From [Collinsella] massiliensis (GTDB lineage Bacteria; Actinomycetota; Coriobacteriia; Coriobacteriales; Coriobacteriaceae), in assembly GCA_000333815.1 (NCBI GenBank), contig CAPI01000014.1, forward strand, positions 1 through 39,674: a DNA stretch of 39,674 bases. Direction: 5' to 3'. The notes under the pieces are model-generated. The model had not been told where the DNA came from and did not search any database. It worked only from the letters and a program-made list of their open reading frames with translations. The first letter of the stretch is position 1; each line of letters begins with the position of its first letter. Of this stretch, positions 1 to 39,674 are shown piece by piece. The position numbers were made by a program, and so were the translations under genes.

Positions 1-348
1 GAGCGCGAGCGGGCGGCCGACGCCGCGGCGCGCGCCTCGCAGAAGGTCATGGTGGCGCGCTACTACGCCCATCGGATCGGCGAGCGCTTCACGGCGACGG
101 TGAGCTGGGTCGACGCGATGGGGGCGTTCGCGCGCATCGACGAGACGCAGGCCGAGGGCCTCATCCGCCTGCGCGACCTCGGGGACGAGTGGTTCGACCT
201 CGACGAGCGCACGCTCGCGCTCGTGGGATCGGCCACCGGCAGGCGCATCCGCCCGGGCGACCGCGTGGTCGTGGAGGTGCGCGCGACCGACCAGCTGCGC
301 GGCCACCTCGATCTGGGGCTCGTCGCCGCGCCCCGTGCGCTACACTAA
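1..348 (+). CDS. rnr: Ribonuclease R, C-terminal fragment (left edge of window)
   Basis: The frame is open from base 1 and ends in TAA at 348, so only the last 115 codons are present. The fragment begins with a charged Ala/Arg/Glu-rich helix typical of the end of the RNB catalytic domain. It continues into an S1 RNA-binding domain (GERFTATVSWVDAMGAFARI, then a GLIRLRDL strand and RIRPGDRVVVEV). RNase R is a processive 3'-5' exoribonuclease that degrades structured RNA and works with tmRNA/SmpB in clearing stalled messages, and smpB lies just downstream. The catalytic RNB part is outside the window, so activity cannot be checked. RNase II is an alternative name, but the neighbourhood with smpB favours rnr. 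Confidence 0.85.
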   Translation, partial: ERERAADAAARASQKVMVARYYAHRIGERFTATVSWVDAMGAFARIDETQAEGLIRLRDLGDEWFDLDERTLALVGSATGRRIRPGDRVVVEVRATDQLRGHLDLGLVAAPRALH

Positions 349-398
349 AAGGCTGGATATACGCGTGTGCCGTGCAGGCACCGACGAGAGGACATGCG

Positions 399-1319
399 AT
401 GGAAGCGCCCGTCACCGAAGAGGGCATTCGCCATATTGAGAACTACCTGGGCCAGGGGGACATCGACGCCGCCCTGCCCGAGCTGCTCGAGCTGCGCGAC
501 GCGGTCGAGGACTACGCGAAGGACGCCTGCGTCACCACCGACGAGGTGCAGTTCTTCAGCTTCGCCGACATGTTCGAGCGTCTTGCGTACCGCCGCGTGG
601 AGCGCGACCCGCGCACGCTCGTGCAGGTGGACGCGCCCTTCGACCGCGTGTACGCCGACCTCGCCTTCGCGTACAGCGCCCAGCGCGAGTACGGCCTCGC
701 GCGCGACGCGCTCAAGCAGGCCGTGCGCTGGGATCCCATGAACTGCGCCTACCGCCTGGACCTCGCCGAGCTGTACCGCGTGCTCGGCGACGAGGACGAA
801 TGGGGCGCGCTCGCCTACAGCGTGCTCGAGCGCGCGGCCGACGCCGTGCTCTTCGGGCGCGCGTGCGCGGCGCTCGGCCAGTTCTTCCTGAACCGCGAGG
901 AACCGCTCCTCGCGGCCGGGTACGCCCGGCGCGCCGCGGCGTTCGCCCCGCGGGAGGAGGCGACCCGCGCGCTGCTCGAGCGCCTCATGCAGGAGGCGCC
1001 CGATGCGGCAGAGGCCTCGGACGAGGAGACCGCGCGCGCCCTGGGCGAGCAGGGCCTCTCCGGCGAGCCGAACGCCGAGATCGCCATCTGCCTGCTCATG
1101 TGCGCCACCGACGCCGCCCGCGCGGGCGACCGCGACGCGGCGACCCGCTACACGCTCCGCGCGCGCGACCTCGTGGGGGAGGACGCCTGCTCGGCGCTCA
1201 TCCGCCTCATCCGCGAGTCCGACGCCGAGCTCGCCTCGGAGCGGGGGGCGGGCGCCGCCGGAGCCGCCGCGGCCGCGCCGCAGGACGCAGGGGAGGGGGA
1301 CGCGCATGCCGAGTCGTAA
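399..1319 (+). CDS. TPR-like helical repeat protein of unknown function
   Basis: A 306-residue protein, mostly alpha-helical, with tetratricopeptide-like repeats around residues 80-210 (for example LAFAYSAQREYGLARDALKQ followed by a W-D-P turn, and AGYARRAAAFAP). The C-terminal tail is Ala/Gly-rich and low in complexity. There is no signal peptide or membrane segment, so it is probably a cytoplasmic scaffold. I chose ATG 399 because GAGAGGAC lies just upstream and the protein starts with a sensible helix; longer in-frame starts run back into rnr. It sits 50 bp after rnr, and its last 14 bases overlap smpB, which suggests translational coupling in an rnr-tpr-smpB operon. The function is not recognisable from sequence; a role in trans-translation would be inference from position only. 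Confidence 0.8.
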   Translation: MEAPVTEEGIRHIENYLGQGDIDAALPELLELRDAVEDYAKDACVTTDEVQFFSFADMFERLAYRRVERDPRTLVQVDAPFDRVYADLAFAYSAQREYGLARDALKQAVRWDPMNCAYRLDLAELYRVLGDEDEWGALAYSVLERAADAVLFGRACAALGQFFLNREEPLLAAGYARRAAAFAPREEATRALLERLMQEAPDAAEASDEETARALGEQGLSGEPNAEIAICLLMCATDAARAGDRDAATRYTLRARDLVGEDACSALIRLIRESDAELASERGAGAAGAAAAAPQDAGEGDAHAES

Positions 1320-1776
1320 GGAGCGCAAGCTCATCGCCAAGAACCGCTCCGCGCACCATGCGTACTTCATCGAGGAGACGTATGAGTGCGGCATCGAGCT
1401 CTCGGGGACCGAGGTGCGGAGCCTGCGCGAGCGCGCCTGCCAGATCACGGACACCTACGCGGTCATCCGCGGCGGGGAGTGCTGGCTCATCGGCGTGCAC
1501 ATCCACCCCTACAGCAACGGCTCGATCTTCAACCGCGACCCCGACCGCCGCCGCAGGCTCCTGCTGCACCGCAAGGAGATCAACCACCTCGACGTGAAGC
1601 TGCGCACGCGCGGCTATGCCCTCGTGCCGCTCGAGCTGTACTTCAACGCCGACGGCCGCGTGAAGCTCCTGCTCGGCCTGGGACGGGGCAAGAAGCTCTA
1701 CGACAAGCGCGACGACATGGCGAAGCGCGACATGCAGCGCGAGATCGAGCGCACCCTCAAGGAGCGCAACCGCTAG
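1306..1776 (+). CDS. smpB: SsrA-binding protein SmpB
   Basis: A 156-residue protein matching SmpB along its full length. It has an N-terminal KERKLIAKNRSAHHAYFIEE segment, GIELSGTEVRSLRE, the IHPYSNGSIFNRDPDRRRRLLLH region and the C-terminal basic tail (GRGKKLYDKRDDMAKRD) that enters the ribosomal A-site/mRNA channel. SmpB binds tmRNA and delivers it to stalled ribosomes. The start ATG 1306 has GGGGAGGGGG upstream and gives the usual MPSRKERK-type N terminus. It overlaps the preceding TPR gene by 14 bases. The tmRNA gene (ssrA) is not in this window. Confidence 0.97.
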   Translation: MPSRKERKLIAKNRSAHHAYFIEETYECGIELSGTEVRSLRERACQITDTYAVIRGGECWLIGVHIHPYSNGSIFNRDPDRRRRLLLHRKEINHLDVKLRTRGYALVPLELYFNADGRVKLLLGLGRGKKLYDKRDDMAKRDMQREIERTLKERNR

Positions 1777-1836
1777 CCCGCCCGCGGCCGTTCGCCGAGC
1801 CGTCCCGGGCGCGGCCGCGTGCCCGCGTCGATGCGC

Positions 1837-1842
1837 TACAAT
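1837..1842 (+). promoter_or_regulatory. Candidate -10 element before the flavin reductase gene
   Basis: TACAAT lies 42 bases before ATG 1885, in a G+C-rich background where such a hexamer is uncommon. No convincing -35 is visible at 17 bp, so this is a tentative sigma-70-type promoter. Confidence 0.4.
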
Positions 1843-1884
1843 GGGGGCATGTGCGAACCGTTGCTTCGTGAAAGGGGTTTCGCC

Positions 1885-2388
1885 ATGGATCTCACAGCCT
1901 TCTTCAAGATGACCTACGGACTCTACGTCGTTTCCGCCGAGGCGGACGGCCTGCGCGCGGGCTGCATCGTCAACACCGCCGTGCAGGTGACGGCGGAGCC
2001 GCCGCGCGTGTCGGTCGCGGTCAACAAGGACAACGTCACGGCGCGCGTGATCGCGCAGTCGGGCGCCTTCGCGGTGACGGCCATCGACAAGACCGCGGAC
2101 ATGCCCTATATCGGCAACTTCGGCTTCCGCTCGAGCGACACCTACGACAAGTTCGAGAAGTACGGCTGCGAGACCTCCGCGGTGGGCAGCCCGTACGCGC
2201 CCGAGCACGCGTGCGCGCTCATCGCGTGCCGGCTCATCGACACCGTCGACGTGGGTACGCACTACCTGTTCATCGGCGAGGCGGTGGACGCGCAGGTGCT
2301 CTCGGACGAGGAGCCGCTCACCTACAGCTACTACCACACGGTGCTCAAGGGCAAGACGCCGCCCAAGGCCTCGAGCTATCAGGCGTAG
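1885..2388 (+). CDS. Flavin reductase-like FMN-binding protein
   Basis: A 167-residue protein of the flavin reductase-like/split-barrel family that binds FMN non-covalently. Seen features are the N-terminal YGLYVVSAEADGLRAGCIVN strand pair, the VTAEPPRVSVAVNKDN segment and the FAVTAIDK strand, the usual core of this fold. The best-known relatives are the N-terminal half of high-molecular-weight rubredoxin and NAD(P)H:FMN oxidoreductases. The start ATG 1885 follows GAAAGGGG; an in-frame ATG 66 bases upstream would add a poor N-terminal extension across the candidate promoter. A rubredoxin gene follows 158 bp downstream, so the pair may act as an electron-transfer couple, for instance in oxygen or NO detoxification. 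That role is inferred. Confidence 0.85.
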   Translation: MDLTAFFKMTYGLYVVSAEADGLRAGCIVNTAVQVTAEPPRVSVAVNKDNVTARVIAQSGAFAVTAIDKTADMPYIGNFGFRSSDTYDKFEKYGCETSAVGSPYAPEHACALIACRLIDTVDVGTHYLFIGEAVDAQVLSDEEPLTYSYYHTVLKGKTPPKASSYQA

Positions 2389-2546
2389 CTGCGGGTGCGC
2401 GGGATTGGCGTGCGCCTACGCGCACCGCGCCGTCCCGTCCGGATTCGCGGCTTCCGGCGATTCGAGCGTATGAGAACGCGTCGGTTGGGTACTACTATCA
2501 CGATGCCGGCGACGGTACGTCGGCGCTTTTGGAAAGGAAGCATCTC

Positions 2547-2690
2547 ATGAGCGACGAGAAGAAGACCTACAAGTTCGTGTGCGTCGTCTGCGGCTACGAG
2601 GTTGAGGTCGATACCCCCGAGCTGCCCGAGGACTTCGTCTGCCCCGTGTGCGGCGTCGGCCCCGATCAGTTCGAGCTGGTCGAGGAGTAG
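2547..2690 (+). CDS. Rubredoxin-like iron protein
   Basis: A 47-residue protein with two C-x2-C-G motifs (CVVCGYE near residues 12-18 and CPVCGVGPDQF near 32-42). These are the four-cysteine Fe(III/II) site and glycine turns of rubredoxins. A normal rubredoxin is about 52 residues; here the segment between the two knuckles is shortened by a few residues. The start ATG 2547 follows the strong GGAAAGGAAG. It is a small soluble one-electron carrier, likely partnered with the flavin reductase upstream. A terminator follows within 25 bp, so it is the last gene of its unit. Confidence 0.9.
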   Translation: MSDEKKTYKFVCVVCGYEVEVDTPELPEDFVCPVCGVGPDQFELVEE

Positions 2691-2712
2691 CCTCGATAAC
2701 CAAACGATGGAA

Positions 2713-2752
2713 GGCGCCGGGTCGTGGCAGCAGCCGCGCCCGGCGTTTTCGT
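2713..2752 (+). terminator. Intrinsic terminator after rubredoxin
   Basis: CGCCGGG (2715-2721) pairs with CCCGGCG (2739-2745), followed directly by TTTTCGTT. The 17-nt loop can form further pairs. Confidence 0.7.
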
Positions 2753-2764
2753 TATCTGCGCTCG

Positions 2765-2795
2765 TGATAAAAACCAGCCTGTCTGGATTTTGTCA
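2765..2795. repeat. 33-nt palindromic repeat, type D (copy 1)
   Basis: TGATAAAAACCAG, a CCTGT centre and CTGGATTTTGTCA form a near-perfect hairpin. The same sequence recurs at 28541-28573 and, reversed, at 36368-36400. This copy has one change (TTGTCA instead of TTATCA). It lies between the rubredoxin terminator and the GH13 gene, ending 18 bases before that start codon. Confidence 0.85.
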
Positions 2796-2813
2796 TTTCG
2801 GGAAGGGCATGCC

Positions 2814-4214
2814 ATGTGGGCATATGAGGAAACGTTCTACCAGATCTATCCGCTCGGCCTGTGCGGGGCGCCGCACGAGAACGACGGCGTCCGCGTGCCG
2901 CGCATCCGGCGCATCGCGGAGTGGGCGGATTACCTCGAGGGCCTGGGCATCGGCGCCGTCCTGCTCAACCCCGTGTTCGAATCGAGCGTGCACGGCTACG
3001 ACACGCGCGACCTGCGGCACGTCGACTGCCGCCTGGGGTCGGACGAGGACCTCGCCTTCGTGGTGGAGACGCTCCACGCCCACGGGATCCGCGTGGTGCT
3101 CGATGCGGTGTTCAACCATGTGGGGCGCGAGTTCTGGGCGTTCCGCGACCTGCGCGAGCACGGTTGGGATTCCCGCTATCGCGACTGGTTCTTCACCAAC
3201 TTCGATGGCGACTCCGCCTACGGTGACGGCTTCTGGTACGAGGGCTGGGAGGGCGCCTACGACCTCGTGAAGCTCAACCTGCGGAACCCCGAGGTCGTGG
3301 AGTACCTGCTCGAGACCGTGCGGGCCTGGCGCGATACATTCGCCATCGATGGCCTGCGCCTCGATGTGGCGTACCTCCTCGACCACGATTTCCTACGGCG
3401 GCTGCGTGCGCTCGCCAACGAGCTCTCGGTAGCGCCGGTGTGGGACGCGCCGGAGGGCGACGGCACGTTCGCGCTCATCGGCGAGATGCTGCACGGCGAC
3501 TACCGCCAGATCGTGAACGACGAGATGCTCCATTCCTGCACGAACTACGAGTGCTACAAGGGGCTGTACTCGAGCTTCAATTCCCGCAACATGTTCGAGA
3601 TCGCCCATTCGCTCCATCGGCAGTTCGGGGGCGACCCGTGGTGCATCTACCAGGGGCTGCACCTGCTCTCGTTCGCGGACAACCACGACGTGACGCGGCT
3701 CGCGAGCATCCTTTCCGACCCTGAATGCCTGCGCCCGGCCTATGGACTCCTCTTCGGCATGCCGGGCATCCCCTGTGTGTACTACGGCAGCGAATGGGGT
3801 GCGACGGGCGAGAAGGGCGGCTCCGACGATTGGTCGCTCCGCCCGGCGTTCGAGGCGCCGCAGGCAAACGACCTCACCGACTGGATTCGGCAGCTCGCGC
3901 ACGTGCGCTCGGGGCGCGACGCGGACGGCGCGCTCCGTCCCGCGGCGCGGGCGCTCTGCTACGGCGGGTACCGCAACGTGCAGATCGCGAGCAAGCAGCT
4001 GCTCTTCGAGCGCGCGGTCGACGCGTCGGACGGGCTGCCCGCCGCGCGCGTGCTCGTCGCGGTGAACGCCGCGGCGGAGCCGGCGACGCTCTATGCCGGG
4101 GAGCTGGCGGGTACGTTCGAGGACGTGCTCGGCCAGGACGGCGCGGAGCCGGTCGAGCTCGACGGCTCGCTCGAGCTCGTGCCCCATGAGGTGCGCTACC
4201 TGCTCGCGCGATAG
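2814..4214 (+). CDS. Glycoside hydrolase family 13 (alpha-amylase-like) enzyme
   Basis: A 466-residue GH13 TIM-barrel protein with the family's conserved regions in order: DAVFNHVG (residues 97-104), GLRLDVA with nucleophile Asp184, IGEMLHGDY with acid/base Glu224, and FADNHD with the third carboxylate Asp292. A short beta-rich C-terminal domain ends with a VPHEVRYL strand. There is no signal peptide, so it is cytosolic and probably acts on imported maltodextrins or related alpha-glucosides. ATG 2814 is favoured by GGGAAGGG seven bases upstream. The neighbouring genes are not carbohydrate genes, so the exact substrate (neopullulanase, maltogenic amylase or alpha-glucosidase type) cannot be told. 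Confidence 0.9.
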   Translation: MWAYEETFYQIYPLGLCGAPHENDGVRVPRIRRIAEWADYLEGLGIGAVLLNPVFESSVHGYDTRDLRHVDCRLGSDEDLAFVVETLHAHGIRVVLDAVFNHVGREFWAFRDLREHGWDSRYRDWFFTNFDGDSAYGDGFWYEGWEGAYDLVKLNLRNPEVVEYLLETVRAWRDTFAIDGLRLDVAYLLDHDFLRRLRALANELSVAPVWDAPEGDGTFALIGEMLHGDYRQIVNDEMLHSCTNYECYKGLYSSFNSRNMFEIAHSLHRQFGGDPWCIYQGLHLLSFADNHDVTRLASILSDPECLRPAYGLLFGMPGIPCVYYGSEWGATGEKGGSDDWSLRPAFEAPQANDLTDWIRQLAHVRSGRDADGALRPAARALCYGGYRNVQIASKQLLFERAVDASDGLPAARVLVAVNAAAEPATLYAGELAGTFEDVLGQDGAEPVELDGSLELVPHEVRYLLAR

Positions 4215-4281
4215 CGTGCGCGGCATCCCGCCGCCTACCGGGGGATTGGCGCTTCTGGGGCGAACGTGTCCGGACGGCGCG

Positions 4282-4287
4282 TATACT
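4282..4287 (+). promoter_or_regulatory. Candidate -10 element of the recJ transcription unit
   Basis: TATACT in a very G+C-rich context, 63 bases before a small ORF and 181 bases before recJ. No clear -35 hexamer was found at the usual distance. Confidence 0.45.
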
Positions 4288-4344
4288 AGAGGGCGAACAA
4301 CAGCTCGACCCGCCGCAGCGGGTCTCTTCCAAAGGACGTTCGCC

Positions 4345-4476
4345 ATGCAGAGCCTTGCGCGCGGGCACGCCGGCCACGGTGCCGGGTGCCGCCCCATCCC
4401 ACAGCCGAACCCCGTCGCACCCATGCCGTACGCGGCGCCAGCTTCCCAGGCGGTGATGCCCCATGGCATCGCTTAA
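4345..4476 (+). CDS. Possible 43-residue leader ORF overlapping the recJ start
   Basis: ATG 4345 has AAAGGACG upstream at normal spacing and lies downstream of a candidate -10. The frame encodes a Pro/Ala-rich peptide ending HGIA and stops at TAA 4474-4476, fourteen bases inside recJ. The recJ Shine-Dalgarno (AGGCGGTG, 4448-4455) lies within it. It could be a translated upstream ORF that couples or tunes recJ translation, or a chance frame. The peptide has no recognisable motif. Confidence 0.3.
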   Translation: MQSLARGHAGHGAGCRPIPQPNPVAPMPYAAPASQAVMPHGIA

Positions 4477-7400
4477 GACCACGCGCCGCTGGGCGCTCGC
4501 CCGCCAAGACCCCGCCCGCGCCGCCGCGCTCGCCGAGGCGCTGCACGTCGCGCCGCTTGTCGCGCGCATCATGGTGGCCCACGGCATCGAGACCGCCGAG
4601 GAGGCCGAGCGCTTCCTCACCCCCTCGCTCGACCGCGACTGGGCGGACCCGCTCATCATCCCCGGCATGGCCGAGGTGGCCGACCGTGTGGAGCGCGCCG
4701 TGCGCGCAGGCGAGGTCATCGCCGTGTTCGGCGACTTCGATGTGGACGGCATCACGTCGACCTGCCTGCTCACCGAGGCGCTGCGCGAGCTCGGCGCGCA
4801 CGTGCACCCGTTCATCCCCCGCCGCTTCGACGAGGGCTACGGCCTCACCGAGGCGGCGCTCGACCGCGTGGTGGCCTCCTGTGACCCGTCGCTCATCGTG
4901 ACCGTCGATAACGGGATCGCCGCTAAGCAGGAGGTGGGCTACCTGCGCGACCGCGGCATCGACCTCGCGGTGACGGACCATCACGAGCCGTCGGACGCCG
5001 TGCCTCAGGGCATCCCGCTCACCGACCCCAAGCTCGCTGCCGACGGCCCCTCGCGCGAGCTCGCCGGCGCCGGCGTGGCGCTCAAGCTCGTCCAGGTGCT
5101 CGGCGCGCGCCTCGGTATGCCCGACCTCTGGAAGCGCTACCTCGAGGTGGCGGCGCTCGGCACCGTGTCCGACATGATGCTCCTCACGCCCGAGAACCGC
5201 GCGCTCGTTGCCGAGGGCATCGCCCAGATGCGCGCCACGGCGCGCCCGGGCTACATCGCGCTCGCGAGCGTGAGCCGCGTGGACCTTTCCACCATCACGG
5301 CCGACGCCCTCTCGTTCTCGCTCATCCCCCGGCTCAACGCCGCGGGGCGCATGGCGGACCCGACGCTCGCCCTCGACCTGCTGCTCGAGCGCGACCCCAT
5401 CGAGGCGTCGCGCCTCGCCGCCCGGCTCGAGGAGACCAACCAGGAGCGCCGCTCCATCGAGGCGGAGCTCACCGAGGAGGCGCTCGCGCGCGTGGAGGAG
5501 ACCTACGCCGGCGGCCGCGTCATCGTGGTGGGCGGCGAGGGCTGGCACGAGGGCGTGAAGGGCATCGTGGCGAGCCGGCTCGTGAACCGCTACCACGTGC
5601 CCACGCTCCTGTTCTCCATCGAGGACGGCGTGGCGCGCGGCTCGGGGCGCTCCGTGGGCTCGGTGAACCTTTTCGACGCCGTCGAGCGCTGCTCCGACAT
5701 GCTCACGCGCTTCGGCGGCCATGCCGGCGCCGTGGGGGTGACGCTCCCGGCGGAGCGCCTGCCCGAGCTGCGCGCGCGGCTCGACGCCGTCCTCTCCGAG
5801 CTGCCGGAGGAGGCGTTCGAGGACACGGGCGAGATCGCCACGATGGTCGACCTCGCCGAGCTCGACATCGACACCATCGAGCAGGTCTCGCTGCTCGAGC
5901 CCTTCGGCCAGGGCAACAAGGTGCCGCTCCTCGCGGCGACGGGCGTCACCATGGCCGACCGCTTCTGCGTGGGCAAGACCGCCGACCACATGCGCTTCAC
6001 GGCGACCGACGGCGTGTCGAGCGTGCCCGCCATCATGTTCCGCGTGCCCGACATCGAGGAGGTCTGCGCCTGCGATTCGGTGGTCGACCTCGTGTTCGAG
6101 GCGGTCGCGGAGCGGTGGCAGGGCAGGGTCAAGCCGAAGCTCATGGTCCGCGACATCCTGCGCCATACGGACGAGGACGCGCTGCCGCAGACAGGGGAGG
6201 GGGCGGACGCGCTGCCCGCGGCTCCTGCACCCGAGGGGGCGGATGAGGCGGCGCATGGCGATGCAGCCGGCCCCGCCACGGGCGCCCGACGCCCCGCCCC
6301 CGCTGCGGACGCCGCGCCCGTGGCCGCCGACCGCCGAGCGCTCCTCGCGCAGCTCTCCTACGATGAGCTCACGCGCACGCTTCTCCACACGTTCATCGGC
6401 TCGGCCGAGCCGCACCGTGCGCAGCGGGAGGCGCTCGACGCCCTCGCGCGCGGGGAGCGCACGCTCGCCGTCATGGGGACGGGGCGCGGCAAGTCGCTCA
6501 TCTTCCAGGTGCATGCCGTGCGCGAGGCGGTGCTGCGCGGCCAGGCGAGCATCCTCGTCTACCCGCTGCGCGCGCTCGTGGCCGATCAGGCGTTTCACCT
6601 CGTGAGCGCCTGCGCCGCCCTCGGCGTGCGCGCCGCCGTGCTCACGGGCGAGAGCACGCGCGCGGCACGCGACCGGGCGTTCGCCGAGCTCGCGGCGGGC
6701 TCGCTCGATATCGTGCTCACCACGCCGGAGTTCCTCGCCATCCATGTCGGGCGCTTCGAGCGCTGCGGCCGCGTGGGCTTCGTCGTCGTCGACGAGGCGC
6801 ACCATGTGGCGCGCGCCCGCGCGGGCGAGCGGAGCGCCTACCTGGAGCTTCCGCATGTGCTCGCCGCGCTCGGGGAGCCCTGCGTGCTCGCCGTCACCGC
6901 CACGGCCGATGCGTCTGCCGCACGCGACATCACGGGGCTTTTGGGCATCGAGCGCGTCGTGGTCGACCCCACGGTCCGCGAGAACCTGGAGCTGGAGGAC
7001 GACCGCGACCTCGCGAGCCGCGAGAACCGCCTCGTCTCCATCGTGGCGACGGGCGAGAAGTGCGTCGTGTACGTGAACTCGCGCGACCAGGCCACCTCCC
7101 TCGCCCGTACCCTGCGCAAGCGCGTGCCGGAGCTCGCTGGCCGCGTCGCGTTCTACCACGCGGGCCTTGCGCGCGCGGACCGCGCCCGCGTCGAGGAGGC
7201 GTTCCGCACGGGCAACCTCACCTGCATCGTGTCCACCTCCGCGTTCGGCGAGGGCGTGAACCTGGCCGACATCCGCCACGTGGTCCTCTACCACATGCCG
7301 TTCTCGGCCACGGAGTTCAACCAGATGAGCGGCCGCGCCGGCCGCGACGGGGCGCCCGCGACCGTGCACCTGCTCTACTCCGCGCGCGATGCCCGCATCA

Positions 7401-7840
7401 ACGAGCGCCTGCTCGACGCCGCCGCCCCCGAGCGCGACGAGCTCGTCACGCTCTACCGGGCGCTGCAGACCATGTGGCGCTCGAACCTCACGCAGACGGG
7501 CGAGCGGAGCTTCTCGGCGACCGACCGCGACATCGCGGGCATGTGCCTCGCCATCGACGCGCGCACGCCCGTGGACGAGCGCATGGTGGAGAGCGGCATC
7601 GCCATCTTCGAGGAGCTCGGCTTCACGAGCGTCTCGGGCGTGGAGGCCGCGCGCCGCATCGAGATGGTCGAGAACCCGGGGCGCATGGAGCTCACCGCCT
7701 CCATCCGCTATCTCGAGGGGCTGCGCACGCGCAACGCGTTCGACACCTTCCGCCGCTGGGCGCTCGATGCGCCCGCTCGTGATATGCTTGCACGAGTGAA
7801 CCGTCCTATCACGCCGCAGGCTCCCGCGGCCCGGGGTTAG
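4463..7840 (+). CDS. recJ: RecJ single-strand exonuclease fused to a RecQ-like SF2 helicase
   Basis: A 1125-residue protein, against about 570-790 for ordinary RecJ. Residues 1 to about 575 are RecJ: an RRWAL start, the DHH phosphoesterase motif FGDFDVDGITST near 89-100, TDHHEP near 171-176, DHHA1 segment LIPRLNAAGRM and GGHAGAVGV. An Ala/Pro-rich linker (about 580-640) leads to a superfamily 2 helicase: Walker A GTGRGKS near 672-678, DEAH near 776-779, VTATAD, and motif VI QMSGRAGRDG near 953-962. The last 110 residues (IFEELGF, then MELTASIRYLEGL) resemble the C-terminal module of Gram-positive RecJ, so the helicase may have been inserted ahead of that module. An in-frame stop at 4454 fixes the start at ATG 4463, preceded by AGGCGGTG. 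It would unwind DNA and degrade 5'-ended strands in recombination and repair. rel follows after eight bases. Confidence 0.92.
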   Translation: MASLKTTRRWALARQDPARAAALAEALHVAPLVARIMVAHGIETAEEAERFLTPSLDRDWADPLIIPGMAEVADRVERAVRAGEVIAVFGDFDVDGITSTCLLTEALRELGAHVHPFIPRRFDEGYGLTEAALDRVVASCDPSLIVTVDNGIAAKQEVGYLRDRGIDLAVTDHHEPSDAVPQGIPLTDPKLAADGPSRELAGAGVALKLVQVLGARLGMPDLWKRYLEVAALGTVSDMMLLTPENRALVAEGIAQMRATARPGYIALASVSRVDLSTITADALSFSLIPRLNAAGRMADPTLALDLLLERDPIEASRLAARLEETNQERRSIEAELTEEALARVEETYAGGRVIVVGGEGWHEGVKGIVASRLVNRYHVPTLLFSIEDGVARGSGRSVGSVNLFDAVERCSDMLTRFGGHAGAVGVTLPAERLPELRARLDAVLSELPEEAFEDTGEIATMVDLAELDIDTIEQVSLLEPFGQGNKVPLLAATGVTMADRFCVGKTADHMRFTATDGVSSVPAIMFRVPDIEEVCACDSVVDLVFEAVAERWQGRVKPKLMVRDILRHTDEDALPQTGEGADALPAAPAPEGADEAAHGDAAGPATGARRPAPAADAAPVAADRRALLAQLSYDELTRTLLHTFIGSAEPHRAQREALDALARGERTLAVMGTGRGKSLIFQVHAVREAVLRGQASILVYPLRALVADQAFHLVSACAALGVRAAVLTGESTRAARDRAFAELAAGSLDIVLTTPEFLAIHVGRFERCGRVGFVVVDEAHHVARARAGERSAYLELPHVLAALGEPCVLAVTATADASAARDITGLLGIERVVVDPTVRENLELEDDRDLASRENRLVSIVATGEKCVVYVNSRDQATSLARTLRKRVPELAGRVAFYHAGLARADRARVEEAFRTGNLTCIVSTSAFGEGVNLADIRHVVLYHMPFSATEFNQMSGRAGRDGAPATVHLLYSARDARINERLLDAAAPERDELVTLYRALQTMWRSNLTQTGERSFSATDRDIAGMCLAIDARTPVDERMVESGIAIFEELGFTSVSGVEAARRIEMVENPGRMELTASIRYLEGLRTRNAFDTFRRWALDAPARDMLARVNRPITPQAPAARG

Positions 7841-7848
7841 GGGATACC

Positions 7849-10194
7849 ATGGATGCTGCAACGCGTGCCGCGCACGATGCGTCGCTCATGTCGTCCGCGA
7901 AGATGATGCACTACACCCGTGCGGACGACCTGCCACCCGAGATCTGCGCGGATGACTACGACAACCTGGCGCAGCTGTGCGCGAAGTACATGAGCGCCGA
8001 GGACTGCGCCACGGTGGAGCACGCCTACTGCTTCGCGGCCGAGAAGCACTCCGCGCAGCGCCGCCGCTCCGGCGAGCCCTACATCAACCACCCCGTTGAG
8101 GTCGCCATCATCCTGGCGGAGCTCAACATGGACTGCGACGTGGTGTGCGCGGCGCTGTTGCACGACACGGTCGAGGACACCGAGGTCTCGCTCGCCGACG
8201 TGACGAGCCTCTTCGGCGAGACCATCGCCGTGCTCGTGGACGGCGTCACGAAGCTCACGAACATCGAGGTCGACAACATCGACGAGAAGCAGGCGCTCAA
8301 CCTGCGCAAGATGTTCCTCGCCATGTCGCAGGACATCCGCGTCATCATCGTCAAGCTCGCCGACCGCCTGCACAACATGCGCACCCTCGCGGCGCTCCGC
8401 GAGGACCGGCGGCTGTTCAAGGCGCGCGAGACCATGGACGTGTATGCGCCGCTCGCCGACCGCCTGGGCATGAGCTCCATCAAGTGGGAGCTCGAGGACC
8501 TCTCGTTCTTCTACCTCGAGCCCGAGGCGTACCAGCGCATCGCGCGCATGGTGGCCGAGAGCCGCGAGGTGCGCGAGCGCTACCTCGCCGAGACCATCAA
8601 GACGCTCACCGACGAGCTCAAGCGCGCCGGCCTCACCGATTTCCAGGTGAACGGCCGCTCGAAGCACTACTGGTCCATCTACCAGAAGATGAAGCGCAAG
8701 GGCAAGGAGTTCTCCGAGATCTACGACCTCGTGGCGCTCCGCGTGATCTGCCGGACGGTGGGCGACTGCTACTCGGCGCTCGGCGCGGTGCACACCCTCT
8801 GGCACCCCATGCCCGGCCGCTTCAAGGATTACATCGCCACGCCGAAGCTCAACAACTACCAGTCGCTCCATACCACGGTCATCGGTCCCACGGCGCGCCC
8901 GCTCGAGATCCAGATCCGCACCTACGAGATGCACGAGCAGGCCGAATACGGCATCGCGGCCCACTGGCTGTACAAGAAGTCGGGTGGGTCGAGCGCCGCG
9001 AAGAGCTCGGAGGCGCAGAAGCTCGACGACCAGATCAACCGCCTCAAGCACTCGCTCGACTGGGTGACCGCCGAGGAGATCGACGACCCCAAGGAGTTCC
9101 TCGACACGCTCAAGGTCGACCTCTACGACCAGGAGATCTTCGTCTTCACGCCGAAGGGCGAGCTCATGAGCCTGCGCGCGGGCGCCACGCCGCTCGACTT
9201 CGCCTACGCGGTTCACACCGAGGTGGGCAACCATTGCGTGGGCGCGCGGGTGAACGGCGTGCAGACGCCGCTCGCGCACGAGCTGCAGATGGGCGACCGC
9301 GTGGAGATTCTCACGAACAAGAACGCGCGCCCCTCGCGGGACTGGCTCGCGCTCGTGCGCACCCCGTCGGCACGCTCGAAGATCAAGCGCTACTTCGCCG
9401 CCGCTACGAAGGACGAGAACGCCGCCGCCGGCCGCGAGGCGCTCGCGAAGGACCTGCGCAAGCGCGGCTACGGCATCTCCACGCAGCGCACGACGCGCGC
9501 GCTGAACACCGTGTGCGAGCAGCTCAACTACGTGCGCGTCGAGGACCTGTTCGCGGCGATCGGCTCGGGCAAGGTGGCGTGCCGCATGGTGGGCAACCGC
9601 GTGCAGCAGATTCTCGACCCGCAGCCCGAGGAGAAGCATGGCTCGGACGTGGAGGCGGTGCTCGCGGCGCGCGGGTCGAACCGCAAGCCGCGCCGGCCGC
9701 GTCGCGACAACTCCGGCGTGATCGTGAAGGGCAACGCGGGCAACGACCTGCTCGTGCGCCTCGCGCACTGCTGCAACCCCGTCGCGGGCGACGACATCGT
9801 GGGCTTCATCACGCGCGGCCGCGGTGTGTCGGTGCACCGGGCGAACTGCCCGAACGTGAAGGGCCTCATGGAGCATGCGGAGCGCATGATCGAGGTCGAA
9901 TGGGACAAGGGCGCCGACGCGCTCTTCCAGGTGGAGATCGTGGTCGAGTGCCTCGACCGCATGGGGCTGCTGAAGGACGTGACGATCGCCATCGGCGACG
10001 CGGGCGCGAACATCCTCTCCGCCTCCACCTCCACCGACCGCAACGGCGGCGCCGAGCTGCGCTTCCTCGTGCAGATCTCGGACGCGAGCGGGCTCGACCC
10101 GCTGCTCGCGCAGATCAGCCGGGTGGAGAGCGTATACGACGCGCGGCGCCTCATGCCGGGGGAGGGTGCCACGACCCGCAAGCCGCGCGGATAA
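7849..10194 (+). CDS. rel: Bifunctional (p)ppGpp synthetase/hydrolase, RelA/SpoT family
   Basis: A 781-residue long RSH protein with all domains. The HD hydrolase has INHPVEVA and HDTVEDT with His105-Asp106. The synthetase has GRFKDYIATPK near 323-333. The TGS domain (DLYDQEIFVFTPKGE) begins near 424, then a helical and zinc-finger-like region (ARLAHCCNPV) precedes a C-terminal ACT domain from about 692. The RFKD loop is the basic RxKD form found in bifunctional Rel/SpoT rather than the acidic ExDD of hydrolase-dead RelA, and the HD motif is intact, so both activities are expected. It sets the stringent response to amino-acid starvation. ATG 7849 follows recJ by eight bases (TTAGGGGAT as weak Shine-Dalgarno), indicating co-transcription. 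Confidence 0.97.
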   Translation: MDAATRAAHDASLMSSAKMMHYTRADDLPPEICADDYDNLAQLCAKYMSAEDCATVEHAYCFAAEKHSAQRRRSGEPYINHPVEVAIILAELNMDCDVVCAALLHDTVEDTEVSLADVTSLFGETIAVLVDGVTKLTNIEVDNIDEKQALNLRKMFLAMSQDIRVIIVKLADRLHNMRTLAALREDRRLFKARETMDVYAPLADRLGMSSIKWELEDLSFFYLEPEAYQRIARMVAESREVRERYLAETIKTLTDELKRAGLTDFQVNGRSKHYWSIYQKMKRKGKEFSEIYDLVALRVICRTVGDCYSALGAVHTLWHPMPGRFKDYIATPKLNNYQSLHTTVIGPTARPLEIQIRTYEMHEQAEYGIAAHWLYKKSGGSSAAKSSEAQKLDDQINRLKHSLDWVTAEEIDDPKEFLDTLKVDLYDQEIFVFTPKGELMSLRAGATPLDFAYAVHTEVGNHCVGARVNGVQTPLAHELQMGDRVEILTNKNARPSRDWLALVRTPSARSKIKRYFAAATKDENAAAGREALAKDLRKRGYGISTQRTTRALNTVCEQLNYVRVEDLFAAIGSGKVACRMVGNRVQQILDPQPEEKHGSDVEAVLAARGSNRKPRRPRRDNSGVIVKGNAGNDLLVRLAHCCNPVAGDDIVGFITRGRGVSVHRANCPNVKGLMEHAERMIEVEWDKGADALFQVEIVVECLDRMGLLKDVTIAIGDAGANILSASTSTDRNGGAELRFLVQISDASGLDPLLAQISRVESVYDARRLMPGEGATTRKPRG

Positions 10195-10204
10195 CTTGTT
10201 CGGG

Positions 10205-10310
10205 CGGGGGCGTCCGGCGTTTTCCTCCACTGCTCAGACAGTCCTCGGAACAAGGCCGAGGGGCCTTGTTCCTGCGGAACTCGCGTGGAGGAAAACGCCG
10301 GACGCCCCGC
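10205..10310. repeat. 104-bp double-stem inverted repeat (type A) downstream of rel
   Basis: The outer arms 10207-10230 and 10285-10308 are a perfect 24-bp inverted repeat (starting GGGGCGTCCGGCG and ending CGCCGGACGCCCC). Inside is a second perfect 11-bp stem, GGAACAAGGCC (10247-10257) with GGCCTTGTTCC (10262-10272), around GAGG. No T-tract follows either stem, so it is not a standard terminator. It starts 10 bp after the rel stop codon. Only one copy is in the window, but the two-level symmetry resembles dispersed intergenic repeats. Confidence 0.85.
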
Positions 10311-10386
10311 ACGAGGGTTACGGTGTCGCGCGGGTTGCGGGGTGCCACGGGGCCTCCGCACAGTAGTTTTTGATGAAAGGGTTGTT

Positions 10387-11085
10387 ATGGGTGAGGTGGA
10401 TACGAAACCGATGGGGCATGTGAGGGTCGAATCGGTTGTGAATGGGCCGGTGGAGACGAATACGTATTTCGTCATCTCCGGGGACGAGGCGCTCGTGATC
10501 GATCCGGCGTGGGACGGGGAGCACCTTGCGCGCACGTTCTTGGAGGCGCACCCGGACGTGCGCGTCACGGGGATCGTGTGCACGCACGCGCATGCGGACC
10601 ACACCGGCGGCGTGGCGGGCATGCGGCGCGTGCTCGGCGACGCGGTGCCCTACATCGTGTCCGAGGTCGATGCCGCCTACCTCGCGCGCGCGGTCGACGC
10701 CATGCGCGAGCTCTGGGGCATCGAGTCCGAGGTCCCGCCCGCGCCCGACCGCACCGTGCGCGAGGGCGACCGCATCCGCGTGGGCGACGTCTCGTTCCAG
10801 GTGATCGAGACGCCGGGGCACACGCCGGGCGGCATCGTGCTCTTCGCGGCCACGGAGGACGGCGACATCGCCTTCGTGGGCGACACGCTCTTCCCGGGCG
10901 GCTGCGGCCGCACGGACCTCGAGGGCGGTGACGATGCCGCCATCATGCGCTCGATCGCGAAGCTCGGCGCGAGCCTGCCCGTCGACACGCGTTGCTGCAT
11001 CGGCCACGGGCCCTCCACCACCATCGCCCGCGAGCTCGAGGTGAACCCGCTCATGAGCCAGGTGCGCCGCTCGGACGAGCGGTAG
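10387..11085 (+). CDS. Metallo-beta-lactamase-fold hydrolase (glyoxalase II-like)
   Basis: A 232-residue protein of the MBL-fold superfamily. Seen metal ligands are THAHADH (66-72, the HxHxDH motif), the GHTPGG histidine, the FVGDTLF aspartate and the late GHGPST histidine. The N-terminal GPVETNTYFVISGDEALVIDP is typical of the glyoxalase II/YcbL-like group, which hydrolyses thioesters. ATG 10387 follows GAAAGG by six bases; an earlier in-frame start would translate into the inverted repeat and is rejected. The substrate cannot be told from sequence, and a small-molecule thioester is the usual guess. It lies between rel and fba without obvious functional linkage. Confidence 0.88.
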   Translation: MGEVDTKPMGHVRVESVVNGPVETNTYFVISGDEALVIDPAWDGEHLARTFLEAHPDVRVTGIVCTHAHADHTGGVAGMRRVLGDAVPYIVSEVDAAYLARAVDAMRELWGIESEVPPAPDRTVREGDRIRVGDVSFQVIETPGHTPGGIVLFAATEDGDIAFVGDTLFPGGCGRTDLEGGDDAAIMRSIAKLGASLPVDTRCCIGHGPSTTIARELEVNPLMSQVRRSDER

Positions 11086-11154
11086 CCGCGGGGGCGCCTG
11101 TGTTTCGCGCGCGCGACGGCGCAAGACGTTCGCTGCGCGCGCTGCCGGGCGTGG

Positions 11155-11160
11155 TATCCT
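11155..11160 (+). promoter_or_regulatory. Candidate -10 element before fba
   Basis: TATCCT lies 37 bases upstream of the fba start ATG 11198, within a short A+T-richer island. The -35 is not clear. Confidence 0.4.
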
Positions 11161-11197
11161 AGTCGTTGTGTTCAATTCCATGCATGGGAGGTTTTGT

Positions 11198-12064
11198 ATG
11201 CTCGTCAATGCAGCCGAAATGCTCAAGAAGGCCGAGGCCGGCCACTATGCCCTCGGCGCGTTCAACACGAACAACCTGGAGTGGACGCTCGCCATCCTCC
11301 AGGCGGCCGAGGAGGCCCAGTCGCCGCTCATCATCCAGTGCAGCGCCGGCGCTGCGAAGTGGATGGGCGGCCTCAAGGTCTGCGCCGACATGGTGAAGGC
11401 CTGCGTCGAGTCCCAGGACATCAGCGTCCCCGTCGCCATCCACCTCGACCACGGCACCTATGAGGATTGCTTCAAGGCCATCGACGCTGGGTTCACCTCG
11501 ATCATGTACGACGGCTCCCACGAGGAGACGTTCCAGATCAACCTCGACCGCACCAAGGAGCTCGTCGAGATCGCCCACAGCAAGGGCCTCTCCATCGAGG
11601 CCGAGGTCGGCGGCATCGGCGGCACCGAGGACGGCGTGACCTCCAACGGCGAGCTCGCCGACCCCGCCGAGTGCAAGCAGATCGCCGAGCTGGGCGTCGA
11701 CTTCCTGGCCTGCGGCATCGGCAACATCCACGGCGTGTACCCCGATGACTGGGCCGGCCTTTCCTTCGATCGCCTGGCCGAGATCAAGGCCCAGGTCGGC
11801 GACCTGCCGCTCGTGCTCCACGGCGGCAGCGGTATCCCCGAGGACCAGATCAAGAAGGCCATCTCGATGGGCGTCTCCAAGATCAACGTGAACACGGACC
11901 TGCAGATCGCCTTCACGACCGCCCTGCACGAGTACTTCGCCGAGGGCAAGGACACCCAGGGCAAGGGCTACGACCCGCGCAAGGTGCTCAAGCCCGGCCG
12001 CGACGCTATCGTCGCGCGCACGCGCGAGCTCATGGAGCAGTTCGGCTCGGTGGGCATGGCCTAA
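11198..12064 (+). CDS. fba: Class II fructose-bisphosphate aldolase
   Basis: A 288-residue zinc-dependent aldolase that cleaves fructose-1,6-bisphosphate to glyceraldehyde-3-phosphate and dihydroxyacetone phosphate in glycolysis. Seen motifs are VAIHLDHGTYED, with catalytic Asp84 and zinc His85, the EAEVGGIGGTEDG loop, LACGIGNIHGVYP and LVLHGGSGIP, all phosphate or metal site signatures of the class. ATG 11198 is chosen because GGGAGG lies six bases upstream. An upstream in-frame ATG (11168) would put ten odd residues before it. Codon choice looks optimised and, with tandem terminators downstream, suggests a strongly expressed single gene. A tagatose-bisphosphate aldolase cannot be fully excluded. 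Confidence 0.95.
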   Translation: MLVNAAEMLKKAEAGHYALGAFNTNNLEWTLAILQAAEEAQSPLIIQCSAGAAKWMGGLKVCADMVKACVESQDISVPVAIHLDHGTYEDCFKAIDAGFTSIMYDGSHEETFQINLDRTKELVEIAHSKGLSIEAEVGGIGGTEDGVTSNGELADPAECKQIAELGVDFLACGIGNIHGVYPDDWAGLSFDRLAEIKAQVGDLPLVLHGGSGIPEDQIKKAISMGVSKINVNTDLQIAFTTALHEYFAEGKDTQGKGYDPRKVLKPGRDAIVARTRELMEQFGSVGMA

Positions 12065-12073
12065 ATGTAAAAT

Positions 12074-12088
12074 AACCCCAGGGGTTTT
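12074..12088 (+). terminator. Small hairpin with T-tract after fba (first of two)
   Basis: AACCC pairs with GGGTT around CAG, followed by TTTTC, eleven bases past the fba stop. It is weak on its own. Confidence 0.4.
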
Positions 12089-12095
12089 CTTACAT

Positions 12096-12136
12096 GGGCG
12101 AGCTTCCGGCGGTGGCCGGGAGCTCGCCTTCTTTGT
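12096..12136 (+). terminator. Strong intrinsic terminator after fba
   Basis: GGCGAGCT pairs with AGCTCGCC, with an inner CCGG/CCGG stem, followed by TTCTTTGT. It separates fba from the convergent GntR gene. Confidence 0.8.
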
Positions 12137-12172
12137 GTCGAAGTTCAGCGCTGGGGGTTTCGCGCCCGACCT

Positions 12173-12904
12173 TTATGCCTTGCGCGAGCGCACCACGTAG
12201 CGGTAGCGCTCGCTCGCGATGAGCTGGCGGTTCACGTAGACGATGTCGCTCGGATCCCGCCCGTAGACCGTCTCGAGGACCTCGAGCAGCGCGTCGCCCT
12301 CCGCCACGTCGAGCAGCTCGGCGGTCTGGGCATCCGCCCGGCCGATGCTGAAGCTATCCTCGAAGCCGCAGATCCCCTTGCCCCCCTCGGTCTTGATGAT
12401 CTCGAAGAGCGAGCGGTTCTCGAGCGCGCACCCCAAGAGGAAGCGGTAGCGCAGCGGGAAGTAGTCGTGCTCCACGATCACGGGCGTGCCGCCCGCCATC
12501 CGCAGGCGCCGGATCTCGATGAGCTTCTCGTCCGCGCAGCCCAGGAGCGCGGCTATGGACGGGTCGGCGGGCAGCTCGCCCGTCATGAGGATGCGCGTCG
12601 CGGGCTCGAGCCCCATCTCGAGGCAGGTCTCCGTGAAGCTGCCCGAGGTGAGCGCGCTCTCGACGATGGTGGTCGGCCGCACGAACGTGCCCTTGCCGCG
12701 TCGTTTGACGAGGACGCCCTCGTCGACGAGCATCCCGAGCGCCGCGCGTACGGTGACCCTGCTCACCCCGTACGCTTCGACGAGCTCGCTTTCCGAGGGC
12801 AGGCGGTCGCCCGGTTTGTAGATGCCGGCCTCGATTTTCCGGGAGAGGTCGGCGCGGAGCTGCTCTTGCAGCGTGAATGCATATCGGTTCTCGACTTCGC
12901 TCAC
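12173..12904 (-). CDS. GntR-family transcriptional regulator with UTRA domain
   Basis: A 243-residue HutC-subfamily regulator. The N-terminal winged helix (about 12-78) contains KPGDRLPSESELVEAYGVSRVTVR and LVDEGVLVKRRGKGTFV. The C-terminal UTRA ligand-binding domain (about 95-240) contains ADEKLIEIRRLRMAGGTPVIVEHDYFP and a late VYGRDPSDIVYVNRQL strand pair. Such regulators sense sugar phosphates or related metabolites. It is transcribed divergently from the BtpA-PTS operon, the usual place for its local regulator, and a 20-bp palindrome lies in the shared intergenic region. The ligand is unknown, but a phosphorylated product of the PTS is the likeliest. Confidence 0.93.
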   Translation of the reverse strand: MSEVENRYAFTLQEQLRADLSRKIEAGIYKPGDRLPSESELVEAYGVSRVTVRAALGMLVDEGVLVKRRGKGTFVRPTTIVESALTSGSFTETCLEMGLEPATRILMTGELPADPSIAALLGCADEKLIEIRRLRMAGGTPVIVEHDYFPLRYRFLLGCALENRSLFEIIKTEGGKGICGFEDSFSIGRADAQTAELLDVAEGDALLEVLETVYGRDPSDIVYVNRQLIASERYRYVVRSRKA

Positions 12905-13125
12905 AGGTGGCTCCTCAGTACATGCGCCAAGGGTGCGCGAATGAATAACGAACGTAACCTATTGTATACGTCGGGCGATGCGCGCGCACGGTTGCGCACG
13001 GCGCGCCCGTGTCCCCGCGGATACGTCGTCGCGTGGCAGCCCGCTTGCGACCGTCCCGCCGCCACCCCGCGCCCTGCCGCTCGCCTGTAACAGGTTGCGC
13101 GCTCGGGAATTTCATACCTAAACCT

Positions 13126-13145
13126 GTATTAACTTATGTTATGAC
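13126..13145. promoter_or_regulatory. Candidate GntR operator (palindrome GTnnTAAC-TTAT-GTTAnnAC)
   Basis: A 20-bp imperfect palindrome with six matching bases per arm lies in the only A+T-rich stretch of the gntR/btpA intergenic region, 41 bases upstream of the BtpA start. ACTTAT is also repeated 12 bp apart here (13132 and 13144), one helix-turn spacing. Position and symmetry fit a GntR dimer site that blocks the PTS promoter; binding itself is inference. Confidence 0.45.
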
Positions 13146-13185
13146 TTATATGTACGCATGACCGAAGAATCGGGGGGTGGTTGGT

Positions 13186-13941
13186 ATGCCGGAAGCGGAG
13201 AAGAGCAGGTTCCTCTCTTTGTTCCGCGAGCGAAAGCCCGTGATGGCGATGCTCCATCTGAAGGGGTCGGATCCAGACGATGTCTTCGATCGCATGAAGC
13301 GCGAGCTCGACATCTACGTGCGCGAGGGCGTGGACGCCGTCATCGTCGAGGACTATTTCGGCACCTACGGGGATATGCGACGGGCGCTCGCCTACATCCA
13401 GGAAACGAAGCCGGACATCGTCTACGGGGTGAACTGCCTCAACATCGACGCCATGGGCTTCGAGCTCGCGATGGAGTTCGACGCGGCGTTCGTGCAGCTC
13501 GACTCCGTGGTGGGGCACGTGAAGCCGCGCGACGAGGAGGCGCTCGCGGCGTTCCTCGAGCTCTACCGCAGCCGTTATACGGGTTGCGTCCTCGGCGGGG
13601 TGCGCTTCAAGTACCAGCCCGTGCTCTCAGAGCGCTCGCTCGAGGAGGACCTCGCCATCGCGCGCGGCCGCTGCGACGCGGTGGCGGTGACGCAGGACGC
13701 GACCGGCCAGGAGACGTCGCTCGACAAGATCCGCGCCTTCCGCGCGGGCCTCGGCGACTTCCCGCTCATCGTCGCGGCGGGCGTCACCCCGGAGAACCTG
13801 CGGGAGAGCTTCAAGATCGCCGACGGCGCCGTGGTGGGCAGCTATCTCAAGGACACGCACCGCGACGATGGCGAGCTCTCGGCGGCGCACGTGCGGGAGT
13901 TCATGGACGCCGTCCGGCGCGTGAGGGAGGAATGCGCATGA
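13186..13941 (+). CDS. BtpA/SgcQ-like TIM-barrel protein in PTS operon
   Basis: A 251-residue protein resembling the BtpA/SgcQ family: KPVMAMLHLKG at the N terminus, EGVDAVIVEDYFG, GVNCLNIDAMGFELA, then VAAGVTPENLRESFKIADGAVVGSYLK near the C terminus, a TIM-barrel phosphate-binding end. Members in enteric bacteria (SgcQ) lie in sugar-PTS clusters, as here, so an aldolase- or epimerase-like step on the transported sugar phosphate is plausible but unproven. ATG 13186 follows GGGGGG; a GTG nine bases upstream is possible but would overlap that Shine-Dalgarno. The stop codon overlaps the start of the next gene (ATGA), so translation is coupled to PTS IIB. Confidence 0.75.
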   Translation: MPEAEKSRFLSLFRERKPVMAMLHLKGSDPDDVFDRMKRELDIYVREGVDAVIVEDYFGTYGDMRRALAYIQETKPDIVYGVNCLNIDAMGFELAMEFDAAFVQLDSVVGHVKPRDEEALAAFLELYRSRYTGCVLGGVRFKYQPVLSERSLEEDLAIARGRCDAVAVTQDATGQETSLDKIRAFRAGLGDFPLIVAAGVTPENLRESFKIADGAVVGSYLKDTHRDDGELSAAHVREFMDAVRRVREECA

Positions 13942-14411
13942 TCAAGATGACCCGTGTCGACCACCGACTGCTGCACGGCCAGGTCGCGTTCACGTGGATC
14001 AAGGCGGTGGGGGCGGACTGCATCCTCATCGCCAACGACGCCGTGGCCAAAGACGAGCTGCGCATGGCGGTGCTCAAGATGGCCAAGCCCCAGGGCACGA
14101 AGCTCGTCATGAAGAGCGTCGACGACTCCATCAAGGCGCTCATAAGCGGCGTGACCGACAAGTACAACCTGTTCATCATCACCGAGAGCATCGAGGACGT
14201 GTGGCGCCTGTGCCGCGCGGTGCCCCAGATCCGCGAGGTGAACATCGGCGGCGTGAAGCCGGAGGACGGCAAGCGCCAGATCTCGAAGGCCGTGTTCGTC
14301 TCGGATGAGGAGTGCGCGCGCATCCGCGATCTGGTGGACGACGGCGTCCACGTGTTCGTCCAGATGACCCCGTCCGACGAATCGGACGAGGCCATGAAGC
14401 TCATCGGTTAG
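13938..14411 (+). CDS. PTS mannose/fructose/sorbose family IIB component
   Basis: A 157-residue cytoplasmic IIB domain of the mannose PTS family. It opens RVDHRLLHGQVAFTW, the conserved phospho-acceptor segment with His13. It then has ILIANDAVAKDELRMAVLKMAKP and VNIGGVKPEDGKRQIS, and ends with DGVHVFVQMTPSDE. It passes phosphate from a IIA domain to the incoming sugar. ATG 13938 overlaps the BtpA stop and has GGGAGG seven bases upstream; ATG 13932 is too close to that site. No IIA gene or IIA domain is in the cluster, so phosphate must come from a IIA encoded elsewhere. Confidence 0.93.
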   Translation: MIKMTRVDHRLLHGQVAFTWIKAVGADCILIANDAVAKDELRMAVLKMAKPQGTKLVMKSVDDSIKALISGVTDKYNLFIITESIEDVWRLCRAVPQIREVNIGGVKPEDGKRQISKAVFVSDEECARIRDLVDDGVHVFVQMTPSDESDEAMKLIG

Positions 14412-14424
14412 GGAGGAGCGTTCC

Positions 14425-15204
14425 ATGGATAACCTGATGATGCAAACCGTGTTCATCTTCTTCGTGTCCGCCTTCGGATACTGCAACAGCGTGTTCAACA
14501 GCGCGCTGCTCAACCGCCCGCTCGTGCTCGGCACGCTCACGGGCTTCGCACTCGGTGACGTGGCACTCGGCTGCCAGGTGGGCGCCACGCTCGAGCTCGT
14601 GTACCTGGGTGCCCAGGCCATCGGCGCGAGCAACCCGCCCGACATGACCTCCGGCTCCGTGATCGGCACCGCCTACGTCATCGCGGCGGGCGCCGACGTG
14701 GCGGAGGCCGTGGCCATCGCCGTGCCCGTGTCGCTGCTCATGTCCATGTGGTCGAACTTCCTCATGGCGGTCGTCGGCCCCATCATGGCCGGCAAGGCGG
14801 ACCAGTACGCGCTCGCCTGCAACCGCCGCGGCATCGACCTCATGCACTGGGGCTTCGTGCTCATCCAGGTCGTCTCGGCCTCCGCGCTCTGCGCCGCGGG
14901 CTTCTACGTGGGCACCCAGGCCATCCAGGGCATCGTCGACGCCATCCCGGCGTTCATCACCGACGGCCTCAACTACGCCATGGGCATCATCCCGGCCATC
15001 GGCTTCGCGATGCTCGCCCGCATGATCATGTCCAAGAAGCTCGCGTGCTTCCTGTTCATGGGCTTTTTGCTCGTGGCCTACGGCGGGCTCTCCGTCGTAG
15101 GGGTCACCGCCGTCGCCGCGGTGATCGCCGCCGTCCTCGTCTTCAACACCGGCCTCTTCGCGCCCGCGCAGGCCGCGGCCGATGTGGACGACAACGAGTT
15201 CTAA
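14425..15204 (+). CDS. PTS mannose/fructose/sorbose family IIC permease component
   Basis: A 259-residue polytopic membrane protein of the ManY/SorA type with about 7-8 hydrophobic helices. Early motifs are NRPLVLGTLTGFALGD and VGATLELVYLGAQAIGAS, where the G-x-x-LELV-x-LG helix is characteristic of IIC. Later helices include IGFAMLARMIM and a C-terminal VTAVAAVIAAVLVFN. Together with IID it forms the sugar channel. It begins 13 bases after the IIB stop, with GGGAGGA upstream, so it is in the same operon. Confidence 0.93.
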   Translation: MDNLMMQTVFIFFVSAFGYCNSVFNSALLNRPLVLGTLTGFALGDVALGCQVGATLELVYLGAQAIGASNPPDMTSGSVIGTAYVIAAGADVAEAVAIAVPVSLLMSMWSNFLMAVVGPIMAGKADQYALACNRRGIDLMHWGFVLIQVVSASALCAAGFYVGTQAIQGIVDAIPAFITDGLNYAMGIIPAIGFAMLARMIMSKKLACFLFMGFLLVAYGGLSVVGVTAVAAVIAAVLVFNTGLFAPAQAAADVDDNEF

Positions 15205-15243
15205 CCGCGTTCCCGAGTAGAAGACCCGAAGGAGGTTTTCGCC

Positions 15244-16077
15244 ATGTCCCAACCTACGACCGCGCCCGAGCGCAAGCTCACCGCCCGCGACCTGCGCAGG
15301 GTGTTCTGGCGCTCCTGCATGCTCGATAGCTCGTGGAACTACGAGCGGCAGCAGAACATCGGCTATTCGTTCGGCATCGTGCCGGTGATCGAGAAGGTCT
15401 ACGAGCCCGGCAGCGAGAAGCAGCGGCGCGCCTACGCCCGCTCGCTCGACTTCATGGCTATCACGCCGCAGCTGTCCACGCTGCTCATGGGCATCGATGC
15501 CGCCATGGAGGAGGAGAACGCCGCCAACGACGACTTCGACGACTCCGCCATCACCGCCGTCAAGACCTCGCTCATGGGGCCTCTGGCCGGTATCGGCGAC
15601 TCGCTCATCGCCGGCACGCTCCGCGTGATTGGCACCGGCATCGCCATCGGCTTCGCCCAGCAGGGCAGCCCGCTCGGCGCCATCCTGCTGCTCCTCATCT
15701 TCAACATCCCCGGCCTCCTCATCCGCTGGTTCGGCCTCAAGCTCGGCTACCAGTACGGCTCGACGTTCATCACGGATGCCGCGAAGGGCGGCGTCATGGA
15801 GAAGGTCACCTACGCGGTGAGCGTGGTGGGCCTGGCCGCCATCGGCGCGATGGTGGCGAGCTACGTATCGCTCGACCTCTCCATGATCACGGTGGGAACG
15901 GGCGACTTCGCCCAGCCCATCTCGGACTACTTCGACATGATCATGCCGTGCCTGCCGCAGCTTGCCGTCTTCGGCTTCATGTACTGGATCATGGGCAAGA
16001 AGATCAAGACCACCTATGTGCTCGTCGCGACCATCGTGGTGTGCATCGCCGCGTGCTGGGTGGGTTCGCTGCTGTAA
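15244..16077 (+). CDS. PTS mannose/fructose/sorbose family IID component
   Basis: A 277-residue IID subunit. The N-terminal cytoplasmic part has LTARDLRRVFWRSCMLDSSW and NYERQQNIGYSFGIVPVIEK, as in ManZ/SorM. A central MGPLAGIGDSLIAGTLR motif and 3-4 C-terminal membrane helices follow. It completes the IIC-IID membrane complex. ATG 15244 is preceded by AAGGAGG with eight bases spacing, one of the strongest sites in the window. A strong terminator downstream closes the operon. The sugar is not identifiable from sequence. Confidence 0.93.
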   Translation: MSQPTTAPERKLTARDLRRVFWRSCMLDSSWNYERQQNIGYSFGIVPVIEKVYEPGSEKQRRAYARSLDFMAITPQLSTLLMGIDAAMEEENAANDDFDDSAITAVKTSLMGPLAGIGDSLIAGTLRVIGTGIAIGFAQQGSPLGAILLLLIFNIPGLLIRWFGLKLGYQYGSTFITDAAKGGVMEKVTYAVSVVGLAAIGAMVASYVSLDLSMITVGTGDFAQPISDYFDMIMPCLPQLAVFGFMYWIMGKKIKTTYVLVATIVVCIAACWVGSLL

Positions 16078-16124
16078 GGATGCCGTAAGGAGCGCGCGCG
16101 AGCCGCCGTTGACGGAACTCGATT

Positions 16125-16249
16125 CAGTTGTGTGCGCATCGTTTGGCGCCGCCGCGTGAAAGGGCGCCCGCGCCCCGGGCTTACCTGGGGTTTCGCGGGC
16201 GCCCTTTTTGCATGGCGCGGGATGGCCCGGTGAGCAGCACACACAACTG
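16125..16249. repeat. Inverted repeat flanking the PTS terminator
   Basis: CAGTTGTGTG (16125-16134) and CACACAACTG (16240-16249) are perfect 10-bp inverted arms bracketing the terminator hairpin. The purpose is unclear; it may be a small palindromic element with the terminator inside. Confidence 0.5.
16161..16209 (+). terminator. Strong intrinsic terminator after the PTS operon
   Basis: AGGGCGCCCGCG pairs fully with CGCGGGCGCCCT, followed by TTTTTG. It lies 84 bases past the IID stop and insulates hisZG from the PTS operon. Confidence 0.9.
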
Positions 16250-16315
16250 GAGTGAGGTGCCCAGGCGGGCGCCCTCCCGACGATGCGCGCGGTCTCCGCG
16301 CAGCGCGCACTCCAC

Positions 16316-16326
16316 TGTGCTAAAGT
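16316..16326 (+). promoter_or_regulatory. Candidate hisZG -10 element sharing TGCTAAAGT with hisD
   Basis: TAAAGT at 16321-16326 sits 41 bases before the hisZG start, inside TGCTAAAGT, the same nine bases found at the hisD -10. CGCACT (16306-16311) and AGTGCG (16327-16332) flank it as inverted arms. No good -35 is visible. Confidence 0.45.
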
Positions 16327-16366
16327 AGTGCGACTGCCGAATGGTCGCAGAAAGAGGGGCGAGCAC

Positions 16367-18064
16367 ATGAACACGACGCCGTGGGGATTCCGTGACATCC
16401 TGCCCGAGGAGGCCGGCGCGCGCGAGGAGATCGCGGGCACGGTGCGGGCGTGCTTCAAGGCGCATGGGTACCTGCCGGTGGAGACGCCGCTTCTGGAGGA
16501 CGCCGGCTCGCTCGGTGCGCGCGGCCGCGTCGTGGACACGCCGTTTCGGCTCTTCGACGACGACGGGCGGCTGCTCGTGGTGCGCTCGGACAACACCCTG
16601 CCCATCGTGCGGCTCGTCTCCACGCGCCTGCGCGGCGCGCGTCTGCCCCTGCGTATGCGTTACGAGGCGCCCATCGTGCGCTCCCAGCCGCGCAACGTGG
16701 GCGCGGCGCGCCAGTTCACGCAGCTGGGCTTCGAGCTCATCGGCGAGGGCGGCGAGGCGGGCGACGCGGAGATGCTCGCGCTCGTGATCGATGCCCTGCG
16801 GGCGCTCGAGCTGCCCTCGTGGCATATCGTGGCGAGCAGCGTGCGCCCCTTCATGGAGCTCATCGCGCGCGCGGGCGACGAGGGCTTCGCGCGCGAGGCG
16901 CTCGCGCTCGTGCACGCGAACAACTTCGTCGACCTCGACGCGCAGCTCACGGCGAGCGGCCTGCCCGAACCCGTGCGCCGTGCCATCTCCGAGCTGCCGC
17001 GGCTCCACGGGGGCGTCGAGGCGCTCGACCGCGTGGACGCGCTCATGGCTGCGGCGGGCGTCGCGGGATCCCAGACGCGCGAGCTCCGCGCCCTCGCGGC
17101 CCGGTTCGCGGAGCAGGCGGCCGCGGGCTCGCTTTCCTTCGACTTCTCCATCATGAACTCGTTCGACTACTACACCGGCCTCGTGTTCAAGGTGTACGCG
17201 GGGAACCTCTCCGACCCGGTGGGCTCGGGCGGACGCTACGACGCGACCCTCGACGGCGTCATGGCGGCCGCGCCGCACGTCCCCGCTGCGGGCTTCGCGT
17301 TCTCGCTCGAGCGGCTCGAGGCGGCGCGCCTCGCGGACGACGATGCGCACGGCGCCGACGCGGACCATGCGGTGGCACGGGCGGCAGAGGAGCCGCTGCG
17401 CGTCGCGGTCCCGAAGGGGTCGCTCAAGGAGGGTACCGTGCGCGCGCTCGAGGCGGCGGGCTTCGATGCCTCCGAGCTGCGCGATCCCGGGCGGCGCCTC
17501 ATCGTGCGCGCCCGCGACCTGCGCGCCGGCGCGAACGACGCCGTGGGCGACATCGAGCTCGTGATCGTGCGCGCCACCGACGCCCCGGCGTTCGTGTCGG
17601 CGGGCGGGGCGGACTGCGGCTTCTGCGGCCGCGACTCCCTCATCGAGGCGGGGCTCGACCTGCTCGAGCTCATCGACATGGGCTACGGCGCGTGCCGCTT
17701 CATCGAGGCGGAGCCCGCGGGCCGCGCCGGGGCGGCCGAGCGCGCCTACGCGCGGCGCGGTTGCTTGCGCGTGGCCACGAAGTACCCGCGCATCGCCGCC
17801 GCCTGGTACGAGCAGCGGGGCATCGCGGCGGACATCGTGACGCTCCACGGCAACATCGAGCTCGGCCCCATCGTCGGGATGACCGACCGCATCGTGGACA
17901 TCACGGCGACGGGCCGCACGCTGCGCGAGAACGACCTCGTCATCACCGGCGAGATCATGGAGTGCACGGCGCGCTTCTTCGTAAATCCCGGCCGCGCCCG
18001 GCTCGACCCCCGCGTGCGCGCGCTCGCGGCGCGGCTCGAGGAAGCCGCCGGCTCGCTGGCCTAG
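16367..18064 (+). CDS. hisG: HisZ-HisG fusion: ATP phosphoribosyltransferase, regulatory plus catalytic parts
   Basis: A 565-residue protein. Residues 1 to about 325 are HisZ, a histidyl-tRNA synthetase paralogue: GFRDILPEEA, FRLFDDDGRLLVVRSDNTLPI, RYEAPIVRSQP and FDFSIMNSFDYYTGLVFKVY. After an Ala/Asp/His linker, residues from about 343 are short-form HisG: LRVAVPKGSLKEGT, ELVIVRATDAPAFVSAGGAD, VATKYPRIAAAWYEQRG and the LHGNIELGPIVG PRPP loop region. Short HisG needs HisZ for activity and histidine feedback, and here both are one chain. It condenses ATP with PRPP in the first histidine step. ATG 16367 follows GAAAGAGGGG. It is separated from the rest of the his operon by two opposite-strand genes. 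Confidence 0.92.
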   Translation: MNTTPWGFRDILPEEAGAREEIAGTVRACFKAHGYLPVETPLLEDAGSLGARGRVVDTPFRLFDDDGRLLVVRSDNTLPIVRLVSTRLRGARLPLRMRYEAPIVRSQPRNVGAARQFTQLGFELIGEGGEAGDAEMLALVIDALRALELPSWHIVASSVRPFMELIARAGDEGFAREALALVHANNFVDLDAQLTASGLPEPVRRAISELPRLHGGVEALDRVDALMAAAGVAGSQTRELRALAARFAEQAAAGSLSFDFSIMNSFDYYTGLVFKVYAGNLSDPVGSGGRYDATLDGVMAAAPHVPAAGFAFSLERLEAARLADDDAHGADADHAVARAAEEPLRVAVPKGSLKEGTVRALEAAGFDASELRDPGRRLIVRARDLRAGANDAVGDIELVIVRATDAPAFVSAGGADCGFCGRDSLIEAGLDLLELIDMGYGACRFIEAEPAGRAGAAERAYARRGCLRVATKYPRIAAAWYEQRGIAADIVTLHGNIELGPIVGMTDRIVDITATGRTLRENDLVITGEIMECTARFFVNPGRARLDPRVRALAARLEEAAGSLA

Positions 18065-18073
18065 GCGACGGGT

Positions 18074-18994
18074 TTAGGCGCCGAGCGCGGCTTCGAGCTG
18101 GGCGAGCGTGGGGATGGACGCCTGCGCGCCCGCGGCCTGCACGGCAAGCGCCGCCGCCGCGGTGGCGCGGTGCGCCGCGTCTGCCAGGTCACACCCGTCG
18201 GCGAGGGCCGCGGCGAGCGAGCCCACGTAGGTGTCGCCCGCGGCGGTGGTGTCGAGCGCCTTGACCGTGCGAGCGGGGATGTGGTGGATGGTACCGCTGC
18301 GCGCGTCCCGCACGTCCGACCCGGCGGCGCCGCGCGTGATGACGACGCTCCCCGCGCCGAGCCCCGCGAGCACCTCCATCGCCTGCGCGACGGTTTCCCC
18401 ATCTTCCGGAAGCACGCCGGTATACGCGGCGCACTCGGTCTCGTTCAAGCAGAGCACATCGACGTATCCCCAGGTATCATCCGGCAGCGGGCATGCCGGA
18501 GCGGGGTTGAAGATGGTGGTGAGCCCCATGTCGCGCGCATGCGCGAGGGCGGCCCGCGTCGCGTCGAGCGCGCATTCGAGCTGCGTGACGAAGATGTCGC
18601 CGGGCTGCGCGGCGCGGTCGAGCGCGGCGCAGGCGTCCTCGGCGGTGAGGACGTGGTTCGCGCCGGGCTCCACGATGATGCGGTTGTCGCCTTCGCTCCG
18701 CACGATGAGCGCGATGCCGGTCGGTGCCGCATCCGCGCACACGAGCTCGGTCGTGTCGATGCCGTCCGAGCTGAGGCCGCCGGAGAGCTCGCGGCCGAAG
18801 GCGTCGGCACCCACCGCGCCGATCATGCATGTCCGGGCACCGAGGCGCGCCGCGGCGACGGCCTGGTTGGCACCCTTGCCGCCCGCCCCCATGACGAGGT
18901 CGCGGCCCATGATGGTCTCGCCGGCGAGCGGCGGGCGGTCGCAGGCGATGGAGAGGTCCATGTTCAGGCTTCCGAATACGATGACGCGGCTCAT
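18074..18994 (-). CDS. rbsK: Ribokinase (PfkB family)
   Basis: A 306-residue PfkB-family kinase closest to ribokinase: VFGSLNMDLSIACDRPPLAGET at the N terminus, the GAGGKGANQAVAAARLGA signature, FNPAPA, and the C-terminal ATP/anion-hole motif LDTTAAGDTYVGSL with catalytic Asp. It phosphorylates ribose to ribose-5-phosphate. It lies 32 bases downstream of a nucleoside hydrolase gene on the same strand (start preceded by GGAAAGGAGACGCC), so the two form a nucleoside-ribose salvage operon. It converges on hisZG with only nine bases between the stop codons. Confidence 0.9.
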   Translation of the reverse strand: MSRVIVFGSLNMDLSIACDRPPLAGETIMGRDLVMGAGGKGANQAVAAARLGARTCMIGAVGADAFGRELSGGLSSDGIDTTELVCADAAPTGIALIVRSEGDNRIIVEPGANHVLTAEDACAALDRAAQPGDIFVTQLECALDATRAALAHARDMGLTTIFNPAPACPLPDDTWGYVDVLCLNETECAAYTGVLPEDGETVAQAMEVLAGLGAGSVVITRGAAGSDVRDARSGTIHHIPARTVKALDTTAAGDTYVGSLAAALADGCDLADAAHRATAAAALAVQAAGAQASIPTLAQLEAALGA

Positions 18995-19026
18995 GGCGTC
19001 TCCTTTCCCGGTGGTCGAGGGTGGCT

Positions 19027-19989
19027 TTACGCGCAGCGGCTCACGAGCGCGAGCGTGCGCTCCATGAAGCGCTCGACGAAGCGCTCCGCATCGACGGTGA
19101 GCGCAATCCGCGAGCGGCCGCTCGGGCAGGTGACGCGCGCCGGGTCGCCGATGGTGCGCCCGCGGCCGGCGCCTTCGGTCTCGACCATGAGGTCGCAGGC
19201 GAAGGTGCCGACGAGGCCGGGGTCGAGCGCCGCCGCCACCGCGAGCGGGTCGTGCAGGTTGCAGCCCGGAACGCCCGTGGGATGCGCCTCCTCGGTGACG
19301 TCGATGTAGTAGGCGAGCATGTCGGAGAGAAACGCGCCCGTCGCCGTGCCGGTGGCACGGAATTCCTCGGCCTGCGCGCGCGTGAGCTTCACCTGCGTGG
19401 TCACATCGAGGCCGATCATCGTTAGGTCGGTGCCGGCTGCGAAGAGGGCATTCGTCGCCTCGGGATCCTGCAGGACGTTCGCCTCGGCGAAGGGGGTGAC
19501 GTTGCCGGGCTGCGTGAGCGCACCGCCCATCATCACGACGCGCATGCGGCGGGCGATGTCAGGCGCTGCCTGGAGCGCGGCCGCGATGGTCGTCGAGGCG
19601 CCGGTGGGGACGATGACGAGCTCGTCTGGCGTGTGGGTGCGCACGGCGTCGATGATGAAGTCGACCGCGCCCGTCGCCTGCACCGAGCTGCGCGCTCGGA
19701 CGGGCACCAGCGCCCCGCCGAGCCCGTTCGCCCCGTGGAAGCGGGCGCTCTCGGGCATGACCTCGAAGCCGTCCGCCCAGCTCGGGTGGTCGATGCCCGC
19801 GAAGACGGGAACCTCCGAGCGGCCGAAGAGCTCGAGCAGGGCGAGGTCGTTCGCGACGCCTTGCTCGACGGTCACGTTGCCGAACGTCCCCGTGACGCCG
19901 ATGAGCTCCGCCTCGGGCGAGGCGAGCGCATAGGCGAGCGCGAGGGTGTCGTCGATGCCGGTGTCGAGGTCGAGGATGAGCTTCGTCAT
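19027..19989 (-). CDS. Inosine/uridine-type nucleoside hydrolase
   Basis: A 320-residue IU-nucleoside hydrolase. The N-terminal DLDTGIDD (residues 7-14) is the calcium- and ribose-binding Asp cluster of the family. MRVVMMGGAL and the later HDPLA motif with catalytic His/Asp are also present. It cleaves ribonucleosides to base and ribose. The gene is first in a two-gene operon with rbsK, so the released ribose is phosphorylated immediately. AAGGAGGC lies before the start. Base preference (pyrimidine RihA/B or broad RihC) cannot be fixed from sequence. Confidence 0.92.
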   Translation of the reverse strand: MTKLILDLDTGIDDTLALAYALASPEAELIGVTGTFGNVTVEQGVANDLALLELFGRSEVPVFAGIDHPSWADGFEVMPESARFHGANGLGGALVPVRARSSVQATGAVDFIIDAVRTHTPDELVIVPTGASTTIAAALQAAPDIARRMRVVMMGGALTQPGNVTPFAEANVLQDPEATNALFAAGTDLTMIGLDVTTQVKLTRAQAEEFRATGTATGAFLSDMLAYYIDVTEEAHPTGVPGCNLHDPLAVAAALDPGLVGTFACDLMVETEGAGRGRTIGDPARVTCPSGRSRIALTVDAERFVERFMERTLALVSRCA

Positions 19990-20032
19990 GTAAGCCTCCT
20001 TACGAGGGCGTTCCCGTCACCCCTAGGGTAGC

Positions 20033-20067
20033 ACTGAGTCATTGGGGACGGGTTCAAATGACTCAGT
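20033..20067. repeat. GGGGACGnGTTC hairpin repeat (type B, copy 1)
   Basis: Arms ACTGAGTCATT (20033-20043) and AATGACTCAGT (20057-20067) are perfect 11-bp complements around the core GGGGACGGGTTCA. Confidence 0.9.
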
Positions 20068-20097
20068 GAGTCAATGGGGACGGGTTCGTTTGACTCA
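20067..20097. repeat. GGGGACGnGTTC hairpin repeat (type B, copy 2)
   Basis: Arms TGAGTCAA (20067-20074) and TTGACTCA (20090-20097) surround TGGGGACGGGTTCGT. It shares one base with copy 1 and is in the same orientation. Confidence 0.9.
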
Positions 20098-20194
20098 GGC
20101 TCGACCTGGTTGTTGGATCCTGCGGGCGCGCGGGTGCGATTGCGCTGAACGTCCGGGCATGCGGGACGGGATTTTCATGTCGGACGCTGAAAAA

Positions 20195-20388
20195 TGGTGG
20201 TGGAATTCAGATATGCACGATTGAGACGACCGGAGGGTGCCTCTGGGGGTTGCCGCATACGAGGTTTGCGTCGCCCGGCCTTCCGAATCCTGGGGTTTCT
20301 CAGCTGCAATCCTGCCGCACGCGTCATCGGCGCGCCGCGGCGATACCTTTCCCGAGCCTGAATCGTGCATATCTGAATTCCACCACCA
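20195..20388. mobile_element. MITE-like element, type C copy 1 (194 bp, 28-bp perfect terminal inverted repeats)
   Basis: The left end 20195-20222 (TGGTGGTGGAATTC..., ending GCACGATT) is the exact reverse complement of 20361-20388. The 138-bp interior has no gene. A second copy with nearly the same ends and a diverged interior is at 31336-31519. The interiors share CCCAGGATTC when one is reversed. No clear target-site duplication was seen. The form fits a non-autonomous transposable element or a large palindromic repeat. Confidence 0.75.
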
Positions 20389-20430
20389 CAATTCGGTCTC
20401 GCAATGAAAAAAATGGCTCGGCCACGCTCT

Positions 20431-20493
20431 TGAGTCATTGGGGACGGGTTCAATTGACTCAGTGAGTCAATTGAACCCGTCCCCAATGACTCA
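20431..20493. repeat. Mirror pair of GGGGACGnGTTC hairpins (type B, copies 3 and 4)
   Basis: 20431-20461 carries core GGGGACGGGTTC with TGAGTCA/TGACTCA arms. 20463-20493 is its exact reverse complement, with a single G between. The whole is a 63-bp perfect palindrome just upstream of the hisD promoter. Confidence 0.92.
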
Positions 20494-20542
20494 CCTCGTG
20501 CGTTGCAGGACGGTTACGCAGGCAACCGACCGCGCGCAGCGT

Positions 20543-20571
20543 TTGTACGGAACGCTTTAGCATGCTAAAGT
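20543..20571 (+). promoter_or_regulatory. hisD operon promoter with 16-bp palindromic operator candidate
   Basis: TTGTAC (20543-20548), a 17-bp spacer and TAAAGT (20566-20571) make a good sigma-70-type promoter. CTTTAGCATGCTAAAG (20555-20570) is a perfect 16-bp palindrome covering the -10 element, as expected for a repressor site. TGCTAAAGT recurs at the hisZG -10 (16318-16326). Which regulator binds is unknown. Confidence 0.65.
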
Positions 20572-20590
20572 TGGGCGGAACATCATGAGC

Positions 20591-20620
20591 AAGGGCGCGC
20601 GGGCTCGCCGTGCGCCCTTT
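20591..20620 (+). promoter_or_regulatory. Terminator-like hairpin in the hisD leader
   Basis: AAGGGCGC pairs with GCGCCCTT, extended by CGG/CCG, followed by only TTTC. It lies between the promoter and the hisD start and could be an attenuator. No run of His codons or leader peptide is visible, so a classical his attenuator is not supported. Confidence 0.4.
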
Positions 20621-20674
20621 CAGGTTGCACCGACGCCGCGCATCCGCCGCGCCGCGCAGACGGGAGATTCGCAT

Positions 20675-22117
20675 ATGAAGACCATCGTCCTCGAACCCGG
20701 CGAGCGCCTCCAGCTCGCGCAGCTCATCCGCAAGGGCGTGCTGCCGGAGTCCGTCGTCGCCTCTGCCCGCGACATCGTGGCGGACGTGCGCGCCCGCGGC
20801 GACGAGGCGCTGCGGGACTACAGCAAGCGCTTCGACGGTGTCGAGCTCGGGTGCCTGCGCCTGCCGCAGGAGGTGCTCGACGGCGCGCTCGATGCGGTGG
20901 ACGAGCCGTTCCGCGCGGCGCTCGAGAAGGCGGCGCGCCAGATCCGCGACTTCCACGCGCGCGAGCTCGAGCAGTCGTGGTTCACGACGCGCGCAGACGG
21001 CACGCTCCTCGGCGTGAAGGTGACGCCCGTCCGGGCGGCCGGCCTGTACATCCCTGGCGGCCGCGCCCAGTACCCCTCCACGGTCCTCATGAACGTCATC
21101 CCCGCGAAGGTCGCGGGTGTGGAGCGCATCGTCATGGTCACGCCGCCGCAGCGCGACGCGGCGGGGGCGACGGGCGGCATCTCGCCCTACACGCTCGCCG
21201 CGGCGGCCGTGGCCGGCGTGGACGAGATCTACACCGTGGGCGGTGCGCAGGCCATCGCCGCGCTCGCGTACGGCACGGAATCCATAGCGCCCGTCGACGT
21301 GATCACCGGTCCCGGCAACGCGTACGTGGCCGCCGCGAAGCAGCTCGTCTCGGGCGACGTGGGCATCGACATGATCGCCGGCCCCTCCGAGGTGTGCGTG
21401 CTCGCCGACGCCACGGCCGAGCCCGCCATCGTCGCCGCCGACCTCATGGCGCAGGCCGAGCACGACCCGCTCGCTGCCTGCTATCTCGTGACCTGCGACG
21501 CCGCCTTCGCACGGCGCGTGCAGGAGGCCATCGAGGCGCTCATCGTCCAGAGCCCGCGCGCCGACATCACGCGCGCCTCGCTCGACAACGAGGGCACCAT
21601 CGTGGTGGCGGCCGACCTCGCCGCCGCCGTGGACGCGGTGAACACCATCGCGCCCGAGCACCTCGAGCTCCATTGCGCCGACGCCCTCGGCCTGCTCGGC
21701 TCCATCCGCAACGCGGGCGCTATCTTCGTGGGCGCGTGGAGCTCCGAGCCCCTCGGCGATTACGTCGCCGGCCCCAACCACACGCTCCCCACGGGCGGCA
21801 CGGCGCGCTTCTCGAGCCCGCTGTCCGTCTCCGATTTCCAGAAGCGCTCCTCGGTCGTATGCTATACACCGGAGGGGCTGCTCGCCGACGCGCCCGCCAC
21901 GCAGGAGCTCGCCGAGGGCGAGGGCTTGTGGGCGCATGCGCTCTCGGTGGGGCTGCGGCGCCGCCTGCTCGCTCAGGGGCCCGACGCCGTCGACACCGGC
22001 ACGCTCGCCTCCGAGGATCTGACGGGCATCGCCTGGCCGGCCGACGACGCGTCCGTGATCGCTGCGGGCTGCGGCGCCGGCGCGCCGAACCAGGCGGTGC
22101 GAGGGGAGGAGCGATAG
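20675..22117 (+). CDS. hisD: Histidinol dehydrogenase
   Basis: A 480-residue NAD- and zinc-dependent enzyme that oxidises histidinol to histidine in the last two steps. Motifs: AAGLYIPGGRAQYPSTVLMN, DVITGPGNAYVAAAKQLV, MIAGPSEVCVLAD, AQAEHDPLAA (zinc ligands), IAPEHLEL (catalytic Glu-His) and GPNHTLPTGGTARF. ATG 20675 is chosen for its CGGGAGA site and the normal N terminus. An in-frame ATG at 20585 would add 30 basic residues through the leader hairpin. The C terminus runs about 50 residues past the usual end. It is first of eight his genes read together, with hisC starting two bases after its stop. Confidence 0.96.
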   Translation: MKTIVLEPGERLQLAQLIRKGVLPESVVASARDIVADVRARGDEALRDYSKRFDGVELGCLRLPQEVLDGALDAVDEPFRAALEKAARQIRDFHARELEQSWFTTRADGTLLGVKVTPVRAAGLYIPGGRAQYPSTVLMNVIPAKVAGVERIVMVTPPQRDAAGATGGISPYTLAAAAVAGVDEIYTVGGAQAIAALAYGTESIAPVDVITGPGNAYVAAAKQLVSGDVGIDMIAGPSEVCVLADATAEPAIVAADLMAQAEHDPLAACYLVTCDAAFARRVQEAIEALIVQSPRADITRASLDNEGTIVVAADLAAAVDAVNTIAPEHLELHCADALGLLGSIRNAGAIFVGAWSSEPLGDYVAGPNHTLPTGGTARFSSPLSVSDFQKRSSVVCYTPEGLLADAPATQELAEGEGLWAHALSVGLRRRLLAQGPDAVDTGTLASEDLTGIAWPADDASVIAAGCGAGAPNQAVRGEER

Positions 22118-22118
22118 G

Positions 22119-23234
22119 ATGATGATCGAGTTATCCGAGCGCATGCGCGCACTCGTGCAGCCGCACCTGGTGGACGCCGAGCCGTACGACCCGATGTTCT
22201 CGCCCACGCGCATCAACCTCTCGGCGAACGAGAACACCTACGGCATCCCGGCCGCGGTGCGCGCGCATATCGATGAGGCGCTCGCGCAGGCCACGCTCAA
22301 CCGCTACCCGGACGCGATGTCGAACGAGCTGCGCGACGAGATCGCCGCCTGGCACGGGGTGCGGCGCGAGCAGGTCTGCGTGTGCAACGGCGGGGACGAG
22401 GGGATCTTCAACCTTCTGCTCGCCTTCGGCGGCGCCGGGCGCACGGTTCTCACCTGCCCGCCCGATTTCAGCGAGTACGCGCAGTTCGCGCAGCTGCTGC
22501 AGACCTCGGTCGCGACGGTGTTCCGCGACCCCGAGACCATGCTGCCCGACGGTCCCGCGCTCGTCGAGGCCGCGCGCGCGGCGAACCTCGCGATCGTGAC
22601 CTCGCCCAACAACCCCACGGGCGACCTCATGCCGCTCGACCTCGTCGCCGCGCTCTGCGATGCCTGCCCCGGTCTCGTGATGGTGGACGAGGCGTACATG
22701 AAGTTCGCCGAACCCGGCGCCTCCGCGCTCGCGCTTCTGGACGAGCACCCGAACCTCGTGGTGCTCCGGACGTTCTCGAAGGCGTTCGGGGAAGCGGGCG
22801 TGCGCTGCGGCTACATCATCGCCGCGCCGGATGTCATCGACGTCTACGCCGCCGTGCGCCAGATCTACTCCGTGAACGTCCTCTCGCAGGCGGCCGCGCT
22901 CGTGGCACTGCGCGAGCGCGCGGCGTTCGACGAGGCCATCGCGACGATCAAGCGCGAGCGCGAGCGCGTCTACACGAGCATCGAGCAGCTGCTCGCCGGC
23001 ACTGCAGCGGGCGCGCGCGTCTGGCCGAGCTCGGGCAACTTCCTGCTCGTGCGGCTGCCCGGCTGCGCGAGCCGCATCCGCACGCGGCTGCGCGACGAGT
23101 ATTCCATCTTGGTGCGCGATTTCAGCGCGGCGCCCGGCCTCGCGGACTGCCTGCGCATCACCATCGGTACGCCCGCAGAGAACGACGAGGTGCTCGCCGC
23201 CCTCGGCGCGCTCGTGAAGGAGGAGCTCGCATGA
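22119..23234 (+). CDS. hisC: Histidinol-phosphate aminotransferase
   Basis: A 371-residue class I/II PLP aminotransferase. NLSANENTYGIPAAV is the HisC start signature; TSPNNPTGDL and VMVDEAYMKF bind the cofactor, and TFSKAFGEAGVRCGY contains the Schiff-base Lys221. It converts imidazole-acetol phosphate to histidinol phosphate using glutamate. Two ATG codons are adjacent (22119, 22122); the first is used here, with GGGGAGGA upstream. The stop overlaps hisB (ATGA), showing translational coupling. Confidence 0.95.
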   Translation: MMIELSERMRALVQPHLVDAEPYDPMFSPTRINLSANENTYGIPAAVRAHIDEALAQATLNRYPDAMSNELRDEIAAWHGVRREQVCVCNGGDEGIFNLLLAFGGAGRTVLTCPPDFSEYAQFAQLLQTSVATVFRDPETMLPDGPALVEAARAANLAIVTSPNNPTGDLMPLDLVAALCDACPGLVMVDEAYMKFAEPGASALALLDEHPNLVVLRTFSKAFGEAGVRCGYIIAAPDVIDVYAAVRQIYSVNVLSQAAALVALRERAAFDEAIATIKRERERVYTSIEQLLAGTAAGARVWPSSGNFLLVRLPGCASRIRTRLRDEYSILVRDFSAAPGLADCLRITIGTPAENDEVLAALGALVKEELA

Positions 23235-23926
23235 CCATCTACAAGAAGCAGCACCGCGACCTCGCCGCGACGTCGGCGGCCACGGCGACGGAGAGCGCCG
23301 CGCGCACGAGCGCCGGCCTGGACGACCTCTTCTCGGCGAGCACGCGCACGGCGACCGTCCAGCGCGTGACGGGCGAGACCGACATCACGCTCTCGCTCTC
23401 GCTCGACGGGCACGGTGCCTGTGACATCACGACCGGCGTGCCGTTCTTCGACCACATGCTCAACGCCTTCGCGCGCCACGGCCTCTTCGACCTCAAGGTC
23501 GAGGCGCTCGGCGACACCGAGGTCGACGCGCACCACACCGTCGAGGACACGGGCATCGTGCTGGGGCGGGCGTTCGCCCAGGCGCTCGGCGACAAGCAGC
23601 GCATCAAGCGGTTCGCCGACGTTGCCATCCCCATGGACGAGACGCTCGTCATGGCGGCGGTCGACATCTCCGGCCGCGGCCAGGCCTACTGCGACCTGCC
23701 GCTGCCCACCCCGCGCGTGGGCGACTTCGACACGGAGCTCGCGGTGGAGTTCTTCTACGCGTTCGCGCGCGATGCGGGCGTGACGCTGCATGTGCGCGAG
23801 CTCGCCGGCGAAAACTCGCACCACATCATCGAGGCGGCGTTCAAGGCCGTCGGCCGCGCGATGCGCTTCGCCAGCGAGCAGGATGCGCGCGTGCGCGGCG
23901 TGCCCTCCACCAAGGGCAGCCTGTAG
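23231..23926 (+). CDS. hisB: Imidazoleglycerol-phosphate dehydratase with N-terminal extension
   Basis: A 231-residue protein, about 35 longer than the usual monofunctional HisB. The extension (first about 38 residues, Ala/Thr-rich) precedes the normal start RTATVQRVTGETDI. The metal-binding repeats are present: FFDHMLNAFARHG and DAHHTVEDTGIVLG, and again ENSHHIIEAAFKA. It dehydrates imidazole-glycerol phosphate with manganese. There is no HAD phosphatase domain, so histidinol-phosphatase comes from another protein, likely the PHP gene at 27144. ATG 23231 overlaps the hisC stop and follows AGGAG. Confidence 0.94.
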   Translation: MTIYKKQHRDLAATSAATATESAARTSAGLDDLFSASTRTATVQRVTGETDITLSLSLDGHGACDITTGVPFFDHMLNAFARHGLFDLKVEALGDTEVDAHHTVEDTGIVLGRAFAQALGDKQRIKRFADVAIPMDETLVMAAVDISGRGQAYCDLPLPTPRVGDFDTELAVEFFYAFARDAGVTLHVRELAGENSHHIIEAAFKAVGRAMRFASEQDARVRGVPSTKGSL

Positions 23927-23927
23927 G

Positions 23928-23958
23928 GGGTTGGTTGGGGACGTGTTCCAACCAACCC
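23928..23958. repeat. GGGGACGnGTTC hairpin repeat (type B, copy 5) between hisB and hisH
   Basis: Arms GGGTTGGTT (23928-23936) and AACCAACCC (23950-23958) are perfect complements around GGGGACGTGTTCC. The core matches copies 1-4 but the arms differ completely while still pairing. It lies inside the his operon, starting just after the hisB stop. Confidence 0.9.
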
Positions 23959-24022
23959 ATCCCGGTCGCATGGTGCCGTGCACCTTCGCCGTACCGGACG
24001 GAAGATTTGAGAGGAGCCGCGC

Positions 24023-24772
24023 GTGGCGAGTATTCCGACGATAGCGGTCATCGACTACCACAAGGGGAACCTGTCGAGCGTCGCGCGCGGGCTTGCCCGG
24101 GCGGGTGCCGAGGCGCTCGTGACGGACGACCCCGCCGCCATCCGGCGGGCGGACGGCATCGTGCTCCCCGGCGTGGGTTCGTTCTTCGACGCCATCGACT
24201 TCATGCATGCAAGCGGCCAGGACGCGGCCGTCATCGAGGCGCTCGCCGGCGGGGAGGGGACGCCGTTCCTGGGCATCTGCCTGGGGCTCCAGCTCCTCTT
24301 CGAGCGCGGGGACGAGGGCGTGCCCGAAGACGCGCCCCTGGTGAGCGCGCCCGACGCCGCCGGTTCCGGCCTCGCGCCCGCCGCGGTGTTCGAAGCGGAC
24401 GGCCGGCGCTGGGTGCGCGGCCTGGGCGTGCTGCCCGGGTCGTGCACGCTGCTGCCGTCCGTCCGGCTCAAGGTACCGCACGTGGGCTGGGACCAGGTGC
24501 ACCTCGCGCCCGCGGGCCGCACGTGCCCGCTGCTCTCGGGGTTCGCCGAGGGGGCGAACCTTTACTTCACCCATTCCTATGCGCTCGACGGGGACGTTTC
24601 CGAGGACGACGTCGCGGCGCGCACCTTCTACGCGCGCGCGTTCGCCTCGGTGGTGTGGCGCGGCAACATCTTCGGTTGCCAGTTCCACCCCGAGAAATCC
24701 TCGGCGCACGGCCTCGAGATCCTGCGCAACTTCGTTCGCATCGTCACCGCGCGAAAGGAGGGGCGGGCATGA
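24023..24772 (+). CDS. hisH: Imidazole glycerol phosphate synthase, glutaminase subunit HisH
   Basis: A 249-residue class I glutamine amidotransferase. Seen are IAVIDYHKGNLSSV, GIVLPGVGSFFDAI, the nucleophile elbow GICLGLQ with Cys86, and FGCQFHPEKSS with His222 and Glu224. It releases ammonia from glutamine and channels it to HisF. The usual length is about 200-215; here an Ala/Pro-rich stretch around residues 103-130 is extra. Initiation is at GTG 24023 after GAGGAG. The stop overlaps hisA (ATGA). Confidence 0.94.
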   Translation: MASIPTIAVIDYHKGNLSSVARGLARAGAEALVTDDPAAIRRADGIVLPGVGSFFDAIDFMHASGQDAAVIEALAGGEGTPFLGICLGLQLLFERGDEGVPEDAPLVSAPDAAGSGLAPAAVFEADGRRWVRGLGVLPGSCTLLPSVRLKVPHVGWDQVHLAPAGRTCPLLSGFAEGANLYFTHSYALDGDVSEDDVAARTFYARAFASVVWRGNIFGCQFHPEKSSAHGLEILRNFVRIVTARKEGRA

Positions 24773-25521
24773 TCCTCTTTCCCGCCATCGACCTCGTGGC
24801 GGGCAAGGTCGTGCGCTTGGAGCGCGGCGACCGCGCCCACATGAAGGTGTATTCGGATGATCCCGCGGCCCAGGCGCGCGCCTTCGCCGAGGCCGGCGCG
24901 ACGTGGGTCCATGTGGTGGATCTCTCGGCGGCGCTCGAGGAGGACGAGGCGGCGCGCGCGGCGAACACCGAGGCCATCAGCGCCATCTGCTCCATCGAGG
25001 GCCTGTCCGTCGACATCGGCGGCGGCGTGCGCTCGCTCGCGCGCATCGACGAGCTCGCCGCGCTCGGCGCGAAGCGCATCGCGCTCGGCACCGTGCTCGT
25101 GCGCGAGCCGGGCTTCGCCGAGGTCGCCGCGCAGGCGTTCGGCGACCTGCTCGTAGCCGACGTCGCGGCGCGCGCGGGCGAGGTGCGCGTCAACGGCTGG
25201 CGCGAGGGCGCCGCGCGCTCGGTCGAGGACGTGGTGGGCGAGCTCGCCGGCCTCGGCTTCAAGCACCTCGTGTTCACCGACATCGCGCGCGACGGCATGC
25301 GCACGGGCATCGACGCGGAGGCGTACCGCCGGGTCGCGCGCATCGCCGGCTTCCCGGTGGTCGCGTCCGGCGGCATCTCCTCGCTCGACGATATCCGCGC
25401 GCTCGCGGCCCTCGGCGACGGCGTCATCGAGGGCGCCATCACCGGGCGCGCCCTCTACGAGGGCGTCTTCACGGTGGGCGAGGCGCTCGACGCCGCCCGG
25501 GAAGGGGGTGCCGCATGCTGA
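24769..25521 (+). CDS. hisA: ProFAR isomerase HisA
   Basis: A 250-residue beta/alpha barrel. Motifs: [14 protein letters not shown] with the first catalytic Asp, [27 protein letters not shown] with the second Asp, FTDIARDGM, and the phosphate site VVASGGISS. It isomerises ProFAR to PRFAR by an Amadori rearrangement. There is no trpF-like gene nearby, but actinobacterial HisA can be the dual PriA type, so the trp function is left open. ATG 24769 overlaps the hisH stop, with GAAAGGAGGGG upstream. Confidence 0.94.
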
Positions 25522-26300
25522 CCAAGCGCGTGATACCCTGCCTCGATGTGAAGGACGGGCGCGTCGTGAAGGGTGTGAACTTCGTGGCCCTGCGCGACGC
25601 GGGCGACCCCGTGGAGCTCGCCGCGGCCTATGACCGCGCGGGCGCGGACGAGGTCGTCTTCCTCGACATCACCGCGACGAGCGATGACCGCGCCACGACG
25701 ATCGACATGGCTGCGCGCGCCGCGGGCGAGCTCTCCATACCCTATACCGTGGGCGGCGGCTTCCGCGACCTCGCGGGGATGCGGCAGATGGTCGCGGCGG
25801 GGGCGGACAAGGTCTCGCTTAACTCCGCGGCCGTGCGCGACCCCTCGCTCATCTCGCAGGCGGCGCGCGCGTTCGGCAGCCAGGCAGTGATCTGCGCGAT
25901 CGACGCGAAGCGCGTGGGTGTGCCCGGCGCCCCCGGGGCAGATCGCTGGGAGGTCTACGTCGCCGGCGGCCGCACGCCCACGGGGATCGACGCCGTCGCG
26001 TGGGCCGAGGAGGCGGCGCGGCGCGGCGCGGGCGAGATCTTGCTCACGAGCATGGACCGCGACGGCACGAAGGAGGGCTTCGACCTCGCGCTCACCCGAG
26101 CCGTGGCGCGCGCGGTGCCCATCCCGGTCATCGCGTCGGGCGGCGTGGGCACGCTCGAGCATTTCGCCGAGGGCATCATCGAGGGCGAGGCCGATGCGGT
26201 GCTCGCGGCGAGCGTGTTCCATTTCGGCACGTTCTCCATCCGCGAGGTGAAGGAGTACATGGCGGCGCAGGGCATCCCCGTCCGCCTCGACTTCACGTGA
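25515..26300 (+). CDS. hisF: Imidazole glycerol phosphate synthase, cyclase subunit HisF
   Basis: A 261-residue beta/alpha barrel: [19 protein letters not shown] with catalytic Asp11, [39 protein letters not shown] with the second Asp, [12 protein letters not shown] and [13 protein letters not shown]. With HisH it makes imidazole-glycerol phosphate and AICAR. It overlaps hisA by seven bases. A palindromic repeat follows its stop codon by 13 bases and separates it from hisI. Confidence 0.95.
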
Positions 26301-26313
26301 TCATTCGGTGCCA

Positions 26314-26346
26314 GTGATAATTTGGTGTCAGTCACCTTTTTATCAC
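26314..26346. repeat. 33-nt palindromic repeat, type E (copy 1), between hisF and hisI
   Basis: GTGATAA...TTATCAC ends enclose GGTG-TCAGT-CACC and a T5 run. It is nearly identical to 33054-33086. It may act as a weak terminator or RNA-stabilising hairpin inside the his operon. Confidence 0.85.
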
Positions 26347-26410
26347 CGGCGGAGACGGCGCGCCGCGCCCCGATCCAGATGGGCGAGAGATGAGCGATAG
26401 GGGAGAATCG

Positions 26411-26728
26411 ATGCAGGTAGACAGCTTGAAGTTCGATGCGCACGGGCTCATCCCGTGCGTGGTGCAGCAGTGGGACACCGGCGAGGTGCTCATGGTCGCG
26501 TGGATGAACGCCGAATCGCTCGCGCTCACGCTCGAGACGGGCACGACCTGGTTCTGGAGCCGCAGCCGCCGTGAGCTGTGGAACAAGGGCGCCACGAGCG
26601 GGAACATGCAGCAGGTGCGCGAGCTCTGGGCGGACTGCGACGGCGACACGCTGCTCGTGAAGGTGGACTCCCCCGGCCCGGCGTGCCACACGGGAGCGCG
26701 TAGCTGTTTCTTCAATCGGCTGGACTAG
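26411..26728 (+). CDS. hisI: Phosphoribosyl-AMP cyclohydrolase
   Basis: A 105-residue PRA-CH enzyme: [37 protein letters not shown], the acidic metal site DCDGDTLL and zinc ligands [12 protein letters not shown]. It opens the adenine ring of phosphoribosyl-AMP. It is not fused to HisE, which follows as a separate gene. ATG 26411 (after GGGGAGA) is preferred to ATG 26390, which lacks properly spaced upstream pairing. Confidence 0.94.
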
Positions 26729-26739
26729 GGGAGGGGCAT

Positions 26740-27057
26740 ATGGGCGAGAGAACCGCGAACGTGCACGACGGGGACATCGGCGCGACGATTACCGGGCTCG
26801 CGGCGGTCATCCACGATAGGCGCACGGCGTCGCCGGAGGAGAGCTACACGGCGCGCCTGCTCACCGGCAAGGAGGACAGCCTGCTCAAGAAGGTCGTGGA
26901 GGAGGCGTGCGAGGTGGTCATGGCGGCGAAGGACCACGACCACGACCATATCCGCTACGAGGCGGGCGACCTCGTCTACCACCTGCTCGTGGTGCTCGAG
27001 CGCTACGGCATCACCCTCGAGGAGCTCGCGGGCGAGCTCGACGCGCGCCGGCACTGA
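26740..27057 (+). CDS. hisE: Phosphoribosyl-ATP pyrophosphatase
   Basis: A 105-residue all-helical MazG-like [31 protein letters not shown] gives the Glu-rich metal site, and [14 protein letters not shown] the second acidic helix. It hydrolyses phosphoribosyl-ATP to phosphoribosyl-AMP, the second histidine step. It begins 11 bases after hisI with GGGGAGGGG upstream and is the last gene of the operon. No clear T-tract terminator is seen before the convergent PHP gene. Confidence 0.94.
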
Positions 27058-27143
27058 GCGCGGCGCCTGGCGTGGTGCCGTGCGCCGGCAGCCCTGGCGC
27101 CCTCAGCGGTGAGACCGCGTGACGAGACCCCCGCGCCCAGGCT

Positions 27144-28076
27144 CTACGCGAGCTCGATCGTCTCCCAGCTGCCGTCCGCGTGCGGCATGTCCACGCTGCG
27201 GTACCCGGCGGCGTAGGCGTGCGCGACGGCATCCTCGAACCCCCAGCAGACATCCTCCGCCCGGTGCGCGTCCGACCCCATGGCGAGGGGCACGCCCGCC
27301 CGCGCGAAGCGCTCGAGCAGGCCTTGGGCGGGGTAGTAGTCGCCGATGCCCTTGCGGAGCGCCGCCGTCGAGAGCTCGACGCGCCGTCCCGTATCGCGTG
27401 CGCAGGTGACCATCTCATCCCAGAGCGGCGCGAGGTCGATCGTCGGCGCCCAGCCCTCCTTCGAGAAACGCATCGCGAGGTCGGGGTGGGCCATCACGTC
27501 GAAAGCGAGCGGGCTCTCGCAGGCGCGGCACCAGGTGCGCGCGTAGCGCCGCCAGACCTCGTCCGGGCCGAGCTCGCGCCAGACATGCATGTCGTCGGGG
27601 TCGTCGATCGCCCCGCAGCCGCTGCCCGGCGCACTCGCCGCCGCGGCGACATCCTCCCAGCCCTGGCCGTCCGCGCGCCGCCGCGCTGCGCCCGCCGCGA
27701 TGTCGCCGGGGTCGCCGATCCAATGCACGCTCCCGAGCCGCACCACCGCGCCGGCGCTCCACTGCTCCACGAAGGGCTCGCAGCCCTCGTACCAGTCGCA
27801 TTCGAAGCCGTAGACGAGCTCCAGCCCCGGGGCGATCTCGTGCGCGAGCTCGCGCGCGGCCTCGAACGCACGCCGGTGCGCGGGCAGGTCGGCCTCGGCT
27901 ACCGGGCAGGCGCTCGTGGGATCCATGCTCGCCGGCAGGGTGAGGTGGTCGGTCGAGACGAGCACACGGCACCCCTTCGCGGCAGCCGCGCGGACATTCT
28001 CCGCGAACGTCGACGCGCCGTCGGAGAACCGCGTGTGCGTATGGCAATCGAAGGGCTTGATGTGCAAGGCGGCCAT
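27144..28076 (-). CDS. PHP-domain phosphatase, likely histidinol-phosphatase
   Basis: A 310-residue PHP protein: FDCHTHTRFSDGAST at the N terminus, LVSTDHLTLP, YGFECDWYEG, LGSVHWIG and a C-terminal LAMGSDAHRAED, the four metal-binding motifs of HisK/HisJ-type histidinol-phosphatases. HisB here lacks the phosphatase domain and no other candidate is nearby, so this gene would complete the pathway. It is placed convergent to hisE and divergent from an ArsC-like gene. Start ATG 28074-28076 has GGGAGGAACC upstream, within a large palindrome. Assignment within the PHP family is strong by context but not proven. Confidence 0.8.
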   Translation of the reverse strand: MAALHIKPFDCHTHTRFSDGASTFAENVRAAAAKGCRVLVSTDHLTLPASMDPTSACPVAEADLPAHRRAFEAARELAHEIAPGLELVYGFECDWYEGCEPFVEQWSAGAVVRLGSVHWIGDPGDIAAGAARRRADGQGWEDVAAAASAPGSGCGAIDDPDDMHVWRELGPDEVWRRYARTWCRACESPLAFDVMAHPDLAMRFSKEGWAPTIDLAPLWDEMVTCARDTGRRVELSTAALRKGIGDYYPAQGLLERFARAGVPLAMGSDAHRAEDVCWGFEDAVAHAYAAGYRSVDMPHADGSWETIELA

Positions 28077-28147
28077 GGTTCCTCCCTCGGCGTGGTAATC
28101 TCATACCGACTGCTAGCGTACCACGCCAGAGGAGGAACCATGGCCGC
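28069..28147. repeat. 79-bp palindrome spanning both divergent starts
   Basis: 28069-28085 is a perfect 17-bp inverted match to 28131-28147, and GGCGTGGTA (28089-28097) pairs with TACCACGCC (28119-28127). Both outer arms contain a Shine-Dalgarno (GGAGG) and ATG start, one for each divergent gene. A 21-bp centre must hold the promoters. Confidence 0.92.
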
Positions 28148-28511
28148 ATCCGAGCCCGTCCTGTTCATCGAGTACCCGCCCTGCTCCACCTGCAAGAAGG
28201 CGAAGCGCTGGCTCGACGACCACGGTATCGCGTACACGGACCGCCATATCGTCGAGGACAACCCCACGGCAGATGAGATCGCGGACTGGCAGGCGCGCTC
28301 CGGCCTGCCGCTCCGCCGCTTCTTCAACACGAGCGGCATGAAGTACCGCGAGCTCGGCGTGAAGGCCATGCTCGATGCGGGCATGGCGGAGGACGACGCC
28401 CGCGCGCTGCTCGCCACGGACGGCATGCTCGTGAAGCGCCCCATCGTCGTCGCGGGCGACACCGTGCTCGTGGGGTTCAAAGAGGCTGCATGGGAGGCGG
28501 CGCTCCTCTAG
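28140..28511 (+). CDS. ArsC/Spx family thioredoxin-fold protein
   Basis: A 123-residue protein of the arsenate reductase/Spx/YffB family. It has YPPCSTCKKAKRWLDDHGI with Cys15-x2-Cys18, HIVEDNPTADEI, FFNTSGMKYRELG (the RxxGxxYRE-like loop) and a LVKRPIVV strand ending in VLVGFKEAAWEAAL. Spx-type members bind RNA polymerase; YffB/ArsC-like members reduce arsenate or act on thiols. The CxxC and short length do not settle which. ATG 28140 is preceded by GGAGGAACC inside the shared palindrome. No ars genes lie nearby. Confidence 0.85.
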   Translation: MAASEPVLFIEYPPCSTCKKAKRWLDDHGIAYTDRHIVEDNPTADEIADWQARSGLPLRRFFNTSGMKYRELGVKAMLDAGMAEDDARALLATDGMLVKRPIVVAGDTVLVGFKEAAWEAALL

Positions 28512-28540
28512 GCGCTCCTGCCCACGCGCGGGGTGCACGC

Positions 28541-28573
28541 ATGATAAAAACCAGCCTGTCTGGGTTTTATCAT
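28541..28573. repeat. 33-nt palindromic repeat, type D (copy 2), between convergent genes
   Basis: ATGATAAAAACCAG, CCTGT and CTGGGTTTTATCAT form a 14-bp stem with one mismatch. Read either way the CCAG/CTGG stem is followed by a T-run, so it may serve as a bidirectional terminator for the ArsC-like gene and the membrane protein gene. Confidence 0.88.
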
Positions 28574-28592
28574 GTTTCGCCGCGCGGCGTGC

Positions 28593-28931
28593 CTACGCGG
28601 CCGCGAGCAGCTCGTTCATCTGCTGCGCCTGGAAGAAGATGACGCTGATGACCGCTGCCGCGAAGATGAGCGCGATGACGCTGAGCACGATGCCCGCGAT
28701 CGCCATCCAGCGGTACGGGGCATGGCGGCGGAGCGCCAGGACGCCGTAGACGATGCTCGCGAAGAGCATGATCGCCCCGGCGATCCAGAGGAGGTAGTAG
28801 CCGATCAGCGCGCCGACGACGCAGAGCACGAGGCAGGCGATGGGCAGCGCGGCGCCCGTGCCGCGGGGCTCGCCGCCAGTCTCGTCTTCGAAGTCGTCGC
28901 GCTGGGTATCGAGTTCATCATGCGTGCTCAT
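28593..28931 (-). CDS. Small three-helix membrane protein, unknown function
   Basis: A 112-residue protein with an acidic N terminus (STHDELDTQRDDFEDE) followed by hydrophobic segments at about 29-46, 48-67 and 76-98, with an ALRRHAPYRW loop between the second and third. It resembles small DUF4190-type membrane proteins of Gram-positive bacteria, but the match is only general. AAGGAGC lies before its start. It converges with the ArsC-like gene. No function is assigned. Confidence 0.75.
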   Translation of the reverse strand: MSTHDELDTQRDDFEDETGGEPRGTGAALPIACLVLCVVGALIGYYLLWIAGAIMLFASIVYGVLALRRHAPYRWMAIAGIVLSVIALIFAAAVISVIFFQAQQMNELLAAA

Positions 28932-29039
28932 GGGAGCTCCTTGGAAGGTCGTGCCCGCCGCCGCGCGGCGAGCCGTTGGTTGGTACCAGATTATAGGCGA
29001 GCTGCTACCATAGGATGCCGTAAGCGAGGAGGGAACACC

Positions 29040-29804
29040 ATGGATGCATCAGATCTGGAAGCGCTCGCGCGCGCGGTGGCGGCGGGCGAGCTGTCCGCCC
29101 ATGAGCTCGCCGAGCGCGTGCGGCTCGATGCCGTGGCCGACGTCGGCTACGCCCAGGTCGATGTGGCCCGCGGCCTGCGTACGGGCGTGTCCGAGGTCGT
29201 CTACGGCGAGGGCAAGCGCCCCGAGGAGATCGCCGGGATCGTCCGGGCGATGCGCGCCTCCGGGCAGGAGCGCATCCTGGTAACGCGCCTCGACGCCGAG
29301 AAGCACCGCGCGCTCGAGGCGCTCGGCTGTGCGCTGGCCTATCATGCCGAGGCGCGCGCCGCCGTGGCGGGCGAGCTGCCCGAGCCCGACGGCAACGGCG
29401 AGATCCTCATCATCACCGCCGGCACGAGCGACGGTGCGGTCGCGGCCGAGGCGGAGCTCACGGCGCGCTTTCTGGGCAACCGCGTGCGCTGCGTGCGCGA
29501 CGCCGGCGTGGCCGGGATCCATCGGCTCCTGCGCCATGCGGACGAGATCGCACGCGCCCAGGTGATCGTGGCCATCGCGGGCATGGAGGGGGCGCTGCCG
29601 AGCGTCGTCGCCGGGCTCGCCGCCTGCCCGGTCATCGCCGTGCCCACGAGCGTGGGGTACGGGGCGAACCTCGGCGGCCTCACGGCGCTTCTCGCGATGG
29701 TGAACAGCTGCGCGAGCGGGGTCTCGGTCGTGAACATCGACAACGGCTTCGGCGCGGCGTACCAGGCATCGCTCATCAACCATCTGCCGGGGAAGGCGTC
29801 CTGA
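29040..29804 (+). CDS. larB: LarB, pyridinium-3,5-biscarboxylic acid mononucleotide synthase
   Basis: A 254-residue protein with an AIR carboxylase (PurE-like) C-terminal domain: GEILIITAGTSDGAVAAEAE, VAGIHRLLRH, AQVIVAIAGMEGALPSVVAGL, PTSVGYGANLGGLTALLAMVNSCASG and NIDNGFGAAY, diagnostic of LarB rather than PurE. The N-terminal half has ARGLRTGVSEVVYGEGK. LarB carboxylates and hydrolyses NaAD in the first step of nickel-pincer cofactor synthesis for lactate racemase-type enzymes. ATG 29040 follows GAGGAGGGAA. larC follows after 53 bases, and no larE or larA gene is in the window. Confidence 0.93.
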   Translation: MDASDLEALARAVAAGELSAHELAERVRLDAVADVGYAQVDVARGLRTGVSEVVYGEGKRPEEIAGIVRAMRASGQERILVTRLDAEKHRALEALGCALAYHAEARAAVAGELPEPDGNGEILIITAGTSDGAVAAEAELTARFLGNRVRCVRDAGVAGIHRLLRHADEIARAQVIVAIAGMEGALPSVVAGLAACPVIAVPTSVGYGANLGGLTALLAMVNSCASGVSVVNIDNGFGAAYQASLINHLPGKAS

Positions 29805-29857
29805 TCGCGCGATCGCGTCGGCCGGCGCGACCTGCGGGCTTCGTTCGAGGGGGAATT

Positions 29858-31294
29858 ATGGGAAAGACCTTGTATTTGGATTGCACCTGCGGCATCAGCG
29901 GAGACATGATGGTCGCCGCCCTGCTCGACCTCGGTGCACGCGAGGATGTGATGCGCGCGGCGCTCGCGAGCCTGCCGCTCGACGGCTACGAGGTGCGCAT
30001 CGGCCGCGTCGCGAAGGCGGGGCTCGATTGCTGCGATTTCGACGTGGTGCTGGCGCCGGGGCTCGAGAACCACGACCACGATATGGGCTACCTGCACGGG
30101 CACGGTCATGAGGACGCTGCGGTGCACGGGCATGAGCATGGTCATGAGCACGACCACGGGGCAGGCCACGATCACCATCACGATCACGGCGCTGGCCAGG
30201 GCCACCATCACGACCCTGGTGCCGGCCACGATCATCCCCACGACCACCAACGTGACCACACGCATAGCCACGCCCATCCTCACGTCCATCGCGGGCCGGC
30301 CGATCTCGACGCGATCATCGACGCGGGCGCCCTCACGCCCCGCGCCCGCGACCTCGCGCACCGCATGGTCGACATCCTCGCCCACGCCGAGGCGAAGGCC
30401 CATGGCGTCGCCCTTGATGAGGTGCATTTCCACGAGGTCGGCGCCGTCGACTCCATCGTCGACATCGTCGCCGTGGCCGTCGCCCTCGACGACCTCGACA
30501 TCGACCGCGCCATCGTCCCGGTGCTCGTGGACGGGCGCGGCACCATCCGCTGCCAGCACGGCATCATTCCCGTGCCGGTGCCCGCGACGCTCAACATCGC
30601 GGAGCGGCATGGCCTGCCGCTCTCCATCTGCGAGGTGGAGGGCGAGCTCGTGACGCCGACCGGAGCCGCGATCGTCGCCGCCCTCGGTGCCGAGCCCGAG
30701 CTGCCCGCGCGCTTCCGCGTCCGCGCTGTCGGCCTCGGCGCGGGCAAGCGCGCCTACGAGCGTCCGAGCATCCTGCGCGCCCTCATCATCGAGGAGCTGC
30801 CAGATGACGGGCGCGTTCCCGCCGCGCCCTGCGAGCCGACGGTCGATGCCGCCGCGCACGGCGCGGTCGTCCGCCTCGAGTGCGATATCGATGACGCCTC
30901 GGGGGAGGTGCTCGCCTATGCTGCGGATCGGCTGCGCGAGGCCGGCGCGCGCGAGGTGCACTGGGTACCCGTGTTCACCAAGAAGGGGCGACCGGCCTGG
31001 CAGCTGCAGGTCATCGCCCTGCCGGATGACGTCGAGTGCCTCGAGGGCATCATCTTTGCCGAGACGACGACGATCGGTATCCGTCGTTGGCCGTGCGACC
31101 GCTCGGTGCTCGAGCGCAGGGAGGTGTCCGTCCAAACCCCTTGGGGCGCGGCGCGCGTGAAGGAGGTCACCCTCCCGGATGGTTCGCGCCGCACGGCGCC
31201 CGAGTACGAGGACGCCGCTGCCATCGCCCGCCGCACCGGTCTGCCGCTCCAAGCCGTCATGGAGGCGGTGCGCGCCCAACTGCCCGTGCGGTAA
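29858..31294 (+). CDS. larC: LarC, nickel insertase with long His-rich segment
   Basis: A 478-residue nickel-pincer cofactor cyclometallase. The N-terminal LYLDCTCGISGDMMVAALLDLG is the LarC signature. HFHEVGAVDSIVDIVA, the PATLNIAERHGLPL region, LVTPTGAAIVAAL and the C-terminal CDIDDASGEVLAYAADRL follow. Residues 72-144 hold 29 histidines, including three 10-residue repeats (GAGHDHHHDH type, DNA 30158-30247); this is a probable nickel reservoir. In Lactobacillus plantarum full-length LarC needs a programmed frameshift, but here it is one uninterrupted frame. It acts on LarE product to insert nickel. Start ATG 29858 follows GAGGGGG. Confidence 0.93.
   Translation: MGKTLYLDCTCGISGDMMVAALLDLGAREDVMRAALASLPLDGYEVRIGRVAKAGLDCCDFDVVLAPGLENHDHDMGYLHGHGHEDAAVHGHEHGHEHDHGAGHDHHHDHGAGQGHHHDPGAGHDHPHDHQRDHTHSHAHPHVHRGPADLDAIIDAGALTPRARDLAHRMVDILAHAEAKAHGVALDEVHFHEVGAVDSIVDIVAVAVALDDLDIDRAIVPVLVDGRGTIRCQHGIIPVPVPATLNIAERHGLPLSICEVEGELVTPTGAAIVAALGAEPELPARFRVRAVGLGAGKRAYERPSILRALIIEELPDDGRVPAAPCEPTVDAAAHGAVVRLECDIDDASGEVLAYAADRLREAGAREVHWVPVFTKKGRPAWQLQVIALPDDVECLEGIIFAETTTIGIRRWPCDRSVLERREVSVQTPWGAARVKEVTLPDGSRRTAPEYEDAAAIARRTGLPLQAVMEAVRAQLPVR
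30158..30247 (+). repeat. Three tandem 30-bp repeats within larC encoding His-rich decapeptides
   Basis: Three consecutive 30-bp units encode GAGHDHHHDH, GAGQGHHHDP and GAGHDHPHDH. They have diverged in third positions, so the expansion is not recent. Confidence 0.75.
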
Positions 31295-31629
31295 TCGCGC
31301 GCCGCGGGCAAAATCGCTCCGCCTTTCCCAAAAAATGGTGGCGAAGTTCAGATATGCACGATTCGTTCGCGCCTGAGAGCCTTCGAAGGTGCCGTATCAA
31401 GCTGTTCGGAGTGCGCATCTTCTCAAACAAGCAACGAAAGCCCAGGATTCACGTGCGAGCCACGCGGGCAAGCGGGGCGCATGACTAAGGCAATCGTGCA
31501 TATCTGAATTTGGCCACCACGTTTTCATCTCAGAGAGCAAAAAACGACGCGCGGCGCGCCCCGCGCCCGCTCTGGCATAATCGAACCAGAGGCGACGCGC
31601 GCCCGAATCGGCGCAGAAAGGGCATCATC
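31295..31629. other. 335-bp intergenic region with MITE-like element
   Basis: No gene is seen. Most of it is the 184-bp inverted-repeat element at 31336-31519. The rest holds a candidate promoter (CATAAT at 31576-31581) and the Shine-Dalgarno AGAAAGGG for the phosphodiesterase gene. Confidence 0.75.
31336..31519. mobile_element. MITE-like element, type C copy 2 (184 bp)
   Basis: Ends 31336-31363 and 31492-31519 are inverted repeats matching at 26 of 28 positions and share the CAGATATGCACGATT inner segment with copy 1 at 20195-20388. The interior differs from copy 1 apart from short blocks such as CCCAGGATTC. There is no coding capacity. Confidence 0.75.
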
Positions 31630-32199
31630 ATGAAGATCATCATCGCATCCGATATCCACGGCTCCGCGTATTGGGCGGAGCTCCTCGTCCGCGCGATCGA
31701 CGCCGAGCAGCCCGACCGCATCGTGCTCCTCGGCGACCTGCTGTACCACGGCCCGCGCAACGACCTGCCCCGTGACTACGATCCCAAGCGCGTCATCCCG
31801 CTGCTGAACGGCCTTGCCCAGGAGGGTGCGCTCATCGCCGTGCGCGGCAACTGCGAGGCCGAGGTGGACCAGATGGTACTCGACTTCCCCTGCATGGGCG
31901 ATTACGCGCAGCTCGTGGACGATGCGGGGCGCACGCTCTTCTTCACGCACGGGCACATCTTCGGCGCGGGCTTCCAGAACAGCGTCGACAACCTGCCCGC
32001 CCTGCCCGCGGATTCCGCTCTCGTGTACGGCCACACGCATGTGAAGGTGAACGAGCCCGTGCCCGCGCGTCCCGACATCTGGGCGTTCAACCCCGGCAGC
32101 GTGGGCATCCCCAAGGACGGCTCCCACAGCTTCGGCATCTACGAGAGCGGCAAGCCCCTTGCCGAGGCGTTCCGCCACGTCGTGCTCGAGGAGGCGTAA
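31630..32199 (+). CDS. YfcE-type metallophosphoesterase
   Basis: A 189-residue calcineurin-like phosphoesterase of the YfcE/MJ0936 group: IIIASDIHGSAYW, VLLGDLLYHGPRNDL, AVRGNCEAEVD, FFTHGHIFG and VYGHTHVKVNE, ending with FNPGSVGIPKDG. All five metal-binding blocks are present. Relatives are phosphodiesterases active on model substrates and possibly cyclic nucleotides; the natural substrate is unclear. ATG 31630 follows AGAAAGGG. mazG starts three bases after its stop, so the two are co-transcribed. Confidence 0.9.
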   Translation: MKIIIASDIHGSAYWAELLVRAIDAEQPDRIVLLGDLLYHGPRNDLPRDYDPKRVIPLLNGLAQEGALIAVRGNCEAEVDQMVLDFPCMGDYAQLVDDAGRTLFFTHGHIFGAGFQNSVDNLPALPADSALVYGHTHVKVNEPVPARPDIWAFNPGSVGIPKDGSHSFGIYESGKPLAEAFRHVVLEEA

Positions 32200-32202
32200 G
32201 CC

Positions 32203-33057
32203 ATGTCGGAAACCGAAGCGCCCCAGCGCCGCGACCGCTCGACGCGCGCCGATGCCCGCGACGCCTTCGACGCGCTTACCGAGACCATCTGGCGGCTGCG
32301 CCAGCCGGACGGCTGCCCGTGGGACCGCGAGCAGACGCATGCCTCCATCGCGAAGAACATGGTCGAGGAGGCCTACGAAGCGGTCGATTGCATCGAGGAG
32401 GAAGACGACGTGCACCTGTGCGAGGAGCTGGGGGACGTGCTCATGCAGGTCATGCTCCACGCGCAGATCGCGGCGGACGAGGGCGCCTTCACCATCGATG
32501 ACGTGGTGCGCGGCCTCGATGAGAAGCTCGTGCGCCGGCATCCGCACGTGTTCGGCGAGCATGCCGGTGCCCAGGACGCCGATGAGGTGCTCGGCATCTG
32601 GGACGAGATGAAGCTTGCCGAGAAGGCGCAGGGGGATGCCGAGGCGGCTGCAGCGGGCGCGGCGCGTCCGAAGGGGCTCCTCGACGGCGTGCCCCGCGCG
32701 TTGCCCGCGCTCATGCAGGCGCAGAAGGTCTCGCGCAAGGCCGCTGCCGTGGGCTTCGAGTGGGAGACGGTCGAGGATGTGTGGGCGCAGGTGGCGTCCG
32801 AGCGCGCCGAGTTCGAGCGCGAGGAGCCGGGCAGCGCGGAGCGCGAGATGGAGTTCGGTGACATGCTGTTCGCGCTCGTGAACGTCGCGCGGCGCGAGGG
32901 CATCGACGCCGAGAGCGCCCTGCGCGCGAGCACCATGAAGTTCCGCGCGCGGTGGGAGGCGGTCGAGGAGCTCGCCTACGAGCGCGGCACCACGGTCGAG
33001 GCGCTTTCCACCGAGGAACTCAACCGCCTCTGGGACGAGGTCAAAGCCGCCGAGTGA
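32203..33057 (+). CDS. mazG: Nucleoside triphosphate pyrophosphohydrolase MazG
   Basis: A 284-residue tandem-domain MazG. Domain 1 has LRQPDGCPWDREQTH, VEEAYEAVDCIEEED and EELGDVLMQVMLHAQIA. Domain 2 has LMQAQKVSRKAAAVGFEWE and the EMEFGDMLFALVNVAR acidic helix, with an Ala-rich linker near 145-160. It hydrolyses NTPs and dNTPs to monophosphates and pyrophosphate, cleaning the pool and influencing (p)ppGpp. It overlaps nothing but starts three bases after the phosphodiesterase gene, with eno downstream, an order common in actinobacteria. Its stop codon TGA is the first TGA of a 33-nt palindromic repeat. Confidence 0.94.
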   Translation: MSETEAPQRRDRSTRADARDAFDALTETIWRLRQPDGCPWDREQTHASIAKNMVEEAYEAVDCIEEEDDVHLCEELGDVLMQVMLHAQIAADEGAFTIDDVVRGLDEKLVRRHPHVFGEHAGAQDADEVLGIWDEMKLAEKAQGDAEAAAAGAARPKGLLDGVPRALPALMQAQKVSRKAAAVGFEWETVEDVWAQVASERAEFEREEPGSAEREMEFGDMLFALVNVARREGIDAESALRASTMKFRARWEAVEELAYERGTTVEALSTEELNRLWDEVKAAE

Positions 33058-33086
33058 TAATCTGGTGTCAGACACCTTTTTATCAC
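33054..33086. repeat. 33-nt palindromic repeat, type E (copy 2), providing the mazG stop
   Basis: GTGATAA...TTATCAC ends enclose GGTGTC-A-GACACC followed by T5. The TGA at 33055-33057 is the mazG stop codon. The GGTGTC stem plus T-run also looks like a short intrinsic terminator. Confidence 0.88.
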
Positions 33087-33202
33087 CGGTGCCTGGGTGG
33101 GGCGTGTGGCGCGTTTGGCAAGCCGCCACCTCCGATTCTCCATCTTCCCCGTGTTACGGCCGGGGCGAAATGGGCATACTCCTTTGAGTTAGCAACGGCT
33201 AA

Positions 33203-34570
<1,368 letters not shown>

Positions 34571-34579
34571 CGTGAGGTA

Positions 34580-34618
34580 CCGGGCACGCGCGGGCGTACG
34601 ATGTTCGCGTGTGCCCGG
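34580..34618 (+). other. Hairpin after eno without T-tract
   Basis: CCGGGCACGCG (34580-34590) pairs with CGCGTGTGCCCGG (34606-34618) with a two-base bulge, ten bases after the eno stop. No T-run follows, so it may be an mRNA-stabilising 3' hairpin rather than a terminator. Confidence 0.4.
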
Positions 34619-34698
34619 AAATTCTGCGAAGGCAGCTCGCGGCCGTGGTGTACCCTTATGGTATCGCGCAAACACACCTCAACCGTACAAGGCGCATC

Positions 34699-35352
34699 AT
34701 GGCAAGCGAACGCAACAACCGACCCTCCGCCTCCCGCCCGCGGGAGGGTGGCGACCGCTCCTCGCGGCGGGCCTCCGAGCGTGCCGCGGCGACGGGTACC
34801 CGGGGCGCTGCCCGCGGCAGCGAGCGCGCGGGCAGCGGGGCGACCCGCCGGGGAAGCCACCGAACCTCGGGCTTCATGCGTTATGCGGCGGATAACCGCG
34901 CCGTGCAGGCGGTCTACCAGTTCACGACCGGACCTGCGCGCTACGCGTTCTACGGGCTCATCGCCCTCGCGGTCGCGATCAGCGTCTACTTCCCGGTGCG
35001 CGACCTCTACGCGGCGTACCGAACGGGCGACATCCTCGAGCGCCAGCTCGAGGTGAGAAACGACTACAACAAGGGGCTCGAGGACGATGTCGACCACCTG
35101 CTCTCCACCGAGGGCATCGAGGACATCGCCCGCGAGGACCTGGGGCTCGTCTTGCCCGGGGAGCACGCGGTCACCGTGACGGGCATCGACCCCGAGGACA
35201 CCGACGAAGAGGATGCGACGGGCACGTCGTCCGAGGTCGAGCAGGCCGAGCAAGCGGCGGCGGAAGACGCGCCCTGGTACATCAAGCTGCTCGACGCCGT
35301 GTTCTTCTACCAGGGCGTCGAGGGGCAGACGGTCGCGTCCACGGGCGAGTGA
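34699..35352 (+). CDS. FtsB/DivIC-type cell division protein
   Basis: A 217-residue bitopic membrane protein. It has a long Arg/Ser-rich cytoplasmic N terminus (1-78), one membrane segment (about 82-99, YAFYGLIALAVAISVYF), a short coiled-coil-prone region (ILERQLEVRNDYNKGLEDDVDHL) and the DivIC motif IEDIAREDLGLVLPGE (140-155). A Glu-rich tail follows. FtsB/DivIC forms the FtsQBL complex that activates septal peptidoglycan synthesis. The position between eno and ppx is the usual actinobacterial one. ATG 34699 gives MASERNN; upstream TACAAGG is a weak Shine-Dalgarno, so the exact start is less certain. Confidence 0.85.
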   Translation: MASERNNRPSASRPREGGDRSSRRASERAAATGTRGAARGSERAGSGATRRGSHRTSGFMRYAADNRAVQAVYQFTTGPARYAFYGLIALAVAISVYFPVRDLYAAYRTGDILERQLEVRNDYNKGLEDDVDHLLSTEGIEDIAREDLGLVLPGEHAVTVTGIDPEDTDEEDATGTSSEVEQAEQAAAEDAPWYIKLLDAVFFYQGVEGQTVASTGE

Positions 35353-35372
35353 CGACGGATACGGAGGGATCC

Positions 35373-36371
35373 ATGGCTGACCAGCAGGGGATGGACGATT
35401 GCGTGCGCATCGCCGCCGTCGATCTGGGGACGGTCTCGTCGCGGCTGGCGCTCGCGCGCGTGCGCGACGGCCGCATCGTCGAGCTGACCAAGCATTCGAT
35501 CATCACCGACATGGGCAGGGGCGTGGATGCGTCCGGCGCGTTCGACGCGGCGGCCATCGAGCGCGTCGAGGCGGCGTGCGCGCAGTTCGCCGAGGAGGCG
35601 CGGGCGTTCGGCGCCGCGGCGACGTGCGTCACCCTCACGAGCGCGGCGCGCGACGCGTCGAACGCGGACGAGCTCCTGGACAGGCTCGCAGCCCTCGGTT
35701 TCATCCCGCAGGTCATCCCCGGCGAGGTCGAGGCGCGCCTCACGTTCTACGGCGTCGCGCACGACTTCCCCGGTGAGCGCATCGCGGTCGCCGACCCCGG
35801 CGGCGGCTCGACCGAGATCGTCGTGGGCTCCTATCTTCCGGATGCCGCGGCGCTCGAGCTCGAGCGCGTGCACTCCTTCAACATCGGCTGCCGGCGCCTC
35901 ACCGACCGCTTCTTCACCGCCGATCCCCCGGAAGCGTCCGAGCTCGACGCCGCTGCGCGCTGGGCATACGACCAGTTCGCGACCTATTGGTCGGGGCTGG
36001 GCGAGCTTCCCGCGCGCCTCATCTCGGTGGGCGGCACGGTGACCACGCTCGTCGCGCTGGAGCACGAGCTCGTGCCATATGATTCGGATTTCGTGCATCT
36101 GCGCGAGCTCACGCTCGATGCGGTCGAGCGCCAGCTCGGGCGCATGCAGGGGCTCACCGTCGCGCAGATCATGCAGCTCAAGGGCATGCAGGCGAAGCGC
36201 GCGCCCATGATGCTCGCGGGGAGCGTCATCATTCGCGAGCTCATGCGCTCCGGCGGCTACCGCGCGCTCACGGTGAGCGAGAGCAGCCTACTCGCGGGCG
36301 TTGTGGCGACGGTGGATGAGACGCTGCGTGGCACGACCCCCGTGGTGGGCTGGACGCCCGCGCTTGCATGA
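35373..36371 (+). CDS. Ppx/GppA exopolyphosphatase family protein
   Basis: A 332-residue ASKHA-fold phosphatase: AAVDLGTVSSRLALARV (phosphate-1), VTLTSAARDASNADELL, VIPGEVEARLTFYG, VADPGGGSTEIVVG (phosphate-2), HSFNIGCRRLTDRF and LISVGGTVTTLVALE (adenosine-type motif). It hydrolyses polyphosphate and/or pppGpp; Ppx and GppA cannot be separated by motif alone. The eno-ftsB-ppx order is typical of actinobacteria. ATG 35373 follows ACGGAGGG; GTG 35349 overlaps the ftsB stop and is less likely. Its TGA stop is supplied by the palindromic repeat at 36368-36400. Confidence 0.92.
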   Translation: MADQQGMDDCVRIAAVDLGTVSSRLALARVRDGRIVELTKHSIITDMGRGVDASGAFDAAAIERVEAACAQFAEEARAFGAAATCVTLTSAARDASNADELLDRLAALGFIPQVIPGEVEARLTFYGVAHDFPGERIAVADPGGGSTEIVVGSYLPDAAALELERVHSFNIGCRRLTDRFFTADPPEASELDAAARWAYDQFATYWSGLGELPARLISVGGTVTTLVALEHELVPYDSDFVHLRELTLDAVERQLGRMQGLTVAQIMQLKGMQAKRAPMMLAGSVIIRELMRSGGYRALTVSESSLLAGVVATVDETLRGTTPVVGWTPALA

Positions 36372-36400
36372 TAAAATCCAGACAGGCTGGTTTTTATCAT
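36368..36400. repeat. 33-nt palindromic repeat, type D (copy 3), providing the ppx stop
   Basis: It is the reverse complement of the copy at 28541-28573 with one base change. CCAGACAGGCTGG followed by TTTTT can work as a terminator for ppx. The TGA at 36369-36371 is the ppx stop codon. Confidence 0.88.
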
Positions 36401-36410
36401 TTCTAAGGTG

Positions 36411-36495
36411 TGGTAGGGGCGGTGGGACTCGAACCCACAATCCCGAAGGCGAGAGATTTTAAGTCTCCTGCGTATGCCAATTCCGCCACGCCCCC
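36411..36495 (-). tRNA. tRNA-Leu (anticodon UAA)
   Basis: Read on the minus strand, acceptor GGGGGCG pairs with CGCCCCT (one G-U) followed by ACCA, so CCA is encoded. The anticodon loop CTTAAAA gives UAA. The long variable arm TCGCCTTCGGGA and TTCGAGTCC T-loop are typical of a class II leucine tRNA. Confidence 0.95.
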
Positions 36496-36673
36496 ATGGC
36501 TGCATAGTCTAGCAGAAGATGCCCGCGCTCCATTGCACGGCGCCGTGCAGACGGCGGAATCGCCGCACCCCGCGTCGCGCCACCGCCGCGCGCCCGCATG
36601 GTATGCTTGCCGTGCGCTGCGGGACTACGTACCCGCGCGGACATCCCATTGCACGGGGGAGAGGAGCAGCTCC

Positions 36674-36958
36674 ATGAAGAAGATCGTGTTGGCCTGCGGC
36701 TCGGGCATCGCCACCTCGACGGCGGTCGCGCGCAAGGTCACGGCCCTGCTCGACGAGCGTGGTTTTGCGGGCGACTATGAGATCGTGCAGTGCGCCATCT
36801 CGGAGGCGGCCGATGCGTGCGCGGACGCCGATGTGCTCGTGGCGACGACGGTCGCGCCGAGCGGTCTTGTCTGCCCGTACGTGAGCGGCGTCCCGTTCCT
36901 CACCGGGGTGGGCCGCGATGCGGCGGAGCGATCCCTGCTCGAGGCACTCGCGGACTAG
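36674..36958 (+). CDS. Orphan PTS IIB, galactitol (GatB)-type
   Basis: A 94-residue protein beginning MKKIVLACGSGIATSTAVARKV. C8 in the CGSGxATS loop is the phosphocysteine of GatB/lactose-type IIB domains. The C-terminal half (ADVLVATT, VSGVPFLTGVGRDAAE) completes the small alpha/beta fold. No IIA or IIC component of this family is adjacent; the flanking genes are leucine tRNAs. It may serve a permease encoded elsewhere or act as a regulatory phospho-acceptor. ATG 36674 follows GAGGAGC, and a TATGCT -10 candidate is at 36602-36607. Confidence 0.88.
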   Translation: MKKIVLACGSGIATSTAVARKVTALLDERGFAGDYEIVQCAISEAADACADADVLVATTVAPSGLVCPYVSGVPFLTGVGRDAAERSLLEALAD

Positions 36959-37112
36959 GCGCGCCGAGTGCGTGCCAGCTCCGCACCCCGGCCGTCATGG
37001 CCTCATACGCAGCCCCGGCTACTTGCGCCGGCAGCTTTTTTCCCGAGGGGGCTTGCGCGGGCGTGCCCGCTAGGGTAAGATGAACCGCGCTTCGGCAAGT
37101 GCCGAACTCCAT

Positions 37113-37199
37113 GCGGGCGTGGCGGAATTGGCAGACGCGTATGGTTCAGGTCCATATGGGGGCAACCCCGTGAAGGTTCAAGTCCTTTCGCCCGCACCA
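37113..37199 (+). tRNA. tRNA-Leu (anticodon CAG)
   Basis: Acceptor GCGGGCG pairs with CGCCCGC, followed by A and encoded CCA. The anticodon stem TATGG/CCATA has loop TTCAGGT, anticodon CAG. The long variable arm GGGGGCAACCCC marks a class II tRNA. Confidence 0.95.
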
Positions 37200-37210
37200 T
37201 AGAATCGTGA

Positions 37211-37235
37211 AGGCTCCGGTCTCGGAGCCTTTTTC
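37211..37235 (+). terminator. Intrinsic terminator after tRNA-Leu(CAG)
   Basis: AGGCTCCG, loop GTCT, CGGAGCCT, followed by a run of T. It starts 11 bases after the tRNA. Confidence 0.9.
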
Positions 37236-37240
37236 ATATC

Positions 37241-37275
37241 GATGCCCCTAAGCGAAAGCGCACCGAAGGGGCATC
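37241..37275. other. Inverted repeat in the leader of the small membrane protein gene
   Basis: GATGCCCCT (37241-37249) and AGGGGCATC (37267-37275) are perfect 9-bp arms with a 17-nt loop, 29 bases before ATG 37305. Possible 5'-UTR hairpin. Confidence 0.5.
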
Positions 37276-37304
37276 CTGTTCACGAGCGAGCGAAAGGTGC
37301 CCGA

Positions 37305-37511
37305 ATGTCCTGTCTCTACCTGTTCATCATCCTGCTCATCGCGTCGGCGATCATCTCGGTCATCCTGTCCTTCCTGGGCGTGCTCTTCGTCGGCGCGCTC
37401 AAGCTCATCCCCATCGTGCTCGTCATCCTCGTGGTGCTCGTGCTCTTGGGGAAGGTGAAGATCTCGATCGTACGCAACGATGACGACCAGGATCACCGCT
37501 GGCTCAGCTAG
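37305..37511 (+). CDS. Small two-helix membrane protein, unknown function
   Basis: A 68-residue, very hydrophobic protein: two membrane segments (about 3-25, LYLFIILLIASAIISVILSF, and 27-50) and a charged tail (KISIVRNDDDQDHRWLS). ATG 37305 follows GAAAGGTG by five bases; an in-frame ATG at 37242 would lie in the leader hairpin. It lies alone between two leucine tRNA genes. No family is recognised. Confidence 0.65.
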   Translation: MSCLYLFIILLIASAIISVILSFLGVLFVGALKLIPIVLVILVVLVLLGKVKISIVRNDDDQDHRWLS

Positions 37512-37665
37512 GGCCCGGCGGCGTCTCGCCCACCGAGGGAGCCCCGGCGCTCCGCGTGCCCTGCGCCCCGCACCCCGCGCCGGTTCGATAAAACGCCCCC
37601 GACCCCGTGCGATTTTGTGGTACGATAGCACGGCTTGATAGTCGCATCGCGTCGCGCAGACAGCT

Positions 37666-37752
37666 GCCCGAGTGGCGGAATTGGCAGACGCACCAGACTC
37701 AAAATCTGGCGCTGGCAACAGCGTGCGAGTTCGACCCTCGCCTCGGGCACCA
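37666..37752 (+). tRNA. tRNA-Leu (anticodon CAA)
   Basis: Acceptor GCCCGAG pairs with CTCGGGC, then A and encoded CCA. Stem CCAGA/TCTGG with loop CTCAAAA gives anticodon CAA. The variable arm is GCGCTGGCAACAGCGT. Confidence 0.95.
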
Positions 37753-37787
37753 TCTTTCATGGCGATGTCGTGGAGCGGCCGCGTTCG

Positions 37788-37796
37788 TGCTATCAT
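37788..37796 (+). promoter_or_regulatory. Extended -10 promoter candidate for infC operon
   Basis: TGCTATCAT (extended TGn plus TATCAT) about 176 bases before the infC start. No clear -35 is seen, which extended -10 promoters can lack. Confidence 0.5.
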
Positions 37797-37916
37797 GCAA
37801 CCCGCATTGCGTCGCGATGCCCAAAGCGGGGCACCCGCCCCCACCTTTCGGCGCCTTGAGCAGCTGTCTGGTCACAACAGAAGACGTGTCGGCATATCGC
37901 CGTACCTTCGCTCTGT

Positions 37917-37956
37917 GAGCCCGGTCGCTGTCTTGGCACCGGGCTCTTATCTTTTT
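37917..37956 (+). promoter_or_regulatory. Attenuator hairpin immediately upstream of infC
   Basis: GAGCCCGGT (37917-37925) pairs with ACCGGGCTC (37938-37946), followed by TTATCTTTTT; the infC Shine-Dalgarno starts right after. As an intrinsic terminator in a roughly 170-nt leader it fits feedback attenuation of the IF3-L35-L20 operon, known in other Gram-positives. The anti-terminator partner was not identified. Confidence 0.7.
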
Positions 37957-37971
37957 AAGGAGGAACCGAAA

Positions 37972-38532
37972 ATAGCTAAGCACGATGACACGCGCATCAA
38001 CGACGAGATCACCGCGACTCGGTGCCGCCTGATCGGAGTCGATGGCTCGCAGCTGGGTCTCTTCGGCATCCGTGATGCGCAGCGCGTCGCTGACGAGCAG
38101 GGTCTCGACCTCGTCGAGATCGCCCCGAACGCCGATCCTCCGGTCTGCCGCGTCATGGACTACGGCAAGTTCAAGTACCAGCAGGCCATGAAGGCGAAGC
38201 AGGCGCGCAAGAACCAGTCCCGCGTCGAGGTCAAGGAGATGAAGTTCCGTCCGAAGATCGACGTGGGCGACTACGAGACCAAGAAGGGCCACGTGCTGCG
38301 CTTCCTCAAGAAGGGCGCGCGCGTGAAGGTCACGATCATGTTCCGTGGCCGCGAGATGGCCCACCCCGAGCAGGGTCTCAACGTGCTCGAGCGCCTCGCG
38401 GAGGACCTGAAGCCCTACGCCACGGTCGAGTCGCAGCCCAAGCTCGAGGGTCGCAACATGTTGATGCTCCTCGCTCCCATCAAGGGCGCTTTCGATGAGA
38501 AGCCCGAGAAGAGCGATAGCAAAGAGAACTAG
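37972..38532 (+). CDS. infC: Translation initiation factor IF-3, apparent AUA start
   Basis: A 186-residue IF-3: the N-domain has DDTRINDEITATRCRLIGVDG, SQLGLFGIRDAQRVADEQGLDLVEIAPNADPPVCRVMDYGKFKYQ, then the basic linker and C-domain KEMKFRPKIDVGDYETK, GARVKVTIMFRGREMAHPEQG and a LEGRNMLMLLAP strand. It binds the 30S subunit and proofreads initiation. The perfect AGGAGG (37958-37963) has ATA 37972 eight bases downstream in frame, and no ATG, GTG or TTG lies nearby in frame; earlier in-frame ATGs lie upstream of the attenuator and would insert unrelated sequence. infC uses rare starts in other bacteria as an autoregulatory device, so AUA is likely real. Confidence 0.93.
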   Translation: MAKHDDTRINDEITATRCRLIGVDGSQLGLFGIRDAQRVADEQGLDLVEIAPNADPPVCRVMDYGKFKYQQAMKAKQARKNQSRVEVKEMKFRPKIDVGDYETKKGHVLRFLKKGARVKVTIMFRGREMAHPEQGLNVLERLAEDLKPYATVESQPKLEGRNMLMLLAPIKGAFDEKPEKSDSKEN

Positions 38533-38562
38533 TTTCTATCAGGCACGCGATAAGGAGAGATC

Positions 38563-38754
38563 ATGCCTAAGATGAAGTCGCACAGCGGCACCAAGAAGCG
38601 CTTCCGCACCACCGGTACCGGCAAGCTCATGCGCGCGAAGGCATTCAAGAGCCACATCCTCACCAAGAAGACCACGAAGCGCAAGCGCAACTTCCGCCAG
38701 GAGGGCGAGGTTTCCAGCGCCGACCGCAAGACCGTCATCTCGCGTCTCGCGTAA
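38563..38754 (+). CDS. rpmI: Ribosomal protein bL35
   Basis: A 63-residue, very basic protein: [21 protein letters not shown] at the N terminus and [15 protein letters not shown], the bL35 signature. A component of the 50S subunit. AAGGAGAG lies upstream of ATG 38563. It is in the conserved infC-rpmI-rplT operon, 30 bases after infC. Confidence 0.97.
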
Positions 38755-38803
38755 CGTCGAATACCCACCCATCGAGTCACGAATCTCTAGGAGTTGATCT
38801 GAT

Positions 38804-39163
38804 ATGGCACGTGTGAAGCGCGCTCTCAACGCCCGTAAGCACCATCGCACCATCCTGAAGCAGGCCAAGGGCTACTACGGCGCTGCCTCCCGCACCTACA
38901 AGCACGCCAAGGAGCAGGTGCAGCACTCGCTCCAGTACCAGTACCGCGATCGCCGCGTCAAGAAGCGCGAGATCCGCAGCCTCTGGATCCAGCGCATCAA
39001 CGCCGCCGCCCGCATGAACGACATCTCCTACTCGCAGTTCATGCACGGCCTCAAGGTCGCCGGCATCGAGCTCGACCGCAAGGTGCTCGCGCAGATGGCC
39101 TACGAGGACATCGAGAGCTTCAACGAGCTCGCCGCGATCGCCAAGAAGGCGCTCGAGGCCTAA
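38804..39163 (+). CDS. rplT: Ribosomal protein bL20
   Basis: A 119-residue, basic protein: [39 protein letters not shown] and [23 protein letters not shown], the bL20 signature. It is an early 50S assembly protein and, in several bacteria, the repressor of its own operon through leader RNA. ATG 38804 follows TAGGAGTTG. A terminator lies 28 bases past the stop. Confidence 0.98.
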
Positions 39164-39189
39164 GTTCCTCGCGAACAACCTGAATGAAG

Positions 39190-39216
39190 AAGGCGCTGGG
39201 AGACCGGCGCCTTTTT
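39190..39216 (+). terminator. Intrinsic terminator after rplT
   Basis: AGGCGC (39191-39196) pairs with GCGCCT (39207-39212), followed by TTTTTG. It closes the infC-rpmI-rplT operon. Confidence 0.8.
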
Positions 39217-39254
39217 GTATGTCGCGCGCCTGGGATACCGGCGCGCGTTCGTAT

Positions 39255-39674
39255 ATGGGAGTAGGCGTGTTCTATCCCACATATATAGGAGCGTTCACGC
39301 TCGGGAGCGAAGCATCAATAGAGAGAATTGAACCTAGGCGATGGGCAGAAGCGGCTATAAAGGGCCCTGGCGACGATCGCGTATCTATAGATGAGGTACG
39401 TATCTATATAGAAGGCTATATGAAAGATGATTGCCGAAGAGCGTCGCCCGTTCGCGTGGGCGGAGAGAGCCATGAGAAAAAAGATTTGAGCAATTTGGAG
39501 CGTCAAAGCGTGGGGTTTTGCACGGAGTACATGACGGACTGGAAGAAGCGCGTGCAAGCTGATCTTGAACGAACATGGCTTATACGCTGGGAAAACATCG
39601 GTTATACTATGCAGGGGAGCATCTCCGAGCACTCCAGGGATACTGTTGAATTGTGTAGGAGATGTGTAGCCGGG
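39255..39674 (+). CDS. Possible A+T-rich partial gene, open at the right edge
   Basis: From ATG 39255 the frame stays open for 140 codons to the last base of the window, so the C terminus is missing. It begins MGVGVFYPTYIGAF and contains IDEVRIYIEGYMKDDCRR, EYMTDWKKRVQADLERTWL and VELCRRC. The frame is also open upstream, through an ATG at 39219, into the rplT terminator. No good Shine-Dalgarno precedes either start, so the start is uncertain. Codons (ATA, GTA, AGG, TTG) and base composition are unlike the rest of the window, which suggests a transferred gene or a chance frame in non-coding DNA. No family is recognised. Confidence 0.35.
   Translation, partial: MGVGVFYPTYIGAFTLGSEASIERIEPRRWAEAAIKGPGDDRVSIDEVRIYIEGYMKDDCRRASPVRVGGESHEKKDLSNLERQSVGFCTEYMTDWKKRVQADLERTWLIRWENIGYTMQGSISEHSRDTVELCRRCVAG

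Follow-up and report, generated by a model that had tools for sequence, protein, structure and literature searches.

Textbooks treat the exonuclease RecJ and the helicase RecQ as separate proteins, and their cooperation has to be inferred. RecJ digests the 5′ ends of single strands but cannot itself start at blunt or 3′-overhang duplex ends (PMC4846377). E. coli RecJ depends on RecQ for the resection of blunt and 3′-overhang ends, and in D. radiodurans the activity of RecJ on 3′ overhangs is raised by RecQ and SSB (PMC4846377). Here we describe a gene that encodes RecJ and a RecQ-like helicase in one polypeptide. The gene lies in a 39,674-nucleotide stretch of [Collinsella] massiliensis DNA (contig CAPI01000014.1), which we refer to as the window.

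RecJ and helicase domains in one reading frame

The fusion gene is a single plus-strand ORF that runs from an ATG at 4463 to a stop codon at 7838–7840 with zero internal stops, and its domains and motifs are collected in Table 1. All five Pfam matches (DHH, DHHA1, RecJ_OB, DEAD and Helicase_C) exceed their own gathering cut-offs, with DEAD extending over residues 652–819 and Helicase_C over residues 857–963. The gene sits in the canonical place for recJ, upstream of rsh, and the order recJ-apt-rsh or recJ-rsh is also found in Listeria, Monoglobus, Vescimonas and Orenia.

Table 1. Features of the recJ-helicase fusion gene and its downstream neighbor (coordinates in the window)
Feature	Residues	Coordinates	Strand	Basis or remark
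recJ-helicase fusion gene		4463..7840	+	1125 aa; identical frame across class
DHH phosphoesterase	86–234	4718..5164	+	PF01368, 1.6e-20
DHHE motif	172	4976-4987	+	inside DHH domain
DHHA1	351–446	5513..5800	+	PF02272, 3e-15
RecJ OB fold	462–564	5846..6154	+	PF17768, 2.1e-19
Disordered linker	572–617	6176..6313	+	pLDDT <50; HIRAN site in most relatives
RecA1 lobe of RecQ-like helicase	632–850	6356..7012	+	PF00270, 3.6e-21; motifs
Walker A, GTGRGKS	672	6476-6496	+	RecA1 lobe
DEAHH	777	6791-6805	+	RecA1 lobe
RecA2 lobe	851–984	7013..7414	+	PF00271, 5.5e-23; motifs
Motif VI, QMSGRAGRDG	954	7322-7351	+	RecA2 lobe
Winged-helix tail	985–1120	7415..7822	+	model pLDDT 92; S. aureus RecJ 643–756, Z 10.1; profile matches
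rsh (RelA/SpoT-type)		7849..10194	+	ATG 9 bases past recJ stop codon; conserved neighbor

The protein scores 464 bits against the NCBIfam RecJ equivalog TIGR00644, whose cut-off is 396.9, and thus belongs to that family. RecJ structures are also the top matches of the full-length model (pLDDT 87, pTM 0.78), the best being S. aureus RecJ, with model residues 1–1102 aligned to residues 2–746 of the chain. With the catalytic motifs present, we infer that the protein is a RecJ with a predicted 5′–3′ single-stranded DNA (ssDNA) exonuclease activity.

In a search of PDB sequences, the N-terminal half found RecJ chains and residues ~631–996 found the cores of RecQ, WRN and BLM. RecQ-family models, TIGR01389 among them, match the protein at 1e-56, with scores of 190–193 bits that fall below the curated RecQ cut-offs of 219.8 and 640.2. 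The best helicase structures for the model are again the cores of RecQ, WRN and BLM (Z 25.7–30.6), with those of RecQ and WRN aligning to residues ~630–1117, which identifies a RecQ-like SF2 core. These results bear out a preliminary description of this DNA, which had read the motifs of both enzymes in one intact 1125-residue frame and proposed a true fusion. Its remark that RQC and HRDC are lacking also stands: Pfam gave zero matches to RQC, HRDC or the RecQ zinc-binding domain in the window protein down to an E-value of 10, and in the structure model the helicase core is followed by a winged helix that RQC and HRDC models do not recognize. From its superfamily, the fused helicase is expected to unwind DNA 3′–5′; strong unwinding is not guaranteed, since the RecQ-family scores stay below cut-off and the RQC strand-separation module is absent. 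Across 119 fusion proteins from two phyla, the DHH motif is present in all, and motifs I, II, V and VI are each intact in 117.

Distribution of the fusion and its predicted function

A match to the window protein was found in all 246 genomes of the same class (246/246). Among the matches listed, most genomes of the order cover residues 1–1120 in a single frame, and in 35 genomes from further families RecJ and helicase mostly share one frame of ~1210 codons, a few draft genomes having the fusion split over contigs or the RecJ part missing. The fusion spans the whole class, with more than 20 families, and we extracted 46 such fusion proteins from the class sample. A collection of named genomes adds Collinsella, Olsenella, Parafannyhessea, Tractidigestivibacter, many Coriobacteriia MAGs and Candidatus Oleimmundimicrobium; the closest named record among the matches listed is Collinsella sp. 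An2, with 77% identity over the protein. It belongs to the same family but a different genus, so that the window derives from a relative of Collinsella within the Coriobacteriaceae. Sister lineages within the window's own phylum also bear the fusion, and the best 80 matches in the named collection include Orenia metallireducens, a member of the Bacillota. The Orenia protein (1239 aa) has the full RecJ-HIRAN-helicase-tail layout and is encoded upstream of apt- and rsh-like genes. Counting Orenia, a full-length fusion with intact helicase motifs occurs in 10 of the 119 Bacillota genomes sampled. A tblastn search of plasmids with the Orenia helicase and tail as query returned ordinary RecQs only, among the best matches listed. 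The taxonomic survey suggested in the preliminary description thus finds the fusion class-wide and in Bacillota, and the RecJ-helicase fusion is a conserved architecture.

Relatives outside the window's lineage are ~1200–1280 aa long, and the additional residues that separate their OB fold from the helicase make up a HIRAN domain (PF08797, 1e-9 to 1e-18). A HIRAN profile identified the domain in 55 of the 65 full-length proteins taken from named contigs, and in 19 of the 46 drawn from the class sample. Neither Pfam nor this profile detects HIRAN in the window protein, and in the full-length model an apparently disordered, low-confidence linker takes its place; most relatives have the fuller form, with HIRAN, and the window's lineage has lost it. 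Human HLTF relies on its HIRAN domain both for recruitment to forks and for setting the motor's direction (PMC4666394). HIRAN, the wide spread of the fusion within and beyond the class, and the separate RecQ described below are points on which the preliminary description was silent.

A search of the same genome for a separate recQ, proposed earlier, located a canonical RecQ, complete with RQC and HRDC, on contig 67; contig 12 encodes a third helicase of the RecQ family, which is joined to a phosphoribosyltransferase domain. With a full RecQ present, the fused helicase is an extra one, an addition to RecQ that is not required merely as a source of RecQ activity, and a role as RecQ's replacement is ruled out. 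Two candidates for a second RecJ were set aside on inspection of their sequences by eye: one DHH match (L002) resembles a PpaC-type pyrophosphatase, and another (L003), between rbfA- and truB-like genes, is probably NrnA. The genome also contains an AddA-like frame of 1290 codons, which scores below its family cut-off.

We propose that the window protein is a RecJ tethered to a RecQ-like 3′–5′ helicase for unwinding and 5′ digestion coupled in cis, and that the helicase was acquired once and has decayed in many Bacillota; we give this reading as a whole a probability of about two in three. A flexible tether would join the 5′–3′ single-strand exonuclease to the SF2 helicase with its winged-helix tail. 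The helicase would load at a double-strand end, a gap edge or a stalled fork, move 3′–5′ on the strand destined to become the 3′ tail, and pass the displaced 5′ strand to the RecJ of the same molecule, coupling unwinding and digestion without recruitment of a separate RecQ. In the fuller form, HIRAN between the two enzymes may grip the DNA end or fork and add targeting. The two activities, their polarity and their coupling are predictions from the domains present, and an autonomous end-resection machine, as first suggested in the preliminary description, is a plausible role for the fusion.

The helicase half could instead work on forks or recombination intermediates, joined to RecJ for co-localization or dosage with no direct coupling. 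Such an arrangement would fit the separate RecQ in the genome, the ~46 disordered residues of the linker and the position of HIRAN, a fork-recruitment domain in HLTF (PMC4666394), next to the motor in relatives. We consider it unlikely, because RecJ, to which the helicase is fused, is the known resection partner of RecQ, the fusion persists class-wide and in Bacillota, and helicase motifs are intact in nearly all fusions.

The C-terminal domain of Gram-positive RecJ

PF10141, the Pfam model for the C-terminal domain of Gram-positive RecJ, is matched by 25 of 41 RecA2-plus-tail sequences from the class at E ≤1 (best 7.3e-6), with the relatives shown staying below 26.4 bits and the window protein below the gathering score. 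hhalign comparison of the fusion with the C-terminal regions of Paenibacillus, Listeria and Acetoanaerobium RecJ gave probabilities of 95–96%. We then assembled the post-OB regions of 54 Bacillota RecJs (40 chosen by length, 11 that matched or nearly matched a helicase profile, and 3 named ones) and scored them at a threshold of 1e-3 along with 1134 shuffled or reversed decoys. A RecA2-plus-tail profile built from intact fusions detected 53 of the 54 regions and 0 of the 1134 decoys, and all 53 score above the best decoy; the sole miss is one of the named ones, Acetoanaerobium (0.041), and all 40 length-chosen regions pass. A RecA2-only profile detected 22 of 54 and a RecA1-only profile 5 of 54, and one Bacillota RecJ without helicase motifs has a HIRAN remnant. 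None of the Bacillota RecJs with RecA2, RecA1 or HIRAN remnants carries helicase motifs. The fusion profile had zero matches in 433 other ORFs from the same loci, and the tail profile zero in 19 free helicases.

The tail modeled alone forms a winged helix with additional helices. Foldseek returned weak, general winged-helix matches only, and a structural aligner ranked the C-terminal segment of S. aureus RecJ first (110 residues, rmsd 4.5), followed by CRP-type winged helices at Z 7.7. An RQC-type winged helix is absent among the tail matches listed, an absence that excludes nothing. Structural comparison thus connected the tail to S. aureus RecJ, unlike two sequence profiles, one of the tail (A4) and one of an OB-RecA2-tail chimera (A5), which both missed the C-terminal domain of S. 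aureus RecJ among PDB sequences. Taken with the profile matches, the structural match makes the tail a homolog of the Bacillota RecJ C-terminal domain, a relationship that the preliminary description had anticipated. The C-terminal region of Bacillota RecJ is homologous to the fusion in the tail, by profile and structure, and in RecA2, by sequence profile.

Individual proteins fall along a series. Among Bacillota, L290 is an intact fusion; L289 (1116 aa) still matches DEAD weakly, its motifs gone; L282 retains HIRAN together with faint matches to the helicase; in L280 (864 aa), RecA2 and the tail are present and RecA1 is absent; and in further forms hardly more than the tail is left. Within the Coriobacteria, L090 has DGAHR for DEAHH, ATGCGKS for ATGRGKS, and altered motifs V and VI. 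Its RecA1 lobe is 47–49% identical to those of relatives, against 63% between two intact relatives, and its RecA2 lobe is 72–74% identical. From these substitutions, L090 is apparently an ATPase-dead copy at a fresh stage of decay.

This pattern could also mean that the motor is mainly regulatory, a DNA-gripping, ATP-gated clamp, with RecA2 and tail the real platform that binds DNA or a partner, for instance SSB. RecA2 and tail outlast RecA1 in many Bacillota, the apparently ATPase-dead L090 is better conserved in RecA2 than in RecA1, and the C-terminal domain of D. radiodurans RecJ binds the SSB tail (PMC4846377). Nevertheless, the window protein and nearly all fusions have every ATPase motif intact, and we regard a mainly regulatory motor as quite improbable.

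The preliminary description saw the helicase as an apparent insertion ahead of the C-terminal module of Gram-positive RecJ, which would place it between the OB fold and a winged-helix module already present. Winged-helix tails without a recognizable helicase do occur in Bacillota, as insertion would predict. However, the RecJs that lack helicase motifs retain the RecA2, RecA1 and HIRAN remnants counted above, which makes helicase loss a better direction than insertion. Full and relic forms also interleave on a tree of the RecJ core, and the fused helicases form one clade, so that insertion appears very unlikely and the module reads as a helicase remnant. We infer that change ran from fusion to relic: decay of the helicase in many Bacillota would have left RecA2 remnants and the winged-helix tail, and the C-terminal domain of Gram-positive RecJ, as in S. 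aureus and Listeria, probably descends from the fusion through losses of the RecA1 lobe and the ATPase that occurred repeatedly and independently.

Phylogenies of the two halves bear on this history. In a tree of helicase cores, the fused helicases did not group with free RecQs: every one falls in a single clade apart from 22 free RecQs, with support of 100/100 (88 in a quick tree that included very distant helicases). This clade points to one origin, and with one origin, repeated loss is a simpler reading than repeated gain. The RecJ-core tree needs at least six or seven state changes, of which the best-supported branches force only two; its deep branches have poor resolution and the outgroup does not root it cleanly, so that a shared ancestral state of both phyla and some transfer are both compatible with it. 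Transfer of whole genes may also have contributed. Finally, a sequencing or assembly error that fused two genes, for which the preliminary description had suggested looking for a missing stop near residues 580–640, has a negligible chance and is ruled out, as the same single frame recurs across the class in independent genomes and also in a second phylum (Orenia). In the model of the window protein, residues 572–617 form the apparently disordered linker.

Comparison with known systems

Searches of the open literature for RecJ-RecQ fusions or RecJ with HIRAN gave incidental matches only, and we found neither the fusion nor a helicase origin of the Gram-positive RecJ C-terminal domain reported there. 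The natural fusion makes RecJ-RecQ coupling directly testable within one chain. If the Gram-positive RecJ C-terminal domain is a helicase remnant, its position relative to DNA can be predicted, and the natural series of intact, ATPase-dead, RecA1-less and tail-only forms may reveal which helicase parts are still of use once the motor is dead.

WRN likewise combines an exonuclease and a RecQ-type motor in one polypeptide. Its exonuclease is a 3′–5′ DnaQ-like enzyme and it has RQC and HRDC, whereas the window protein has a 5′–3′ DHH nuclease and neither of these domains. Bacillota RecJs with PF10141 (ssDNA-exonuc_C), such as S. aureus RecJ (8y30), share a homologous RecJ core and winged-helix tail with the window protein, and several Bacillota share its recJ-rsh neighborhood; the PF10141 domain itself lacks the RecA1 lobe and helicase motifs, and catalogs record it solely as the C-terminal domain of RecJ. 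The exonuclease-bearing DinG of S. aureus is also a Gram-positive fusion of an SF2 helicase and an exonuclease, but it pairs a 3′–5′ exonuclease with a 5′–3′ helicase, the reverse of the polarities predicted here (PMC12345164). HLTF has HIRAN and an SF2 motor in one chain, as do most relatives of the window protein; it is a SWI/SNF double-stranded DNA translocase with a RING domain, and the window protein itself is without HIRAN (PMC4666394). The RecJ and RecQ of E. coli and D. radiodurans, which act in the RecF pathway, represent the same nuclease family and helicase superfamily and the same expected division of labor (PMC4846377). They are two proteins, whereas the window encodes one polypeptide, whose helicase belongs to a separate clade without RQC and HRDC and coexists with a free RecQ.

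Helicase motifs of the fusion gene in relatives

Our comparison of the fused recJ/RecQ-like gene across relatives identified a Coriobacteria copy (locus L090) with altered helicase motifs (DGAHR, ATGCGKS, TSAFDEGAN and QMSSRAGRDG), and in this copy RecA1, one of the two lobes of the helicase core, is changing faster than RecA2. Together, these sequence features suggest a fresh loss of ATPase activity. In one genome of the order (G234), the fusion is divided between two frames, 409 and 852 codons long, that overlap each other and reflect either a frameshift or a genuine split.

Gene surroundings

The downstream RelA/SpoT-type gene (rsh) begins 9 bases past the recJ stop codon, and this neighborhood is common to the window and several Bacillota. 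Several PLSDB "plasmid" records of multi-megabase size (e.g. NZ_CP054613.1 and NZ_CP154629.1) contain recJ regions of chromosomal appearance, and are probably misassigned chromosomes. Elsewhere in the window lie three tRNA-Leu genes and an SmpB-like frame; despite the latter, we found no tmRNA gene within the window.

Locations of features
Feature	Location	Strand	Remarks
recJ stop to rsh start	window 7838-7849
SmpB-like frame	window 1003-1776	+	C-terminal part resembles SmpB, judged by eye
tRNA-Leu (three)	window 36411-37752	one on opposite strand	within 1.4 kb; anticodons taa, cag, caa
Coriobacteria fusion	L090:2950-6324	-
Split fusion	G234:C3:1449599-1453302
Second RecQ fusion	L149:3667-6897	+	contig 12; 1077 codons
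recJ and recQ, Parabacteroides distasonis	L342:902-3608

RecQ in other arrangements

The window's own genome encodes a second unusual RecQ fusion (locus L149), a RecQ-family helicase with a phosphoribosyltransferase domain at its C-terminal end. In Parabacteroides distasonis, a separate recQ gene begins ~10 bases after recJ; this arrangement is an operon version of the RecJ/RecQ pairing.
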